The position numbers and the translations under genes were made by a program. A DNA stretch of 64,000 nucleotides from Streptomyces sp. Je 1-369 (GTDB lineage Bacteria; Actinomycetota; Actinomycetes; Streptomycetales; Streptomycetaceae), in contig NZ_CP101750.1 in NCBI RefSeq assembly GCF_026810505.1, forward strand, positions 587,448-651,447. Reading direction: 5' to 3'. This document shows positions 1 to 64,000 of this stretch, piece by piece (position 1 is the stretch's first letter; each line of letters starts with the position of its first letter). The notes beneath the pieces are model-generated. The model saw only the letters and a list, made by a program, of their open reading frames with translations. It did no database searches and was not told the DNA's origin.

Positions 1-2
1 TC

Positions 3-605
3 GGGCAGATCGTCGACGAGCAGGTGGACCTCGCGGCCGCGATGCAGGCCGACGTGGTCACCCTGGTGGGCGGCCTCAACGACACGCTGCGCCCCAAGTG
101 CGACATGGGCCGTGTCCGCGGCCTGCTGGAAGAGGCCGTCGATCGGCTCGCCCCCTCGTGCAAGCAGCTCGTCCTGATGCGCAGCCCGGGACGGAACGGT
201 CCGGTGATGGAACGTTTCCGTCCGCGCATGGAGGAGCTCTACTCGTACGTCGACGACCTGGCGTCCCGGCATGACGCGATCGTCGTGGACCTCTACGGCG
301 CGGCCGTCCTCGGCGACCAGCGCATGTGGGACGTGGACCGGCTGCATCCCACGGCGGAAGGACACCGCAGGATCGCGGAGGCCGTGTGGCAGGCGCTCGG
401 CTACGCCCCAGAGGACGACTGGCAGACGCCGCTGCCCGTCGCCGTGCCCCCGGGCTGGGCCACCCGCCGCGTCGCCGACGTCCGGTTCGCCAGGCAGTAC
501 CTGGGCCCGTGGATAGGCCGCCGCCTCACCGGCCGCTCGTCCGGCGACGGCCGCGCACCGAAGCGCCCCGACCTGCTCCCGTACGACGGCCCGCCGCTCC
601 TCTGA
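3..605 (+). CDS. SGNH/GDSL hydrolase family protein, 3' part
   Basis: The reading frame is open from the first bases of the window, so the N-terminus and the catalytic GDS block lie outside. What is visible is the back half of an SGNH-fold esterase or lipase: a GxND block (GGLNDTL) close to the window start and the C-terminal DxxH block (DRLHP), which supplies the catalytic Asp and His in this family. A basic, proline-rich tail follows. The substrate cannot be told. The gene is convergent with the kinase-fold gene at 639-1418, and a branched hairpin lies between the two stops. Confidence 0.8.
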   Translation, partial: GQIVDEQVDLAAAMQADVVTLVGGLNDTLRPKCDMGRVRGLLEEAVDRLAPSCKQLVLMRSPGRNGPVMERFRPRMEELYSYVDDLASRHDAIVVDLYGAAVLGDQRMWDVDRLHPTAEGHRRIAEAVWQALGYAPEDDWQTPLPVAVPPGWATRRVADVRFARQYLGPWIGRRLTGRSSGDGRAPKRPDLLPYDGPPLL

Positions 606-608
606 GAG

Positions 609-652
609 GTCCGGCAGCCGGCTTCACCCCGAAGCCGCTCAGCCGGCCGGAC
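609..652. terminator. branched hairpin between convergent genes
   Basis: An inner stem CGGCTTC/GAAGCCG (619-625 with 631-637) sits inside an outer stem GTCCGG/CCGGAC (609-614 with 647-652). It lies between two converging stop codons, so it probably terminates transcription from both sides. There is no T-run, as is usual in Streptomyces. Confidence 0.5.
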
Positions 653-1418
653 GCCAGAAGGAGGCGGGCAACGCGTCGACCTCAAGGGCGGCCCGGTGCA
701 GTTCCGCGGCTACCGGCTCCAGTGCCGCGTAGACCGGATCGCCGTCGGCTGCCATGCGGCGGATGACGTCCGCGTTGGTCCGGGCCCGCGCGGCGACCAC
801 GGTTCCGAACGCCGACCGGTCGCCGTCGTATCCGTAGGCGTCGAGGAACCGGTGCAGGCGGCGGGACCGGTCTTCGAACGCGGTGAACCCGGTCCGCTCG
901 GCGAAACCGCGCGCGTGCAGCGGAACCCAGGTCAACGCCATGAAGGCCAGGTCGAACTCCCGTGTCGAGGGTCCCGCGGTGTCCCAGTCGAAGAAACCCA
1001 CCGAACTCCCGTCGCGCCATACCGCGTTCCAAGGAGCGGCGTCGTGGTGCCCGATGACGAGACCGGGCCGCCACCGCTGCCCGGCGAGCCAGTGCGCGTC
1101 CGACGGCGGAACAAAGGATTCCGTCGCGTCGTGCAGCCGCCGGGCCCACCTCCCCACGACCTCCAGCGTGGTCGGCGCGTACACCCAGGCGGGCCAGGGA
1201 AGTTCCTCCCCCGCGGTCTCGCCGTCGAGATGGGTCAAGACCTCACGCCCCTGCTCGTCCGTGCCCAAGACCCGGGGCACACCGTCCATCCCCGCTGTCT
1301 CCAGATGGCGCAGCACCGCGTGGACCGCGGGCGTCCACGGCCGCACGGGCCGATGGACCGTGTCACCGCGCCGTACCGCCCCCACCGTCCTGCCTCCGGG
1401 TAAACGCCGCTCGTCCAC
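639..1418 (-). CDS. APH-fold phosphotransferase family protein
   Basis: A 259-residue protein-kinase-like phosphotransferase. The catalytic (Brenner) motif is visible as HHDAAPWN, giving the Asp and the downstream Asn, and the metal-binding motif appears as FDWD about 20 residues later. The N-terminus is short and lacks a clear ATP-binding Lys loop, which resembles the small phosphotransferases annotated in Streptomyces as trifolitoxin-immunity-like. The substrate is unknown and an antibiotic role should not be assumed. The start is a GTG with only a weak ribosome site. The gene runs towards the SGNH gene and its stop is 34 bases from that gene's stop. Confidence 0.75.
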   Translation of the reverse strand: MDERRLPGGRTVGAVRRGDTVHRPVRPWTPAVHAVLRHLETAGMDGVPRVLGTDEQGREVLTHLDGETAGEELPWPAWVYAPTTLEVVGRWARRLHDATESFVPPSDAHWLAGQRWRPGLVIGHHDAAPWNAVWRDGSSVGFFDWDTAGPSTREFDLAFMALTWVPLHARGFAERTGFTAFEDRSRRLHRFLDAYGYDGDRSAFGTVVAARARTNADVIRRMAADGDPVYAALEPVAAELHRAALEVDALPASFWRPAG

Positions 1419-1499
1419 AATCCGGTTCTATCGCAGTCCGGCCGCCGGCGCCGCCGCATTTTCCGGCGACCGCGTGGAGTGAGGGCTGACGGCCGCCGC

Positions 1500-2456
1500 C
1501 TAGAACACCGACCAGCCCGTCACCGTGGTGAAGTGGTCCAGCGCGGCCACACCCGCTACGGAGTTGCCGTACGAGTCCAGGCTCGGGCTCCACACGCACA
1601 GCGTGCAGCGGCCCGGGATCACCGCGACGATGCCGCCGCCGACGCCGCTCTTGCCGGGCAGGCCGACGCGGTAGGCGAAACTGCCGGCCGCGTCGTACGT
1701 ACCGCAGGTGAGCATCACCGCGTTGACCTGCTTCGCCTCGCGCGGGGGCAGCAGTCGCGTGCCGTCGTTGCGGAGCCCGTGCCGGGCCAGGAAGGCCGCC
1801 GAGAGGGCGAGGTCGCGGCAGTTCATGCGGATCGCGCACTGCCGGAAGTAGTGCTCCAGGACCGTGGAAACGGGGTTGTCGAGGTTGCCGTAGCTCGCCA
1901 TGAAGTGGGCGAGGGCGGCGTTGCGGTCGCCGTGCTCGGCCTCCGATGCCGCGACCACCGGGTCGAAGGCGACGTCCGGGTTGCCGCTCTCCTCGCGCAG
2001 GAACTCCAGCATCGTCGTACCGGCGTCGCCGGTGAGGCTCTGCAGCCGGTCCGTGACGACCAGCGCGCCCGCGTTGATGAACGGGTTCCGCGGGATGCCG
2101 TTCTCGTACTCGAGCTGGACGAGCGAGTTGAAGGGGTTGCCGGACGGTTCCGTGCCGACGCGGTCCCAGATCCGGTCGCCGCCCTCCGCGAGGACGAGCG
2201 CGAGGCTGAACGCCTTCGAGATGGACTGGACGGAGAACGGTTCCTGCCAGTCCCCCACACCGTGCACGTCGCCGTTGACGTCGGCGACCGCGATCCCGAA
2301 CCGTTCGGCGTCCACGTCCGCGAGCGCCGGGATGTAGCCGGCGACCTGACCGCGGCCCACGAGCGGCCGGGCAAAGGCGGCGACTTCTTCGAGAACGGCC
2401 TGGTAGTCCACAACCTGAGCTTTCTTCGTGTACGTCATCGGCCATGCGTACGACAT
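1500..2456 (-). CDS. glsA: glutaminase A
   Basis: Glutaminase hydrolyses L-glutamine to glutamate and ammonia and has the serine beta-lactamase-like fold. The 318-residue length is usual for the family. The catalytic SxxK motif is at Ser78-Lys81 (QSISK), followed by the conserved SGNPFNSL-type segment and the INAGAL block. A second ATG six codons downstream (2438) is an equally possible start, and neither has a strong ribosome site. The gene is divergent from the ArsR-type regulator at 2618, and the shared upstream region is about 160 bases. Confidence 0.93.
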   Translation of the reverse strand: MSYAWPMTYTKKAQVVDYQAVLEEVAAFARPLVGRGQVAGYIPALADVDAERFGIAVADVNGDVHGVGDWQEPFSVQSISKAFSLALVLAEGGDRIWDRVGTEPSGNPFNSLVQLEYENGIPRNPFINAGALVVTDRLQSLTGDAGTTMLEFLREESGNPDVAFDPVVAASEAEHGDRNAALAHFMASYGNLDNPVSTVLEHYFRQCAIRMNCRDLALSAAFLARHGLRNDGTRLLPPREAKQVNAVMLTCGTYDAAGSFAYRVGLPGKSGVGGGIVAVIPGRCTLCVWSPSLDSYGNSVAGVAALDHFTTVTGWSVF

Positions 2457-2617
2457 GCGCGCTGCGACCGTTTCGCACTGGAATGTCGCTGGATGCGGGC
2501 TATGTCGTCGGCCGCGGCCCCAGGATAACGCCTGGCCGGGAAGCGTCCTCGTCCGGGACGTGATGCGTGTCAGAGTCGTGGTGGAGCGTCAACGGCCAAC
2601 GGGGGAAGCGGGAAGCC

Positions 2618-3604
2618 ATGCTGCGCGTCCATTTCACCGGCAGCGACCTGGCGAACGTACGGCTTGCCCGGCGTCCGGATCCGCTGTGGGAGATCGTGTG
2701 CAGCCTCTGCCGTCTGCAGACGCGTGAGGGCGCGCTGGCCTTCGGGCCGTGGCGGCGGATGGCGGGTGGGCTCGTGCGGCAGGGGCGGGCCGCACGGGAG
2801 GTGGCGTCGGCCCTGTCCAGCCTCGTGCCACGCGCGGCGTACTTCCCCGACTTCCTCACGCCACCCCTGGAGAACGGCACGACGCACGCGCTGCGGACGG
2901 GCATCGACCGGGTGCTCGCGACGCCGCGACGCCGCCTGCGCCACGAGCTGTCGCTCCTGTCGGCGACTGGTGGACGGCCCTGGGCGGGGGCGGAGTTGGC
3001 GCGCGGCGACGTGCGCGCGCTGACCGCGCTGGGCGCCACCCTGAGCACGTACCACCGTGCGTTCATCGCGCCGGTGTGGAACCGCGTCGACGCCGCCACG
3101 GCGACGGACCGGGCCCTGCGTACGCGTGCCCTCGCGGACGGCGGTACGCAGGCCCTGCTGGACAGTCTGCGGCCGATGGCGGTGTGGGAGCCACCCGTGC
3201 TCACCGTCGACTATCCGGTCGAGCGGGACCTGCACCTGGCGGGGCGGGGGCTGCTGCTGGTCCCGTCGTACTTCTGCTGGCGGCGCCCTATCACCCTGGC
3301 CGACAGCGAACTCCGCCCGGTACTCATCTACCCGGTCGACAAAACACCCCCGTCCCCCACGCACTCCCCCACCGCCCTGACCCGTCTGCTGGGCCCCACC
3401 CGAGCCGCGCTCCTCCACGAGACCGCCACCCTGACCTGCGCCACCACGTCCGAACTGGCCGGCGCGGCAGGGGTGTCCGTGCCGAGCGCCAGCCAGCAAC
3501 TGGCGGTGTTACGGGAGGGCGGCCTCATCGCGTCCCACCGCGACGGCAGACGGGTCCTGCATTCGCCAACGCCCCTGGGCCACCGGCTCCTCGGCGACGG
3601 CTGA
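2618..3604 (+). CDS. ArsR-family winged-helix regulator with N-terminal DUF5937-like domain
   Basis: A 328-residue regulator. The last ~80 residues form an ArsR-type winged helix with the recognition-helix signature VPSASQQLAVLREGG, and the wing ends in GRRVLHS. The first ~240 residues are the all-alpha domain that precedes the HTH in a family common in Streptomyces. No metal-binding Cys/His motif is seen, so metal sensing is unlikely. The start at 2618 has GGAAGC upstream and gives the family-typical opening MLRVHFTGSDL; an earlier in-frame ATG at 2567 is less likely. Leu in the recognition helix is encoded by a rare TTA codon at 3509, so translation may depend on the bldA tRNA. The target is unknown. 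Confidence 0.85.
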   Translation: MLRVHFTGSDLANVRLARRPDPLWEIVCSLCRLQTREGALAFGPWRRMAGGLVRQGRAAREVASALSSLVPRAAYFPDFLTPPLENGTTHALRTGIDRVLATPRRRLRHELSLLSATGGRPWAGAELARGDVRALTALGATLSTYHRAFIAPVWNRVDAATATDRALRTRALADGGTQALLDSLRPMAVWEPPVLTVDYPVERDLHLAGRGLLLVPSYFCWRRPITLADSELRPVLIYPVDKTPPSPTHSPTALTRLLGPTRAALLHETATLTCATTSELAGAAGVSVPSASQQLAVLREGGLIASHRDGRRVLHSPTPLGHRLLGDG

Positions 3605-3627
3605 CCCGGGGCACCGGTGGCGGACCC

Positions 3628-4107
3628 TCACCGTTCGGTGCAGGCCCGGACGCTGTTGATCGGGGTCCAGCCGTAGGGGCCGCGAGTGGGGGGTTTGGCA
3701 GGCGCCCAGGCAGGCTCGGTGTCGTTCCAGTATCCGTCGCCTTCGCCCCCGGAGTAGAACGTGCCGTAGGCGCCGCCGGTCTGATTGTTCTCCCAGAACC
3801 CGCCGCCCTTCCAGTTGTAGATCTTGTAGATGATGTCGCACGTGGTGAGGCTGTACACCTTCCAGTACTTGCTCGCGCCCTCGGTGGGGTCCTTCACGGA
3901 GAGACAGATCCGCCCGACCTTGCAGCCCGTCGCGGCATTCTTGGCGCGCCAGAAGATGTCCACGTCCCCGCCGCCGACCAGAGTGGGTTCGACAGCGTCG
4001 ATGGACGCGTCCGCCGTCCCGGCGGCCTGTGCGGGAACCGTGGCGAGGCCTGCGGTGAAGAGCGACACCAAGGCGACGGCGCCAAGGGCGATTTTCCGAG
4101 TGCGCAT
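3628..4107 (-). CDS. small secreted protein of unknown function, aromatic/Gly-rich
   Basis: A 159-residue protein with a clear Sec signal peptide (MRTRK, hydrophobic core, cleavage after AQA near residue 28). The mature part is rich in Gly, Trp, Tyr and Asn and has four Cys (in GCKVGRIC, TTCDII and RACTER), so disulfides are likely. The spacing of GGGFWENNQTGG and YSGGEGDG loosely recalls beta/gamma-crystallin or I36-type folds, but the match is weak and the function is unknown. It runs towards the ArsR gene and is divergent from purB. A perfect 20-bp inverted repeat lies in its upstream region. Confidence 0.8.
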   Translation of the reverse strand: MRTRKIALGAVALVSLFTAGLATVPAQAAGTADASIDAVEPTLVGGGDVDIFWRAKNAATGCKVGRICLSVKDPTEGASKYWKVYSLTTCDIIYKIYNWKGGGFWENNQTGGAYGTFYSGGEGDGYWNDTEPAWAPAKPPTRGPYGWTPINSVRACTER

Positions 4108-4172
4108 GTCGTTGACTCCTTCTGACGTACCTGCTGGCGCGCTGACGGCAGCAGCATGCTCCGTCGGCAGAG

Positions 4173-4218
4173 CACTCCGCGCGTCGTTTTGGATCCAGCC
4201 AAAACGACGCGCGGAGTG
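4173..4218. repeat. perfect 20-bp inverted repeat with 6-nt loop, upstream of divergent genes
   Basis: The arms are 4173-4192 (CACTCCGCGCGTCGTTTTGG) and 4199-4218, its exact reverse complement, with the loop ATCCAG. It sits between the start codons of two divergently transcribed genes (4107 leftwards, 4300 rightwards), where an ordinary terminator is not expected. It could be an operator, a roadblock separating two promoters, or a small mobile-element scar. Confidence 0.85.
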
Positions 4219-4285
4219 ACTCCAGGGGCTGTGACCTGGAGGTTCCTACATACGCGGATGGTCCGGAGCCTGTATGGACGCCCGG

Positions 4286-4302
4286 TAAACTCCGTACACG
4301 TG
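4286..4302 (+). promoter_or_regulatory. candidate leaderless promoter -10 of purB
   Basis: TAAACT at 4286-4291 lies eight bases before the GTG at 4300 and no Shine-Dalgarno sequence is present. This is the usual layout of leaderless Streptomyces transcripts. It also supports GTG 4300 as the start of purB. Confidence 0.45.
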
Positions 4303-5742
4303 ACTGCCGCGCCCGCAAAGCCCCGTATCCCGAACGTCCTCGCCGGACGTTATGCCTCCGCCGAGCTCGCCACCCTCTGGTCGCCCGAGCAGAAGGTGAA
4401 GCTGGAGCGTCAGCTCTGGCTCGCCGTGCTGCGTGCCCAGAAGGACCTCGGGATCGAGGTTCCCGACGCCGCCATCGCCGACTACGAGCGCGTGCTCGAC
4501 CAGGTCGACCTGGCCTCGATCGCCGAGCGCGAGAAGGTCACGCGCCACGACGTGAAGGCCCGTATCGAGGAGTTCAACGCCCTCGCCGGGCACGAGCACG
4601 TCCACAAGGGCATGACCTCGCGCGACCTGACCGAGAACGTGGAGCAGCTCCAGATCCGGCTCTCCCTGGAGCTGATCCGCTCCCGTACCGTCGCGGTCCT
4701 CGCCCGGCTCGGCAGGCTCGCCGGTGAGTACGGGGAGCTGGTCATGGCGGGCCGGTCCCACAACGTCGCCGCGCAGGCGACGACGCTGGGCAAGCGGTTC
4801 GCGACCGGCGCCGACGAGCTCCTCGTCGCCCACCGCCGCCTGGACGAGCTCATCGGCCGCTACCCGCTGCGCGGCATCAAGGGTCCGGTCGGCACCGCCC
4901 AGGACATGCTCGACCTGCTCGGCGGCGACGCCGCGAAGCTCGCCGATCTGGAGCAGCGGATCGCCTCGCACCTGGGCTTCGAGTCGGCCTTCACCTCGGT
5001 CGGCCAGGTCTACCCGCGCTCCCTCGACTACGACGTCGTGACCGCGCTCGTGCAGGTCGCCGCGGCGCCCTCCTCCATCGCCAAGACGATCCGCCTGATG
5101 GCGGGCCACGAGCTGGTCACCGAGGGCTTCAAGCCGGGCCAGGTCGGTTCGTCCGCGATGCCGCACAAGATGAACACCCGCTCCTGCGAGCGTGTCAACG
5201 GCCTCACCGTCATCCTGCGCGGCTACGCGTCGATGACCGGCGAGCTGGCGGGCGACCAGTGGAACGAGGGCGACGTCTCCTGCTCCGTCGTACGCCGGGT
5301 CGCCCTGCCCGACGCGTTCTTCGCGCTCGACGGGCTGCTCGAGACCTTCCTGACCGTGCTCGACGAGTTCGGGGCGTTCCCCGCCGTCGTGGCCCGCGAG
5401 CTCGACCGCTACCTCCCCTTCCTCGCCACCACCAAGGTCCTGATGGCCGCGGTGCGCGCGGGCGTCGGCCGCGAGGAGGCCCACGAGGCCATCAAGGAGA
5501 ACGCGGTCGCCTCCGCCCTCGCGATGCGCGAGCAGGGCGCCGAGCGCAACGAACTGCTCGACAAGCTCGCCGCCGACTCCCGCATCCCGCTGGACCGCGC
5601 CCAGTTGGACGAGCTGATGGCCGACAAGCTGTCGTTCACCGGCGCCGCGAGCGACCAGGTCACCACGGTCGTCGGACGGATCGACGCCCTGCTCAAGGAG
5701 CACCCCGAGGCCGCGGCCTACACGCCCGGCGCGATTCTGTAG
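4300..5742 (+). CDS. purB: adenylosuccinate lyase
   Basis: Adenylosuccinate lyase acts twice in purine synthesis, splitting SAICAR to AICAR and adenylosuccinate to AMP, each time releasing fumarate. The product from GTG 4300 is 480 residues and opens with the typical actinobacterial sequence TAAPAKPRIPNVLAGRYAS. Fumarase/aspartase superfamily signatures are present: TSRDLTEN, the RSHNVAAQ region, and the SSAMPHKMN loop with the catalytic serine. The in-frame ATG at 4156 would add a segment that spans the hairpin and is rejected. The gene stands alone and converges on the sigma factor gene, with a strong hairpin in between. Confidence 0.96.
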   Translation: MTAAPAKPRIPNVLAGRYASAELATLWSPEQKVKLERQLWLAVLRAQKDLGIEVPDAAIADYERVLDQVDLASIAEREKVTRHDVKARIEEFNALAGHEHVHKGMTSRDLTENVEQLQIRLSLELIRSRTVAVLARLGRLAGEYGELVMAGRSHNVAAQATTLGKRFATGADELLVAHRRLDELIGRYPLRGIKGPVGTAQDMLDLLGGDAAKLADLEQRIASHLGFESAFTSVGQVYPRSLDYDVVTALVQVAAAPSSIAKTIRLMAGHELVTEGFKPGQVGSSAMPHKMNTRSCERVNGLTVILRGYASMTGELAGDQWNEGDVSCSVVRRVALPDAFFALDGLLETFLTVLDEFGAFPAVVARELDRYLPFLATTKVLMAAVRAGVGREEAHEAIKENAVASALAMREQGAERNELLDKLAADSRIPLDRAQLDELMADKLSFTGAASDQVTTVVGRIDALLKEHPEAAAYTPGAIL

Positions 5743-5763
5743 CGGCGCTCCGCACCGGCACAG

Positions 5764-5794
5764 CGGCCCGCCCACCTATGCGGTGGGCGGGCCG
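5764..5794. terminator. bidirectional terminator between purB and the sigma factor
   Basis: A perfect 13-bp stem (5764-5776 with 5782-5794, CGGCCCGCCCACC and its complement) with a five-base loop lies just after the purB stop and just after the stop of the converging sigma factor gene. Confidence 0.8.
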
Positions 5795-5818
5795 AGCCGT
5801 GTCGTGGGCGGGCCGGGG

Positions 5819-6655
5819 TCAGGCCGCGCGGGCGGCCGGGCGGCCCTCGTCGGCCTCGGCGCGCACCCGGGCGCAACTGGTGCTGATCAGACGCGAGACG
5901 TGCATCTGCGAGATGCCGAGCTCCTCCGCGATGCGGCTCTGCGTCATGTCCTCGAAGAAGCGCAGGTACAGGATGGTCCGCTCGCGCTCCGGCAGCTTCC
6001 GCAGCCCCCGCTTGGCCGCCTCCCGGTCGGTGACGATGTCGTACGCGGCGTCGGGCGCCCCGAGCGTGTCGGCGAGGCTGAACCCGTCGGGGTCGGCGGA
6101 CGAGATCTCGGCGTCCAACGACAGGGCGCTGTAGCCCTCCATGGCCTGCATGCCGTCCTTCACCTCGTCCTCCGTGAGGCCGGCGTGCGCGGCGATGTCG
6201 GCGATGGACGGTTCGGGTCCGCTGCCCGGCAGGTCGCGCAGTTCGCGACGGGCGACGCGGACCTTGTTGCGCAGGTCCTGGACGCGGCGGGGAACGCGCA
6301 CGTCCCACATGCGGTCGCGGAAGTGCCTGCGCAGTTCGCCGGTGATGGTGGGCACGGCGTAGCTCTCGAAGGCGCCGCGACCCGGCTCGAACCGGTTGAC
6401 GGCCTTGACCAGGCCCATCGCGGCGACCTGCCGCAGGTCTTCGAGACTCTCGCCCTTGTTGCGGTAGCGGGCGGCGAGGCGGTGGGCCATCGGCAGCCAC
6501 GCCTCGACTATCTCCGCGCACAGGACCTCACGCTCCGGGCCGTCGTCGAGGACGGCCAGCCGGGCGAACTCAGCGGAGGTGTCGGGTGCGTCGTGGTGCG
6601 AGTGCCGGGCCGCGGTGCGGCGGCGTGCGGCGTATTCATTGAGGTTCGTCGGCAT
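5819..6655 (-). CDS. SigB/SigF/SigG-family RNA polymerase sigma factor
   Basis: A 278-residue sigma-70 factor of the stress/sporulation (SigF-like) group. Region 2 is seen as LRQVAAMGLVKAVNRFEP and FESYAVPTITGELRRHFRD, region 3 as ADIAAHAGLTEDEV, and region 4 ends in the helix-turn-helix ELGISQMHVSRL. The start at 6655 has GAGGAG upstream (MPTNLNEYAARR); the longer frame to 6820 has no ribosome site. Such factors direct RNA polymerase to developmental or stress promoters and are normally held by an anti-sigma kinase (RsbW-like). No anti-sigma gene is adjacent here, so its partner must be elsewhere. Confidence 0.92.
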   Translation of the reverse strand: MPTNLNEYAARRRTAARHSHHDAPDTSAEFARLAVLDDGPEREVLCAEIVEAWLPMAHRLAARYRNKGESLEDLRQVAAMGLVKAVNRFEPGRGAFESYAVPTITGELRRHFRDRMWDVRVPRRVQDLRNKVRVARRELRDLPGSGPEPSIADIAAHAGLTEDEVKDGMQAMEGYSALSLDAEISSADPDGFSLADTLGAPDAAYDIVTDREAAKRGLRKLPERERTILYLRFFEDMTQSRIAEELGISQMHVSRLISTSCARVRAEADEGRPAARAA

Positions 6656-7038
6656 CAGTTCGCTCCTCAGCGGTGCGTCAACAGGGACCGCGAGGAGACG
6701 GGGCACCCCGGCACAGGGCATCCACCTGGAGCAAACACACCGCTCCCCGCAAACGCGCCTCCGGTCCGAAGCACGAAGTTCGCCTGCCCCTGCGATGAAC
6801 CACCAAACAGGTGTCCGCATACGGATGTGGAGACCGGCCTCCGAGCCCGACTACGGGATTCCGCATGTGCGTTCGTGACTTCGCTCGATTCGTGGACGCC
6901 CCGCATGTACCGGCGTACGCGGGGCACACGGGACGCGGGGTGCGCGGCGTCGGAACGGCCATCGGACGCACGCATCGCCGACCGGCCGCATTGGGGTGCG
7001 GCCGGTCGGCCCTCCTCCTCGACCCTCCGCCGAGTGGC
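6656..7038. other. 383-bp intergenic region upstream of the sigma factor
   Basis: No supported gene is seen. The left part is the promoter region of the sigma factor gene. The right end holds the terminator of the HAD gene at 6978-7009. Confidence 0.5.
6978..7009 (-). terminator. terminator of the HAD gene
   Basis: A perfect 13-bp stem, CCGACCGGCCGCA (6978-6990) with TGCGGCCGGTCGG (6997-7009) and a six-base loop, lies 29 bases beyond the HAD stop codon. Confidence 0.8.
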
Positions 7039-7704
7039 TCACTTCTTGCCGGTGACGACCTCACTGTCCACGTGGCCCAGCAGGTCGGCGGGGTCCGCGA
7101 ACACGGCCGAGGCGCCCGCCTCTTCGAGGTCGGCCCGGGGGATGCCGCCGCAGAGCAGCGCGACGCCGCGGACCCCGGCGCGGGACGCCGCCCGCATGTC
7201 CCACACGGTGTCGCCGACGAACAGCGCCTCTTCCGGGGAGCATTCGGCGATGTCCAGGGCGTGGTGGACGGGGTCGGGGGCCGGTTTTCCCGACGACACG
7301 TCGTCCGCGCTGGCGACCCCGGCGATGACGTCGTCGGCGTCGATGGCCCGGCGCAGCGCCCCGAGCTCACCGCCGCCCGCCGAGGTCGCGAGGACGATGC
7401 GCCAGCCGCGCTCGGCCAGCGCGTACAGGAGGTCGCGTGCGCCGTTCAGTGCGGGCAGCCGGTCGAAGTACGTGCCGTACAGCGTCTTGTGCGCGGCGCT
7501 GATCGTCTCGTCCTGGTCGCGGTCGCGGTCCTCGCCGAGGAGTCGGTCGATGAGGTCGGTCGAGCCGAGACCGATGGCCCGGTGGATGTCGTGCATCGCG
7601 ACCTGTTGTCCGGCCTGGCGGAACGCCTCCCACCAGGCGATCACATGCAGATGATTGGTGTCGGTGAGTGTTCCGTCCACGTCGAACAGCGCCGCTCGGG
7701 CCAT
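7039..7704 (-). CDS. HAD-superfamily hydrolase
   Basis: A 221-residue HAD phosphatase with a type I cap. Motif I is FDVDGTLTD near the N-terminus (nucleophile Asp8, acid/base Asp10), motif II is the Thr/Ser in LATSAGG, the motif III Lys is in SSGKPAPDP, and motif IV is FVGDTVWD. The cap begins after TNHLHVIAW. The length and motifs fit phosphoglycolate phosphatase or beta-phosphoglucomutase-like members, but the substrate is not fixed by sequence. The start is the ATG at 7704. The P450 gene lies 77 bases upstream on the same strand, so co-transcription is possible. Confidence 0.88.
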   Translation of the reverse strand: MARAALFDVDGTLTDTNHLHVIAWWEAFRQAGQQVAMHDIHRAIGLGSTDLIDRLLGEDRDRDQDETISAAHKTLYGTYFDRLPALNGARDLLYALAERGWRIVLATSAGGGELGALRRAIDADDVIAGVASADDVSSGKPAPDPVHHALDIAECSPEEALFVGDTVWDMRAASRAGVRGVALLCGGIPRADLEEAGASAVFADPADLLGHVDSEVVTGKK

Positions 7705-7781
7705 GCCTCGCGCCTTTCCGTAGGTGTGTCGAGTACGCAGGTGTCTCGAATACGCAGGTGTGTTGAATTCAGTCGATCGGC

Positions 7782-9023
7782 TCAGCGCACTCCGGTGATG
7801 ACGAAGCCGCTGCGGGGCCTCGTCGGCATGCGGTGCAGGGAGATGCGCAGGTCCTGCTGGGGGACGTCGTAGTCGAGTCGCGCGAGGTGCGGGAGCAGGG
7901 TGCTCAGGACGGCGAGGGTGACGTCCTCGCCCGGGCAGCGGTGCCCCTGGGAGACCTCGCCGCCGCCCTGGGGGACGAGTTCGTCGCGGCCGGGCTCGCG
8001 GCCGTCGAAACGGTCGGGGTCGAAGACGTACGGCGAGTTCCACAGCTCCGGGTCGTGGTTCTGGCCGTACAGGTCGAGGAGGACCATGGAGCCCTCGGGG
8101 ATGGGCTCGCCGTGCCACTCGATGTCGGCGGGGGCGAGACCCGCGACGAACGGAGCGAACGGGTAGAAGCGCCGCACCTCGTGGGCGAACGCACGCGCGT
8201 ACCCCTCGTCCCGCGCGGCGAGGCGCTTGCGCAGCGCCGGATTCCGGTGCAGGGCGTGGGCGCCGAACACCGTGTACCAAGTGACGGCGACGGTGGGCCG
8301 CAGGATGTTGAGGATCTCCACGGCGGCGATACGCGGATCGAGCAGCTCGCCGTCGGCGTCCCGGTGGAACGCCACGGCCGCCACCACGGACGGTGCCCGC
8401 CCTTCGCCGTCGGACGCCTCTCCCCCGGCCGCGCGGAGGTCCTCCACCAGCCGGGCGAGCCGGCCCTCCTGGCGCTGCCGGGCGCGCCGTGCCTTCCAGT
8501 GCCGTGGCCCCGCGGTGGCGAAGCCGTCGACCATCGCCACCAGGTCCTCGGCGGTCCGCCGCGCCTCGTCCTCGGGGTGCTCGGGAAGCGGGACGCCCGC
8601 CCAGGCGCACACGGCCCGCGTGATCAGCAGGCTCACCTCGTCGAACAGCGTGACCTGCGAGCGGCCCGCCCACTCCTTGGCCGACCGCTCCCACTCCTGC
8701 TCGACGTGGCGCGCAAGGCCCGCGACCCCGTCCGTGTCCTTGAGGACCGTCACGAAGAGCGCCTTGCGCTGCCGGTGCTCCTCCCCGTCGAGCGTGTGCA
8801 CCGCTCCCTTGCCGAAGAGCGTGCTCAGCACGGGCTCCGGCAGGGCCGTGCGGCGGCGGACGTGGTCCTCGTCGTAGAAGAACCCGACGGCCGCGGGTCC
8901 GCGCAGGGCGATGACCGGCTTGCCGAGCAGCCGGGTGCGGACGACGCCCGGGCCCTTGCGGCGGCTCAGGTCGGGGAGCCACGCGTAGCCCTTGGTGAGC
9001 AGCTGCAGCGTGTTGTCCAGCAT
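7782..9023 (-). CDS. CYP152-family cytochrome P450 (fatty-acid peroxygenase)
   Basis: A 413-residue P450 with the heme ligand Cys363 in SQGHRCPGE. The I-helix lacks the usual acid-alcohol pair and instead has Arg242-Pro243 (ILRPTVAVTWY), the hallmark of the CYP152 peroxygenases such as P450-BSbeta. There the Arg binds the fatty-acid carboxylate, which then helps cleave hydrogen peroxide. These enzymes hydroxylate or decarboxylate fatty acids with H2O2 and need no redox partner, and no ferredoxin gene is adjacent. The ATG at 9023 has AGGAGG seven bases upstream; the longer frame to 9098 is less likely. The exact chemistry (alpha or beta hydroxylation, or decarboxylation) cannot be read from sequence. 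Confidence 0.92.
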   Translation of the reverse strand: MLDNTLQLLTKGYAWLPDLSRRKGPGVVRTRLLGKPVIALRGPAAVGFFYDEDHVRRRTALPEPVLSTLFGKGAVHTLDGEEHRQRKALFVTVLKDTDGVAGLARHVEQEWERSAKEWAGRSQVTLFDEVSLLITRAVCAWAGVPLPEHPEDEARRTAEDLVAMVDGFATAGPRHWKARRARQRQEGRLARLVEDLRAAGGEASDGEGRAPSVVAAVAFHRDADGELLDPRIAAVEILNILRPTVAVTWYTVFGAHALHRNPALRKRLAARDEGYARAFAHEVRRFYPFAPFVAGLAPADIEWHGEPIPEGSMVLLDLYGQNHDPELWNSPYVFDPDRFDGREPGRDELVPQGGGEVSQGHRCPGEDVTLAVLSTLLPHLARLDYDVPQQDLRISLHRMPTRPRSGFVITGVR

Positions 9024-9212
9024 GGGGTCCTCCTGGGTGGAAAGGACGCAGGCCACTGGAGTCGACGTACGTCGGGGTCCTTGTGGCCTGCCGATCATTG
9101 CTCACGGGTTCCCCGGCTCCACCTCCGCGAATCAGGGCGAAAGGGATTCACTGCGTGGTGCGACGGTCCTGTGGGTGGCCGTGGACGGGCCTGACTGACC
9201 CTGACCGGCCCG

Positions 9213-10589
9213 CTACAGGCCGATGTCCCGGCTCCTGAAGTCCTCCAGCGACTCCCGGCGGACCAGCAGCCGGGCGTGTCCGTCGGACACGGCGACCACG
9301 GGCGGGCGGCCGACGAGGTTGTAGCCGGAGGCCATCGACAGGTGGTACGCCCCGGCGACGGGGACGCCGAGCAGGTCGCCCGGCCGCACGTCGCCGGGGA
9401 GCGCGACGTCCGAGGCGAGGATGTCACCGGCCTCGCAGTGCCGCCCGACGACGGTCACCGCGGCGGGTTCGGCCGTGGAGCGGCGCCCGACGAGCCGGGG
9501 CAAATAACGCACGCCGTACAGGGCGGGGCGCGGGTTGTCGCTCATGCCGCCGTCGACGGCGACGAAGGTCTGCCCGCCGGTGCGCTTGACCGCGAGGACC
9601 CGGTAGAGCGCGACACCGGCGGGGCCCGCGATGGCGCGTCCCGGCTCCACGGTCAGGCGGGGCACCGGCAGGTCGGCCGCCGCGCAGCTCCCGACCAGTT
9701 CGGCCCGCACCCTGCGGGCGAGCGCGGCGATGTCGAGCGCTTCCTCGCCGGGCCGGTAGGCGATGCCGTGCCCGCCTCCGAGGTCCAGTTCGGGCAGCGT
9801 GAGCCCGTGCTGGTCCTTGATGCGGGCCATGAGACCGACCATGCGGCGCACGGCGGCGAGGAACGGCTTCTCGGTGGTGATCTGGGAGCCCAGGTGGCAG
9901 TGCACGCCCACGAGTTCGAGGGTCGGCTGGCCGAGGATGCGGGCGACCGCGTGCTGGGCGGAGCCGTCCGTGAGCGAGAGGCCGAACTTCTGGTCGTCGG
10001 TGCCCGTGCGGATCTTGGCGTGCCCGCCCGCGGCGATGCCGGGCACCACCCGCACCATCACCTTCTGGCGGCTGCCCGGCGGCACGGCGGCGGCGAGCCT
10101 GGCGATCTCCGATGCGCTGTCGATGACGATCCGGCCCACGCCGAGCCGAAGGGCGGCGGCGAGGTCCTGTGGGCTCTTGGCGTTGCCGTGCAGCACGATG
10201 CGGTCCGCGGGGAAGCCGGTGGTGACGGCGAGCTCCAGTTCACCGGCGGAGCACACGTCGAGGCCGAGGCCCTCCTCCTCCACCCAGTGCGCCATGGCAC
10301 GGCACAGGAACGCCTTGGCGGCGTAGAGGACGTCGGCGTCCGGGAAGGCGCGCCGGTATGTGCGGCAGCGGGTGCGTACGTCGGCTTCGTCGACGAGGTA
10401 GGCGGGGGTGCCGAAGCGCTCGGCGATGTCGGTGAGCGGGACACCGCCGACGGTGAGGTCGCCGTGGGCGGGCTGCGCGGTGGTCGTGGGCCAGACGGAC
10501 AGGTCGCCGTCGGGCGGGGTCGGGGGGATGGGGGCGGGGGTGACTGCGGGGGCCGGTGCCGGGAGCGGGGGTACGCGCAGTGTGGTCAT
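9213..10589 (-). CDS. lysA: diaminopimelate decarboxylase
   Basis: A PLP-dependent fold-type III decarboxylase that converts meso-diaminopimelate to lysine. Motifs in order: Lys92 of YAAKAF (Schiff base), HGNAKS, HCHLGSQ, the phosphate-binding GGGHG, EPGRAI, CEAGDIL with the catalytic Cys, and GAYHLSMAS. At 458 residues it has a ~45-residue Pro-rich N-terminal extension before the barrel. Another fold-III decarboxylase specificity is possible, but CEAGD and the Tyr of GAY fit LysA best. It is 30 bases downstream of a small SAV_915-like gene on the same strand, so the two are probably one transcript. Confidence 0.9.
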   Translation of the reverse strand: MTTLRVPPLPAPAPAVTPAPIPPTPPDGDLSVWPTTTAQPAHGDLTVGGVPLTDIAERFGTPAYLVDEADVRTRCRTYRRAFPDADVLYAAKAFLCRAMAHWVEEEGLGLDVCSAGELELAVTTGFPADRIVLHGNAKSPQDLAAALRLGVGRIVIDSASEIARLAAAVPPGSRQKVMVRVVPGIAAGGHAKIRTGTDDQKFGLSLTDGSAQHAVARILGQPTLELVGVHCHLGSQITTEKPFLAAVRRMVGLMARIKDQHGLTLPELDLGGGHGIAYRPGEEALDIAALARRVRAELVGSCAAADLPVPRLTVEPGRAIAGPAGVALYRVLAVKRTGGQTFVAVDGGMSDNPRPALYGVRYLPRLVGRRSTAEPAAVTVVGRHCEAGDILASDVALPGDVRPGDLLGVPVAGAYHLSMASGYNLVGRPPVVAVSDGHARLLVRRESLEDFRSRDIGL

Positions 10590-10619
10590 GGCAGCTTCTC
10601 TCTTCGCCTTGTCTCGTCC

Positions 10620-10988
10620 TCAGCCGTTCCGCGTGGTCAGGGCGCTTTGGGTGCTGGTCAGGGCGCTGTTCCGGGTGCTGGTCAGGGCGCCCGTCAGGGG
10701 TTCGGTCCTGCCGGTGAGCCGTGGGTCGACCGTGACCTCGCTGACGCCGAGCGGCTCCGCGAGGGACCGCAGCGCCGGTTCGGAGAGCCTGATCCAGGGC
10801 TGCCGGGGGCCGAGGGCCGCGCTCAGGAGCCGGGGGGTCGTGAAGGCGACGGCGGTGCGGCCGCCGACTGGTGTGCGGAACAGGCGGGCCACACAGCCCG
10901 CGGGTCCCGGCCGGACGGGGACGAACAGCGGTCCGGCCGGGCCGGGTTCGCAGGGCTCGGGGTCCTCGTCGTACAGGAGCTCGGCCAT
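10620..10988 (-). CDS. SAV_915-like small protein
   Basis: A 122-residue protein resembling the actinobacterial SAV_915 group, which carries an SseB-N-terminal-like fold. The central segment RTAVAFTTPRLLSAALGPRQPWIRL is the recognisable part. It has no known activity. The last ~25 residues are low-complexity (Thr/Ser/Leu), encoded by three imperfect copies of a GTGCTGGTCAGGGCGC-like unit (10635-10690), and this tail may be variable between strains. The ATG at 10988 has a good GGAGG ribosome site. lysA follows after 30 bases. Confidence 0.7.
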   Translation of the reverse strand: MAELLYDEDPEPCEPGPAGPLFVPVRPGPAGCVARLFRTPVGGRTAVAFTTPRLLSAALGPRQPWIRLSEPALRSLAEPLGVSEVTVDPRLTGRTEPLTGALTSTRNSALTSTQSALTTRNG

Positions 10989-11364
10989 GGGTTCCTCCAG
11001 GAGAGACGTCTGGGTGGGCGGCAGTAGGCAGTGGCAGGCAGCAGGGAACGAACCGGGCACCGTGGGTTCGTTCGGAATCCGGCGGCATACGGTGACGTTA
11101 TGCCCGACACCGGGTGTCAACCGACCCTCCATGACGCGACGTTGACGCAACCGTGCCGACCCCTGACGCGATGCCTGCGCCGGGGACCGCCACACCGTCA
11201 GGGACGCGTCGATTCCGCGGAGGTGCTCTTGAGCCAGCGGGCCGGGGCCAGTTGGATGTCGTACGGAACGGGAACCCGGCGCCCAGGCGGCCGGCCTCCG
11301 GTCATGGCCCTGCCGACCGGTGCGCCCCGTTCACCCGAACGGTCTCACTCCGGAGGAGCGTCTG

Positions 11365-12153
11365 ATGATGCAGCTTCCCCCGCACCACCTGCCCGCCGTG
11401 CCGCGCTGGTTCGCGCCCGGCTCCCCCGGGCCCGCGTCCCTCCCCGAGCACGTGGCGACCACCGGCGTCGGCCACTGGTGGGCCGACCGTGCCCTCGATC
11501 CGCGTGCCGTGGCGGTCTCCTGCGCGGGCCATGTGCTGCTGCGCGGCGATCCGGGGAGCGTCGCGCCCGACCTGCTCGCACCGTTCGCCCGCAGTCACGT
11601 CGAGGCTCCTGCCCGCTTCCTGCCGGTGCTCGGCGCCGCCTTCGACCGTCTCGTACCGGCCGAGCGCATGGTGTACGTCCACCGTGAGCCGGTGCCCCCG
11701 CCGCGCCCGCCTCGCGGGGTGACCGTGCGCCGTCTGACGGCCGCCGACGCGCCCGCGCTCGCCGAGCTCTCCCCCGATTCTGCGTGGATCCACGACAGTT
11801 GGGGCGGCCCCGAGGGGCTCGCCGACTCGGGGCACGCCTGGGCCGCGGTGGAGCGGGGCGGCCGCGTCGCCGCCGTGGCCTGCAGCTACTTCACCGGACA
11901 GACGTACGAGGACGTGGCCGTGCTGACCACCCCCGAGCGTCGCCGCGAACGCCTCGGCCTCGCCTGCGTGACGGCTCTGTGCGCGGACATCGCCGCGCGG
12001 GGACATACGGCGAGCTGGTCGTGCAGCCGCGACAACCGCCCCAGCCGTCTGCTGGCCTGGACGGCGGGGTTCCGGCTGCAGCGGGAGTACGTGCAGTACG
12101 TCACTGGAACGGCGCTCGCACCGCCACGGACCTCCACCGACGTCCCGGCATGA
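11365..12153 (+). CDS. GNAT-family N-acetyltransferase
   Basis: A 262-residue two-part protein. The C-terminal ~140 residues are a GNAT fold of the FR47-like type: a VTVRRLTAADAPAL opening strand, RGGRVAAVACSYFTG, then the acetyl-CoA loop region with ERRRERLGLACVTALCADI and a conserved SxDNxxS near the end. The N-terminal ~110 residues resemble the degenerate partner domain of such proteins. The start ATG 11365 (or 11368) follows GGAGG. The substrate is unknown. It stands between lysA and the mut operon without an obvious functional link. Confidence 0.82.
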   Translation: MMQLPPHHLPAVPRWFAPGSPGPASLPEHVATTGVGHWWADRALDPRAVAVSCAGHVLLRGDPGSVAPDLLAPFARSHVEAPARFLPVLGAAFDRLVPAERMVYVHREPVPPPRPPRGVTVRRLTAADAPALAELSPDSAWIHDSWGGPEGLADSGHAWAAVERGGRVAAVACSYFTGQTYEDVAVLTTPERRRERLGLACVTALCADIAARGHTASWSCSRDNRPSRLLAWTAGFRLQREYVQYVTGTALAPPRTSTDVPA

Positions 12154-12308
12154 CGCTGACCTGCCGCGATATCTGCTGCGATGCCCGACTTGGCGCCCGA
12201 CTCGATGCGTGTGGCAAGCAATAGCCGCCCGCTCGTTCGAGATCAAGAGCGACCGGAAGAGGGCAAGGTCACAGCCATTCATGACACCCCGTGCCATGGA
12301 TTGCGCCC

Positions 12309-12323
12309 TAGCATCGGGGCATG
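12309..12323 (+). promoter_or_regulatory. candidate leaderless -10 of mutA
   Basis: TAGCAT at 12309-12314 is followed by six bases and then the mutA ATG at 12321. There is no purine-rich ribosome site of suitable spacing apart from GGGG directly before the ATG, so a leaderless transcript is likely. Confidence 0.4.
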
Positions 12324-14171
12324 ACGGTCCTGCCTGACGACGGGCTTTCGCTGGCCGCCGAGTTCCCTGATGCGACCCATGAGCAGTGGCACCGCCTTGT
12401 GGAAGGCGTGCTGCGCAAGTCGGGTAAGGACGTATCGGGGACGGCCGCAGAGGAAGCGCTGTCCACCGCCCTCGAGGACGGGCTCACCACCCGCCCCCTG
12501 TACACCGCGCGCGACGCCGCGCCCGACGCCGGGCTCCCCGGCTTCGCCCCGTTCGTCAGGGGGTCCGTTCCCGAGGGCAACACCCCGGGTGGCTGGGACG
12601 TCCGGCAGCGGTACGCGAGCGCCGACCCCGCACGCACCAACGACGCCGTCCTCACCGATCTGGAGAACGGCGTCACCTCCCTCTGGCTGACCGTGGGCCC
12701 CGCCGGCCTGCCGGTCTCCGGTCTGGAGCGTGCCCTCGACGGCGTCTACCTCGACCTGGTGCCCCTCGCGCTCGACGCGGGCGACCAGGCCGAGCCCGCC
12801 GCACGCGAGCTGCTGCGCCTGTACGAGGCCGCGGGCATCGCCGACGACGCGGTGCGCGGCACGCTCGGCGCCGACCCGCTCGGGCACAAGGCCCGCACCG
12901 GGGACGAGGTGACCTCCTTCAAGGACGTCGCCGAACTGGCGCGGCTGTGCGGGGAGCGCTACCCCGGCCTGCGCGCCATGACGGTCGACGCGCTGCCCTA
13001 CCACGAGGCGGGCGCCTCCGCCGCGCAGGAGCTCGGCGCCTCGCTCGCCACGGGCGTGGAGTACCTGCGGGCGCTCCACGAATCGGGCCTGAGCGTCGAC
13101 AAGGCCTTCGCGCAACTGGAGTTCCGGTACGCGGCCACCGCCGACCAGTTCCTCACCATCGCCAAGCTGCGGGCCGCGCGCCGCCTCTGGGCGCGCGTCG
13201 CCGAGGTGTCCGGGGTCCCGTCGGCCGGTGCGCAGCGGCAGCACGCCGTGACCTCTCCCGTGATGATGACCCGCCGCGACCCGTGGGTGAACATGCTGCG
13301 GACCACCGTGGCCTGCCTGGGTGCGGGCGTGGGCGGCGCGAACGCCGTCACGGTCCTGCCGTTCGACCACGAGCTCGGCCTGCCGGACGCGTTCGCGCGC
13401 CGCATCGCCCGCAACACGTCGACGATCCTCCTGGAGGAGTCGCACCTGGCACGCGTCATCGACCCGGCGGGCGGCTCCTGGTACGTGGAGCGGCTCACCG
13501 ACGAACTCGCCCACGCGGCCTGGGACTTCTTCAAGGAGATCGAGCGCGCCGACGGCCAGGCGGCGGCCCTGCGCTCCGGTCTGGTCGGCGACCGGATCGC
13601 CGCGACCTGGGCCGCGCGCAAGAAGAAGCTGGCAAGGCGCCGCGAACCCATCACGGGCGTCAGCGAGTTCCCGCTGCTCACGGAGCGTTCGGTGGAGCGC
13701 GAGCCCGCGCCCGCGGCGCCCCGTGGCGGTCTGCCCCGGGTGCGCCGCGACGAGGCGTACGAGGAGCTGCGCTCCCGTTCGGACGCCCACCTCGACGCGA
13801 CCGGCGCCCGCCCCAAGGTGTTCGTCGCCGCGCTCGGCTCCGCCGCCGCGCACACCGCGCGGGCGACCTTCGCCGCCAACCTGTTCATGGCGGGCGGGGT
13901 CGAGCCCGTGCACGACCCGGTGTCGGTGGACGCGGAGACGGCCGCTGAGGCGTTCGCGGCGAGCGGTGCCACGGTGGCGTGCGTCTGCTCGAGCGACGCG
14001 CTCTACGCCGAGCGGGCCGACGCCGTGGCGCGGGCCCTGAAGTCGGCGGGAGCGCTGCGCGTGTTCCTCGCCGGACGCGGGGAGTACACCGACATCGACG
14101 AGTACGTCTTCGCCGGCTGCGACGCGGTCGCCGTCCTCACCTCCACCCTCGACCGCATGGGAGTGGCGTAA
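12321..14171 (+). CDS. mutA: methylmalonyl-CoA mutase small (beta) subunit
   Basis: A 616-residue non-catalytic partner of MutB. It keeps the TIM-barrel fold of the family, but the C-terminal flavodoxin-like domain lacks the cobalamin-binding DxHxxG: the corresponding segment reads [14 protein letters not shown]. This is the known degeneration of the small subunit. With MutB it forms the heterodimer that interconverts methylmalonyl-CoA and succinyl-CoA. Its stop shares one base with the MutB start (TAATG), so the two are translationally coupled. In Streptomyces the enzyme links propionate and valine breakdown, succinate, and methylmalonyl-CoA supply for polyketides. Confidence 0.95.
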
Positions 14172-16372
14172 TGCGGATCCCCGAGTTCGACGACATCGAG
14201 CTGGGCACGGGCGGCGGTCCGTCCGCCGCGGCCGAGCAGTGGCACGCCGCCGTGAAGGAGTCCGCGGGCAAGTCCGAGGCGGACCTGCTGTGGGAGACGC
14301 CCGAGGGCATCGCGGTCAAGCCGCTGTACACGGGTGCCGACACCGAGGGGCTCGACTTCCTCGGGACGTACCCCGGCGTCGCGCCGTACCTGCGCGGCCC
14401 CTACCCGACGATGTACGTGAACCAGCCGTGGACGATCCGGCAGTACGCGGGCTTCTCCACGGCCGAGGAGTCCAACGCCTTCTACCGCCGCAACCTCGCG
14501 GCCGGGCAGAAGGGCCTGTCGGTCGCCTTCGACCTGCCGACCCACCGCGGCTACGACAGCGATCACCCGCGCGTCACCGGTGACGTCGGCATGGCGGGCG
14601 TCGCCATCGACTCGATCTACGACATGCGCCAGCTCTTCGACGGCATCCCGCTGGACAGGATGACGGTGTCGATGACGATGAACGGCGCCGTGCTGCCCGT
14701 TCTCGCGCTGTACATCGTGGCGGCCGAAGAGCAGGGCGTACCGCCCGAGAAGCTGGCGGGGACCATCCAGAACGACATCCTCAAGGAGTTCATGGTCCGC
14801 AACACCTACATCTATCCGCCGAAGCCCTCGATGCGGATCATCTCCGACATCTTCGCGTACACCTCGCAGAAGATGCCGCGCTACAACTCGATCTCCATCT
14901 CCGGCTACCACATCCAGGAAGCGGGCGCGACGGCCGACCTGGAGCTCGCGTACACCCTCGCCGACGGCGTGGAGTACCTGCGCGCGGGCCGGGAGGCGGG
15001 CCTGGACGTGGACGCGTTCGCGCCGCGGCTCTCCTTCTTCTGGGCGATCGGCATGAACTTCTTCATGGAAGTCGCCAAGCTCCGCGCGGCGCGCCTGCTG
15101 TGGGCGAAGCTCGTCAAGCAGTTCGACCCCAAGAACGCCAAGTCGCTCTCGCTGCGCACCCATTCGCAGACGTCGGGCTGGTCGCTGACCGCGCAGGACG
15201 TGTTCAACAACGTGACGCGCACGTGCGTCGAGGCGATGGCGGCGACGCAGGGCCACACGCAGTCCCTGCACACGAACGCCCTCGACGAGGCGCTGGCCCT
15301 GCCGACCGACTTCTCCGCGCGCATCGCCCGCAACACGCAGCTCCTGATCCAGCAGGAATCGGGCACGACCCGGACCATCGACCCGTGGGGCGGCAGCGCG
15401 TACGTCGAGAAGCTCACGTACGACCTGGCCCGGCGTGCCTGGCAGCACATCGAGGAGGTCGAGGCGGCGGGCGGCATGGCGCAGGCCATCGACGCGGGCA
15501 TCCCGAAGCTCCGCGTCGAGGAGGCCGCGGCGCGCACGCAGGCCCGCATCGACTCGGGGCGCCAGCCGGTCATCGGCGTCAACAAGTACCGGGTGGACAG
15601 CGACGAGCAGATCGACGTCCTGAAGGTCGACAACTCCTCGGTGCGCGCCCAGCAGATCGCCAAGCTGAAGCGGCTGCGCGAGGAGCGTGACGAGGCGGCC
15701 TGTCAGGACGCACTGCGTGCGCTCACCGCGTCCGCCGAGCGCGGTCCGGGCCAGGGCCTGGAGGGCAACCTGCTGGCGCTCGCGGTCGACGCGGCCCGCG
15801 CCAAGGCGACGGTAGGTGAGATCTCCGACGCGCTGGAGAGCGTGTACGGGCGCCACGCGGGCCAGATCCGTACGATCTCCGGTGTGTACCGCACCGAAGC
15901 AGGCCAGTCCCCGTCCGTCGAGCGCACGCGCACGCTCGTGGACTCCTTCGACGAGGCCGAGGGGCGCAGGCCGCGCATCCTGGTCGCGAAGATGGGCCAG
16001 GACGGGCACGACCGCGGCCAGAAGGTCATCGCCACCGCCTTCGCCGACCTGGGCTTCGACGTCGACGTCGGCCCTCTCTTCCAGACCCCGGCGGAGGTGG
16101 CGCGCCAGGCCGTCGAGGCGGACGTGCACATCGTGGGCGTCTCCTCCCTCGCCGCCGGTCACCTCACCCTCGTACCGGCGCTGCGCGAGGAGCTGGCCGC
16201 CGAGGGCCGCGAGGACATCATGATCGTCGTGGGCGGTGTCATTCCGCCGCAGGACGTCGAGGCGCTGCACGAGGCGGGCGCCACGGCGGTGTTCCCGCCC
16301 GGCACGGTGATCCCCGACGCGGCGTTCGACCTGGTGAAGCGTCTGGCGGCCGATCTCGGCCACGAACTGTGA
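14171..16372 (+). CDS. mutB: methylmalonyl-CoA mutase large (alpha) subunit
   Basis: The 733-residue catalytic subunit. The N-terminal barrel has the substrate-binding region with [18 protein letters not shown] and the [12 protein letters not shown] segment. The C-terminal B12 domain has the DGHDRG motif ([13 protein letters not shown]), whose His is the lower cobalt ligand, and the supporting Ser and Gly loops ([10 protein letters not shown] and [10 protein letters not shown]). The ATG overlaps the mutA stop. It uses adenosylcobalamin to rearrange methylmalonyl-CoA to succinyl-CoA. meaB follows 22 bases after the stop and probably protects and reactivates this enzyme. Confidence 0.97.
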
Positions 16373-16394
16373 GCCGGTGAGCGGCGGGAAAGTC

Positions 16395-17399
16395 ATGCCT
16401 GTGACGATCGACATCGATACGTATGTGAAGGGCGTCCTCGACGGGAAGCGCGCGTTCGTCGCGCGGGCCATCACCCTCGTCGAATCGACCCGTCCGCAGC
16501 ACCGCGCGCTGGCGCAACAGCTGCTCACCGAGCTGCTCCCGCACAGCGGGCGGGCGCGGCGGGTCGGCATCAGCGGAGTGCCGGGCGTGGGCAAGTCCAC
16601 GTTCATCGACGCCCTCGGCACGATGCTGACCTCGCTGGGGCACCGGGTCGCGGTGCTCGCGGTCGACCCGTCCTCGACGCGCACGGGCGGTTCCATCCTG
16701 GGCGACAAGACCAGGATGGAACGGCTCGCGCTGGATCCCGCCGCTTTCGTACGGCCATCTCCCTCGGCTGGGACGCTCGGCGGGGTCGCCAAGGCGACGC
16801 GCGAGTCCATCGTGGTGATGGAGGCGGCGGGGTACGACGTGGTGCTCGTGGAGACCGTGGGCGTCGGACAGTCGGAGACGGCGGTCGCGAACATGGTCGA
16901 CACGTTCCTGCTGCTGACCCTCGCCCGCACCGGCGACCAGCTGCAGGGCATCAAGAAGGGCGTACTGGAACTCGCGGATGTCATCGCCGTCAACAAGGCG
17001 GACGGCCCGCACGAGCGGGACGCGCGCTCGGCGGCCCGTGAACTCGCGGGTGCGCTGCGGCTGATGCACCCGGCCGACGCGGCGTGGACTCCCCCGGTGC
17101 TGACGTGCAGCGCCCGCGAGTCCAGCGGCCTCGACACCCTGTGGGAGCGGATCGAGCAGCACCGCGCCCTGCTCGACTCGACGGGCCGCCTCGCCGCCAA
17201 GCGCCGCGATCAGCAGGTCGACTGGACCTGGTCGATGGTGCGGGACGACCTCCTCGGCAGGCTCCTCGGCCACGCGGAGGTCAAGCGGCTCGCCCCGGAC
17301 CTCGAACAGCGCGTCCGGGAGGGCACCTTGACGGCCACGTCCGCCGCCGAGCAGATCCTCGACGCGTTCCAGGGCGGCGGCGACCGCGACCGTCCCTGA
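16395..17399 (+). CDS. meaB: methylmalonyl-CoA mutase-associated GTPase MeaB
   Basis: A G3E-family P-loop GTPase (MeaB/ArgK) that gates cofactor loading and protects methylmalonyl-CoA mutase from inactivation. Walker A is GVPGVGKST, the base-specific loop is NKAD, and the ETVGVGQSE switch-type motif is typical of the family. From ATG 16395 the product is 334 residues. A GTG at 16377 would add six residues (SGGKVM) and has no better ribosome site. It is the third gene of the mut operon. Confidence 0.94.
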   Translation: MPVTIDIDTYVKGVLDGKRAFVARAITLVESTRPQHRALAQQLLTELLPHSGRARRVGISGVPGVGKSTFIDALGTMLTSLGHRVAVLAVDPSSTRTGGSILGDKTRMERLALDPAAFVRPSPSAGTLGGVAKATRESIVVMEAAGYDVVLVETVGVGQSETAVANMVDTFLLLTLARTGDQLQGIKKGVLELADVIAVNKADGPHERDARSAARELAGALRLMHPADAAWTPPVLTCSARESSGLDTLWERIEQHRALLDSTGRLAAKRRDQQVDWTWSMVRDDLLGRLLGHAEVKRLAPDLEQRVREGTLTATSAAEQILDAFQGGGDRDRP

Positions 17400-17469
17400 C
17401 CGCGTCCGCGTACGCCCCGTCCCTGCCCGCACCCCGCGTACGCCCCATGTGAACGGAGCCACCCGCACC

Positions 17470-18543
17470 ATGAACGCCACGCCCGACGCGCCCGCCGACA
17501 CCCCCGTGGACGCCCCCGTCCTGCGACGCCGCGAGGGCCGCGTCGGACACCTCGTCCTGAACCGGCCCCGGGCCATCAATGCCCTGAACCACGCCATGGT
17601 CCGGATCATGGCGGAGGCCCTGGACGCCTGGGAGCGGGACGCGTCGGTGGCGACGGTGGTGGTCACCGGCGCCGGGGAGCGCGGTTTGTGCGCGGGCGGC
17701 GACATCCGCTCCATCCACGACGACGTGCGCGCGGGCCGCGCGGCGGCGTCGGCCGCGTTCTGGCACGACGAGTACCTCCTCAACGCGCGCATCGCCCGCT
17801 ACCCCAAGCCGTACGTGGCCGTGATGGACGGCATCGTGATGGGCGGCGGCGTCGGCGTCTCGGCGCACGGGGACGTCCGGGTGGTCACCGAGCGGTCGCG
17901 GGTGGCGATGCCGGAGACGGGCATCGGCTTCGTGCCCGACGTGGGCGGCACGTATCTGCTGACGCGGACGCCCGGTGAGCTCGGCACTCATCTCGCGCTG
18001 ACCGGGACGCCGGTGGGCGCGGCCGACGCGCTGCTGTGCGGGCTCGCGGACCACTACGTGCCGTCGGAGCGGCTGGCGGAGTTCACCGCGGCGCTCGCCG
18101 ACGCGGGTCCGGCGGAGGTCCTGCGCGCGTTCGCGACCACGGCTCCCGCCGGTGAACTGGCGGAGCACCGCGAGTGGATCGACCACTGTTACGCCGCGGA
18201 CTCCGTCGAGGAGATCGTGGACCGGCTGCACGCCAGTGGCGACCGGCACGCGAAGGAAACGGCCGAGACGATCCTGTCCAAGTCCCCGACCTCCCTGAAG
18301 GTCACCCTGGCCGCGCTGCGCAGGGCGCGTGCACTGCCCACCCTGGAAGCGGTCCTCGAACAGGAATACCGCGTGTCCTGTGCCGCCCTGACCTCGCCCG
18401 ACCTGCCCGAGGGCATCCGGGCCCAGGTCGTCGACAAGGACCGCAGGCCGCGCTGGTCGCCCTCGGAGCTGTCGGGGGTGACGGAAGCGAATGTGGCCCG
18501 CTTCTTCGAGCCGACGGGGACGGGCTCGCTCGGCCTTCTCTGA
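17470..18543 (+). CDS. enoyl-CoA hydratase-family enzyme, likely 3-hydroxyisobutyryl-CoA hydrolase
   Basis: A 357-residue crotonase-fold protein, longer than ordinary enoyl-CoA hydratases and the right size for 3-hydroxyisobutyryl-CoA hydrolase. Visible are the oxyanion-hole segments GLCAGGDIRSI and GGGVGVS, the catalytic Glu/Asp segment MPETGIGFVPDVGGTYLL, and the hydrolase-type C-terminal half with KSPTSLKVTL and a terminal PRWSPSEL. The ATG at 17470 follows GGAG; a GTG at 17449 is the alternative. It lies 70 bases after meaB on the same strand. That fits valine degradation, in which this hydrolase releases 3-hydroxyisobutyrate on the way to propionyl-CoA and so to the mutase. Confidence 0.88.
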   Translation: MNATPDAPADTPVDAPVLRRREGRVGHLVLNRPRAINALNHAMVRIMAEALDAWERDASVATVVVTGAGERGLCAGGDIRSIHDDVRAGRAAASAAFWHDEYLLNARIARYPKPYVAVMDGIVMGGGVGVSAHGDVRVVTERSRVAMPETGIGFVPDVGGTYLLTRTPGELGTHLALTGTPVGAADALLCGLADHYVPSERLAEFTAALADAGPAEVLRAFATTAPAGELAEHREWIDHCYAADSVEEIVDRLHASGDRHAKETAETILSKSPTSLKVTLAALRRARALPTLEAVLEQEYRVSCAALTSPDLPEGIRAQVVDKDRRPRWSPSELSGVTEANVARFFEPTGTGSLGLL

Positions 18544-18562
18544 CGGTATCGGCACGCCGTGG

Positions 18563-19018
18563 TCACGGCGGGTCGGTCTCTGTGATGACGGCGAGCAGCT
18601 GGAGCGGCAGTTCCTTGTCCCACTGGGCGACACCGAGCGCTATCCAGCGGCCGTCGACCTGCCACAGGTGCAGGTCGGGCACGCAGGAGCTCAACTGGGC
18701 CCACGGCTCCGGTATCTCCTCGTCCGCTTCGCCACAATCCGCCGCCGTGGCACGTTCGAAGAGGCTCGCCAGGCTGAACTGCTGGGGCGCGCCCCAGCGA
18801 TCGGCGAGGAGCACGGCCAGGGCGTCGCGCTCGGCGTCGTACTGCTCCTCCGTGAGGTGCCAACGCGTGCCGTCGTCCTCCCAGAAGGTGTCGCTCGTCA
18901 GTAACTCCGCGATGTGGAACCCGGGGCCCTGGGAGCCGTGCTCGGACCTGCCGTGCTCCGCGGGGAAGTCCCGGGAGCGCAGCAGGTCGATCACGGCGAG
19001 ATGGTGTGCGCTGCTCAT
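18563..19018 (-). CDS. conserved hypothetical protein, 151 aa
   Basis: A small acidic cytosolic protein (opening MSSAHHLAV) without signal peptide or membrane segment. It has a mixed alpha/beta look, with a C-terminal DLHLWQVDGRWIALGVAQWD segment that could be two antiparallel strands. I do not recognise the family. It converges on the crotonase-family gene and lies just downstream of the ABC permease on the same strand, separated from it by a heptamer repeat array. Confidence 0.65.
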   Translation of the reverse strand: MSSAHHLAVIDLLRSRDFPAEHGRSEHGSQGPGFHIAELLTSDTFWEDDGTRWHLTEEQYDAERDALAVLLADRWGAPQQFSLASLFERATAADCGEADEEIPEPWAQLSSCVPDLHLWQVDGRWIALGVAQWDKELPLQLLAVITETDPP

Positions 19019-19072
19019 GATGTCCAGTAAAGCGGGCGCCACTGACAACGCGTCATGCGTCGCACGTTCCTG

Positions 19073-19135
19073 GTCACGCGTCACGCGTGACTTGTCACTT
19101 GTCACTTGTCACTCGTCACTCGTCACTCGTCACGC
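19073..19135. repeat. tandem heptamer array, nine units of GTCACNY type
   Basis: Nine consecutive 7-bp units run GTCACGC, GTCACGC, GTGACTT, GTCACTT, GTCACTT, GTCACTC, GTCACTC, GTCACTC, GTCACGC. The array lies between the ABC permease stop (19130, overlapped by the last unit) and the downstream gene on the same strand. Such short arrays expand and contract by slippage. Confidence 0.9.
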
Positions 19136-19876
19136 GTCTCGGCGGCGCACCGCCCACCAGCCGGCGAGCAGCACGACGGCCGTCCAGGCCGCGCACACCG
19201 CGAGGCCGGCCAGCGGGCCGACGCTCCCGGTCGGGGCCTCGTGCAGCACCTGCTGCCCCGCCTTGTCCGGCAGGAATCCGGCGGCACCGTCCGCCACGTC
19301 GCCGACCACGAACGAGACGATGAGCGTGAAGGGGATGAGGACGCTGAGGACGGCGACCCCGCTGCGCAGGACGGCCGTCAGGCCCCCCGCCAGGAGCGCC
19401 ATCAGCGACAGGTAGATGCCGCCGCCGACGCAGGCCCGAACGGCGCCCGGGTGGCCGAGCCCGATCGCGTACTCCCCCATGAAGGCCTGGCTGGTCAGGA
19501 AGGTGGCGAAGCTGGTGACGAGTCCGGCGAGCAGCGCGAGGCCGCCGATGACCATCATCTTGGAGCCGTAGAAGAGCCCCCTGCGCGGCACGGCGGCGAG
19601 CGAGATGCGCAGGGCGCCGCTCGTGTACTCCGACGCCACCGCGGTCGTCCCGAAGCTGATCGCCGCGATCTGGCCGAAGTTGAAGGCGTAGAAGGCGTCG
19701 AAGAGCGGCTCGGCGTCGGGGTCGGCCGCCTCGGCCTGGCCGATGGTCGCGGACGCCAGCACGGTGATGGCGAGGGTCACGGCGAAGATGACGAGCAGCG
19801 AGATCAGGCTCGACCGCAGTGACTTGATCTTGATCCACTCGGCGTGGGCCACGGGCAGTACGGCGGAACCGGCCAT
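19130..19876 (-). CDS. ABC transporter permease (ABC-2 type)
   Basis: A 248-residue integral membrane protein with about six hydrophobic segments: LISLLVIFAVTLAITVLAS near residues 24-42, then segments around 68-83, 105-130, 148-175, 177-193 and a C-terminal one near 225-242. The opening AHAEWIKIKSLRSS is typical of ABC-2 permeases. Its start lies two bases before the stop of the ATPase gene at 19879, so the pair is coupled. Together they form a small exporter whose cargo is unknown; self-resistance or membrane-stress roles are common for such pairs. Confidence 0.9.
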   Translation of the reverse strand: MAGSAVLPVAHAEWIKIKSLRSSLISLLVIFAVTLAITVLASATIGQAEAADPDAEPLFDAFYAFNFGQIAAISFGTTAVASEYTSGALRISLAAVPRRGLFYGSKMMVIGGLALLAGLVTSFATFLTSQAFMGEYAIGLGHPGAVRACVGGGIYLSLMALLAGGLTAVLRSGVAVLSVLIPFTLIVSFVVGDVADGAAGFLPDKAGQQVLHEAPTGSVGPLAGLAVCAAWTAVVLLAGWWAVRRRDA

Positions 19877-19878
19877 GA

Positions 19879-20826
<948 letters not shown>

Positions 20827-20929
20827 CAGCCTGGCCGCCTAGGCCCTGTGAGCGCTTCCCCCGCCCGGGGAGGCCGTCTCCCCCTCACGGGGGAGTCGTG
20901 CGGTGCGGGTGGCCTGGCACGATGGCGCA

Positions 20930-22141
20930 ATGCCAGGCTTCCTGAGACCTCTGACGCGTGCGGTCACGTACACGCGCGGGGCGCATCTTCTGATCGGTTC
21001 GGTGATCGCCTGGGTCCTCGCCATGGTCCACCCGGGCCTCTCGCGTCCCTCGTACGGCATGTGGCTGCTCGTCCTGGCCGATCCCATCCCTCTGTTGGTG
21101 CTGGTCGCGATGGTGCCCGCCGTACGCCGGGCGGAGGGGCTCCAGGCCCGGATGATGCTGTTCCCGGGGCCGCACGCGCGTGTGGAGGGGGGACAGGACG
21201 ACCCGGGGGTGTCGGTGGCGCCTTCCGCGTCGTGGCGCGACCGGGCGAGGACCGCTGTCTGGCTCGTCCTGCGGGTGGAGGCGGGCTGCGCCGTCGTCCT
21301 GCTCACGGGGCAGTTGATGGGGGTGGTCTTCGCGTCGCTGGGCGCGAGCGACGAACCCGCGGACAGTGACGGTCTGATCCTTCCTGTGGTGCGCGGCTGG
21401 GCCGCGGTGCCGGTGGGAGTCGTCGCGCTGCTTGCGGCGTTCGCCACAGTCGTCGTGGCGGGCCGCATGCTGGCGTGGGCCGCCTCCCGTCTCCTGGGCC
21501 CGTCCCCCGCCGAACGCCTCGCCGCCATGGAGGAGCGCACCGAGCAGCTCCTGGAGCGCAACCGCATCGCGCGCGAACTGCACGACTCCATAGGGCACGC
21601 CCTGACCGTCGCCGTCGTCCAGGCGGGTGCCGCGAGGGCCGCCTCCGACCCGGAGTTCACCGCACGCGCCCTGGAGGCCGTCGAGGAGACCGGGCGGGCC
21701 GCGCTGGAGGACCTGGAGCGGGTCCTGCGCGTCCTGCGCGAGGACGAGCAGCCCGTGAGCGGGCGGCCGGCCCTCACCGACGCCGACCGGCTGCTCCAGT
21801 CCGCGCGTGCCTCGGGCGCGAAGGTGGACGTGGAGGTGTCGGGGCCCGTGGAACGGCTGCCGGGCCCCGTCTCCCGCGAGGGCTACCGCATGCTCCAGGA
21901 GGCCCTGACCAACGTCCTGCGCCACTCCGGCCCCGTGCCGGTACGGCTCCGCATCGCCGTGGACGACGCCCGCCTGGTGATGAACGTGCGCAACGCGCTG
22001 CCGGGTGCCGCCGGTTCGACGGGGCGCGGCGGCAGCGGACTCCGCGGCATCCGGGAGCGTGCCACCCTGCTCGGCGGCCGTGCCACCACCGGGCCGCACG
22101 ACGGGGAGTGGCAGGTGCACGTCGAGCTGCCCCTTAAATGA
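20930..22141 (+). CDS. sensor histidine kinase (HisKA_3, NarL-group)
   Basis: A 403-residue kinase with four membrane segments in the first ~190 residues in two pairs and little extracytoplasmic sequence, so it probably senses within or at the membrane. The dimerisation/phosphoacceptor motif is ARELHDSIGHALTVAV with the conserved His, and an HATPase_c domain follows (EALTNVLRHSG as N-box, GGSGLRGIRERATLLGG as G-box). Its stop overlaps the regulator's first ATG (ATGA). The pair is divergent from the ABC exporter and may respond to membrane-active compounds. Confidence 0.9.
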   Translation: MPGFLRPLTRAVTYTRGAHLLIGSVIAWVLAMVHPGLSRPSYGMWLLVLADPIPLLVLVAMVPAVRRAEGLQARMMLFPGPHARVEGGQDDPGVSVAPSASWRDRARTAVWLVLRVEAGCAVVLLTGQLMGVVFASLGASDEPADSDGLILPVVRGWAAVPVGVVALLAAFATVVVAGRMLAWAASRLLGPSPAERLAAMEERTEQLLERNRIARELHDSIGHALTVAVVQAGAARAASDPEFTARALEAVEETGRAALEDLERVLRVLREDEQPVSGRPALTDADRLLQSARASGAKVDVEVSGPVERLPGPVSREGYRMLQEALTNVLRHSGPVPVRLRIAVDDARLVMNVRNALPGAAGSTGRGGSGLRGIRERATLLGGRATTGPHDGEWQVHVELPLK

Positions 22142-22818
22142 TCTACGCTGACCGGATGCCGGTCACAGTGCTCCTCGTCGACGACGAACCCCTCGTACGC
22201 GCGGGTCTGCGTGCCGTCCTGGAGGCGCAGCCGGACATCCGCGTGGTCGGTGAGGCGGCGGACGGCGCTGCGGTGATCCCCCTCGTCCGCCAGCTGCGCC
22301 CCGACGTGGTCGCGATGGACGTCCGCATGCCGCTGCTCGACGGCATCGAGGCGACCCGCGCGGTGCTGCGTACGGTGCCGGATCCGCCGAAGATCCTGGT
22401 GGTCACGACCTTCGAGAACGACGAGTACGTGTACGAGGCGCTGCGCGCGGGCGCCGACGGGTTCCTGCTGAAGCGTGCGAGGCCCGCGGAGATCGTGCAC
22501 GCGGTGCGGCTGGTCGCCGAGGGCGAGTCGCTGCTGTTCCCGGCCGCGGTCCGGCAGCTGGCCGGCGCGTACGGCGCGGAGCGGGGCAATCCGCAGGCCC
22601 GGGACACCCTGGAGAGGGCCGCGCTGACCGAGCGCGAGGAGGAGGTGCTGCGGCTGATGGCGCGCGGTCTGTCGAACGCGGAGATCGCCGCCCGGCTCGT
22701 CGTGGGCACGGAGACGGTCAAGTCGCATGTCAGTGCCGTCCTGGCGAAGCTGGCGGTGCGGGACCGGACGCAGGCGGTCATCGCCGCGTACGAATCCGGT
22801 TTCGTCGCACCGGGGTGA
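22138..22818 (+). CDS. LuxR/NarL-family response regulator
   Basis: Partner of the preceding kinase. The receiver domain has the acidic pair in LLVDDEPLVR, phosphoacceptor Asp61 (VAMDVRMP) and Lys in FLLKRARP. The C-terminal LuxR helix-turn-helix is LTEREEEVLRLMARGLSNAEIAARL. The ATG at 22138 overlaps the kinase stop by four bases (coupling). A second ATG at 22156 is preceded by TACGCT six to seven bases upstream and could be a leaderless start, so both may be used. Confidence 0.92.
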   Translation: MIYADRMPVTVLLVDDEPLVRAGLRAVLEAQPDIRVVGEAADGAAVIPLVRQLRPDVVAMDVRMPLLDGIEATRAVLRTVPDPPKILVVTTFENDEYVYEALRAGADGFLLKRARPAEIVHAVRLVAEGESLLFPAAVRQLAGAYGAERGNPQARDTLERAALTEREEEVLRLMARGLSNAEIAARLVVGTETVKSHVSAVLAKLAVRDRTQAVIAAYESGFVAPG

Positions 22819-22915
22819 CGGCCGTGGGTGTGCTGCGGGCGGGCCCGGCTCTCGCCGCCGTACCGTCCTGCGAGTACGATCCGGCCATCATGCGCACGAG
22901 CTGGGAGGACGGACG

Positions 22916-24073
22916 TTGGGGCAGCTGAGCGGCGGGGACCCCTCTCTGTTGCGGCGTATCAACTCCGCGGTGGTGCTGCACGCGCTGCGCGCCGCGGACT
23001 TGGCGACGCTCACGGAGATCACCCGCGTGACCGGGCTCTCGCGGCCCACCGTCGAGGGGGTCGTCGAGGGGCTCATCGAGGCCGGGCTCGTGGTGGAGTC
23101 ACCGGCCGAGGACGGCGGTGCGCGGCGCCAGGGCCGGCCTGCGCGGAAGTTCCGGTTCCGGGCGGAGGCGGGACACCTGCTCGGTCTGGAGATCGGTCCG
23201 CACCGGGTGGCGGCCGTGCTCGCGGACCTCGACGGCAAGGTCCTCGGGACGGCTTCGAAGAGTGTCTCGGCGGAGGCCTCCGCGGACGACCGGCTCGAAC
23301 GTCTGCGTACGGCGGTCGCCGATCTGCTGCGCCGTGCCGGGATCGCCCGCAGTTCGCTGCGGGCCGTCGGGGTCGGCAGCCCCGGCATCCTGGACGCGGA
23401 CGGCACGGTGCGGCTGAGCACGGCGCTGCCCGAGTGGACGGGGCTGCAGTTGGGCGAGCGGCTGCGCCGGTCGTTCAAGTGCCCGGTCCTGGTGGAGAAC
23501 GACGCCAACGCCGCCGCCGTCGCCGAGCACTGGAAGGGTGCGGCGACCGACACGGACGACGTGGTGTTCGTCCTCGCGGGGCTGAGCCCGGGGGCGGGCT
23601 CGCTGATCGGCGGTCGGCTCCACCGGGGCTACGGCGGCGCGGCGGGCGAGATCGGCGCGCTGCACCTGCTGGGCCGTGAGGTCACTCCGGAGACGCTGCT
23701 CTCGACCACGGGCGAGCCGCTGCACCCCTTGGACGAGCAGGCCGTCGCCGATGTGTTCGCTCATGCGCGTGAGGGCGACGAGCGGGCGCGGGCCGCCGTG
23801 GAGCGGTTCATCCAGCGGCTCGTGCACGACGTGGCGGCCCTGGTCCTCGCCCTCGATCCGGAGCTGGTCGTCGTGGGCGGCTGGGCGGCGGGTCTGGACG
23901 GTGTCCTGGAGCCGCTGCACCGGGAGCTGGAGCGCTACTGCCTGCGGCCGCCGCGGGTGACGCTGTCGCTGCTCGGCGAGGCGGTGGTGTCCACCGGGGC
24001 GCTGCGGCTGGCGCTCGACCACGTCGAGGAGCAGCTGTTCGCCGTCGAGGGGACCGTCACCGCACGGCGGTGA
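22916..24073 (+). CDS. ROK-family transcriptional regulator
   Basis: A 385-residue regulator. The N-terminal winged helix is GGDPSLLRRINSAVVLHALR and EITRVTGLSRPTVEGVVEGLI. The ROK sugar-kinase-like domain carries VENDANAAAVAEHW and GGAAGEIGALHLL. The Cys-rich zinc motif of canonical ROK proteins is absent, so the domain is structurally divergent. I chose TTG 22916, which has GGGAGG seven bases upstream and gives the family opening (M)GQLSGGDPSLL; the frame to 22727 has no support. Targets are usually sugar-utilisation genes, but none is adjacent. It converges on the GntR gene. Confidence 0.88.
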   Translation: MGQLSGGDPSLLRRINSAVVLHALRAADLATLTEITRVTGLSRPTVEGVVEGLIEAGLVVESPAEDGGARRQGRPARKFRFRAEAGHLLGLEIGPHRVAAVLADLDGKVLGTASKSVSAEASADDRLERLRTAVADLLRRAGIARSSLRAVGVGSPGILDADGTVRLSTALPEWTGLQLGERLRRSFKCPVLVENDANAAAVAEHWKGAATDTDDVVFVLAGLSPGAGSLIGGRLHRGYGGAAGEIGALHLLGREVTPETLLSTTGEPLHPLDEQAVADVFAHAREGDERARAAVERFIQRLVHDVAALVLALDPELVVVGGWAAGLDGVLEPLHRELERYCLRPPRVTLSLLGEAVVSTGALRLALDHVEEQLFAVEGTVTARR

Positions 24074-24086
24074 CGGTCCCCTCGAC
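24044..24086. terminator. 20-bp-stem terminator overlapping the ROK stop codon
   Basis: Arms 24044-24063 and 24067-24086 are perfect complements (GTCGAGGGGACCGTCACCGC and its complement) with a three-base loop. The ROK stop codon lies inside the right arm. It separates convergent ROK and GntR genes. Confidence 0.85.
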
Positions 24087-24120
24087 AGAGCGAACGAAGC
24101 GCAGCGCGGACGGTGCCGCG

Positions 24121-24882
24121 TCAGGAGGCGCGGCGCTCCCCGTCGTGGTGGATCTCCACGCCGCCCGAATCGCCGAACGTGAGCCTGCACGTGTCGGCGC
24201 GGTAGGTCGCCACGGAGACCGCTGCCGTGCGGCCCCCGGCGAAGAAGCGCGTCGTCACGACGAGCACCGGCGCGCCGGGCAGGCGGTCGAGGGCCCTGGC
24301 GTCGTCCGCGCGGGCCGAGCCGAGCTCGACGGCGCGGTCCTGCCCTTCGAGGCCGAGCCGGGACAGTTCGCGCAGGACCACACGCGCGCGTGCCGCACCG
24401 GACGGCTCGTCCATGCCGGTGAGTTCGGCGACCGAGGACGTGGGCACGTACAGCAGCTCGGCGGCCACGGGCTGGCCGTTCGAGACGCGGGTGCGGCGCA
24501 CCATGTGCACCTGTTCGTCCGCGGCGGTCTCCAGCATCCGGGCCACGTCGCCCGGCGGGACCGCCGGGGCGCAGTCCGCGGGCTGCCAGGCGTCGCCGGT
24601 CGCGCCCGGCCACGAGCCCTGCGCGGATCCGACGGCCACGCCCATCCGCGGCGGGGCGACCGTGGTGCCCACTCCGCGGCGGCGCTGGAGCCTGCCTTCG
24701 AGTTCGAGCTGTTCGAGAGCCTGCCGGAGGGTGGCGCGGGCGACACCGAAGCGGGCGGCCAGATCGCGCTCGTTCGGCAGGATCTCACCCACGGAGAATT
24801 CGGAGTCGAGCGCCTCACTGAGCACGGTCTTCAAATGCCAGTACTTCGGCTCCGGCGCCGTTTCGAGCTGCGTGGTCCCCAC
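24121..24882 (-). CDS. GntR/HutC-family transcriptional regulator
   Basis: A 253-residue repressor with an N-terminal GntR winged helix (LPNERDLAARFGVARATLRQALEQLELEGRL, wing RRRGVGTTVA) and a C-terminal UTRA ligand-binding domain (HMVRRTRVSNGQPVAAELLYVP, later TTRFFAGGRTAAVS). UTRA regulators bind small ligands such as amino-sugar phosphates, fatty acids or urocanate. I chose GTG 24882, which is preceded by GGAGGACAGG. The gene has a good promoter containing a palindrome close to the HutC-family (DasR dre-like) consensus, which suggests autoregulation. Confidence 0.9.
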   Translation of the reverse strand: MGTTQLETAPEPKYWHLKTVLSEALDSEFSVGEILPNERDLAARFGVARATLRQALEQLELEGRLQRRRGVGTTVAPPRMGVAVGSAQGSWPGATGDAWQPADCAPAVPPGDVARMLETAADEQVHMVRRTRVSNGQPVAAELLYVPTSSVAELTGMDEPSGAARARVVLRELSRLGLEGQDRAVELGSARADDARALDRLPGAPVLVVTTRFFAGGRTAAVSVATYRADTCRLTFGDSGGVEIHHDGERRAS

Positions 24883-24958
24883 CCTGTCCTCCGCAATCGC
24901 CGTGACCGGCGGCGTTTTAGCGCCCTTGTTTATTAAAGGTTCCTGCACTATCCCTGCG

Positions 24959-24993
24959 ACCATAGGCCCGCACCCACCCTTGGTCAAGACCAA
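24959..24993 (-). promoter_or_regulatory. promoter of the GntR gene with dre-like operator
   Basis: On the minus strand TTGACC (24982-24987) and TATGGT (24959-24964) are separated by exactly 17 bases, a near-consensus housekeeping promoter. The palindrome TTGGTC-AA-GACCAA (24980-24993) overlaps the -35 box. It differs from the core of the DasR-responsive element (TGGTCTAGACCA) by one base at the centre. A HutC-type repressor bound here would block its own promoter. Confidence 0.65.
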
Positions 24994-25115
24994 TCCTCGG
25001 TCCGTTACAGCCTGCACAGGGACGATGCCACAGAGCATTCATGCGGAGTTCGCGCGGGGCCAAGCAGGCGTAATCGGCCAGCCGCACGTGAACGGCCGGC
25101 AACGAGCACACGAAC

Positions 25116-25143
25116 GAGCCCCCGCCGAGCTGGGCGGGGGCTC
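25116..25143 (-). terminator. terminator of the SigJ-like gene
   Basis: A perfect 11-bp stem GAGCCCCCGCC (25116-25126) with GGCGGGGGCTC (25133-25143) and a six-base loop lies about 45 bases beyond the sigma factor's stop. Confidence 0.8.
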
Positions 25144-25188
25144 TGAGCTGGGACGACGCACCGCCCGTTGCGGTGCGGGGCCGGAACC

Positions 25189-26079
25189 CTAGGGGATGAG
25201 CGACACGAGCTTGTCCGGATTGCGGACGATGTAGACGTCCTGGATGAGGCCATCGGCGACATCCAAACGGAAGACGCTGTCGGGTCGGCCGTCGACGACG
25301 ATGAAGAGGCACTCCGCGCCGTTCACCTCGAGGAAACGGACTTCGAGTTCGCGTGCCTCCCTGGCCACCTTGCCCGCGGTGCTGTGCAGGAAGCGGCCCA
25401 CCTTGTCGGCGGACTCCAGGACGCGCAGCGGCGCCTTCGACTTGCCGCCCGCGTCGCCGACCAGCCGGACGTCCGGCGCGAGGAGCGACATCAGCCCGTC
25501 GAGGTCGCCCTCGGTGGCCGCGGCGAGGAAGCGCTCGGTCAGGTCGCGGCGCTCGGCGGGGTCCACCTTGTAGCGGGGCCGGCCCTCGTCGACGTGCTTG
25601 CGGGCCCTGCCCGCGAGCTGGCGCACGGCGGCCTCGCCGCGGTCCAGCGTGACGGCGATCTCGGCGAACGGGAACCCGAACGCCTCACGGAGCACGAACA
25701 CCGCCCGCTCCAGGGGCGAGAGGGACTCCAGGACCACGAGGACCGCCAGGGAGACCGACTCGGCGAGCACGGCGCGCTCCGCGGTGTCCGGCACGGACGA
25801 CCGGAGGTCGGTGACGTAGGGCTCGGGGAGCCACGGCCCCACGTACGCCTCGCGCCGGGACTGGAGGTGGCGCAGGCGGTCGATGGCGAGCCGGGTGGTG
25901 ACGCGCACCAAGAAGGCGCGGGGTTCGCGCACTTGGTCGTGGTCGGTCTCCGACCAGCGCAGCCAGGCCTCCTGGACGACGTCCTCCGCGTCGACCACCC
26001 GGCCGAGCATGCGGTAGGCGACGCCCATCAGGACGGGCCGGTGCTCTTCGAAGACGTCGGTCATGCTGTTGGTAGCCAC
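25189..26079 (-). CDS. SigJ-like ECF sigma factor with C-terminal SnoaL-like domain
   Basis: A 296-residue ECF41/SigJ-type factor. Region 2 is FEEHRPVLMGVAYRMLGRVVDAEDVVQEAWLRW-like, and region 4 holds LSPLERAVFVLREAFGFPFAEIA. The C-terminal ~120 residues form a SnoaL/NTF2-like domain that in this family replaces a separate anti-sigma factor and controls activity; the conserved motif near its end (VYIVRNPDKL) is visible. Start: GTG 26079 gives the homologue-like VATNS opening, and ATG 26064 is the alternative. No SigJ-associated oxidoreductase gene is adjacent, which is unusual because such factors often sit next to their target. Confidence 0.9.
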   Translation of the reverse strand: MATNSMTDVFEEHRPVLMGVAYRMLGRVVDAEDVVQEAWLRWSETDHDQVREPRAFLVRVTTRLAIDRLRHLQSRREAYVGPWLPEPYVTDLRSSVPDTAERAVLAESVSLAVLVVLESLSPLERAVFVLREAFGFPFAEIAVTLDRGEAAVRQLAGRARKHVDEGRPRYKVDPAERRDLTERFLAAATEGDLDGLMSLLAPDVRLVGDAGGKSKAPLRVLESADKVGRFLHSTAGKVAREARELEVRFLEVNGAECLFIVVDGRPDSVFRLDVADGLIQDVYIVRNPDKLVSLIP

Positions 26080-26280
26080 GCTCCTATCCCAGCCCACGGA
26101 ACAGCGCCTGTCCAGGCACTTTGGCTGCGGCGCGCGGCACACTCGCACGCGCCGGGGACCGCTCCCGCGAAGCGTCTCGGGCCGCCCTCTTGAACTGGGG
26201 GCTACTGGACGGTAATTGTTGCTGACACAGCGTCTAACACATCGGGGAACCGTCGTCCGGCGGCGGGGACAGGAGCAGTC

Positions 26281-27111
26281 ATGGCCGCAGAGGTCTCCTT
26301 CAGCGTCGCGTCGCCCGGCGGCCCGCACACCGTGACGATCTCCTACGAACGGGCGGGCGAGGGCGAGCCGTTGCTGCTGTTGCACGGCATCGGCCACCAC
26401 CGGCAGGCCTGGGACCCGGTGTTCGAGATCCTGGCCGCCGAGCACGACGTGATCGCGGTGGACCTGCCGGGCTTCGGCCGCTCCCCCGCGCTGCCCGAGG
26501 AAGTGGCGTACGGGCTGCCCGCGGTCGTCCCCGCGCTCGGTGCGTTCTGCGAGACGCTGGGGATCGAGCGGCCGCACGTGGCGGGCAACTCCCTGGGCGG
26601 GCTGCTCGCCCTCGAAATGGGCCGCGAGAAGCTGGTCCGCTCCGTCACCGCGCTCTCCCCCGCCGGCTTCTGGACGCCCGCCGAGCGCCGGTACGCGTTC
26701 GGCACGCTCCTCGCGATGCGGCGGGGCGCGCGACTGCTGCCGCGTCCCGCGATCGAGCGACTGTCCACGAGCGCGGCCGGGCGCACGGCGCTCACGAGCA
26801 CCATCTACGCCCGCCCTTGGCGCCGCTCCCCCGAGGCGGTCGTCGCCGAGACGCTCGCACTGCGCGACGCGACGGGGTTCGAGGCGACACTGCTGGCCGG
26901 ACGTGACGTCCTCTTCCAGGATGACGTGACGGGCCTCCCTGTAACCGTCGCCTGGGGCACGCGGGACCGGCTGCTCCTGCGCCGACAGGGCATACGCGCG
27001 AAGCACACGATCCCCGGCGCACGGCTGGTCCGGCTCCCCGGCTGCGGCCATGTGCCGATGAACGACGACCCGGCGCTCGTCTCCCGCGTCATCCTCGACA
27101 CCTGCCGCTGA
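26281..27111 (+). CDS. alpha/beta hydrolase
   Basis: A 276-residue alpha/beta-hydrolase-fold enzyme. The oxyanion region is LLLHGIGHHRQAWD, the nucleophile elbow is GNSLGG (Ser104), the acid is in AWGTRDRLL, and the catalytic His is in LPGCGHVPMNDDP. The size and sequence style match the MhpC-like hydrolases (C-C bond or ester hydrolysis) but the substrate is unknown. The ATG follows GGAGCAG. It is the first gene to the right of the SigJ-like factor, which is transcribed away from it. Confidence 0.88.
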   Translation: MAAEVSFSVASPGGPHTVTISYERAGEGEPLLLLHGIGHHRQAWDPVFEILAAEHDVIAVDLPGFGRSPALPEEVAYGLPAVVPALGAFCETLGIERPHVAGNSLGGLLALEMGREKLVRSVTALSPAGFWTPAERRYAFGTLLAMRRGARLLPRPAIERLSTSAAGRTALTSTIYARPWRRSPEAVVAETLALRDATGFEATLLAGRDVLFQDDVTGLPVTVAWGTRDRLLLRRQGIRAKHTIPGARLVRLPGCGHVPMNDDPALVSRVILDTCR

Positions 27112-27182
27112 CCGGCGACGCGCCTCCGGCGCCGGGCTCATCCAGTCACCGCGCGGCGGTTCCCCCCGGCCTGTGAGGAGTT

Positions 27183-27193
27183 GTTCACTTGGG
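27183..27193 (+). promoter_or_regulatory. PHO-box-like unit upstream of phoD
   Basis: GTTCACTTGGG matches the 11-bp direct-repeat unit bound by PhoP in Streptomyces (GTTCACC-type) and lies 77 bases before the phoD start. Only one good unit is present and the adjoining 11 bases match poorly, so this is suggestive only. Confidence 0.4.
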
Positions 27194-27269
27194 CTTCGTG
27201 TGGGCGCTGTGGCGCGGTACCGGCCGGGCGCCCGCACACTGGTCGCACCCGTCAACTGGAGGCGCATTC

Positions 27270-28850
27270 ATGTCGCAACGTCAGCCGAGCCCGTCCCCCC
27301 GCCGCCGCAGCGTGCTGCGCGGATCGCTCGCCGTACCTGCGGCGCTCGCCGTGCCCGCACTGGCCGGGGCCGCTCCGTCGCTGGCCCTGTCGGGCCGCCC
27401 GAAGGCCGGATGGGGCGTACAGGCCGGAGACGTGACGGCGCACGCGGGGCTCGTCTGGGTCCGCTCCGACCGGCCCGCCCGGATGATCGTGGAGACGTCC
27501 GCCACCGAGTCGTTCCGTAACCCGCAGCGGTGGCGCGGCCCGCTGCTCGGCCCCGACACGGACTTCACCGGGACGACACGGCTGCGCGGGCTGCCCGCGG
27601 GCGAGCAGATCCACTACCGGGTGCTGCTCGCCGACCCCGACGATCCGCGCCGTACGGGCAAGCCGGTCACCGGCACGTTCCGCACGACGCCGAAGGGCCG
27701 CAAGCAGGACGTGCGCTTCCTGTGGTCGGGTGACATCGCGGGCCAGGGCTGGGGCATCAACCCCGACCGCGGCGGCTACCGCGTCTTCGAGGAGATGCGC
27801 CGGCGCAACCCGGACTTCTTCCTGTGCAGCGGCGACAACATCTATGCCGACGGCCCCATCCTGCCGAGCGTCACGCTGCCCGACGGCACCGTGTGGCGCA
27901 ACGTCACGACGGAGGAGAAGTCCAAGGTCGCCGAGTCCCTCAAGGAGTTCCGCGGCGCGTTCCGCTACAACCTGCTCGACGACAACCTGCGGAGGTTCAA
28001 CGCGCAGGTCCCGTCGATCGTCCAGTGGGACGACCACGAGGTGCGCAACAACTGGTACCCGGGACAGATCCTGGACGACCCGCGGTACACGGAGAAGAAC
28101 GTGGACGTCCTCGCGGGCCGCTCACTGCGCGCGTTCAGCGAGTACTTCCCCGTCTCGACGCTCCCGCCGGGCGACGAGGACGGCCGCGTCCACCGAGTAC
28201 TGCGGCACGGCCCGCTCCTGGACGTGTTCGTCCTCGACATGCGCACCTACCGCAACGCCAACTCCCCCAACAGACAGCCCGACGACGCCACCGGCATCCT
28301 CGGTGCCCGGCAGCTCGCCTGGCTCAAGCGCGAGCTGCCCCGTTCACGGGCCGTGTGGAAGGTGATCGCCTCCGACATGCCGCTGGGCATCGTGGTGTCC
28401 GACGGCAGGGAGAACTTCGAGGCCGTGGCGCAGGGCGACCCCGGCGCGCCGCTGGGCCGCGAGCTGCAGATCGCCGAACTGCTGCGGCACATCAAGCACC
28501 GCAAGATCACCGGCACGGTGTGGCTGACCGCCGACGTGCACTACACGTCCGCGCAGCACTACGACCCGTCGCGCGCGGCCTTCAAGGACTTCGCGCCGTT
28601 CTGGGAGTTCGTGTCCGGGCCGCTGGCCGCGGGCGGCTTCCCCGCGACGAAACTCGACGGAACGTTCGGGCCCGAGCAGAAGTTCATCAAGGCACCGGGC
28701 CGCGCCAACACCTCTCCGGCCGAGACGCCGCAGTACTTCGGCGAGGTCGACATCGACGGCGGCAGCGGCGAGTTGACGGTGCGGCTGCGCCAGGAGGGCG
28801 GCGGCGTGCTGTTCACCAAGGTGCTGCAGCCGGGCCGCGTGGGGCAGTGA
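27270..28850 (+). CDS. phoD: Tat-exported PhoD-type alkaline phosphatase/phosphodiesterase
   Basis: A 526-residue secreted enzyme that releases phosphate from esters. The N-terminus has a Tat signal (SPRRRSVLRGSL, then a hydrophobic stretch ending ALA). It is followed by the PhoD N-terminal domain (~residues 50-140) and the metallophosphatase domain with WSGDIAG, CSGDNIYADGPI, WDDHEVRNNW, DMRTYR and the late TADVHYT, which supply metal and phosphate ligands. The ATG 27270 follows CTGGAGG. The upstream PHO-box-like unit suggests induction by phosphate starvation through PhoP. Confidence 0.93.
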   Translation: MSQRQPSPSPRRRSVLRGSLAVPAALAVPALAGAAPSLALSGRPKAGWGVQAGDVTAHAGLVWVRSDRPARMIVETSATESFRNPQRWRGPLLGPDTDFTGTTRLRGLPAGEQIHYRVLLADPDDPRRTGKPVTGTFRTTPKGRKQDVRFLWSGDIAGQGWGINPDRGGYRVFEEMRRRNPDFFLCSGDNIYADGPILPSVTLPDGTVWRNVTTEEKSKVAESLKEFRGAFRYNLLDDNLRRFNAQVPSIVQWDDHEVRNNWYPGQILDDPRYTEKNVDVLAGRSLRAFSEYFPVSTLPPGDEDGRVHRVLRHGPLLDVFVLDMRTYRNANSPNRQPDDATGILGARQLAWLKRELPRSRAVWKVIASDMPLGIVVSDGRENFEAVAQGDPGAPLGRELQIAELLRHIKHRKITGTVWLTADVHYTSAQHYDPSRAAFKDFAPFWEFVSGPLAAGGFPATKLDGTFGPEQKFIKAPGRANTSPAETPQYFGEVDIDGGSGELTVRLRQEGGGVLFTKVLQPGRVGQ

Positions 28851-28956
28851 GCGGTGACCCGTAAGTCGAATTGCCGCCAAAGGGGCAGATGACCTCTTTA
28901 CCCATCAGTCACAGGACGTTCGTGATCACGAAACACCGGTCCAGCACAGTAAACGT

Positions 28957-30408
28957 ATGAGCGCTGACATGTCTGACGTGACACGGACCAAGCACGGACG
29001 CCCCATTCATCACTGGCGGCGCGACGTGGTCGAACTGGCGGCCCTTTTCACCGCCGTGGCGGTCGCCGACGCCGTCGCGAACATGGTGGGGCACGGGCCC
29101 GACGGGCCCGCCCTGCTGGTCGTCTCGGCCGTGGTACTGCTCGCCACGGCCGGCTTCCACACCTGGTGGGCCAGGCGCCAGGACCACGCCCCGCCGCCGG
29201 CGCCCGATACCGTCGCCCGGCCGCCCGCGGACGCGGAGCAGGCCGGGCACACCACCGCCCTTGCAGCCCCCGAGACCGAGACGCCCCCGGCACTCCCCGA
29301 CGCGACCACCCTCTGGCGGATGCGTACGACCGTCCGGGACGAGCCGGGCTCCCTGGCCGCGCTGTGCGTGACGCTCGCCGAGCGCCGCATCGACATCCTC
29401 AGCCTTCAGGCGCACCCGCTGACCGAGGGCACCGTCGACGAGTTCCTGCTGCGCGCGCCCACAGACCTCGCCGGCACCGAGATCACCCGGTCGATCGCGC
29501 GGGCGGGCGGCACGGGCACCTGGATCGAGCGCGCCGACGCCCACGACCTGGTGGACGCCCCCACCCGCATCCTCGGCCTTGCCACCCGCACCGCGCTCGA
29601 CGCGGCCGAACTCCCCCTGGCTCTGCGGCACCTCCTGGGCCGCTGCACCATCCGCTCCCTGCCCGCCGCGCGCACGGGAACCCGCGGGGACGGGTCCGCC
29701 CCGTCGGAGTCGACGCCGGTCGAGGGCGTACTCGACGGCACGGTGCTCAGGCTGAAGGACCCCGACGGCGAGGTGATCACCGTGGAGCGCCCCTATCTGC
29801 CGTTCACGCCCACGGAGTTCGCCCGTGCGCGGGCCCTCGTGGAGCTCGACACGCGGCTCGGGCCGCGCATCCCGCGCAGCCAGGACGTCCTGACGCTCCC
29901 CGAGGGCAACTCCATCACCGTGCGGCGCGCCGACACGGCCGACATCGAGGCCGCCAAGGCCATGCACGAGCGGTGCTCGCCCGCCACGCTGGACAAGCGC
30001 TACCACGGCCCGGTGCACGACGCCGACCGCTACCTCAACCACCTCCTCAGCCCCCGGTTCGGACGCACCCTCGCGGTGCGCACCGCGTCCGGCCGGATCG
30101 TCGGCATCGGGCATCTGCTGTGGGACGGCGACGAGACCGAGGTCGCGCTGCTCGTCGAGGACGAGTGGCAGCGCCGCGGCATCGGCGGCCAGCTGCTCGG
30201 GCGGCTGGTGACGATGGCGGTCGAGGCGGGCTGCGAGAGCGTGTACGCGGTGACGCAGGCGTCCAACACCGGCATGGTGGCGGCGATGCGCGGGCTCGGT
30301 CTGCCGCTCGACTACCAGATCGAGGAGGGCACGCTGGTGATCACGGCCCGCCTCGACGCGACGCCGGTCAGTTCGCGGCTGCCGTACGACTCCGCGCAGC
30401 GTCCCTGA
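28957..30408 (+). CDS. membrane-anchored ACT-domain/GNAT acetyltransferase fusion
   Basis: A 483-residue protein. Residues ~25-45 and ~51-70 are two membrane segments (ELAALFTAVAVADAVA; LLVVSAVVLLATAGF). A Pro/Ala-rich linker leads to an ACT-like domain at about 117-185 (TVRDEPGSLAALCVTLAERRIDILSLQ) and a GNAT domain at about 325-465, with the acetyl-CoA loop VEDEWQRRGIGGQLLGRL. ACT domains bind amino acids, so acetylation allosterically tuned by an amino acid is plausible by analogy with other amino-acid-regulated GNATs. The substrate, and whether the membrane part is a sensor, cannot be told. Confidence 0.85.
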   Translation: MSADMSDVTRTKHGRPIHHWRRDVVELAALFTAVAVADAVANMVGHGPDGPALLVVSAVVLLATAGFHTWWARRQDHAPPPAPDTVARPPADAEQAGHTTALAAPETETPPALPDATTLWRMRTTVRDEPGSLAALCVTLAERRIDILSLQAHPLTEGTVDEFLLRAPTDLAGTEITRSIARAGGTGTWIERADAHDLVDAPTRILGLATRTALDAAELPLALRHLLGRCTIRSLPAARTGTRGDGSAPSESTPVEGVLDGTVLRLKDPDGEVITVERPYLPFTPTEFARARALVELDTRLGPRIPRSQDVLTLPEGNSITVRRADTADIEAAKAMHERCSPATLDKRYHGPVHDADRYLNHLLSPRFGRTLAVRTASGRIVGIGHLLWDGDETEVALLVEDEWQRRGIGGQLLGRLVTMAVEAGCESVYAVTQASNTGMVAAMRGLGLPLDYQIEEGTLVITARLDATPVSSRLPYDSAQRP

Positions 30409-31633
30409 CCCCGTCGGCGGCCGCGGCCTTGGTGGCGACCGGCGCGGGGATGGTGACCGGTACGGGGCCGAGCGCGCGGTCCAGGTCGCGCCAGAGGTCG
30501 TCGACGTCCTCCAGGCCGCAGGACATGCGCAGCAGCCGGTCGCTGACGCCGGCCGAACGCCGGTCCTCGACGTCCACCACGCGGTGGCTGATGGACGCCG
30601 GGTGCTGGATGAGCGAATCGACGCTGCCGAGGCTGACCGCCGGGGTGATCAGCCGTACGCCGGCGATCACCCCGTGCGGGTCGCCGCGCACCTCGAAGGC
30701 GACCATGGCGCCGCCCATCCGCGGATAGTGGACCCGCTCCACCCGCGGGTCGGCGGCGAGGCGGTGCGCCAGCTCCGCCGCGTTGGCGGAGGCGGCGCGC
30801 ACCCGGACGGGAAGCGTGGACAGGCCGCGCAGCAGCAGATACCCGGCGAGGGGATGCAGCACCCCGCCCGTGGCGAACCGCACCTGGCGCAGCCCCCGGG
30901 CGAGCTCCTCGTCGCACGCGACCACACCGCCGAGTACGTCGCCGTGTCCGCCCAGGTACTTGGTGGCGCTGTGCAGCACCAGACGGGCGCCGCTCTCCGC
31001 GGGCCGCTGAAGGACGGGGGTCGCGAAGGTGTTGTCGGCGAGCAGCGGGACGGTACCGCAGGCGCGGGCGACCTCGGCCAGGTCGAGTTCCGCGAGCGTG
31101 GGGTTGGCGGGTGACTCGACCATGACGAGGCCGGTGTCGGGGCGGATGGCGTCGGCGATGTCCTCGGGGTCCACCCAGGTCACCTCGGTGCCGACGAGCC
31201 CCGCGGAGAGCAGGTGGTCGCTGCACCCGTACAGGGGCCGGACGGCCACGACGTGGCGCAGGCGCGCGGATCCTCGGACGAGAAGCACCGCGGTCAGTGC
31301 CGCCATGCCGCTCGCGAAGGCGACGGCGCTCTCGGTGCCTTCGAGGCGGGCGAGTGCCGTCTCGAAGCGGGCGACGGTCGGATTGCCGAGGCGCGCGTAG
31401 ACGGGCGGCCCGTCGTCGACGACGCCTTCGGCGGCGAAGGCGTCGATGCGGGCGGCCTCGCCGCGGCTGTCGCGGGAGGGGTAGGTCGTGGAGAGGTCGA
31501 TCGGCGGGGCGTGCAGGCCCGTTTCGGCCAGATCGTCCCGTCCCGCGTGCACGGCTTCGGTGGCCAGGGCGCGTGACGGTGAGGCGCTGTCCGCGGAGGG
31601 TGTGCGCGGTGCTGTCCCGGTGTTCGCTTCCAT
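30368..31633 (-). CDS. cystathionine gamma-synthase/lyase-family PLP enzyme
   Basis: A 421-residue Cys/Met-metabolism PLP-dependent enzyme. Motifs: the YxR segment VYARLGNPTVARFE, GMAALTAVLL for cofactor phosphate, DNTFATPVLQRP, the Schiff-base Lys in SATKYLGGHGD, and the C-terminal SLGSVDSLIQHPA-SISHR substrate-carboxylate region. It could be a cystathionine lyase or synthase or methionine gamma-lyase, and sequence alone does not settle this. The start is probably ATG 31633 (MEANTG); ATG 31651 adds six residues. It is divergent from an Lrp-family regulator 60 bases away, which probably controls it. Its 3' end overlaps the end of the ACT-GNAT gene by about 40 bases. Confidence 0.9.
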   Translation of the reverse strand: MEANTGTAPRTPSADSASPSRALATEAVHAGRDDLAETGLHAPPIDLSTTYPSRDSRGEAARIDAFAAEGVVDDGPPVYARLGNPTVARFETALARLEGTESAVAFASGMAALTAVLLVRGSARLRHVVAVRPLYGCSDHLLSAGLVGTEVTWVDPEDIADAIRPDTGLVMVESPANPTLAELDLAEVARACGTVPLLADNTFATPVLQRPAESGARLVLHSATKYLGGHGDVLGGVVACDEELARGLRQVRFATGGVLHPLAGYLLLRGLSTLPVRVRAASANAAELAHRLAADPRVERVHYPRMGGAMVAFEVRGDPHGVIAGVRLITPAVSLGSVDSLIQHPASISHRVVDVEDRRSAGVSDRLLRMSCGLEDVDDLWRDLDRALGPVPVTIPAPVATKAAAADGVRDAARSRTAAAN

Positions 31634-31667
31634 GCCGCACAGGCTGAACATCGCACGGCGGCAAGGG

Positions 31668-31693
31668 AGCACGGCCCGTGCTACGTTCGGCCG
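31668..31693. promoter_or_regulatory. 15-bp palindrome and leaderless -10 in the Lrp/PLP-enzyme divergent promoter
   Basis: AGCACGG-C-CCGTGCT (31668-31682) is a perfect palindrome between the divergent starts, directly abutting TACGTT (31682-31687), which lies six bases before the Lrp ATG at 31694. It is a good candidate operator for the Lrp regulator. Confidence 0.5.
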
Positions 31694-32209
31694 ATGGCCG
31701 ATTCCGTCGCACTGGACCCGGTGGATCTCCACATACTGCGCGTGCTGCAGAACGATGCCCGGACCACGTACAGGGACCTGGCGGCGCAGGTCGGTGTCGC
31801 GCCGTCCACGTGTCTCGACCGCGTGACGCGGCTGCGGCGTTCCGGGGTGATTCTCGGACATCAGCTGCGCCTCGACCCGGCGAAACTCGGCCGCGGGGTC
31901 GAAGCGCTCCTCTCCGTGCAGGTCCGGCCACACCGGCGGGATCTCGTCGGGCCGTTCGTGGAGCGCGTCAGGGCGCTGCCGGAGTCGTTGTCCCTGTTCC
32001 ATCTCACGGGCCCGGAGGACTTCCTGGTGCACGTGGCGGTGGCCGGGCCCGCGGACCTGCAGCGGCTCGTCCTCGACGAGTTCACCGCGCGGCGTGAAGT
32101 GGCGCGGGTCGAGACCCGGTTGATCTTCCAGCAGTGGGCGTGCGGCCCGCTCCTTCCGCCCGACGCCGCGCTCGACCCGTCGCAGGATCCGCCGGGCGAA
32201 TCATGGTGA
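31694..32209 (+). CDS. Lrp/AsnC-family transcriptional regulator
   Basis: A 171-residue regulator: N-terminal HTH (LDPVDLHILRVLQNDARTTYRDLAAQVGVAPSTCLDRVTRL) and C-terminal RAM amino-acid-binding domain (HLTGPEDFLVHVAV). It is divergent from the Cys/Met-type PLP enzyme, the usual arrangement for a local Lrp activator whose ligand is a substrate of the enzyme. There is no ribosome site, and TACGTT six bases upstream suggests a leaderless transcript. Confidence 0.92.
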   Translation: MADSVALDPVDLHILRVLQNDARTTYRDLAAQVGVAPSTCLDRVTRLRRSGVILGHQLRLDPAKLGRGVEALLSVQVRPHRRDLVGPFVERVRALPESLSLFHLTGPEDFLVHVAVAGPADLQRLVLDEFTARREVARVETRLIFQQWACGPLLPPDAALDPSQDPPGESW

Positions 32210-32241
32210 CGCACACCGCTTCTCTGTACGACGATGTCCGC

Positions 32242-33960
32242 ATGTCAGCCACTGAGAACCCGCACGCGAACACCGGCCTCCTGCCCCGCGCCGTCGCCGA
32301 CGCCTACGTCGACGAGCTCATCGCCCTCGACCCCATCACGGGCACCTACCTCGGTGTCGAGGAGAGCAACAGCAGGCTCCCCGACACCTCCCCCGAGGGC
32401 CAGCAGGCCCTGGCGCGGCTGGCGCGCACGACCCTGGCGCGGCTGGACGAGGCGGAGCGCAGGCCCGGCGCGGACAGTGAGGCCGAGCGCCGCTGCGGGC
32501 GGCTCCTGCGGGAGCGGCTGACCGCGCAGCTGGCCGTGCACGAGGCCGACGAAGGGCTGCGCGCGGTCGGCAACCTGGACACGATGCCGCATCAGGTGCG
32601 GGAGATCTTCACCGTCTCCCCCATGGAGTCCGAGGAGGACTGGGCTGCCATCGCCGAGCGGCTGCGTGCCGTACCGGCGGCGCTCGAAGGGTACCGGCAG
32701 TCCCTCGAACTCGGCCTGGAGCGCGCGCTGTTCGGGCCGCCGCGCCCCACGGCCACGTTCATCGGGCAGCTGACCGAGTGGGCCGGGGAGACCGGCGACC
32801 ACCCGAGCGGGCGCGGCTGGTTCGAGGACTTCGCGGCGGCGGGCCCCGACGCGCTGCGCGCCGATCTGGACGCCGCCGCCCGGGCCGCCACCGCGTCGGT
32901 CGTGGCGCTGCGCGACTGGATGCGCGACATCTACGCCCCGGCGATCGAGGGCGCCCCCGACATCGTGGGCCGTGAGCGCTACGCCCGCCTGTCCCGCGAG
33001 TGCAACGGCACCGACCTGGATCTCGACGAGGCGTACGCGTACGGCTGGTCGGAGTTTCACAGGCTGCTCGCCGAGATGAGGACCGAGGCCGAGAGGGTCC
33101 TGCCCGGCGCGGCCACGCCGTGGGTGGCGCTCGCTCACCTCGACGAGCACGGGACGCACATCGAGGGCGTGGACGAGGTCCGGGTCTGGCTTCAGGAGCT
33201 GATGGATGAGGCGATCGACGCCCTGGACGGCACGCACTTCGAACTCGCCGAGCGGGTGCGGAGGGTGGAGTCCCACATCGCGCCGCCCGGCGGCGCCGCG
33301 GCCCCCTACTACACGGGCCCGTCCGAGGACTTCTCGCGGCCGGGACGCACCTGGCTGCCGACGATGGGCGAGACCCGCTTCCCCGTCTACGACCTCGTCT
33401 CCACCTGGTACCACGAGGGCGTGCCCGGCCACCACCTCCAGCTCGCCCAGTGGGCGCACGTGGCGGAGCACCTCTCCCGCTACCAGGCGACCGTCGGCAT
33501 CGTCAGCGCCAACGCCGAGGGCTGGGCGCTGTACGCGGAGCGGCTGATGGACGAGCTCGGCTTCCTGACCGACCCCGAGCGCAGGCTCGGCTACCTCGAC
33601 GGGCAGATGACGCGCGCGCTGCGGGTCATCGTCGACATCGGGATGCACTTGGAGCTGGAGATCCCGGCGGACTCCCCCTTCCACCCGGGCGAGCGCTGGA
33701 CGCCGGACCTCGCCCAGGAGTTCTACGACGCGCACTGCAGCCGCCCCACCGAGTACGTGACCAGCGAGATGACCCGCTATCTGACCATTCCCGGGCAGGC
33801 CATCGGGTACAAGCTGGGTGAGCGTGCGTGGCTGCTCGGGCGGGAGAACGCACGGCGTCGGCACGGTGCCGCGTTCGACGCCAAGGCGTGGCACATGGCC
33901 GCGCTGTCGCAGGGGTCCCTGGGGCTGGACGACCTGGTGGAGGAGCTGTCGAGGCTCTGA
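32242..33960 (+). CDS. DUF885 family protein (putative metallopeptidase)
   Basis: A 572-residue cytosolic protein of the DUF885 family, structurally related to M32-like carboxypeptidases. The zinc-type motif HEGVPGHHLQ (conserved HExxxGHH pattern) and the later SANAEGWALYAERLMDELG helix are clear, and TEYVTSEMTRYLTIPGQA near the C-terminus is typical. The enzyme is expected to cut peptides, but family members are poorly characterised. ATG 32242 gives the family-like opening; an ATG at 32203 that overlaps the Lrp stop region would add 13 residues. Confidence 0.9.
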   Translation: MSATENPHANTGLLPRAVADAYVDELIALDPITGTYLGVEESNSRLPDTSPEGQQALARLARTTLARLDEAERRPGADSEAERRCGRLLRERLTAQLAVHEADEGLRAVGNLDTMPHQVREIFTVSPMESEEDWAAIAERLRAVPAALEGYRQSLELGLERALFGPPRPTATFIGQLTEWAGETGDHPSGRGWFEDFAAAGPDALRADLDAAARAATASVVALRDWMRDIYAPAIEGAPDIVGRERYARLSRECNGTDLDLDEAYAYGWSEFHRLLAEMRTEAERVLPGAATPWVALAHLDEHGTHIEGVDEVRVWLQELMDEAIDALDGTHFELAERVRRVESHIAPPGGAAAPYYTGPSEDFSRPGRTWLPTMGETRFPVYDLVSTWYHEGVPGHHLQLAQWAHVAEHLSRYQATVGIVSANAEGWALYAERLMDELGFLTDPERRLGYLDGQMTRALRVIVDIGMHLELEIPADSPFHPGERWTPDLAQEFYDAHCSRPTEYVTSEMTRYLTIPGQAIGYKLGERAWLLGRENARRRHGAAFDAKAWHMAALSQGSLGLDDLVEELSRL

Positions 33961-33981
33961 CGTCGTAACGGCGCCGGGCGG

Positions 33982-34497
33982 TCAGCAGCCGCAGTCCTCG
34001 GCGTCCACCGGGGCCGTGAGCGGGTCGGCGTCGCGCCGCTCACGGCCCTCCCACGTCTCGAACCCGAAGCCCTCGCGCACCCAGTACTCGAATCCGCCGA
34101 GCATCTCCTTGACCTGGAAGCCCTGTTGGGCGAGGGCGAGCGCGGCACGGGTCGCGCCGTTGCAGCCGGGCCCCCAGCAGTAGGCGACGACCGGCACCGT
34201 CTTGTCGAGGAGCGCCTCCGCCTGTTCGGGGATGAGGGCGGTCGGCAGGTGGACGGCGCCGGGGACGTGCCCCTGGTCCCATGAGGCGGTGGAGCGGGTG
34301 TCGATCACGACGAAGCCCGGGTCGGCGTCCCCGGCGAGTGCGGAGGCCACGTCGGACACGTCGGCGTGGAAGGCGAGACTGGCACCGAAATACGCGGCGG
34401 CCGCGGCCGGGGACGCGGGCGGCACCCGCAGGACCGCGTTCCGGGCCGGAGCGGGATCGGATGCGGGGGCTATGAGCTGCGCGTTCGTGTTGTTCAT
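33982..34497 (-). CDS. rhodanese-like domain protein
   Basis: A 171-residue single-domain rhodanese. FVVIDTRSTASWDQGHVPGAVHLP is the typical substrate-entry segment, and the active-site loop is AYCWGPGCNGATRAAL with a Cys at the catalytic position. The C-terminus ends in DCGC, a second Cys pair that could take a persulfide or bind metal. The likely role is sulfur transfer or detoxification. It converges on the DUF885 gene and is divergent from the secreted trypsin, about 450 bases away. Confidence 0.88.
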   Translation of the reverse strand: MNNTNAQLIAPASDPAPARNAVLRVPPASPAAAAAYFGASLAFHADVSDVASALAGDADPGFVVIDTRSTASWDQGHVPGAVHLPTALIPEQAEALLDKTVPVVAYCWGPGCNGATRAALALAQQGFQVKEMLGGFEYWVREGFGFETWEGRERRDADPLTAPVDAEDCGC

Positions 34498-34945
34498 GGC
34501 GAAAAATCTACGGGCGGCGCACGCGACTCTGAAGCGCTGAACCCCGGCGTCCGCTCCGGTCCGCCGCCGAATTCCCGGTAGTTCGGGATTCCACGACCCC
34601 ATTCCCCCGTGGGCCTCCGGACCGGACCCCAACAGGGTTGTCGTGAAAGCGCGTTGCCAGGGGCACGTCAGGTCCGCCGAGAATGGTCCGGACCAGGAAT
34701 TTGGTTTGATCATGCACTGGGCCGCAATCCCACCCATGAGCGCACTGTCCCCACAGAAGGCTTCACCGACCTCTTGCGCCGCCCACAACACCTCTGCCAG
34801 ATTCTGTCCCGCCGGAGATGGCATGCACGTGACAGGAGATACCCGCCTCCTCAGCGTGCGCTGCGACTGCATACGTATGCGGTCTCGTCCTCATCAAGGA
34901 CGCTCCATCCCCACACAGCTTCATCCCCACACAATGGAGACGAAC
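34498..34945. other. 448-bp divergent intergenic region with palindrome and direct repeat
   Basis: No supported gene. It holds a perfect 12-bp palindrome GCATACGTATGC (34869-34880), 66 bases before the protease start, and a direct repeat CATCCCCACACA (34906-34917 and 34922-34933) with a 16-bp period just before the protease ribosome site. Either could be a regulator site for the protease. Confidence 0.5.
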
Positions 34946-35683
34946 GTGCGAATATCCAGACTCGTCCCCGCGCTCGCGGCCACCGCCATCGCCGTCCTGG
35001 GGCTCGCCCCGACCGCGGCGGCCCAGGGCCCGACGCGCGCGGAAACGCCCGCCGTTGCTTCCACCGACGGCCCGCAGCCGATCATCGGCGGCGGCTACGC
35101 CAGCAACGCGCCCTGGGCGGCCAGGCTCTTCTCCAACGGCCGGCAGACCTGTAGCGCCACGATCATCGCCCCCACCTGGATCCTCACCGCGAAGCACTGC
35201 GTCAGCGGCGGCGGCCTGTCGTTCCGCATCGGCAGCCTCGACCAGACGTCCGGCGGCACCACGGCCAACGGCACCAGCGTCACCAACCACCCGTCCTCCG
35301 ACCTGTCCCTGGTCAGGCTGGACCGCTCCGTGGCGGGCACCTACGCGCGCCTCGGCTCCCCCGGCTCGGTGTCGGTGGGCCAGACCGTCCAGGTGTACGG
35401 CTGGGGCGCGACGTCCCAGTGCGGCCAGGAGATCAACTGTCAGTCCCGGCTCCTGAAGGTCGCCGACGTCGTCGTGACCGGCGGCTGCCGCGACGCCTAC
35501 CAGGGCCAGGCCATCTGCGCCCGGCGCGGCAACGGCATCACCGCGGGCGGCGACTCGGGCGGCCCGATGATGGCCAACGGCGCGCAGGTCGGCGTCGCCT
35601 CGACCAGTGACCGCCAGACCACGACCGCGTACACGAACGTGACGGCGTACCGCTCCTGGATCCAGAGCGTCGCGGGCGTCTGA
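34946..35683 (+). CDS. secreted trypsin-like serine protease (S1)
   Basis: A 245-residue secreted S1 protease. The signal peptide (MRISRLVPALAATAIAVLGL) is cleaved near TAAA, then a short propeptide leads to the mature start IIGGGY. The catalytic triad is His84 (TAKHC), Asp119 (SSDLSL) and Ser204 (GGDSGGP). Cys pairs typical of Streptomyces trypsins are present. GTG 34946 is chosen because GGAG lies seven bases upstream; the ATG at 34934 has none. A strong hairpin follows the stop. Confidence 0.92.
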   Translation: MRISRLVPALAATAIAVLGLAPTAAAQGPTRAETPAVASTDGPQPIIGGGYASNAPWAARLFSNGRQTCSATIIAPTWILTAKHCVSGGGLSFRIGSLDQTSGGTTANGTSVTNHPSSDLSLVRLDRSVAGTYARLGSPGSVSVGQTVQVYGWGATSQCGQEINCQSRLLKVADVVVTGGCRDAYQGQAICARRGNGITAGGDSGGPMMANGAQVGVASTSDRQTTTAYTNVTAYRSWIQSVAGV

Positions 35684-35716
35684 GTCCCGCTGATTCTCTT
35701 AGCGGACGAGTGTGAC

Positions 35717-35751
35717 AAATCCCCGGCCGCCTCTTGATCGGCCGGGGATTT
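35717..35751. terminator. terminator after the trypsin gene
   Basis: A perfect 13-bp stem, AAATCCCCGGCCG (35717-35729) with CGGCCGGGGATTT (35739-35751), and a nine-base loop. It ends in TTT, unusually close to a classic intrinsic terminator for this genome. Confidence 0.85.
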
Positions 35752-35769
35752 CCCTGTTACCTCTCGGCC

Positions 35770-36216
35770 ATGACCGGTTATTCCACGGACGCCACCGACT
35801 GGCGCATCCTCGATGTCCTCCAGCGGGAGGGCCGCGCCAGCTACGCGGAGCTGGCACGCGCCGTCTCGATGTCCGCGAGCGCCGTCACGGAGCGGGTGCG
35901 GCGCCTCGAGGAGGCCGGTGTCATACAGGGGTACGCGGCCGTGGTCGACCCGGAACGGCTCGGTCTGCCCATCCTCGCGTTCGTGCGCCTGCGCTACCCG
36001 AACGGCAACTACAAGCCGTTCCACGACCTGGTCGACGCGACCCCGGAGATCCTGGAGGCGCACCACGTCACAGGTGACGACTGCTTCGTCATCAAGGTCA
36101 CCGCACGCTCGATGCAGCACCTGGAAGAGGTGTCGGGCAGGATCGGCGCGCTGGGTTCGGTGACGACGAGCGTCGTCTACTCCTCTCCCCTCCCGCGACG
36201 CCCCCTGGGACGCTGA
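35770..36216 (+). CDS. Lrp/AsnC-family transcriptional regulator (second)
   Basis: A 148-residue regulator: HTH TDWRILDVLQREGRASYAELARAVSMSASAVTERVRRL and RAM domain with VTGDDCFVIKVTA. It is shorter than the one at 31694 and only loosely similar in sequence, so the two are not recent duplicates. It is isolated between the protease terminator and a convergent methyltransferase, so its target is unclear. The ATG 35770 has no ribosome site. Confidence 0.9.
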   Translation: MTGYSTDATDWRILDVLQREGRASYAELARAVSMSASAVTERVRRLEEAGVIQGYAAVVDPERLGLPILAFVRLRYPNGNYKPFHDLVDATPEILEAHHVTGDDCFVIKVTARSMQHLEEVSGRIGALGSVTTSVVYSSPLPRRPLGR

Positions 36217-36228
36217 ACCTCCGGCCCC

Positions 36229-37029
36229 TCAGCCGGACTTGCGTGCCACTCCGCCGTAGATGCCGATCGCGTCGGACCCTTCGGGCGACGGAGCGTCCGG
36301 ACGCCAGAACGGCACCTGCACCAGGCCGGGTTCGACGACCTCGAAGCCGTCGAAGAACCGCATGACCTCGGGCTTGGACCGCAGGTTCAGGGTGGCGGTG
36401 GCCTGGTTGTACACGGCTTCGGCGTCGCGGCGGTCGGCGAAGTCGCTCGTGGCGTGCGAGAGGACGAGGAAGCTGCCGACCGGCAGCGCGTCCCGCAGGG
36501 TGGCGACGATCCGCTCGGGTTCCTCCGCGTCGGTCAGGAAGTGGACGATGGCCACGAGGAACAGGGCGACGGGCCGGTCGAAGTCGATGGTCCGGCGGAC
36601 GTCGGGGTGGTCGATGACCGCCCGGGGGTCGCGCAGGTCGGCGAGGACCGTGCTGGTCGTGCCGGATCCGCCGAGCAGCGCTCCGGCGTGCGTGTTCACG
36701 ATCGGGTCGTTGTCCACGTAGGCGACGCGCACGTCCGGTGCCAGCGCGTGGGCCGTCTCGTGCACGTTCGGAGAGGTGGGGAGCCCGGTGCCGATGTCGA
36801 GGATCTGCCGGACACCGCTGCCGACCACGTGGCGGACGGCGCGCCGCATGAAGTCACGGTTGGCCCGCACGCCGATCCGCACCTCGGGCGCGGCGGCGGC
36901 GAGTTCGTCCCCGGCGCGGCGGTCCACCTCGTAGTTGTCCTTGCCACCCAGCAAGTAGTCGTAGATCCGGGCCGGATGCGGCCTGCTGGTGTCGATCTCC
37001 TCGGCAAGGAAGCCGCCGTCCTGTCCCAC
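36229..37029 (-). CDS. SAV2177-family SAM-dependent methyltransferase
   Basis: A 266-residue member of the DUF574/SAV2177 family, which is abundant in Streptomyces. Conserved features: the opening DTSRPHPARIYDYLLGGKDNYEVDR, the SAM motif ILDIGTGLPTSPNVHETA, VAYVDNDPIV, and FLVAIVHFLTD. The acceptor substrate of the family is not established. The gene converges on the Lrp regulator, with 12 bases between the stops. Confidence 0.93.
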   Translation of the reverse strand: MGQDGGFLAEEIDTSRPHPARIYDYLLGGKDNYEVDRRAGDELAAAAPEVRIGVRANRDFMRRAVRHVVGSGVRQILDIGTGLPTSPNVHETAHALAPDVRVAYVDNDPIVNTHAGALLGGSGTTSTVLADLRDPRAVIDHPDVRRTIDFDRPVALFLVAIVHFLTDAEEPERIVATLRDALPVGSFLVLSHATSDFADRRDAEAVYNQATATLNLRSKPEVMRFFDGFEVVEPGLVQVPFWRPDAPSPEGSDAIGIYGGVARKSG

Positions 37030-37227
37030 GCTTCGCCCCTTTCGACGACCGTCACGGCCCCGGTCCCGCGCACGGCTGGCGACAGCTTGTCATATCAACG
37101 TGCCTGTACAGCGAGCGGTTCCGGGCAGCAGCGGCACGACGACAGGCACGGCCAGGATCGAGAGCCTTGAGGGGTATCGCAGCTTCTATCTGGAGGCCCT
37201 CCGCGCCGTCCGCCCTCGGTTCGGGTC

Positions 37228-37416
37228 CTACGACGCGGCTCCCTTGGCGTCCACCACGCCGCCGATGACCAGCAGGATGACGGGGAAGACGATCAGCAGG
37301 AAAGCCATGGTCCAGCCCATCTTCGCCGTTGTCTTGATGGCGACCTTCCTGCAGAGCAGGGCCACGGGCACCAGGTAGAGGAACGCGGCGAAGAAGGCCA
37401 AGTACAGAAAGCCCAT
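37228..37416 (-). CDS. small two-helix membrane protein
   Basis: A 62-residue protein with two hydrophobic helices (residues ~3-22 and ~35-54) separated by a basic loop (CRKVAIKTTAKMG), so probably a hairpin in the membrane. It resembles the small PLD-nuclease-N-like membrane proteins but is too short to assign. The ATG follows GGGAG. It is downstream of the giant secreted protein but separated from it by a strong terminator. Confidence 0.7.
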   Translation of the reverse strand: MGFLYLAFFAAFLYLVPVALLCRKVAIKTTAKMGWTMAFLLIVFPVILLVIGGVVDAKGAAS

Positions 37417-37440
37417 GAGGATTTCTCCCTAGACGTGCGG

Positions 37441-37482
37441 AGGGGGGACGGGCCGGCCGGTGCGGGCCGGCCCGTCCCTCCT
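37441..37482 (-). terminator. terminator of the 1477-aa secreted protein gene
   Basis: A 14-bp perfect stem, GGGACGGGCCGGCC (37445-37458) with its complement at 37465-37478, extended by three more pairs around one G-T, with a six-base loop. Confidence 0.85.
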
Positions 37483-37532
37483 CTTCGTGCATCGGATCAG
37501 TCGGCGGTCATGCGCTCACTCACCCACTCCGG

Positions 37533-40500
37533 TCACCGGGTGAGGTTTTCGGTGAACTTGTTCGCCGGCTCGTCACAGTGCACCACACTGCCGGGACGGT
37601 TCCCCGGCCCGTCCCCGAGGAACGGAACGGGGGCGTCCACGCCCCACGGATTGCCGCCGCTGCCCCGGTGGTAGGCGGAGCAGGAGGCGTAGGCGTTGCC
37701 GTTCGGCGCGGTGGCGGGGAAGTTGGAGAAGTTGCGCCAGTCGCCGCCGCTGATGCGGTGGTCCGACTTCCGGCCGAGGTTGTCGGTCAGCCGGTCGTCC
37801 ACGTACAGATAGAGGTCCGGCATGTACGACTGGAAGACGATGCCGTCGGACGGGTTGGCGTCCTTGTTCTTCTGCAGGTGAGTCGGCTTCACGGAGCCGT
37901 CGGCGCAGAAGGCCCCGGCGATGTCCTGCCAGATCGGCGGGGCGTTGCCGATCATGGAGCCGAACATGTTGTTGTTCCACTTCCCGGTGTTCTTGAAGAA
38001 CATCGAGTAGACGTCCCCGGCGAACCGCCGCACGGTGTGGTTGGTCTCCAGGTCGTTGTTGACCTGGTCCACCCACGCCTTGACGTTGTCGTTGACGGAC
38101 TTGTGGCCGATCATCGCCCGGTAGCCGTGCACACCGCCGCCGACCCCGCGGAAGTCGACGCACTGCTTGGCGTCGTCCAGACGTGCGCCGCGGAAGTGCG
38201 GGAAGTACGCCTGACCAGGAGTGTCACCATCCTTGTAGGGGTGGGACGTGTGGACGTTGCCGTACTCGAGCGCGTCCTGCGTGGTGTAGTCGATGTCCGG
38301 CGCCGGGATGCCGTAGTCCGCCTCGATCGCCTGCATGATGTCCGTGACGAAGTGCGGCAGGTGGGCGTTGCCGACGCGGGCGCGGTAGTCGGACCCCACG
38401 CTGCCGTCGACGATCTTCCCGTCCTCGCCGACCACGAACGTCACGTTCACATCAGACTTGATCTTGTAGCTGTTCGGGTCCGCGTACGCCTTGGACGCGG
38501 GCTCGGCCGGGTCCGGCCGCTCGTTGGACATGGCCATCCAGCGCGGGATGGAGTACTCGGGGGCGGAGCCGTCGGCGCGCGGCTTCCAGCCGCCCGCCTT
38601 GATCTCCTTGGCCCACTTGTCGGCCGCGTCCCACGTCTTCTGGCCCGTGCACTCGCCGACGGCCTTCGCCGAAGGGCAGCGCGCCTTGGAGGACATGCCG
38701 ACGGCGTCGGCGCCCTCCGGGTTGTTCCACAGCGGACCGTGGTCAGCGAGGCCGAGGCCCCAGTCGTAGAGCGCCTTCATCGACTGCACCGGCGAGTTGA
38801 TCTCGGTCGACACCGGCCAGTTGGAGTTCAGCTCCTGGTTCGGGTCGAAGATCGCCGCGGCGGTCAGCGAGCGGTGCACGAACTTGCCCTTGATCGGCTT
38901 GAACGCCACGGAGTTCCAGGCGATGTCGCGGTCCGCGCTGCCCGTCTTCGTGTAGTTCGTGAGCTTCACCTTCGGCATGCCCGTGAACTTGTAGGCGCCC
39001 AGCGGCACCCACTTGCCGCTGTTCGCGTTCTGGTCGACGACCCGCTCGTAGGGGCCGCCGGACGCGCCGCTGACGACGTATGTCGCGTGCCTGGTCTGCG
39101 CCCCGGTGTCGGGGACGTAGGCGTAGACGGCGGCGAGGTCGTACTTCTTGCCCGCCGTCCACTCGCCCTCGATCGTCATCCGGTTGCCGTCGCCGCCGAG
39201 GTGGTCCTCGTTACGGGTGTGGGTGTACCAGAAGTGGCCGCCGTGGCCGCCGCCGATGGAGTGCAGATCGGCCTTCGCCTCGTAGTGCTTGTCCCAGTCA
39301 GGATGGAAGGTGAACTGGAACGAGCCCGTCGAGGACGCCTTGCCGCAAGTGGACCAGGTCGGCGTTCCGTTGGGTACGGAGGCGACGACGTCGGAGCCCG
39401 CGGGGGCGCCCCCGCACACCGGGTCGCCGTTCTTCAGCCGGTAGCCGCGGCCCGGCTCGGAGCGCAGCGTGGCGTACTTGATGCTCTCGTGCCCGCACGT
39501 CTGGTCGCAGTCGGGCTTCCACACCGCCTTCTCCTGCGTCCACCAGAACTGCCGGTAGCAGGCCTCGTCCGGGCAGTCGACCGGGTTGGCCGGGTCGCAG
39601 TTGTTCTTCTTGTTGCAGAACGTGTCCAGCGGCGGGCTGACGCGGGAGCGGTCGGCGATGCTCGCCCACCACGCGGGGCGGAACCCGGCGGTGTTGAAGC
39701 CGGACTCGCCCTTCCAGTCCTGCTTGCCGTCCGTGCCGTAGGAGAAGCCGGTGTCGATGGACCAGGCGGACCAGCCCATCACCTTCTCCTCGTACGGCCA
39801 GTCCTGCGGGTGCGCCGCGTCACGGATGTTGTTCGCGTTGAGGCTGACATCCATGAACGGGTGGTCCCAGGCACCCTTCTTGTACATGGGGTTGGCCGGG
39901 TTGTTGTACCAGCCGAGGCCCCAGTGTCCGCCGTTCTTGCCCGACTCCGACTTGGGGTTGAAGCCGAGGTTGTAATTCCAGGCGGCGGTGAACCAGTTCT
40001 CCATGCGGGAAGGGTCGTCGTTGTTGACCGTGATCTTCTGCCCGTCCTTGTGGACCTCGTTCCACTTGTCGGCGAGGATCTTCATGGAGGCGGCGATGTT
40101 GGTCGCGTAGTCGACCGCGATGACCTTCTGCAGCTTCGGGTCGAGGCTCGTCTCGTCCTTCTTCTCGTGACCCTTCAGGCGCATGCCGTCGGTGACCTGG
40201 CCGACGCCGTAACCACAGTCGGACTTGTCCCAGTTGATGCGCCAGTAGCCGAGGAGCGTGTCCTTCGCCTTGTGGCCGTAGTAGCCGTCCACGGCGGCCA
40301 GCGGATTGCCCATCTGGCCGGGGATCGCACCGGACTCGGCCTGCCACAGGTTGGACTCCTGCGCCAGGATACCGAGGAGCACGCTCGCCGGGATCCGGCC
40401 GCCCCCGTTCAGCTTCGGCAGCGGGAACAGGCCCTGCGGGTCGATCGTGCCGAGCCCCGCCTGGCCCCGGTAGTCGCCCTGGCGGATCCACTTGGCGCGC

Positions 40501-41966
40501 AGCTCACCGCGTACGGCCATGTCCACCGCCCACTCCACCTGGTTCGGCGTCGGCTGCAACGCCTGGGCGCTCATGTCGTTGCGCGAGACGGAGCACCAGC
40601 GGTCGGTGTCGACGGGATCGTGCGAGACGGACGCGGCCGCGGTCTTGACGGCCGAGGCGCGGGTCAGCGTGCGCGGCTTGCTGTCGCCGGTCAGGGCGGG
40701 CGAGAGGCCCGCGGTGGTGCGCGGCTGCGCCGACTCGACCCGTTGCTCGACCTCCTCACCGGTGGTCGTCGCGGTCGACGTCACCGTGATGGTGGTCTCG
40801 TCGTCCGCGGTGCCCGGGGCCTGGCCGGAGCGCGAACGCACGCCCGCCTCGGGCTCATTCGCCTTGTCGAAGCCCTTGCCCGCGCCCTTGATGCGGGTCA
40901 GTCCGGCGCGGACGCCGGGGGTGAGGACGGGCTCGACGGCGAGCCGGCCGTGCGAGGAGAGGTCGGTGTCGGCGGGTGCGTCGACCCGGGTGACCCCGCT
41001 GTCCCGCAGTCGTACGTCCTTGGCCTCGCCGGTCAGGAAGGTGCGGCCCCGCGCGCCGGGTTCGAGGCCGAGGTCGCCGAGGCGGCCGGTGGCGATCGTG
41101 CGGGGCTCGCCGTGCCCGTCGTACACCTTCGCCTGCGCCGTCTTCGTGCCCTTGCGGTCCACGAAGCCGACGCGGTCGCCGCCCATGGGGCGGATATCGA
41201 AGGGAACGCTGTCGCCCTCGGCGACCTTGCGGATCTTGCCCTTGCCGTCGACGTGGACGAGGTCGCGGCCAAGGCCGGCGACCACACCGTCCTTCACGGG
41301 CGCCGCCGACGACACCTGGCCGCGCAGCTCACCGGTCTTGGCGATGGTCTTGCCCGCCGTGTCCACCGTGATCACCTGCGTCTTCACCTGCGACACGTCG
41401 TTCATGTCGCGGTACTGGGTGAAGGCCGCGGTGTGCGTGGTGGTGTTACAGGTGGGGTCGAAGTAGGCGAGGGTGCCGGTGAACGGCAGCTTCGTCACGT
41501 CCCCCGTCCTCGTGTTCACGATCGCGGTGAACGCGCCGCCCTGCATCAGGTCCGGCTTGTTGGTGAACGCGCGCGGCGCGTACACGGCGGCGACATGGGA
41601 GTCGTCCATGACGCACTGGTTGCCGATCCACGAATCGGCGGGCATTCCGGGCTCGTTGAGGACGGCGGCGGTCTTCCACGCGTACGCCTCGTCCGACGCG
41701 GCGGCGAGGATGCGCAGCCCCTCGGAGTCGGCGGCGGCGGTGACGGCCCGGTCCTTCGAGGTGTCCCAGTCCTTGCCGAGCTTCTCGTCGGGGTCGGCGA
41801 CGGCACCCGAACCGGGTCCGTCCCCGGCCGACTTCGGCTGGGGGGCGACGGTCGTGCCGTCGGGCGCGGCGTGGGCCGTGCCGGTCTGGATCAGCCCGGC
41901 CAGGACCGCGGCGGCCGCGAGGCCTGCGATCCCGGCGCGTGCCGGTCTCCGTATGTGCGATCTCAA
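37533..41966 (-). CDS. giant secreted protein with lysozyme-like and golvesin-like domains
   Basis: A 1477-residue exported protein. The signal peptide ends near AHA (residue 33). Residues ~60-450 look like a beta-rich, propeller-like region (repeating VDTAGKT, VDGKGKI, VYDGHGE turns). Residues ~525-680 resemble a lytic transglycosylase/lysozyme-like fold with ILAQESNL (putative catalytic Glu537) and CGYGVGQVTDGM. A golvesin/cell-wall-binding-like segment lies around 910-1010 (YDLAAVYAYVPDTG to DIAWNSVAFKP), and a long C-terminal region follows. Many Cys suggest disulfides. The likely site of action is the cell wall or extracellular matrix, and the substrate is unknown. It is divergent from an I36 inhibitor. 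Confidence 0.85.
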   Translation of the reverse strand: MRSHIRRPARAGIAGLAAAAVLAGLIQTGTAHAAPDGTTVAPQPKSAGDGPGSGAVADPDEKLGKDWDTSKDRAVTAAADSEGLRILAAASDEAYAWKTAAVLNEPGMPADSWIGNQCVMDDSHVAAVYAPRAFTNKPDLMQGGAFTAIVNTRTGDVTKLPFTGTLAYFDPTCNTTTHTAAFTQYRDMNDVSQVKTQVITVDTAGKTIAKTGELRGQVSSAAPVKDGVVAGLGRDLVHVDGKGKIRKVAEGDSVPFDIRPMGGDRVGFVDRKGTKTAQAKVYDGHGEPRTIATGRLGDLGLEPGARGRTFLTGEAKDVRLRDSGVTRVDAPADTDLSSHGRLAVEPVLTPGVRAGLTRIKGAGKGFDKANEPEAGVRSRSGQAPGTADDETTITVTSTATTTGEEVEQRVESAQPRTTAGLSPALTGDSKPRTLTRASAVKTAAASVSHDPVDTDRWCSVSRNDMSAQALQPTPNQVEWAVDMAVRGELRAKWIRQGDYRGQAGLGTIDPQGLFPLPKLNGGGRIPASVLLGILAQESNLWQAESGAIPGQMGNPLAAVDGYYGHKAKDTLLGYWRINWDKSDCGYGVGQVTDGMRLKGHEKKDETSLDPKLQKVIAVDYATNIAASMKILADKWNEVHKDGQKITVNNDDPSRMENWFTAAWNYNLGFNPKSESGKNGGHWGLGWYNNPANPMYKKGAWDHPFMDVSLNANNIRDAAHPQDWPYEEKVMGWSAWSIDTGFSYGTDGKQDWKGESGFNTAGFRPAWWASIADRSRVSPPLDTFCNKKNNCDPANPVDCPDEACYRQFWWTQEKAVWKPDCDQTCGHESIKYATLRSEPGRGYRLKNGDPVCGGAPAGSDVVASVPNGTPTWSTCGKASSTGSFQFTFHPDWDKHYEAKADLHSIGGGHGGHFWYTHTRNEDHLGGDGNRMTIEGEWTAGKKYDLAAVYAYVPDTGAQTRHATYVVSGASGGPYERVVDQNANSGKWVPLGAYKFTGMPKVKLTNYTKTGSADRDIAWNSVAFKPIKGKFVHRSLTAAAIFDPNQELNSNWPVSTEINSPVQSMKALYDWGLGLADHGPLWNNPEGADAVGMSSKARCPSAKAVGECTGQKTWDAADKWAKEIKAGGWKPRADGSAPEYSIPRWMAMSNERPDPAEPASKAYADPNSYKIKSDVNVTFVVGEDGKIVDGSVGSDYRARVGNAHLPHFVTDIMQAIEADYGIPAPDIDYTTQDALEYGNVHTSHPYKDGDTPGQAYFPHFRGARLDDAKQCVDFRGVGGGVHGYRAMIGHKSVNDNVKAWVDQVNNDLETNHTVRRFAGDVYSMFFKNTGKWNNNMFGSMIGNAPPIWQDIAGAFCADGSVKPTHLQKNKDANPSDGIVFQSYMPDLYLYVDDRLTDNLGRKSDHRISGGDWRNFSNFPATAPNGNAYASCSAYHRGSGGNPWGVDAPVPFLGDGPGNRPGSVVHCDEPANKFTENLTR

Positions 41967-42403
41967 CTCATGCTCTTCCTCTCACAGTTGGCGCATGGCA
42001 AAGCAGCACCGATGGTGTGTTACGGGTCTTCTCCCGTGATGTCGGTGCGTTGCCGGTCAAGCTGTGAGGTGTGGGGGAAATGGGATTGATCATCGTAAGG
42101 CGTAGATAAGGGCGGCCGTAAACCGGGTGCCACGACGGACATATGAGGACTCATCAACACGTGACGCCGCGTCACGACGTGCTTGACCGTGCCGTGAGTC
42201 GATCTTGATGGGGCTGTTATCCCTCGCCGTACAACCATGCTTAACGCCACAGATGGGATGGGTGGCACTTGTCGGCTTTAAGCGGATTCATCCGCTAGAT
42301 CGGTGCACGCTCCATGCAATACGTTCCTTGATCGGATCCGCGCTCCGGAGAACCCGGAGCTCCGTGGATCCGCTCGAACATGACGTCTTTCTGGGGAACA
42401 CCC
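41967..42403. other. 437-bp divergent intergenic region with several palindromes
   Basis: No supported gene. It contains ATGAG-GA-CTCAT (42143-42154), CGTGACG-CCG-CGTCACG (42160-42176), AGCGGA-TTCA-TCCGCT (42281-42296) and a hairpin GCTCCGG-AGAAC-CCGGAGC (42342-42360) flanked by two GGATCC sites. The first three are operator-like and the last probably folds in the leader of the I36 gene. This looks like a heavily regulated divergent promoter. Confidence 0.55.
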
Positions 42404-43126
42404 GTGCACATCAGCGCCCGCACCACCATGGCCGCCGCCGCCCTCGCCCTCGCGACCGCAGGCATCACCGCCGCTCCGGCCTTCGCCGACAGCTCCCTCC
42501 CCGAGGTGCCCGGCGCCGTCTCCGGCACCGCGACCGCCGAAGAGGAGGCGCAGGTCCACCAGGAGGTGGAGAACGCGCCGAAGGTCGAGATGTACTACCA
42601 CGGCGAGAGGATCGACTCCCGGTCCGACGACCTCGGCGGCGCGCAGGTCTGCGCCGAGGTCTCGCAGGACGGCACGATGGAGTGCTTCGACGACCAGGCC
42701 GAGGCCGACGCCTACCTCGCCGAACACGCGCCGACTCCGCAGGCGCGCGAGGGCGCGGCCGCCCAGAGCGCCCCGAAGGCGGCGCCGGCCGCCACCGCCC
42801 TGCGCAGCAGCTGGCTGGACTGCCCCAAGAGCTGGGTGTGCCTGTGGCAGGACGCGGACTTCAAGGGCCGTCGCCTGCAGTGGCCGACGTACGACACCGC
42901 GAAGACCCGCCACCTGGACCAGTACAGCCCGAGCTTCCGGGACAAGGCGTCCTCCGCGTACGTCAACCGCCCCCAGCGCGGGGTGGAGCTGTACGACTTC
43001 CGCACCGGCATGCCCGACCCGCACCTCTTCCTCGGGGCCGGATACACCCGGTACCCGAACTTCAAGAAGATTTCCTACGCTTACGGTGGTAACTGGAACG
43101 ACAGGGCCGACGCGATCAAGTTCTGA
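42404..43126 (+). CDS. secreted peptidase inhibitor family I36 protein
   Basis: A 240-residue exported protein. A signal peptide (HISARTTMAAAALALATAGI, cleaved near AFA) is followed by an acidic linker and a crystallin-like I36 domain in the C-terminal ~110 residues (CPKSWVCLWQDADFKGRRLQW, then SSAYVNRPQ and YGGNWNDRADAI). I36 proteins such as SMI inhibit metalloproteases, so an inhibitor of secreted proteases is plausible. GTG 42404 has GGGGA seven bases upstream, and an ATG at 42380 is the alternative. A lipoprotein gene follows 16 bases later. Confidence 0.85.
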   Translation: MHISARTTMAAAALALATAGITAAPAFADSSLPEVPGAVSGTATAEEEAQVHQEVENAPKVEMYYHGERIDSRSDDLGGAQVCAEVSQDGTMECFDDQAEADAYLAEHAPTPQAREGAAAQSAPKAAPAATALRSSWLDCPKSWVCLWQDADFKGRRLQWPTYDTAKTRHLDQYSPSFRDKASSAYVNRPQRGVELYDFRTGMPDPHLFLGAGYTRYPNFKKISYAYGGNWNDRADAIKF

Positions 43127-43142
43127 GAGGGAGGAGCGTGTG

Positions 43143-43580
43143 ATGCGCCCACAGCTGATCCGATCCGCGGCGCTCGCCCTCGGCGCGTGCGTCGCCATCG
43201 GCCTCACGAGTGGCTGCGAGTGGACCGACACGACGGCCCAGGGCACCGCCACCGAGCAGGAGACCCTGCCGCCCGACGCCGACAAGAAGCAGTCGAGGAA
43301 GAACGCCGACGACTTCCGCGCGTGGGTCGAGGCCAACGGCACCCAGGCGCAGAAGAAGGCGGCGTCCCGCGTACGGCGCGTCATCGGCGAGTGGGACGAC
43401 AGAACCGGCAACGCCTACATCTCCACCGACATCAACGGTGGGACGACGCCGGTCAAGGAGCCCATGGCCACCGCACGCGCGCTCGCCGCGGCCTTCGACG
43501 ACTGGAAGGACTCCAAGGAGGGCTACGTCTCGGTGTACGACGTCTTCGGCAACGCCCTCGTCACCAACGAGGAGTTCTGA
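43143..43580 (+). CDS. small lipoprotein of unknown function
   Basis: A 145-residue protein with a lipoprotein signal: hydrophobic ALALGACVAIGL followed by the lipobox LTSGC (lipidated Cys25). The mature part is charged and helical (DDFRAWVEANGTQAQKKAASRVRRV), then a short strand region (NAYISTDING) and a C-terminal WKDSKEGYVSVYDVFGNAL. No family is recognised. It follows the I36 gene by 16 bases with a GGAGG ribosome site, so the two are one operon and perhaps work at the same surface. Confidence 0.8.
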   Translation: MRPQLIRSAALALGACVAIGLTSGCEWTDTTAQGTATEQETLPPDADKKQSRKNADDFRAWVEANGTQAQKKAASRVRRVIGEWDDRTGNAYISTDINGGTTPVKEPMATARALAAAFDDWKDSKEGYVSVYDVFGNALVTNEEF

Positions 43581-43597
43581 GCCGAGGAGTTCTGAGC
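43569..43597 (+). repeat. 14-bp tandem duplication across a stop codon
   Basis: GAGGAGTTCTGAGC occurs at 43569-43582 and again at 43584-43597 with a 15-bp period. The first copy encodes the last residues (EEF) and the stop codon of the lipoprotein gene; the second repeats them after the stop. Confidence 0.85.
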
Positions 43598-43609
43598 TGA
43601 TGCGGAGTC

Positions 43610-43640
43610 GGGGCACGGCGCGCCCAGTGCGCCGTGCCCC
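43610..43640. terminator. terminator after the I36/lipoprotein operon
   Basis: A perfect 12-bp stem, GGGGCACGGCGC (43610-43621) with GCGCCGTGCCCC (43629-43640), and a seven-base loop. Confidence 0.85.
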
Positions 43641-44087
43641 GGACCGTACGAGGTGTCAGTCCTGGTGGACGATGGCGGAGGACTTGCCCGTCGCCCAGGG
43701 AGGGTGCCCCTCACCGACCGGACGCTGCTGGACGACCGAACTCGAGGCACACCCACACACCTCGAACCGAACCGTCGGCCCCCAGGCCTGGCTGCACATC
43801 CAACTCCAGGGCTACGCGGTCGGCACTCCCGACCAGAACGGAAACCAAAGGACCCGCTCCGGCAGGACCGGGGCGGCGACCAACCAGGCGACAGGCAGAA
43901 CAGTGAACAGCAGGCAGCAGACCGTCGTGAGGGCCTACCTGCAAGGACGTCACACTGGCGGAACAAGTAGACGCAGCAGCTGGCCCTGGAGGCTCTCCGG
44001 GGGACACGCGGGGGGACAGAAGGGCAAGGACGGTCACGGAAAAGCCGGGTAAGACAGGGCACGATCCGGAATCGAGGATCCGAGACC
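43641..44087. other. 447-bp region without a supported gene
   Basis: Several overlapping frames are open here but none has the strong third-position GC of its neighbours, a good ribosome site or a recognisable motif. It may be decayed sequence between the lipoprotein operon and sbcC. Confidence 0.5.
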
Positions 44088-47000
44088 TCACCCACCGCCC
44101 CGCTGCCGCACCGTCGAACCCGCCCGTCCCTTCACCACCTCCAGCTGCGCATGCACCCGTCGTCGCAGGTCAGCGACGTGGCTGACGATGCCGACGCTGC
44201 GGTCCCTTTCACGCAGGGAGTCCAGGACGTCCAGGACCTCGTCGAGGGTCTGGTCGTCGAGGGAGCCGAAGCCCTCGTCGATGAAGAGCGTGTCGAGCCG
44301 GACGCCGCCCGCCTCGTCGGTGACGACGTCCGCGAGGCCCAGCGCGAGGGCGAGGGAGGCGAAGAACGTCTCGCCGCCGGAGAGGGTCGCGGTGTCGCGC
44401 TCGCGGCCCGTCCAGGCGTCGACCACGTGGAGACCGAGACCCGAGCGGCCGCGTCCGGTGCGGTCGGCGGAGTGCACGAGGGTGTACCGGCCGGACGACA
44501 TGCGGTGCAGTCGGACGGTCGCCGCCGCGGCCACCTGTTCCAGGCGGGCCGCGAGCACGTACGACTCCAGGCGCATCCTGCGTTCGTTCTCCGCCGACGT
44601 GCCCGCGGCGAGACCGGCCATGCGGGCCACCCGGTCGTACGCGGCCCGCAGCGGCGCCAGCCTGCGCGTCGCCGTGGCCGTGCGCGTGGAGAGCCGGTCG
44701 AGTTCGGCGCAGCGCCGGGCGGCGGCATCCTGTGCGGAGGCCGCGTCGCGGAGGCGTCGGGCGGCGGCCTCCGCGGCGTCACCGGCGGCTTGGAGGTCGG
44801 CGGGCGGCTGCTGCGCGGCGGTGGCCGTGTCGGGTTCGGCGAGGACGGAGCGCACCGCTGCGTCCTCGTTCCGCCAGGCGTCGATGCGGTGCTGGACCTC
44901 GCGGTACCTGGCGTCGTCGAGGAGGGCGGCCGCGGCGGCCGTCGGCGTGTCGAACCCGGCGCGGAAGGCCGCGTCGGCGAGTCGCGCGTCGGCGTCCTTG
45001 AGGCGTTCGGCGGTGTCGTCGGCGGCGCGGACGGCGTCCGCCGCCTCGGTGAGCAGCGTGGCCCGATGTTCCAGCTGGGCGGCGCGGTCGGCCACGCTGC
45101 CGGTGGCGCCCCGCGCGCGGGTCAGCTCGGCGTCGAGGGACTGCTGTTCGCGCTCCAGGGCGTCGCGCAGGGTCGCCCTGGACGCGGTGCGGCGCGCGGC
45201 CTCCTGCTGCTGGGCGAGCCTGCGGTCGTACTCGCGCTCGGCGCGCGCCAGGGCTTCGCGGGCGCCGTGCAACCCGGAAGCCTGGTCCCGGGCCGCGGTG
45301 TAATCGCGCCGCAACGCGTCCACGGATTCGGAGAGTTCGTCGGTTGTGGGGTCCTCGTCCAGGGGCCCACTGGGTGGGGAGTCGTGCGGGTTCGTCGCCG
45401 GGCCGCCCCGCGCTGCGGCCTTCGCCGCGGCCAGGGATTCCCTGACGTCCCCCAGGGCTCGTTCGGCGGCCGACCTGGCTTCGTCCGCGCGGCGGTGGGC
45501 GGCGAGTGCCGCCTCCTCGGCCTGGCGGTCCACGTGTCCTGCGACCTTCCGCGCGGGGGCGGGGTGCTCCGTGGCACCGCACACCGCGCACGGTTCGCCG
45601 TCGCTCAGGTGGGCCGCGAGTTCGGCGGCGATGCCGGTGAGGCGCTGCTCCTTGAGGGCGAGCCAGTGTTCGTGGGCCTCGGTGGCGGACTCGCGGGCGG
45701 CGAGGGCGTGTTCCTGTGCCTCGGCCGCGTCCCGGGCGAGCCGGTCGCGGCGGCGGGCCGCGTCCAGGCGGGCCTCGGCGGGTGCGAGCAGGCCGCCCAG
45801 GCGCTCGGCGCGGGTCGCGGCTTCCTGCGCGGACTCGATGCGCTCATGGAGCGTGGTCCGGGTCGTCTCCCAGCCCTCGAGCCAGCCCGACGCCTCCTGG
45901 AGCAGCTCGTCGTCCGCGCGTTCCTGGCGGTCCAGCGCGGTGCGTTCGGCGGCGATCTCGGCGGTACGGTCCTCGGCGCGCCGGGCCGATGCGAGGCCGC
46001 CCAGTTCCTCGGCGGCCGTGCGCGCGGCGGCGGCGAGGCCCGTCGCCCCGGCCGACGCGAACGTCTCGGGCAGTCGGCCACGCGCGCGTGCCTCGGCTTC
46101 CGCGGCGCGGCGGTGTTCGGCGTCGGCGGTTTCGCGCAGGCCCAGGGCGGGCGCGACCTTCTCGGCCTTGCGGGCCCGTTCGAGGCGCTCTTCCAGGTCG
46201 CGCTGTTCGTCCACGCGCGCGTGGAGCTGCTCGGCGCGTGACTGTGCCTCGGCGAACCGACGTTGCAGTCGGTCGAGTTCGCGTACGTCACCGAGTCGGC
46301 GTTCCGCGTCGGCCTGGGCGGATTCGGCGGCGTCGAGGGCGCAGTGGGCGACGGTGAGGCGTTCCCTGACATCCGCGCGGGCGACGGCCGCCCAGGTGAG
46401 GACCGCGTCCGCGAGGCCCGGGTCGCCGGGCGCGAGGTCGGGCAAAGGAAGTTCGGCTTCCCGGCCCCCGTCGCCCGCCGCCTGCTGCATGCGGTGCGCG
46501 TCGGCGAGGAGGGCCGCGTCGCCCTCCTTGACCTCGGCCTCCGTGGTGCGCCGCTGCTCGGCGAGCCGCTGTTCCACGGCGGCGAACCTTCGGGTGTCGA
46601 AGAGGTTGCCGAGGAGCTTGCCGCGGGCCTCGGCGTCGGCGCGCAGGAACCGGGCGAAGTCCCCTTGGGGCAGGAGTACGACCTGGCAGAACTGTTCCTT
46701 GCTCATACCGAGGAGCTGTTTGATCTCCTCACCGATCTCGTTGTGGGACCGGCTGAGGGCCTTCCATCCGCCGTCCGGGCCCGCCCCGGCGTCGTACTCG
46801 CGCAGCCAGCTCTGCGCCTTCTCCGTGGTGGTGCCCTTGCCGCGCTTCTTGGGGCGCTCCCAGGGAGGCTGTCGGGTGACCTCCAGGCGGCGTCCGGCGA
46901 CGGTCAGTTCGAGGCACACCTCCGTGCGCGTGCCCTGCTGCGCGTGGTCACTGCGCAGCGTCATGCCTTGGCTGCCGCCCTGCCGGGCGCCCGGCACCGA

Positions 47001-47162
47001 GTTGTAGAGCGCGTAGCACACCGCGTCCAGGACGGAGGTCTTGCCCGCGCCGGTCGGGCCGTGCAGGAGGAAGAGGCCTGCGGCGCTGAGGTCGTCGAAG
47101 TCGATGTCCTGGGTGGTGCCGAAGGGCCCGAAGGCGGTGATGCGCAGGCGGTGGAGTCTCAT
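44088..47162 (-). CDS. sbcC: SbcC-type AAA/SMC-like ATPase
   Basis: A 1024-residue partner of SbcD in the SbcCD (Mre11-Rad50-like) nuclease, which opens hairpins and processes DNA ends. Walker A is HGPTGAGKTS near residues 33-42; two long coiled coils flank a zinc-hook CxxC (EPCAVCG, about residue 523); the ABC signature is TLSGGETFFASLALA and Walker B is LFIDEGFGSLD near the C-terminus. The ATG overlaps the sbcD stop by four bases (ATGA), so the genes are coupled. Confidence 0.95.
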   Translation of the reverse strand: MRLHRLRITAFGPFGTTQDIDFDDLSAAGLFLLHGPTGAGKTSVLDAVCYALYNSVPGARQGGSQGMTLRSDHAQQGTRTEVCLELTVAGRRLEVTRQPPWERPKKRGKGTTTEKAQSWLREYDAGAGPDGGWKALSRSHNEIGEEIKQLLGMSKEQFCQVVLLPQGDFARFLRADAEARGKLLGNLFDTRRFAAVEQRLAEQRRTTEAEVKEGDAALLADAHRMQQAAGDGGREAELPLPDLAPGDPGLADAVLTWAAVARADVRERLTVAHCALDAAESAQADAERRLGDVRELDRLQRRFAEAQSRAEQLHARVDEQRDLEERLERARKAEKVAPALGLRETADAEHRRAAEAEARARGRLPETFASAGATGLAAAARTAAEELGGLASARRAEDRTAEIAAERTALDRQERADDELLQEASGWLEGWETTRTTLHERIESAQEAATRAERLGGLLAPAEARLDAARRRDRLARDAAEAQEHALAARESATEAHEHWLALKEQRLTGIAAELAAHLSDGEPCAVCGATEHPAPARKVAGHVDRQAEEAALAAHRRADEARSAAERALGDVRESLAAAKAAARGGPATNPHDSPPSGPLDEDPTTDELSESVDALRRDYTAARDQASGLHGAREALARAEREYDRRLAQQQEAARRTASRATLRDALEREQQSLDAELTRARGATGSVADRAAQLEHRATLLTEAADAVRAADDTAERLKDADARLADAAFRAGFDTPTAAAAALLDDARYREVQHRIDAWRNEDAAVRSVLAEPDTATAAQQPPADLQAAGDAAEAAARRLRDAASAQDAAARRCAELDRLSTRTATATRRLAPLRAAYDRVARMAGLAAGTSAENERRMRLESYVLAARLEQVAAAATVRLHRMSSGRYTLVHSADRTGRGRSGLGLHVVDAWTGRERDTATLSGGETFFASLALALGLADVVTDEAGGVRLDTLFIDEGFGSLDDQTLDEVLDVLDSLRERDRSVGIVSHVADLRRRVHAQLEVVKGRAGSTVRQRGGG

Positions 47163-48322
47163 CGGGCGACCTCGCGCAGCGTGGCGTCGGTGCGGACCGC
47201 GTCGAACGCCGAACGCAGCACTTCCTGTTCCTGCTCGTCGGGCCCGGCGCCGCGCACGTGGGTCACGAAGTCCTCGGCGATCTGCTGGTCGCTGCGGTCC
47301 CGGAGCCGCTGGGCGTACGAGACGTCCGGGTCGTCCGGGGCCCGGTCGGGTGCGAAGACGAGGCTGAGGGTGTGCGGGAAGCGCTCGCAGAGCCTGGCCA
47401 TCGGGTCGTCGGGGCGCACCGCGTCGGTGAGGATGGCCTCGACCCACGCGTCCTCGTGGCGGGCGAGGTCCGGGTCGTCGAGCAGCTCGTCGAGGGTGCC
47501 CCGGATGCGGGCGAGCGCGCGCGGCACCGGGCAGTCGACGCGCTCGGCCTCGATGTGCCCGTCGGGTCCCAGGTCGACGAGCCACATGCTTTTGCGGTGG
47601 TCGGCCTCGGAGAACGAGTACGGCAGGGGTGAGCCCGAGTAGCGCACGCGCTCGCCGACGGTCTGGCTGCCGTGCAGGTGGCCCAGGGCCGCGTAGTCCA
47701 CGCCCTCGAAGACTCCCGCGGGCACGGCAGCCACGCCACCGACGGTGATGTCCCGCTCACTGTCGCTGACCTGGCCACCGCTGACGAAGGCGTGGGCGAG
47801 GACGACGGAGCGGGTGCCGGGCGCGCGGCCCGCGAGGTCGGCCCGCACGCGGTCCATGGCGGCGCCGATGACCGCCTCGTGTCCGGCCTTGTCCACCGCG
47901 AACTCGTCCTTCACCAGGGCCGGTTCGAGGTAGGGCAGGCCGTAGAACGCGACGCCTCCGTGGGAGTCGGTGAGGATCACCGGCTCCGCGCAGGCGGCCG
48001 GGTCGGTACGCAGATGGATGCCCGCGCGGTCGATGAGGCCCGCGCCCACGCCGAGGCGGCGCGCCGAGTCGTGGTTCCCGGAGATCATGACCGTGGGCAC
48101 ACCGAGGTCGGCGAGCCGGTGCAGGGCGTCGTCGAAGAGCTCGACGGCCGCGAGTGGGGGCACCGCTCTGTCGTACACGTCCCCGGCCACCACGACGGCG
48201 TCCACGTCGCGCTCGCGCACGGTCGCCAACAGGTGGCCGATGAACGCGGCCTGGGCGTCGAGCATGTTCACGCGGTGGAACGAGCGGCCCAGGTGCCAGT
48301 CGGACGTGTGCAGAATTCTCAA
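47159..48322 (-). CDS. sbcD: SbcD-type exonuclease subunit
   Basis: A 387-residue Mre11-like metallophosphoesterase. The phosphoesterase motifs are in order: TSDWHLGRSF, VAGDVYDRAV, ISGNHDS, LAHAFVSGG and LGHLHGSQ, giving the two-metal site. It acts with SbcC as an ATP-dependent double-strand and single-strand endonuclease. The start is a TTG with GGAGCGG about six bases upstream. A decayed integrase gene ends 29 bases upstream, so the boundary of an inserted element lies in or near the sbcD promoter. Confidence 0.95.
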   Translation of the reverse strand: MRILHTSDWHLGRSFHRVNMLDAQAAFIGHLLATVRERDVDAVVVAGDVYDRAVPPLAAVELFDDALHRLADLGVPTVMISGNHDSARRLGVGAGLIDRAGIHLRTDPAACAEPVILTDSHGGVAFYGLPYLEPALVKDEFAVDKAGHEAVIGAAMDRVRADLAGRAPGTRSVVLAHAFVSGGQVSDSERDITVGGVAAVPAGVFEGVDYAALGHLHGSQTVGERVRYSGSPLPYSFSEADHRKSMWLVDLGPDGHIEAERVDCPVPRALARIRGTLDELLDDPDLARHEDAWVEAILTDAVRPDDPMARLCERFPHTLSLVFAPDRAPDDPDVSYAQRLRDRSDQQIAEDFVTHVRGAGPDEQEQEVLRSAFDAVRTDATLREVAR

Positions 48323-48350
48323 GATGCCGCTCCGACCTGCATGTTTCTCC

Positions 48351-49398
48351 CTACTTCGCCCGCGTAGTCAGCACGGAACCAGCACGGTCCCCGTTGTCAG
48401 CACCAACCACGCTAGCGCCCGTCAACACCTGGTCCATCACGGATCTCAGCCTCCCACCGGCATCCGGGGTCAAATGTCCGTAGATGTCCGCTGTGATTTG
48501 GATGATGGAGTGGCCAAGTCACCCAGATACTTCGAGCAGCGAGACGCCGTCGGCGATGGCCCTGCTGGCAAAGAAGTGGCGCAGCGTGTGCGCGGTCCAC
48601 GGCTCGTCGCCGTACCCCGCCTTCCTGACTGCCGCCTTGAATTCTGTCCGCTAGTTCGAGTCGAGCGCTCCCCCGCCGTGGTGTGCGTGCACGAGATAAC
48701 CGTCACGACCGACGCCATGCAGTGCTACATGGCGATCGACCGCCGACATGACGGAGGCAGGCACCGGGACATCGCGCCACTCTCCCTCCTCGCGAGACGT
48801 GAGTGGCGCCAATTCAGCCTTGCACCCGTCAGCGCGCTCTACTCGCACGAACTGGCGGCGCAACCGCATATTCCCGGACTCGAAGTCCGCGTCACGGACG
48901 GCCAGAACTTCCCCAATTCGCAAACCACATCCCGCCATGAGCCATATCGAAATGGCCCAACCGGGCCGGATTCCATCGACAATAGCCCTTACAGCCTTTC
49001 CATCAGGCAACGATCTCCCGTCAAGCCGTTTTGCCTTTATCCGAGGCACAGCAACTAGCGCGACTGGAGACTCAGGGACCCTCTTCTCTGCCACAGCAGA
49101 CCGAAAGAGAGCTCGAAGCGGAATCATTAGCGTGTGATACACGGTTCGACGCGACAGCCCTTCCTCGATCCACGCCCTGAGCAGCACCTCGATATCCCGG
49201 GAAGTGACACTCGCCAGGGGCTTTCCCCCGAGGTGCGGCCCCAGAGGCAGCTTGATGAAGCGCACATAATTTGCTCGAGTTGTATCCTTCGCCGCTCGCC
49301 GCGACCACGCCCAGGTTTCGAAAGGCGGTTGCGGCTTTGCTTCGCCTCCCGGCCTGAGCGGTGTCCAGTCCCGGAACTCACCTCGCCTCCGCCCTGCC
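48351..49398 (-). pseudogene. tyrosine integrase remnant with two in-frame stop codons
   Basis: One continuous minus-strand frame reads as a phage-type tyrosine recombinase. It has a SAM-like core-binding domain (TTRANYVRFIKLPLGPHLG), then the catalytic domain with the first Arg in AGCGLRIGEVLAVRD, HTLRHFFAS (HxxR), and LGHSIIQITADIYGHL with the nucleophile Tyr. Two stops interrupt it: TAG at about 48652, between LDSN and RTEF, and TGA at about 48524, where family members have Trp before LGHS. The N-terminal ~50-60 residues and a start codon are also missing. The longest intact piece is 48651-49265. It lies between sbcD and the methyltransferase and marks an old integration event. Confidence 0.85.
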
Positions 49399-49401
49399 CC
49401 A

Positions 49402-50244
49402 TTACCTCGGAGCCGCGCGAAAGTGCAGGTTGGTGATGAGGGGCCGGTTACTCCGGAGGAGAGGTAGCGACGCGGCCCGGGAGACCACGTGGCCCGTGAG
49501 GCCTCGCCCGGCAGGGAGGGGAATGTCCCGGATCTCAGTGATGGCTGGATGGATGGCCTGAAGCGTCCGGTGTCCGTCAGGGCCCATTCCCCAGGGCATC
49601 GGGGGCAGGCGGTAGCCTCCTGGCCCCTTCCCGCCGGTCCGGCATCGCGCGCTGAATCGGTGCGAGACGGTGTCGAAGACCATGCTGCCGCCGGGGAATG
49701 TTTCCGCGCAGGCGGCGATCAGTTTGTGTACCCGTGCGGCTTCGAGGTACATGAACAGCCCCTGGGCGGTGACCAGTACGCCGCGTGAGGGGTCCACGAG
49801 CTCCATCCAGCGGCTGTCGGGGTCGCGGCTGATGTCGCAGGGGATGTGGCGCTGTCGCCTGCCGCGCGGGAGGACGAGTGTGCGTAGCTCGAGTGGGTCG
49901 GCCAAGTCAACGGAAACCCACTGCACTTGACCGTTGTCCACCCGCCAGAACGTCGTCTCCAAACCCTCACCCAGTGCGATCACGGTGCCTTCGGGGTGTT
50001 CGGAGAGGAAGGCGCGCACCACCCTGTCGAACGCGAGGGCGCGCAGCGCGAGGGTCTGGGCCACCCAAGGTTTGGCGCGGCCGAGTCGTTGGCGGAAGGG
50101 GAAGTTCACCTGCGCCACCAGTCGGACTGCTTGCGGGTCCGGGAGCACGGTGTCTTTCCGGGCCGCCTCGGCTGCACGGTGATGCAGAGTCCATAGCGTG
50201 GTTTCTGCGACTCCCGTGAGATCCGTTGTGGTAGGGGACTGCAC
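49402..50244 (-). CDS. class I SAM-dependent O-methyltransferase (LCMT/PPM-type)
   Basis: A 280-residue member of the leucine-carboxyl-methyltransferase-like (Tcmp-type) family: VIALGEGLETTFWRVD as SAM motif I, VSVDLADPLELR, and GVLVTAQGLFMYLE. Such enzymes methylate carboxyls or hydroxyls of small metabolites, and the substrate is unknown. GTG 50244 has AAGAGG six bases upstream; the longer frame to 50283 is less supported. Its stop abuts the integrase remnant. It is transcribed away from vanR. Confidence 0.85.
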   Translation of the reverse strand: MQSPTTTDLTGVAETTLWTLHHRAAEAARKDTVLPDPQAVRLVAQVNFPFRQRLGRAKPWVAQTLALRALAFDRVVRAFLSEHPEGTVIALGEGLETTFWRVDNGQVQWVSVDLADPLELRTLVLPRGRRQRHIPCDISRDPDSRWMELVDPSRGVLVTAQGLFMYLEAARVHKLIAACAETFPGGSMVFDTVSHRFSARCRTGGKGPGGYRLPPMPWGMGPDGHRTLQAIHPAITEIRDIPLPAGRGLTGHVVSRAASLPLLRSNRPLITNLHFRAAPR

Positions 50245-50681
50245 AGTGCGCCTCTTTTCGGGTCTGGACGGCGACGCCCACACGACTTCGCCAGTTCAGC
50301 TTTCTGCTCAACGGCCCGCTTCCCGTTTTGGTCACCGTCTCGAGACTCCCTCGCGCCGTGGCGCATGGGCGAGATCGCGGCTGTGCACAGATGGGCTGTC
50401 GTCGCCCGTGACGTCGTGTCCAGGCGGTCGTGTCCAGGCGGGTGAGGCGGCGGCGGGCGACCCGGGCACGGGTCCGGCACACGGCGAGGGAGCCCGTCGG
50501 TGTGGCCTGCTGTGTTCCCTCGCCGTCCGTACCAACGGCCCCCTCAAGGGTGACGTTGATCGAAGGCTCGTCGATGGACGGAACGTGGTGTTCATGCGGG
50601 TCACAGCCCCGAACGCCTTCCCGGGATGCTCGTTGGAGGCGGTCGCGATGCACTGATGGACGGTGGCACGGTGTTGTCGGC
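50245..50681. other. 437-bp region between methyltransferase and vanR, possible decayed gene
   Basis: No gene is supported. On the minus strand the VanR box at 50682-50703 is followed after exactly 32 bases by ATC, where the other VanR-controlled genes have ATG. Frames downstream are open for about 320 bases but without recognisable motifs. It may be the ghost of a divergent VanR-controlled gene. Confidence 0.4.
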
Positions 50682-50739
50682 GCGTATGCCGTTTTTGATA
50701 CGCGGACGATATGTGCCCGCTCGTAACATCGAGAGTATG
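50682..50739 (+). promoter_or_regulatory. VanR box and leaderless promoter of vanRS
   Basis: The palindrome GCGTAT-N10-ATACGC (50682-50703) is followed after 20 bases by TAACAT (50724-50729) and after seven more by the vanR ATG (50737). The box is centred about 44 bases upstream of the ATG, the place of a class II activator. Its asymmetric flanks are inverted relative to the other three boxes. Confidence 0.75.
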
Positions 50740-51432
50740 CGTGTGCTGATCGTCGAGGACGAGCCCTATATGGCGGAAGCCATCCGTGATGGCCTGCGCC
50801 TGGAAGCGATCGCGGCCGACCTCGCGGGCGACGGCGACATCGCCCTGGAAATGCTGAGCATCAACAGATACGACATCGCCGTCCTCGACCGCGATATCCC
50901 CGGCCCTTCTGGTGACGAGATCGCGAAACGCATCGTCGCCTCGGGCAGCGGCATGCCGATCCTCATGCTGACCGCGGCCGACCGCCTCGACGACAAGGCA
51001 TCCGGCTTCGAACTCGGCGCCGACGACTACCTCACGAAACCGTTCGAACTGCAGGAACTCGTCCTCAGGCTCCGGGCGCTCGACCGCAGGCGTGCCCACA
51101 GCCGGCCTCCGGTTCGTGAGATTGCAGGGCTGCGGCTGGATCCGTTCCGACGCGAGGTCTACCGGGACGGCCGCTACGTCGCGCTGACGCGCAAGCAGTT
51201 CGCCGTACTGGAGGTCCTCATCGCCGCCGAGGGCGGTGTCGTCAGCGCCGAGGAACTTCTGGAGCGCGCGTGGGATGAGAACGCCGATCCGTTCACCAAT
51301 GCTGTTCGAATCACCGTCTCAGCACTGCGCAAGCGTCTCGGTGAGCCGTGGATCATCGCCACGGTCTCCGGCGTCGGCTATCGAATCGATGCACAGCCGC
51401 AGGCCGGAGACGGGGGAGAGAACCATGGATAG
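50737..51432 (+). CDS. vanR: VanR-type response regulator
   Basis: A 231-residue OmpR/PhoB-type regulator. The receiver has the acidic pair Asp8-Glu9, phosphoacceptor Asp51 (VLDRDIPG), Thr in MLTAAD and Lys in DYLTKPFE. The winged-helix output domain has LTRKQFAVLEVLIAAEGGVVSAEELLERAWDENADPFTNAVRITVSALRKRLG. With VanS it switches on the D-Lac resistance genes when glycopeptide is present. The ATG 50737 is probably leaderless, and vanS overlaps its end by eight bases. The identification as VanR rests on the motifs and on the adjacent vanS and vanHAX. Confidence 0.93.
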   Translation: MRVLIVEDEPYMAEAIRDGLRLEAIAADLAGDGDIALEMLSINRYDIAVLDRDIPGPSGDEIAKRIVASGSGMPILMLTAADRLDDKASGFELGADDYLTKPFELQELVLRLRALDRRRAHSRPPVREIAGLRLDPFRREVYRDGRYVALTRKQFAVLEVLIAAEGGVVSAEELLERAWDENADPFTNAVRITVSALRKRLGEPWIIATVSGVGYRIDAQPQAGDGGENHG

Positions 51433-52516
51433 AGCGCCTGGATTGAGTGTCCGCCTCAAGCTCACCCTCAGCTACGCCGGATTCCTCATGCTCGCCGGTG
51501 CCTTGGCGCTCGCCGCCGCAGGAGTGTTCCTCCTGCAACAGGGGTGGTTGCAAACCAACGAAGAGGGGGCATGGAAAAGCAACCCGGTCATCGACTTCGT
51601 GCGGGGTTTCGCGCCAACGGCAGCCGCAGTAATGGTGTTCCTCCTCGTGTTCGGCCTCCTGGGAGGATGGATCCTCGCCGGTCGTATGCTCGCCCCCCTG
51701 GCTCGCATCACCAACGCCACCCGCACGGCCGCTACGGGATCGCTCTCGCACCGTATTCAGATGCCGGGCCGCCAGGACGAGTTCCGCGAACTTGCCGACG
51801 CCTTCGACGCGATGCTCGCACGGCTTGAAGCACACGTCGCCGAGCAGCAGAGATTCGCGGCAAACGCCTCGCACGAACTACGCACCCCGCTGGCCATCTC
51901 GAAATCACTTCTCGACGTGGCCCGCACCGATCCATCACACGACACCGGCGAAGTCCTCGACCGCCTCCAAACTGTCAATACCCGAGCGATCGACCTCACT
52001 GAAGCGTTGCTCTTGCTCAGCCGAGCCGACCAGCGATCCTTCACCCGCGAACAGGTCGACCTGTCCCTGATGGCGGAAGAAGCCACCGAAACGCTGCTCC
52101 CCCTCGCGGAAAAGAACGGCGTCACGATCGAGACCCGCGGCGACATCACCCCCGCGAGCGGATCGCCGACGCTCCTGCTGCAACTGACCATGAACCTCGT
52201 GCACAACGCGATCGTCCACAATCTGTCTGAACAGGGCAGGGTGTGGGTCACTACCGGCGTCCACTCCGGCACCGTGATGCTCACGGTCGAAAACACCGGC
52301 GAGAATCTGCCTCCACACCTGGTCTCGACGCTCACCGAACCATTCCAGCGGGGCACTGAGCGCATCCACGCCAGCCAGACGGGCGTCGGCCTCGGCTTGG
52401 CCATCGTCACAACCATCACTCGCGCACACGACGGCACCCTCACCCTCATCCCGCGCGACACCGGCGGCCTTCGCATCACGGTGGAACTGCCCGCACACAC
52501 GCCCCCGCGGTCGTGA
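51425..52516 (+). CDS. vanS: VanS-type sensor histidine kinase
   Basis: A 363-residue membrane kinase. Two membrane segments (~13-38 and ~63-86) enclose a short external loop of about 25 residues (QQGWLQTNEEGAW region), as in the actinomycete VanS sensors that bind glycopeptide directly. A HAMP linker, HisKA (ASHELRTPL, His150), N-box NLVHNAIVHN, and G-boxes VENTGENLPP and GVGLGLAIV follow. The start overlaps the vanR stop by eight bases (ATGGATAG). The C-terminus abuts a decayed gene on the other strand. Confidence 0.93.
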   Translation: MDRAPGLSVRLKLTLSYAGFLMLAGALALAAAGVFLLQQGWLQTNEEGAWKSNPVIDFVRGFAPTAAAVMVFLLVFGLLGGWILAGRMLAPLARITNATRTAATGSLSHRIQMPGRQDEFRELADAFDAMLARLEAHVAEQQRFAANASHELRTPLAISKSLLDVARTDPSHDTGEVLDRLQTVNTRAIDLTEALLLLSRADQRSFTREQVDLSLMAEEATETLLPLAEKNGVTIETRGDITPASGSPTLLLQLTMNLVHNAIVHNLSEQGRVWVTTGVHSGTVMLTVENTGENLPPHLVSTLTEPFQRGTERIHASQTGVGLGLAIVTTITRAHDGTLTLIPRDTGGLRITVELPAHTPPRS

Positions 52517-52519
52517 TAC

Positions 52520-52862
52520 GCGTGCTGCGCGGCATCGTGAGCAATTTTGGGCGCCACGTCCTCGGCGCGCTCGAGCACCAAGTGTGCCTCAAGGGCGACG
52601 GACACCGAGTCCACCCAGGCGTCGGCTGCCCGCTCCAGTGACCACAGGGCGCCGGCCAGGGCCACGTCGTTGTAGAAGCGGGCCCGGCCCAGCAGATCCT
52701 GGTCGAAGCCGGGCAACGAGCGCGATCCCGAGAGGCGTGCTCCGGCCAATCGCTCGGCCAGTTGCGCAGGCTGTCCGGGCCGTGGCTGGTGGCCAACAGG
52801 ATCACGGGCATGCCGAAGTACAGGATGCTCTGCCGGATCGCACGGTGGGTTTCGTCCGTCAT
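52520..52862 (-). pseudogene. frameshifted gene remnant between vanS and vanH
   Basis: On the minus strand a start MTDETHRAIRQSILYFGMP at 52862 runs to about 52750. The sequence then continues sensibly only in another frame (SRSLPGFDQDLLGRARFYN, then LWSLERAADAWVDSVSVALEAHLVLERA) and is cut off at the vanS 3' end. No family is recognised. The second half is helical with good coding character, so this is a real gene broken by a frameshift and truncated. Confidence 0.6.
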
Positions 52863-52941
52863 AGGCCAGAACGCCACCGGCTGGTGGCCTGCTCGGCGAA
52901 CACCGCGCGGGCAGGCAAAGCGGGCCGACAACGTATCGGCA

Positions 52942-52998
52942 GCGTATCGAAAACTGCATACGCGTCGGCAACACCCCGTTTCCTTTAATGGAGGCATG
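52942..52998 (+). promoter_or_regulatory. VanR box and promoter of vanHAX
   Basis: GCGTAT-N10-ATACGC at 52942-52963, preceded by a second half-site CGTATCG (52932-52938) in 11-bp phase. TTTAAT (52984-52989) lies exactly 20 bases after the box, then six bases (GGAGGC) and the vanH ATG (52996). The GGAGG is only one base from the ATG, too close for a normal ribosome site, so a leaderless start is possible. Confidence 0.75.
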
Positions 52999-53982
52999 AC
53001 CTACAGCGAACCAGTGGGAATCACCGCTTTCGGATGCGGGCGGGACGAAGCCGCACGGTTCCGGGAGCTGGCGCCCCGATTCGGAGTGACGCCGACAATC
53101 ACAGAATCCATGGTGTCGGAGGACAACGTCCACCTGGCATCCGGAAACCGGTGCATCAGCGTCGGACACAAGACCCGGATCACCCCGGCTACAATTCGTG
53201 CGCTGAGCCGGGTCGGCGTCTCCTATATCTCCACAAGAAGCATCGGGTACGACCACATCGACGTGGATTATGCGGGCCGCGTCGGCATTTCCGTCGGGAA
53301 CGTCTGCTACTCCCCCGACAGTGTCGCCGACTACACGGTGATGATGCTGCTGATGGCGGTGCGCAACGCCAAGTCCACTGTCCGCCGTACGGATGTGCAC
53401 GACTACCGGCTGCCCGACATACGGGGGAAAGATCTGCGCGACCTGACCGTCGGCGTGGTCGGAACGGGGCGCATCGGCAAGGCCGTCATGGAAAGGCTTC
53501 GCGTCTTCGGATGCCGGATATTGGCGTACAGAAATCGTGCCGGTGAATCCGGTGACCCCGCCGACGAGGTGTCGCTCGATGAATTGCTGAGGTCGAGCGA
53601 CGTCGTCACGCTCCATGCGCCGCTCAACGCCGAGACGCACCACCTCCTCGACCGTGAACGCATCCAGCGTATGAAACCCGGCGCGTTCGTAGTCAACACC
53701 GGGCGCGGTGCCCTCATCGACACCACCGCGCTGGTCGCGGCACTGGAGGACGGGCGCCTGGGCGGTGTCGCACTCGACGTCGTCGAAGGCGAGGAAGGCG
53801 TGTTCTACGCCGACCGACGGAACGCACCCATCGACAGCAAGCCACTGCTGCGGCTGCAGGAAATGCCGAACGCTTTCATCAGTCCGCACACCGCGTATTA
53901 CACGGACCGCACCCTGAGTGACACGGTCGAGAACTCGATCACCAACTGCCTGAAATTCGAAAGCAGGAATCAGCATGCCTAA
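52996..53982 (+). CDS. vanH: D-lactate dehydrogenase VanH
   Basis: A 328-residue D-2-hydroxyacid dehydrogenase that reduces pyruvate to D-lactate for VanA. The NAD fold has VGVVGTGRIGKAV. The catalytic Arg is in NTGRGALIDT, the Glu in ALDVVEGEEG and the His in FISPHTAYYTD. The EGEEGVFY and NAPIDSKPL segments are typical of VanH and LdhA relatives. vanA overlaps its end by eight bases (ATGCCTAA). Confidence 0.96.
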   Translation: MTYSEPVGITAFGCGRDEAARFRELAPRFGVTPTITESMVSEDNVHLASGNRCISVGHKTRITPATIRALSRVGVSYISTRSIGYDHIDVDYAGRVGISVGNVCYSPDSVADYTVMMLLMAVRNAKSTVRRTDVHDYRLPDIRGKDLRDLTVGVVGTGRIGKAVMERLRVFGCRILAYRNRAGESGDPADEVSLDELLRSSDVVTLHAPLNAETHHLLDRERIQRMKPGAFVVNTGRGALIDTTALVAALEDGRLGGVALDVVEGEEGVFYADRRNAPIDSKPLLRLQEMPNAFISPHTAYYTDRTLSDTVENSITNCLKFESRNQHA

Positions 53983-55042
53983 GGCCAAGCTTCAGGTCGG
54001 AATCCTCTTCGGAGGCTGCTCGGAGGAACACCCCATTTCCATCAAGTCCGCGCAGGAGATCGCGCGAAACCTCGACCCGAACAAATACGAGCCGTACTTC
54101 ATCGGGATCACGCGCAACGGCGCCTGGAAACTCTGCGAGGGCCCCGCCACGGACTGGGAGAGCGGCGCATACCGGCCCGCCGTGCTGTCCCCGGACCGCG
54201 GCGTGCGCGGACTGCTCGTCCTCGATCAGGGGAAGTACGAGACGATCGGCCTGGATGTCGTGGTGCCGGTACTGCACGGCAAGCTCGGGGAGGACGGCGC
54301 GGTCCAGGGCCTGCTCGAGCTGTCCGGAATCCCGTACGTGGGCTGCGACGTCCAGAGTTCCGCGCTGGGCATGGACAAGTCCCTCACCTATGTCGTCGCC
54401 GCCGGCGCCGGAATCGCCACGCCGAATTTCTGGACGGTCGCGGCGGGCGAGGACATCGACGCCGACCGGCTCACCTATCCCGTCTTCGTGAAGCCGGCCC
54501 GCTCGGGATCGTCCTTCGGGGTCAGCAAGGTGGCGAACGCGGAAGAACTGCCGGCCGCGCTGGACGTCGCCCGGCGGTACGACACGAAAGTCCTGGTCGA
54601 GGAGGCGATCGTCGGCAGTGAGGTTGGATGCGCCATCCTGGGCGGCGGAACGGACCTGACCGCGGGAGAAGTCGACCGCATCGCCCTGTCCCACGGATTT
54701 TTCCGGATTCACCAGGAGGACGAACCCGAGACCGGCTCCGACAATTCGACGCCGATCGTCCCCGCCGATATTCCGGCTGAATCCCGGGCACGCGTCCAGG
54801 AAGTGGCGAAGGCCGTCTACCGCGCCCTGGGCTGCAGCGGACTCGCCCGCGTGGACCTGTTCCTCAAGGACGACGGACAGGTGGTCCTCAACGAGGTCAA
54901 CACATTCCCCGGCATGACCTCGTACAGCCGATATCCGAGGATGATGGCCGCCGCTGGGGTTCCGCTGCCCGAAGTGATCGACCGCCTGGTGACCGAGACG
55001 CTCGCCTGGCCCCTGACTCCGACGGAGCAGGCCGATGCGTAA
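53975..55042 (+). CDS. vanA: D-alanine--D-lactate ligase VanA
   Basis: A 355-residue ATP-grasp ligase that makes D-Ala-D-Lac, the depsipeptide to which vancomycin binds poorly. Key segments: GGCSEEHPIS, LHGKLGEDGAVQGLLELSGIPYVG, KPARSGSSFGVSKV, LNEVNTFPG and SRYPRMMAAAG. The loop has His246 in FRIHQE, equivalent to His244 of enterococcal VanA, which favours D-lactate over D-alanine; Ddl enzymes have Tyr in this loop. It overlaps both neighbours by eight bases. Confidence 0.96.
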   Translation: MPKAKLQVGILFGGCSEEHPISIKSAQEIARNLDPNKYEPYFIGITRNGAWKLCEGPATDWESGAYRPAVLSPDRGVRGLLVLDQGKYETIGLDVVVPVLHGKLGEDGAVQGLLELSGIPYVGCDVQSSALGMDKSLTYVVAAGAGIATPNFWTVAAGEDIDADRLTYPVFVKPARSGSSFGVSKVANAEELPAALDVARRYDTKVLVEEAIVGSEVGCAILGGGTDLTAGEVDRIALSHGFFRIHQEDEPETGSDNSTPIVPADIPAESRARVQEVAKAVYRALGCSGLARVDLFLKDDGQVVLNEVNTFPGMTSYSRYPRMMAAAGVPLPEVIDRLVTETLAWPLTPTEQADA

Positions 55043-55658
55043 CGACTTCGTCTTCATAGACGAGTTCATACCCGGGATCCGCTGGGACGCCAAGTACGCC
55101 ACCTGGGACAACTTCACCGGAAAACCGGTCAACGGATACCTGGCCAATCGCATCGTCGGCACTAGGGCCCTGTGCGCGGCATTGCAGAGCGCGCGAGAAG
55201 AGGCGGCCTCGCACGGATTCGGCCTCCTTCTCTGGGACGGCTACCGCCCGCAACGCGCCGTGGACTCTTTCCTGCGCTGGTCGGAGCAGCCGGAGGACGG
55301 CCGCACCAAGCACCACCACTACCCCAATATCGACCGGCCCGAGATGTTCGAGAACGGATACGTGGCCGCCAAGTCGGGCCACAGCCGCGGCAGTACCGTC
55401 GACCTGACGTTGTACCACCTGGAAAGCGGCGACCTCGCCGTCATGGGCGGCGGCCACGACCTGATGGACTCGATCTCGCACCACGGAGCGGAAGGAATCT
55501 CGCGCGCCGCGGCGGACAACCGCAGACGTCTTCGCTCCATCATGGAGACCAGCGGATTCAGCTCCTACGCATGCGAATGGTGGCATTACACGCTCAAGGA
55601 CGAGCCCTACCCGGACACCTATTTCAACTTTCTCATCACACAGGTGAGTCTGGGATAA
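55035..55658 (+). CDS. vanX: D-Ala-D-Ala dipeptidase VanX
   Basis: A 207-residue zinc dipeptidase that destroys D-Ala-D-Ala so that only D-Ala-D-Lac enters the wall precursor. The zinc ligands His116, Asp123 ([10 protein letters not shown]) and His184, catalytic Glu181 (EWWH) and Arg71 (DGYRPQ) fall at the same residue numbers as in enterococcal VanX. It ends the vanHAX operon, followed by a terminator. Confidence 0.96.
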
Positions 55659-55664
55659 ATACGG

Positions 55665-55694
55665 CGAGGCTCCGGCGGTCCGGCCGGAGCCTCG
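55665..55694 (+). terminator. terminator of vanHAX
   Basis: A perfect 11-bp stem CGAGGCTCCGG (55665-55675) with CCGGAGCCTCG (55684-55694) and an eight-base loop begins seven bases after the vanX stop. Confidence 0.8.
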
Positions 55695-55756
55695 GGGTCC
55701 CCGGACGCCGAACGGCGAAAGCGAGCACCCCCACCAGAGCCCACCACCTATCGTCA

Positions 55757-55813
55757 GCGTATCGAGAACCGCATACGCGCCGGCAACACCCCGCCGCCTT
55801 CACTGGAGCCATG
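55757..55813 (+). promoter_or_regulatory. VanR box and promoter of the second murF
   Basis: GCGTAT-N10-ATACGC at 55757-55778, with half-site TATCGTC just upstream. TTCACT (55799-55804) lies exactly 20 bases after the box, then GGAGCC and the murF ATG (55811). The layout is identical to that at vanH. Confidence 0.72.
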
Positions 55814-57172
55814 ACTCAGAGCCAGCCATTCCGCGCCCCGCGCCCCCTTTCCCTCGCCGAGATCGCCGCGCTCGTCGGCGGCCGGGTCACGGGTGACGCG
55901 ACCGTCACGGTGAGTGCGCCGGCCGTACTCGACAGCCGGCACGGCGAACCGGGCGGTCTCTTCGTCGCCATGGTCGGTGAGCGCGTCGACGGCCACGACT
56001 ACGCCGGCCACACCCGTGCGACCGCCGTGCTCGGTTCACGGCCGACACCGCTCCCCACAGTCGTCGTCGGCGACGTGCCGGCCGCACTGCAGACACTCGC
56101 CGCCCGCGCCGTGGCCCGGCTGCGCGAGCGGCTGACCGTCGTCGCGGTGACGGGCTCGCAAGGCAAGACCAGCACCAAGGACCTGCTGTCCGTGGTCCTT
56201 TCGGGCGCCGGGCCGACCGTCGCCACACACGGTTCGTACAACAACGAACTCGGCGTGCCCCTGACCATGCTGCGCGCCGACGCGCACACCCGCTTCCTCG
56301 CCCTCGAAATGGGCGCCCGCCACCTCGGCGACATAGCCCACCTCACCGGACTGGTCGCACCCGACATCGCGGTCGTGCTCAACGTCGGCCAGGCCCACAT
56401 CGGGGAGTTCGGCTCGCGCGCGGCCATCGCACGGACCAAGGGCGAACTCGTGCGCGGCCTCGCACCCGGCGGCACCGCCGTCCTCAACGCCGACGACCCC
56501 CGCGTCGTCGCGATGCGCGCGCTGACCGACGGGCCGGTCCTGACCTTCGGCCGCGCCGAACACGCCGACGTGCGTGTCCAGGACCTGGCCCTCGACCGCC
56601 TGGGCCGGGCGGCCTTCACGCTGCGCACCTCCGGCACCTCGGCCCGTGTCGCGCTGCCGCTCGTGGGCGCCCACCAGGCACTCAACGCGGCGGCCGCCGC
56701 CGCGGCGGGACTCGCGGCCGGCATCCCCCTGGTCACCTCGGCGGTGTCCCTCAGCACCGCCACACTGTCCAGGTGGCGCATGGAGCGCCGCATCCTGGCC
56801 TGCGGCGCGACCCTGCTCAACGACTCCTACAACGCCAACCCCGACTCCACCCGAGCCGCCCTGGACACGCTCGCCTCGATCACGGGCCGGCGCCGTATCG
56901 CTGTACTCGGCGCGATGCTCGAACTTGGCGCCGACAGCGAGGCCGAACACCGAGCAGTGGGCGAGTACGCGGCCGCGCGCGCCGACCTGGTGGCCGTCGT
57001 CGGCGAAACCGCCCGTCCCGTCGCCGACGCCGCGGGAGAGCGGGCGGTCGCATTCACCGACAATGAAGCAGCCGCCGCCTGGCTGCGCGAGAGCCTCACC
57101 GGCGGCGACGTCGTCCTCGTCAAGGCGTCGCGCGGCGCCCGCCTCGACGAGGTGGCCGCCGCACTCGGGTAA
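55811..57172 (+). CDS. murF: MurF-type UDP-MurNAc-tripeptide:dipeptide ligase, VanR-controlled paralogue
   Basis: A 453-residue Mur ligase that adds the terminal dipeptide to the UDP-MurNAc-tripeptide. The P-loop is [12 protein letters not shown]. Other motifs are [32 protein letters not shown] with the carbamylated-Lys region ARTKGEL, and [12 protein letters not shown]. Its own VanR box and position after vanHAX suggest that it is a second MurF adapted to load D-Ala-D-Lac, with the housekeeping murF in the dcw cluster elsewhere. No murE or other wall genes are adjacent. Confidence 0.93.
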
Positions 57173-57187
57173 CCGTGCGGCGCGGGC

Positions 57188-58342
57188 TCAGCGCCCGCGC
57201 CGACGCATGTACAGGTCGAAGGCGCGGTAGACCAGCGGTCGCAGCGGCAGATCCCACTCCCCGACGTACCGCACCGCCCGCCCCCCGGTGCCGACCTTGA
57301 ACCGGATCAGGCCCACATGCGGATCAGCGGCGTCGAGCGTCGGGGTGATGCCCCGCAGGTCGTACACGTCGCAGCCCGCCGCCAGGGTGTCACGGATCAT
57401 CGCCCACTGGCACGCGTTGGAGCCCCGCACCTCACGTTTGGCCGTCGAGGAGGCGCCGTACGCGTACCAGGCGTGTCCGCCGACCCGCACCAGGATCGTC
57501 GCAGCCACCAACTCGCCCTCGTAGCGTGCCAGATAGAGCGCGATCCGCCCGGGATCCTCGGCGCTCAACTCCGCGAACATCGTCGCGAAGTACGTCAGCG
57601 GCCGCGGCGTGAATCCGTCGCGCGCGGCGGTGTGCACGTAGAGCTCGTGGAACGCCGCGAGGTCCGACGCGGCACCGACCGTGACCTCGACCCCCGCCTT
57701 CGCGGCCTTCTTGATGTTGCGGCGCCACTGCTGATTCATGGCCTTCAGGACGTCGTCCTCGGACCTCCCCACCAGCGGCACCTCATACGTGAACTGCGGC
57801 TGCCCGGCCCCGAACCCGTCCTCAGGGCTCTGCGGCAGCCAGCCGGCCGCCCGGAGCCGTCGGCTCACCTCTGCACCGGTCGGATCGACGTACCCGTCGG
57901 GGAGTCTGGTGAGCCGCCGCACCCCCGGATCGGCCACGCCGCCCTTGACCTGCGCCGCATCCCAGGTGTGCGTCCGCACCGGCGGGCACAGCCGGATCGC
58001 GAACGCGCCACGGGCCTTGAGATATGCCGCCAGCGGGTCGAGCCACGCACCGATGTCCCCGGACCAGTCGATGTCAGGACCCCACGGCACATACGCGAGC
58101 GTGAACCGCGACAGCCCCGGCACCGGCCGGTGAAGGACAAGCCCCGCCCCCACAAGCCGCCCGCCGTCGAACCATCCGAGCGACTCACTGCGCCACTCCG
58201 TCTTCACCCGCCCCCACGCCGGGGTCTGCACGAAGTTCACCGACCGCCGCGCCCGCACGAAGGCCAGGTGCTCGGCGTCGCTGATCGGCGCGACGGTCAG
58301 CGTCACGGGGAGGGACAGGGGTGCTGGTTCGCGGTAGGACAT
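57188..58342 (-). CDS. vanK: FemXAB-family peptidyltransferase VanK
   Basis: A 384-residue double-GNAT (Fem) protein that uses glycyl-tRNA to add the cross-bridge residue to lipid-linked precursor. VanK is the member needed when precursors end in D-Lac. Visible: NFVQTPAWGRVK, LAYVPWGPDI, the coiled arm region NQQWRRNIKKAAKAG, WYAYGASS, QWAMIRDTLAAGCDVYDLRGI and RFKVGTGG. ATG 58342 is preceded by its own VanR box. It is convergent with murF (15 bases apart), unlike the classical vanJKHAX order. Confidence 0.92.
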   Translation of the reverse strand: MSYREPAPLSLPVTLTVAPISDAEHLAFVRARRSVNFVQTPAWGRVKTEWRSESLGWFDGGRLVGAGLVLHRPVPGLSRFTLAYVPWGPDIDWSGDIGAWLDPLAAYLKARGAFAIRLCPPVRTHTWDAAQVKGGVADPGVRRLTRLPDGYVDPTGAEVSRRLRAAGWLPQSPEDGFGAGQPQFTYEVPLVGRSEDDVLKAMNQQWRRNIKKAAKAGVEVTVGAASDLAAFHELYVHTAARDGFTPRPLTYFATMFAELSAEDPGRIALYLARYEGELVAATILVRVGGHAWYAYGASSTAKREVRGSNACQWAMIRDTLAAGCDVYDLRGITPTLDAADPHVGLIRFKVGTGGRAVRYVGEWDLPLRPLVYRAFDLYMRRRGR

Positions 58343-58396
58343 GACACCAGTCAAGTCGGCCCTGTGTTGCCGGCGCGTATCCGCTTTTCGATACGC
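58340..58396 (-). promoter_or_regulatory. VanR box and promoter of vanK
   Basis: On the minus strand GCGTAT-N10-ATACGC (58396-58375) is followed after 20 bases by TTGACT (58354-58349), then six bases and the vanK ATG (58342). The flanks GTCGGCGTATCG and GCCGGCAACAC match the vanH and murF boxes. Confidence 0.72.
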
Positions 58397-58657
58397 CGAC
58401 GATATGCGCCGCTCAGGCGCTCCGCGTCGCGGAGCGGCTCGGGCGCCGCGCTGCCGGCGCCGAGTTCGCGCAGGGTGCGCAACGCGAGCATGGAGTTACA
58501 CCCGTCGACCGGCCGTGTAGCGATCAGCGTGGTCACATACGTCTACGGGAACAGGCCGCAGCCCTCAGTAACGTCCGCCGCCTGCCCGCCGCCCGCCCCG
58601 GGACGGCACCGCACGGATCATGCAGCTGAACCTGTCGCCGATCGACGTATCCGAACA

Positions 58658-58701
58658 CGGCGGGGGAGCCCACCGGCGTGGCCGGCCGTGCTCCCCCGCC
58701 G
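58658..58701 (-). terminator. terminator of the APH(6)-like gene
   Basis: A perfect 12-bp stem CGGCGGGGGAGC (58658-58669) with GCTCCCCCGCCG (58690-58701) and a 20-base loop lies 24 bases beyond the kinase stop. Confidence 0.75.
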
Positions 58702-58725
58702 GGCCGATCTGATGCTCGCATGAGA

Positions 58726-59607
58726 TCAGCGAGACAGGGCGAGCAGTTCGTCGATCACGGGCTCTGGACCGTCATAGGTGAGGTGTGCGATGGCTGCCAT
58801 TGGTGCAGTCACTCGGCTCCAGGCATACAACCGGTCCCCATCGAGCCCGCACGCGGTAGCCACCCGCTGGCAACGAGCCTCGACACCCTCTTGTCCGGCG
58901 CCCGCCACCACGTAGTCGACGGCGTCGAAGCATGGGTCGCCTACGCATGCCTTGGGGTCGATCGCGATCAGACCGCGCGACGGGCCGCCGTCCAGGACGT
59001 TGCCGAGGTGCAGATCGCCGTGCAGCAACACGAGCTCGGACTGGCTGTCCAGCAATGTCTCACAGCGCCGTATCGCCCGCTGCCACGCGGCCTGGTCAAT
59101 CCGTGCGCCGATGGCTGGCTCGGACAGCCGCCGGCCGATCCGGACGAAGGCTTCGTCAAACCGACCGCGCAGATCCAGTGGCCAGTGCGCGGGTGGGGCC
59201 ACGGCGTGCAATGCGGCAAGCAACTCACCCCACTGCTGCGGCAATGACATCTGCGGCATGTCGTCGGCCACGGTGCCGGGCAGGACCTCCTCCAACACCA
59301 TCGCCCCGGCCTCCGCGTCGGCAGACAAGACGGCCGGCACTCGACCCGACGGCGCGAACACGCGCAGCATCTCCACCTGCTTGGTCAACAGTGCCCGGTC
59401 CGGGCTGAGTTTGAGTACCGCAGGCCTCCCGTCAGGCCATTGACAGCGCAAAACGACAGAAGAGGCTCCGCTCTCGAACAGCTCACCCAGCACGAACCCC
59501 CACCGCGCGGCCAGCCGTGCAGCGAGGTTCGGAACCTCGGCGAGCCAACCCTCGGCTTCAGGGCCGAATCGACCTACCAACACCGCGCTGACCTCTTCCA
59601 TATTCAT
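58726..59607 (-). CDS. APH(6)/hydroxyurea-kinase-like aminoglycoside phosphotransferase
   Basis: A 293-residue kinase of the APH(6) group, whose known members phosphorylate streptomycin or hydroxyurea. The N-terminal lobe has the ATP-binding strand with RPAVLKLSPD. The catalytic loop is LLHGDLHLGNVLDGG and the metal loop is IDPKACVGDPCFDAVDYV, which is characteristic of this group. Start: ATG 59607 (MNMEEVSAV). It could confer streptomycin resistance, but Streptomyces carry several such kinases and the substrate is not proven. Confidence 0.85.
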   Translation of the reverse strand: MNMEEVSAVLVGRFGPEAEGWLAEVPNLAARLAARWGFVLGELFESGASSVVLRCQWPDGRPAVLKLSPDRALLTKQVEMLRVFAPSGRVPAVLSADAEAGAMVLEEVLPGTVADDMPQMSLPQQWGELLAALHAVAPPAHWPLDLRGRFDEAFVRIGRRLSEPAIGARIDQAAWQRAIRRCETLLDSQSELVLLHGDLHLGNVLDGGPSRGLIAIDPKACVGDPCFDAVDYVVAGAGQEGVEARCQRVATACGLDGDRLYAWSRVTAPMAAIAHLTYDGPEPVIDELLALSR

Positions 59608-60252
59608 CCCGGTAGCTTGCTCCCCGAACTGCCGCCATGCACACGCATATCGACGCCGTTCCGCAGGGGACGGGGCCGTCTCCCGGCTCTCAGGATGCCG
59701 TCGCCTCCACCGCCGTATCGCCAAATGAAATGGCGTCTAAGGAGGGGATTCAGGCTCAGGCAACTCGGCGATCCGACAGCCCGGGTCAAGAGAGCCGTCA
59801 TGGGTCACACAGCCCTGCCGAAGAGGATGCACATCCTCTCGGTGCCCGCACTTTCGGGCCCTGTTGGGCCTCGGCGCGAGTAACCGTTCGCCTGTTCGCC
59901 GGCCGATGTTCTGTTGTGCAACGGCCCTCCCTGGATACCCGGTCGGCCCAAGTCGCCCGTTATTCACCGTGCCTGGGCGGAGCCACTTCCGACCCGGCAA
60001 CTTCATCGCATGCATAACGGTTCACCGCGGATCGACCACCCTCACCGGCAGTTACCCGCCCTTCAGCCTGCGGGCCGGCTGACCGACCGGCAGCAAGGCC
60101 GCGAGCTGCCAAACCTGTTCGGGGCTGCTCCGTGAGCTTGCGAAACGTCGGCCTCGATGCTCTGCGAGAAATTCAGCGATGTGGTCGAAGGGCGGTGTCC
60201 GCATGTCGTGTTCAACATGTCGTGTTCAACCCACGAGGCACCACTTCGGGCT
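59608..60252. other. 645-bp region without a supported gene
   Basis: Only short frames without ribosome sites or motifs are seen and base composition is less biased than in neighbouring genes. It contains a tandem 14-bp duplication near the right end (60203-60230). It may be debris from element decay. Confidence 0.5.
60203..60230. repeat. 14-bp tandem duplication
   Basis: ATGTCGTGTTCAAC occurs twice back to back at 60203-60216 and 60217-60230, just downstream of the lipoprotein gene's stop. Confidence 0.9.
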
Positions 60253-61227
60253 TCACAGCGCGGGGGTGTTGTACTGCTTGTCGAGAGGGACGGTGATACG
60301 GAACTGATTGCTCTCTCCGGCGAGAGCTCGGATGTCCGCGGGTACAGAGAAGACCGCGGTGCGGGACCGCGGCATCACGACTGTGCCGATCTTGCGCACG
60401 AGCACCGCTGTCGTGCCCTCCCGGTCTGTCCGGTAGAGCCCCACCGGAACCCGGCTGCCCGGCTCAAACCCGAAGACAAGCAACCTCCGGGTATCGCTGT
60501 CCAGCCAGTCGCAGACGGGTACTGGCGGGAGTTCGATCAGTTGATCACGGGTTGCCGAGACCCCGCCCGATCGTGCGCTGATGGTCAGCTCTCCGGCAAG
60601 GGCCAGACGCTCCCGAGCCGTACCAGGAGGCACGAAACTCCACATCTCACTCTGCTGGACGCCCTCCCCCACGTCATACAGCCGTAGTCGGCCGCCTTGG
60701 AAGAGCGTGCTGGACGGCTCCATACGCTGGAAGGTGACCTCTCCCTCGGCGGGAACCGCAGTCGTGGAGTACTCGTGACCCTGCACAGAGACCGTGATGT
60801 CCACGTCGCCGTCAGGGAAGCCGGAGAGGCAGAGCGCGACGTGCTGGGGGATGCCCAGACTCTTGGAGCCGTCGATGCTGCTGCTCACCCAAGCCGCAGG
60901 GCTGTCGGACCGGTGACCGGGGAGCGATTTCAGGTCCTCGGCGCAATCGGACGCCGCGCCGTTGCCCGCGGCCAGCAAATCGATCTGCCGCGAGAGCAGC
61001 AGATCAGTACCTGTACCAGGATCTGCGGACTGTGAGCTCGCAGAACCGCTGGGCTGAGCCATGGAGGCCGTTCGAGGGGGCTCAGCGCCTGATGAGGATG
61101 CGGCCGTCTCGGACCCCGGCGTACCCTTTTCCTTCTCAGCGGGCGAGGTACACCCGACTGTGATCGCGCAGAGCAGAGCCATAGGCACGAGCACCGCCGC
61201 GGTCGCCCTGGTCGTGGCCACTCTCAT
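60253..61227 (-). CDS. lipoprotein of unknown function
   Basis: A 324-residue exported lipoprotein. The signal (MRVATTRATAAVLVPMALLC) ends in the lipobox-like TVGC (Cys26). A Ser/Ala/Gly-rich linker to about residue 75 is followed by a ~240-residue domain with two halves rich in short strands (VALCLSGFPDGDVDITVSVQG; LVFGFEPGSRVPVGLYRTDREG), which look like a repeated beta-sandwich. No family is recognised. The likely start is ATG 61227, with alternatives at 61239 and 61248. It lies 74 bases downstream of the 592-residue membrane protein and is probably in its operon. Confidence 0.78.
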   Translation of the reverse strand: MRVATTRATAAVLVPMALLCAITVGCTSPAEKEKGTPGSETAASSSGAEPPRTASMAQPSGSASSQSADPGTGTDLLLSRQIDLLAAGNGAASDCAEDLKSLPGHRSDSPAAWVSSSIDGSKSLGIPQHVALCLSGFPDGDVDITVSVQGHEYSTTAVPAEGEVTFQRMEPSSTLFQGGRLRLYDVGEGVQQSEMWSFVPPGTARERLALAGELTISARSGGVSATRDQLIELPPVPVCDWLDSDTRRLLVFGFEPGSRVPVGLYRTDREGTTAVLVRKIGTVVMPRSRTAVFSVPADIRALAGESNQFRITVPLDKQYNTPAL

Positions 61228-61301
61228 CACTGTCCCCATCTCCTTCATCCTTTCCGAGCCGAGCTGTACGTTGTTGTTCCTCGCGCTTCTTCCGGAGGGG
61301 C

Positions 61302-63080
61302 TCAGGAGCACCGTGTACGGGCAGCGGTCACCTCCTGCTCGAATGCGAGCCGGTACTTCTCGGGCAATGCAGGGTCCGCCTGCTCGGTACGTACGGCTTC
61401 GCGAAGCTGACGCAGTGACTCGTTCCTGGCCAACCGTGCCGCCGCCATGTCACAGCGGGACAGTTCCCAGGAGGCCAGCAGCCCCTTCCACAACCCGCGT
61501 TGGAGGAAGCGGGGCTGGAGGGCGAGAGCCTCTTCGATGAGGTCGGACGCCCGCTCCAGCTCGCCCTGCTCCGCCGCGTGCACAGCTGCGATGGATGCGG
61601 CCAGCGAGCGCAGCTCCCTGACCGGCCCTCCTCCCCGGGCCGCGCGTACAGCGGTGGTGAGCCGTTCGACCGTGCCGTCCTCGGCGACGAGCCCCGCCGT
61701 GACGCGGCACTGCTCCAACTGCGCCAGGTTCACCTTGGCCTTGAGACGGCCCAGTTCGGTGAAAGCCGCACTGTCGGCCAGTCGGCGCAGCGTGCGCGAG
61801 GCCTTCGAGAGCGCCGCTGCCTCGACAGTGCCTGGACGGCAGCTCGGCTTGATACCCAGTGCCAGCCGGTAGCCGTTGCCCGCCAGACTCAACTCGGCCC
61901 GTAGGTTGACCGGGGAGTCGGAGGGGACAGCCCGGTAGTCGGTCCGCGCGGCCTTCAGCAGCCTCTGTCGGGTAGCGCCCGACGCGGCGGCAGCCTGTTG
62001 CTCCAAGGCGTGCCCGCGGAAGAGCCGGACGACGTCAGAGGTGACGAACCCACTGCCCGGCGCGCTCGCACTGGCCCGTTGTTTCTTGGGGCTCGACCGG
62101 TCGTTTCCGGCGTTGCCAGGGAGCAGCCCTCCCAAGATCTGACTCGCGCTCGTGGATTTGCCGGTATGCCAGGCGTCCAGAGCGTCGATGAACGCGGCCA
62201 GGTGCTGTGCGCGCTGCACGAGCTCGTCGACGACCTGCTCACGACTGCGCGCAGACTGCCAGCCATGGTCCATGGCGATCGGCTTGCTGAGGTACCAGCC
62301 GACGAGTTCCGGTGCGTCGGGTACCTGATCGGCTCGGACGTACACGGCGGGGCGTACGTCGATCTGCCCGCCCGGTGCTGCGGCGACGATCCCACCGACG
62401 AGGATTTCCGCGCCGGTCTCCTCGACGAACTGCCGTCCGTGCTGGTCGAGTTCGCCACCTCCGGGACGTTTCAGCATGTCCAGCGGCAGTGTGGTCTCGG
62501 TCGCGTAGCTGCGCACTGTGGCGGTGTCGGGCAGGGCCTTTCCGAGCGAGGCGGCGAAGGCGCGGGATACGTCGTCGAGTATCTGCTCGTCCTCGGTGCC
62601 GGCCGACCCAGTGAACCCCACGACCGCTACATCGCGGGCTCCCTTCATGCGGGTGAGTGGCGCTTCCGCTTCGCGGAACAGATACAGCACGAGCACCCCG
62701 GCGATGAACAGCACGCACGACAGCAGGCCGAACAGCACCCTCGTTCGACGCGAGCTGTTCGCGAAGCTCTCCTGAAGAGTCATGCGCACAGTCAGTGCGA
62801 GAGCCAGCAACAGTCCCGACAGTACGAAGACCGTCGACACACTGCCCAATCGCGCGCCGATCTCGTCCACCGCCAGCAGCGCGGACGGCAGCGCGGCGGT
62901 CAGCACCGCCACCACCGCCCAGATCCACCGTGACACACCGCTTTCGGACGATCCTGTAGCGGACGGAGCCGCTACCAGCCCGGTCGGTGCCTCATCAGTC
63001 GTGGCCTCAGGAGGAGGTTGCGCAACGGGGTCGGGCGGTGGGCCACCGTTACTCGCGGAGGGCTGGGGTCGGTCGGGCAT
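61302..63080 (-). CDS. membrane protein with TolB/FlgO-like and TPR-like regions
   Basis: A 592-residue protein of unknown function. A Pro/Ala-rich N-terminus is followed by three membrane segments: IWAVVAVLTAALPSALLAV (~53-71), VFVLSGLLLALALTV (~84-98) and VLFGLLSCVLFIAGVLVLYLF (~115-135). The outside domain opens with DVAVVGFTGSAG and continues with AASLGKALPDTATVRSYA and GAEILVGGIV, the pattern of the TolB-N/FlgO-like ligand-binding fold. The C-terminal ~250 residues are helical repeats ending in ALALQPRFLQRGLWKGLLASWE, which look TPR-like. The ATG 63080 follows AGGAG. A lipoprotein gene is downstream, so the pair may form an envelope complex. Confidence 0.78.
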   Translation of the reverse strand: MPDRPQPSASNGGPPPDPVAQPPPEATTDEAPTGLVAAPSATGSSESGVSRWIWAVVAVLTAALPSALLAVDEIGARLGSVSTVFVLSGLLLALALTVRMTLQESFANSSRRTRVLFGLLSCVLFIAGVLVLYLFREAEAPLTRMKGARDVAVVGFTGSAGTEDEQILDDVSRAFAASLGKALPDTATVRSYATETTLPLDMLKRPGGGELDQHGRQFVEETGAEILVGGIVAAAPGGQIDVRPAVYVRADQVPDAPELVGWYLSKPIAMDHGWQSARSREQVVDELVQRAQHLAAFIDALDAWHTGKSTSASQILGGLLPGNAGNDRSSPKKQRASASAPGSGFVTSDVVRLFRGHALEQQAAAASGATRQRLLKAARTDYRAVPSDSPVNLRAELSLAGNGYRLALGIKPSCRPGTVEAAALSKASRTLRRLADSAAFTELGRLKAKVNLAQLEQCRVTAGLVAEDGTVERLTTAVRAARGGGPVRELRSLAASIAAVHAAEQGELERASDLIEEALALQPRFLQRGLWKGLLASWELSRCDMAAARLARNESLRQLREAVRTEQADPALPEKYRLAFEQEVTAARTRCS

Positions 63081-63145
63081 GTGTCTCCTCATGCCCGGTC
63101 ACGGCCGGGCACGGTTCCATTGGGCGGCGATACGACCGTGACCGG

Positions 63146-63330
63146 ATGCACGCGTACGACATCGATGCCGAGGCCAACACGTTCGCCTCCCCCAAGAGGG
63201 GCACGATGTTCGGCACCGCCCTGGTGATCGTCGACCAGGCCGCCTCGATCGGTGCCCTGCCATGGACCGTGGCCCGCGACGCAGGATGTCATGTCGCCCA
63301 CCCCGGGCTGGCGATGCGACGCGTCGCCAT
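63146..63330 (+). pseudogene. IS110-family transposase fragment
   Basis: The plus-strand frame contains VIVDQAASIGALPWTVARDAGC, then HPGLAMRRVA, a clear match to the N-terminal DEDD-domain region of IS110-type transposases (VVDQPASIGALALAVAR type). Only about 60 residues are recognisable, the rest of the element is absent, and no terminal repeats are seen. Confidence 0.75.
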
Positions 63331-63401
63331 ACACGGCTTGCTCACCCAGTTTCATCCCGGCCTTGAGCGCGCTCCGGGTCTGCGCCTCGACCATGTCTTA
63401 T

Positions 63402-63560
63402 GTAGAGCCCAGCAGCGACTTGATGGCACTGATCACTGGGACGCCTGCTTCCCCAATGACTGTTGCAATTCCAGCCACCCGTTGGAGCACCCTATTGAAT
63501 GGATCCCCGGGGGGTTCGAGTTGATCTCCCCAATAACAGCATCCATCTCCGCCTGATCAC
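63402..63560 (-). pseudogene. small frameshifted CDS
   Basis: The minus-strand sequence LNEGDQAEMDAVIGEINSN changes frame at a CCCCCCGGGG run (about 63500-63509). It then continues in a protein-like frame as DPFNRVLQRVAGIATVIGEA, then GVPVISAIKSLLGST, to a TAA at 63402. Joined, this gives a ~55-residue helical peptide that would begin just after the membrane gene at 63563. It is either a broken gene or a sequence error. Confidence 0.35.
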
Positions 63561-63562
63561 CC

Positions 63563-63910
63563 TCATTCAGGTGCCGTCTCAGTCCCGGAGCCGGTGTGCC
63601 GAGCCTTCCCGATACTCCCGGGACCGTACTGAGTGATGACGTCAGTGTTGACGACCAGGCCATACAGGAGTGGTTTGCTCAGGGCTGCAACGAGCCTCCA
63701 AATCAGCAGCGCCTCCACGACAAACCACAAGATCGCCCCACCGGTGCCCATGAAAACCGCCAGAGTACCTCCGAAGAGTAGCCACAGGAGAGTGCGCACG
63801 ATCATCGTCTTCCACGCCGCTCTCTTATTGATCTCCAAGAGACGCTGCCCAACATGAGAGATGGCGCGCAGAAGGTAGGCCTCACCCCCCCCCGCCCTAC
63901 TGCCTGGCAT
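63563..63910 (-). CDS. small membrane protein, N-terminus uncertain
   Basis: A frame of 115 codons with two membrane segments (RTLLWLLFGGTLAVFMG and ILWFVVEALLIWRLVAAL) and a polar tail. No family is recognised; the layout recalls small subunits of conjugative or mobile elements. The apparent start at 63910 is followed by a run of nine G (plus-strand C, 63885-63893) within codons 6-9. The upstream frame at the window end ends just before this run, so the true N-terminus may have been changed by an indel. Internal ATG 63805 would leave only the membrane part. Confidence 0.5.
   Translation of the reverse strand: MPGSRAGGGEAYLLRAISHVGQRLLEINKRAAWKTMIVRTLLWLLFGGTLAVFMGTGGAILWFVVEALLIWRLVAALSKPLLYGLVVNTDVITQYGPGSIGKARHTGSGTETAPE
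63885..63893. repeat. C9 homopolymer run
   Basis: Nine consecutive C on the plus strand (G9 in the coding sense of the flanking minus-strand genes). Such runs are slippage-prone and are frequent sites of sequencing indels. It lies at the junction of two frames. Confidence 0.95.
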
Positions 63911-64000
63911 CAGCGACGGAAGTCGCCAGCATCATGAACAGTAAGACGATCGGCAGGAAGTAGATACGTTTTGACGTTTGTTCACCCGAACGAGCTATTA
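63897..64000 (-). CDS. 3' end of a gene entering from beyond the window (membrane or signal segment)
   Basis: The minus-strand frame from the window edge reads SGEQTSKRIYFLPIVLL, then FMMLATSVADARQ and a TAG at 63897. This is a basic stretch and a hydrophobic helix ending in a signal-peptidase-like ATSVADA. It is either the C-terminal membrane helix of an upstream gene or the signal peptide of the next gene separated from it by an indel in the adjacent G9 run. Confidence 0.35.
   Translation of the reverse strand, partial: IARSGEQTSKRIYFLPIVLLFMMLATSVADARQ

Follow-up and report, generated by a model that had tools for sequence, protein, structure and literature searches.

A polar, sometimes two-sided element as the predicted VanR operator-promoter of a Streptomyces glycopeptide resistance cluster

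RESULTS

Four exact boxes in a D-Ala-D-Lac resistance cluster

The window analyzed is a 64,000-nt stretch of Streptomyces sp. Je 1-369 (GCF_026810505.1, contig NZ_CP101750.1, positions 587,448 to 651,447 of the forward strand). Its plus strand encodes the OmpR/PhoB-type response regulator vanR (50737..51432), with receiver and winged-helix DNA-binding domains (PF00072 and PF00486), the sensor kinase vanS (51425..52516; HAMP, HisKA, and HATPase_c), the D-lactate dehydrogenase vanH (52996..53982; PF02826 and PF00389), the D-Ala-D-Lac ligase vanA (53975..55042), the D-Ala-D-Ala dipeptidase vanX (55035..55658), and a second copy of the UDP-MurNAc-tripeptide ligase murF (55811..57172; TIGR01143, 390.7 bits against a cut-off of 288.6). 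The FemAB-family ligase vanK (57188..58342; PF02388) lies on the minus strand. The cluster is of the D-Ala-D-Lac glycopeptide resistance type, as both vanA (NF000206, 599.9 bits against 550) and vanX (NF033115, 393.2 bits against 320) exceed curated cut-offs. The best NCBIfam models for vanR (vanR-O, 465.6 bits) and vanS (HK_VanS_O, 467 bits) fall below their cut-offs of 505 and 720, as do all of the best VanH models below theirs, and vanK reaches no NCBIfam cut-off. The other murF copy of the genome (2421400-2422761) is 55% identical to that of the cluster.

An earlier note on this DNA had described GCGTAT-N10-ATACGC at 50682-50703, 52942-52963, 55757-55778, and 58375-58396, and all four boxes are exact. 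When up to two mismatches are allowed, the window still yields just these four sites; shuffled sequences gave a mean of 1.25 at that tolerance and reached four in 5 of 100 cases. The genome-wide search proposed in the note found no exact box in the 8.82-Mb genome beyond those of the cluster (reversed-pattern control, 0). The box-to-ATG distances also hold, with 32 nt at vanH (ATG at 52996), murF (55811), and vanK (58342, minus strand) and 33 nt at vanR (50737). The flanks are conserved, as the note had said, but its wording was too strict, since vanH has TATCGGC, vanK has CGGCAACACA, and vanR has CGACAACACC. The supposedly identical architecture of the four sites fails at vanR, where the polar element is reversed: on the strand that shows TATCGNC...GCAACAC, it is directed at vanH, murF, and vanK and faces away from vanR.

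Anatomy of a polar element

Comparison with relatives defines a polar element of about 65 bp, TATCG-N6-TATCGAAAA-N4-ATACG-N5-GCAAC, followed by a -10-like hexamer TTNANT that lies 12 nt beyond place 38 and by an ATG at place 63. Places 1 to 39 correspond to 52934..52972 (+) before vanH and 55749..55787 (+) before murF, to 58366..58404 (-) before vanK, each with its box inside, and to 50673..50711 (-) at vanR. The -10-like hexamers are TTTAAT (52984..52989, 6 nt before the vanH ATG), TTCACT (55799..55804) at murF, and TTGACT (58349..58354, minus strand) at vanK. Across 157 catalogued elements, 147 have the start codon 33 or 34 nt past ATACG. The claim of one element per promoter is supported.

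The left half (places 1 to 16) is a clear 11-bp direct repeat, TATCG-N6-TATCG. Its pairs 1/12 to 5/16 are identical in 85 to 100% of 150 sites, including 86% for pair 5/16, of which place 16 played no part in the search. The 11-bp phase noted earlier is supported on this side; it is weak in the right half, where two conserved blocks, ATACG (25 to 29) and GCAAC (35 to 39), lie about 11 bp apart. There, places 27/38 and 28/39 agree in 100 and 99% of sites, 22/33 and 23/34 in 63 and 67%, and those from 24 to 26 hardly at all (1 to 15%). Because these blocks resemble each other little, the description as two modules is weaker than that of the left repeat. Several near-invariant places lie outside the search pattern: A19 (99%), C36 (97%), A37 (98%), A38 (100%), C39 (99%), and T51, T52, and T56 (99% each). 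A54, in the -10-like hexamer, is present in 85% of the 150 sites.

These comparisons bear on the proposal that the recognized unit is a perfect palindrome, GCGTAT-N10-ATACGC, bound as one symmetric VanR dimer site that is identical at four promoters. All four window sites are indeed perfect, and the inner TAT/ATA is symmetric in 93 to 100% of the 150 sites, though those places served the search. However, GCGTAT/ATACGC is kept at only 22 of the 150 sites, and any perfect 6+6 palindrome at 24. Pair 11/28 is complementary in 49% and pair 9/30 in 38%; place 11 is about equally G or A and place 28 is C (99%), so there is no compensation. The N10 spacer is not free either, as its A-tract (AAAA, places 17 to 20) is conserved at 84 to 99%, and the element keeps a constant orientation with respect to the genes. 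We consider a symmetric dimer site improbable, and the palindrome was rejected as the conserved unit, its two-fold symmetry not being kept in relatives.

The vanR copy and a probable two-sided promoter

At vanR, the near half (places 1 to 16) occupies 50696-50711 and the far half (25 to 39) 50673-50687. Toward vanR lies a -10 hexamer, TAACAT (50724..50729, plus strand), 7 nt before the ATG. On the far side, the -10-like place (50656-50661) reads GTCCAT and the start place (63; 50647-50649) reads ATC, not ATG, and both look decayed. In relatives, the element is often flanked by vanR on one side and, on the other, by a divergently oriented vanY, vanK, or vanJ. Among 46 such arrangements, a vanR-side TAnnnT occurs at exactly +13 in 43, the offset seen in the window, and at +12 in 2, with none at 13 other offsets tried. 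The +13 hexamer is the mirror of place 51, and among the 67 starts that have TAnnnT, 64 place the vanR ATG 6 to 7 nt past this hexamer. On the side of the forward genes, the hexamer TTNANT has no A at position 2; this -10 is weak because T52 stands where TAnnnT has A. The mirrored hexamer on the vanR side led us to extend an initial model of direct repeats in one direction to one of two facing halves.

The half distant from vanR decays where the divergent gene has been lost. Among 70 vanR starts, both halves are kept in all 45 with a divergent open reading frame, and in the 25 without one the near half is kept in 23 and the far half in 10 (P = 4.5e-9, which overstates independence because the genomes are related). 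The counts for the near half and for the vanR -10 are favored, since these two features served to choose the register. The far half is retained without a divergent gene in the window and at loci L005 and L025. A tblastn search (E value, 1e-3) left of vanR (48000-50700) found no vanY or vanJ remnants, just a weak 28% vanR hit. The window's copy looks like the remnant of a bidirectional promoter whose operator stayed for vanR, because relatives have vanY, vanK, or vanJ in this position and here no such gene, -10, or ATG was found. The likeness of the copies could in principle reflect merely the recent copying of a promoter fragment around the cluster, with no selection, and their similarity does continue beyond the ATG, reaching the opening codons of genes that are not related. 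Yet the same consensus recurs across loci of many actinobacterial genera, and its parts decay once their gene is lost, so we find copying alone highly implausible.

The element tracks VanR across genomes

By our rule, the element is present in 75 of 80 fetched vanX loci (the hit at locus L083 looks like chance), and 73 of the 80 have one that also carries A37-C39, T51, and T56. The five loci without it, three of Amycolatopsis (L033, L034, and L039) and two whose titles are non-actinobacterial (L060 and L077), all lack vanR; 26 of the 75 element-bearing loci have none in the fetched stretch. Of the 392 genomes compared, 183 encode an orthologue of VanR, and the strict pattern matches in 136 of these against 8 of the 209 VanR-less genomes (P = 4e-53, a value that overstates independence because the genomes are related). 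A looser, longer pattern was applied to 80 genomes, the remaining 47 with VanR and 33 without; it matched 43, all with VanR, and its reversed control matched none of the 80. The element tracks VanR: among the 183 genomes with VanR, 179 show it with the strict or the looser pattern, and 4 with neither.

The element might belong to another regulator, either an alternative sigma factor or an OmpR-type protein other than VanR, with VanR only linked to it. The eight genomes that have the strict pattern and no VanR above 58% identity would fit this, although one of them (G006) appears by eye to be repeated sequence. Against it stand the near-complete co-occurrence with VanR, the absence of the looser pattern from all 33 VanR-less genomes, and the presence of the element at vanR itself, including in loci with vanZ, vanY, or vanJ. 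VanR is also 86 to 94% identical wherever it was found in vanX loci, except for one at 100% (L005) and one paralogue at 54%. Another regulator is therefore very improbable, and co-occurrence and position argue for VanR as the regulator of these sites, as first proposed.

The earlier note had placed murF in the regulon, and here murF has its own element; in relatives it is the next gene at 13 of the 157 catalogued elements. We conclude that murF belongs to the predicted VanR regulon. We further conclude that the regulon is not only local, as the note had called it: one more element, which matches the 20-letter pattern exactly, adjoins a second vanR 7.3 Mb away (genome 7924112-7924140), and another with a single mismatch lies at 7184961-7184989.

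DISCUSSION

We propose that each of the four sites is very probably one copy of an operator-promoter to which VanR is predicted to bind. Vancomycin would be sensed, and phosphorylated VanR would then bind head-to-tail on each half and recruit RNA polymerase to a promoter without a recognizable -35 element. The vanR gene appears to need just the adjoining half, and the genes opposite keep both. The element probably drives leaderless mRNAs, with transcription beginning on the A of the ATG or right next to it; a leaderless start would explain the fixed 32- to 33-nt gap between box and ATG.

A different placement of the promoter within the same operator takes CATACG (places 24 to 29) as the -10, with a start near A37 and a 26-nt leader. 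It draws on a Streptomyces coelicolor vanH reporter that was induced about 20-fold (PMC9779433), the reverse primer of which ends at about place 36, within GCAAC and short of both the -10 hexamer and the ATG. This end was mapped on S. tendae JCM 4610 (L082), with three mismatches and with an equally good fit to the vanK element there; in that locus, vanR/vanJ, vanK, and vanH each carry the element, and the published S. coelicolor vanH forward primer matches the locus exactly. Induction of so truncated a reporter fits badly with a -10 at places 51 to 56, unless the vector supplied one. The vanH reporter was much less responsive than vanJp on plates, and vanJp reached about 40-fold in liquid (PMC9779433). 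The near-invariance of CAAC at 36 to 39 also suits a start at A37. However, VanR would then sit within the core promoter, and T51, T56, and the mirrored TAnnnT of the vanR side, 6 to 7 nt before the ATG, would go unexplained. Leaderless genes are, moreover, marked by a TA-like signal that precedes the start by about 12 bp, according to published work (PMC3160421). We regard the CATACG placement as unlikely.

The leaderless operator-promoter that we favor can be set against known systems. PhoB-type pho boxes consist of 11-bp direct repeats. They share with the element described here an 11-bp head-to-tail arrangement that precedes or overlaps the -35 region, and only the latter adds a second, opposed half and a conserved A-tract between the halves. 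Enterococcal VanR is likewise of the OmpR/PhoB type, and VanR/VanRG operators are 12-bp direct repeats with the consensus (T/C)CGTANGAAA(T/A)T (PMC4405338). The core CGTA..GAAA resembles CGTATCGAAAA here, a likeness that we take only as a lead; a scan of the vanH and murF elements with the 12-bp consensus gave no match within two edits. In the VanA type, a single site is described for the vanR promoter and two for that of the resistance genes (PMC4405338), comparable to one half versus two here. In contrast to enterococcal operators, the element described here has halves in facing orientation, can be bidirectional, and has starts that look leaderless. The S. coelicolor vanRS-vanJ-vanK-vanHAX regulon, in which vanRSJKHAX are all vancomycin induced (PMC7947799), contains largely the same genes, and its vanSR-vanJ promoter is divergent (PMC6001138). 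The cluster studied here differs in that no vanJ was seen, murF is added, and vanRS is co-oriented with vanH.

More broadly, actinobacterial VanR may use a portable, half-modular, two-faced element, with one half for vanR, two opposed halves for effectors, mirrored -10s, and leaderless starts. It may thereby control a phylum-wide regulon that extends beyond vanHAX to murF, vanK, vanY, vanJ, and vanZ-like genes, joined in the genome studied here by a gene of the beta-lactamase family. We hold this wider proposal with about even confidence. A 2021 structure paper described the Streptomyces VanR recognition sequence as unknown (PMC8329863), and our literature search, which covered listings and selected passages and in which Hutchings et al. 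2006 and Hong et al. 2004 figured as citations only, found no described actinobacterial VanR operator. The consensus, its polarity, the half-element logic, and the predicted starts offer a directly testable answer to the question of what Streptomyces VanR reads. The element also provides a sequence rule for candidate members of the VanR regulon in actinobacterial genomes, including those outside the van cluster.

RESULTS

On the plus strand the window carries vanR (50737-51432), vanS (51425-52516), vanH (52996-53982), vanA (53975-55042), vanX (55035-55658), and murF (55811-57172), and on the minus strand vanK (57188-58342), each with its expected domains. The four GCGTAT-N10-ATACGC boxes reported in an earlier note are exact (50682-50703, 52942-52963, 55757-55778, and 58375-58396), lie 32, 32, 32, and 33 nt from the ATG of vanH, murF, vanK, and vanR, as claimed, and are the only exact boxes in the 8.82-Mb genome (reversed-pattern control, 0). 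Around the cluster, an APH-family kinase gene (PF04655/PF01636; 58726-59724, minus) adjoins vanK, and none of the elements found in the window or genome precedes this kinase gene. An open reading frame at 48651-49265 (minus), by eye resembling a piece of a site-specific integrase, with no Pfam match, lies between sbcCD-like genes (also by eye) and the van cluster. Positions 58540-58701 are 86% similar to positions 4660-4822 of a relative's locus, L005, which sit left of vanR there; this suggests rearrangement at the cluster ends.

The box is part of a longer, polar element. Aligned by strand, the four copies have in common TATCGNCNGCGTATC, an A-rich run, ATACGCG, and then CAACAC ahead of the gene; TATCGNCNGCGTATC is exact at only these four sites genome-wide, and three more places match with one mismatch. 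The genes vanH, murF, and vanK lie downstream of the element in its consensus orientation. The architecture is thus not identical at all four, as had been proposed: the vanR copy is reversed, its consensus pointing away from vanR. We number places as left half 1-16, A-tract 17-20, right half 25-39, -10-like motif 51-56, and ATG 63.

One VanX scan gave 80 loci, the best 80 of 378 relatives. The pattern TATCG-N6-TATC-N9-ATACG (up to 2 mismatches) occurs in 75 of the 80, the match in L083 appearing to be due to chance, and 73 hold an element that also keeps A37-C39, T51, and T56. The five loci lacking it have no vanR in the locus; vanR is present in 49 of the 75 with the element and absent from 26, where it may lie beyond the fetched stretch. 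Among 157 sites, a start codon follows ATACG by 33 nt in 120, 34 nt in 27, and 31 or 35 nt in 3; the other 7 lack one within the range inspected. Conservation was profiled on the 150 sites with a start codon; at places 1-5, 12-15, and 25-29, used in the search, and at the required start codon near 63, it is partly due to selection. Places 17-20, 36-39, and 51-56 played no part in finding the sites, and outside the search pattern CAAC is conserved at 97 to 100%, T51, T52, and T56 at 99% each, A19 at 99%, and A54 at 85%. Conservation extends past the ATG (ATGACCTACAGCGAACC; places 66-79, e.g., window 52999-53012) ahead of unrelated genes, with GAA as codon 5 in 106 cases and GAG in 8, compared with 55 to 75 for the window's van genes; this conservation is at the DNA level.

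A perfect palindrome is not the conserved unit: of the 150 sites, 22 carry GCGTAT/ATACGC and 24 a perfect 6+6 palindrome of any sequence. Place 11 varies between G (48%) and A (47%), whereas C occupies its partner, place 28, in 99%. In 111 of 150, the direct repeat TATCG..TATC is unbroken. Of the proposed repeats in roughly 11-bp phase, that in the left half is clear and that in the right half weak: two conserved blocks there, 11 bp apart, agree only at places 27/38 and 28/39 (99 to 100%) and in part at 22/33 and 23/34 (63 and 67%). The right half may be the mirror partner of the left, and we lean slightly toward an element of two facing halves.

The vanR promoters provide a natural dissection of the half beside vanR (near) and the half away from it (far). 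Seventy vanR starts were taken without requiring the element (48 from the 80 loci, 20 from VanR genomes without a strict-pattern match, the window, and the genome's own second vanR); register was fixed by the best near half and the vanR -10, a choice that favors both of these counts, and the far half and forward -10 (T51, T56) played no role. Where a divergent ORF (at least 60 codons, at places 62-64) is present, both halves are intact in 45/45 and the forward -10 in 44. In the 25 starts lacking such an ORF, the near half is intact in 23, the far half in 10, and the forward -10 in 7 (Fisher P = 4.5e-9 over the full table, ignoring relatedness of genomes). All seven with the forward -10 (L018, L040, L061, L069, L121, L135, and L136) retain the far half, and their tested frame is short or absent; the far half is retained by just three of the remaining 18 (the window, L005, and L025). 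These counts argue that vanR keeps the near half alone, and opposite-side genes keep both. On the far side of the window's vanR copy, GTCCAT stands at the -10 and ATC at the start place; the divergent gene of this promoter seems to have been lost.

In 43 of 46 vanR-adjacent elements, a TAnnnT lies toward vanR at a distance of exactly 13 nt from place 1. It mirrors, about an axis at 19.5, the TTNANT on the other side, whose first base is place 51, 13 beyond place 38. The opposite-side gene in 45 vanR-adjacent elements (stricter setting) is vanY in 25, vanK in 10, and vanJ in 3, with no assignment in 7. The spacing from vanR -10 to ATG is 6 or 7 nt in 64 of 67 TAnnnT-bearing starts and 8 or 9 nt in 3. 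Mirror and fixed spacing together point to a -10 on both sides, with transcription beginning at the ATG or next to it. Leaderless genes are described as marked by a TA-like signal some 12 nt upstream of the start (PMC3160421). A published Streptomyces coelicolor vanH reporter, which appears to stop near place 36, still responded about 20-fold, favoring a start further upstream or a vector-supplied -10. On balance, leaderless starts seem probable.

Of 392 genomes in the genus, 144 have the strict pattern (up to 1 mismatch; reversed control, 1) and 183 a VanR orthologue (E ≤ 1e-95): both in 136, pattern only in 8 (none with a VanR above 58% identity), VanR only in 47, and neither in 201. A second pattern, longer and less strict (TATCGN6TATCN3AAN4ATACGN6CAAC, with 3 mismatches allowed; reversed control, 0/80), matches 43 of the 47 VanR-only genomes (not G032, G053, G083, or G232) and 0 of 33 tested with neither VanR nor strict match. 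That the element belongs to another regulator, improbable from the outset, becomes more so because of this result, and we now give it very little weight. In 20 of the 47, vanR starts were read: TAnnnT is in place and the outer near repeat matches at 4 or 5 of 5 positions in 19 (not L124); L133, L134, L139, and L140 form a variant group.

DISCUSSION

We conclude that the element is very probably a VanR operator-promoter, judging from sequence comparison, and hold the overall account, in its main lines, with good confidence. Vancomycin induces vanRSJKHAX in S. coelicolor (PMC7947799); VanR-P is said to act on van promoters, and published work describes a divergent vanSR-vanJ promoter (both PMC6001138); a 2021 paper states that the DNA sequence recognized by VanR was unknown (PMC8329863). 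We found no description of this operator in the open literature searched. Enterococcal VanR sites are described as 12-bp repeats; in the VanA type, vanR has one and the resistance promoter two (PMC4405338). Their consensus has CGTA..GAAA in common with the element, but scans of the vanH and murF elements gave no match within 2 edits.

The predicted regulon is not only local, contrary to the earlier note, which called it local. At up to 3 mismatches the genome has six elements, four in the van cluster and two elsewhere. One, exact to the pattern (7924112-7924140), has a second vanR (90% identity) on one side and VanY-like and VanJ-like genes on the other. At this second locus (7922900-7926000; L141, L116), vanS matches residues 3-88 only, in two frames, and looks broken; the second VanR may be without a kinase of its own. 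The other (7184961-7184989; L120) precedes a PF00144 beta-lactamase-family gene; ACG occupies its ATG place, and the apparent start of the gene is farther downstream, behind an AGGAGG. In L092 an element precedes a gene alike by eye, the near ATG being absent in both.

The nearest same-strand gene (within 400 nt) at 157 full-flank sites is vanH at 71, vanK and vanY at 27 each, murF at 13, vanJ at 4, vanZ and vanA at 2 each, and unassigned at 11. The vanJ, vanY, and vanZ queries were relatives met at element sites (L109, L090, and L085); PF04892 is found in vanZ-like, PF02557 in one vanY-like relative, and PF03372 in one vanJ-like relative, the name vanJ being assigned partly by position. In the 30 loci retrieved by the strict-pattern search of the genus, 32 sites lie ahead of vanZ-like (9), vanY-like (9), vanJ-like (6), vanH (3), and murF (2) genes and a weak vanR-like match (1), with 2 unassigned. 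In L085 and like loci, from several genomes of the genus, the element precedes a VanZ-like gene and vanR follows some 0.8 kb beyond (e.g., G212:C5).

Placement of murF in the predicted regulon is upheld by its own element in the window and by those 13 sites in relatives. That murF can lie together with van genes has been published before (PMC8698665), and MurF is said there to have to install D-Ala-D-Lac. Because of that requirement, and because the genome has a separate second murF, membership of murF in the regulon makes sense.
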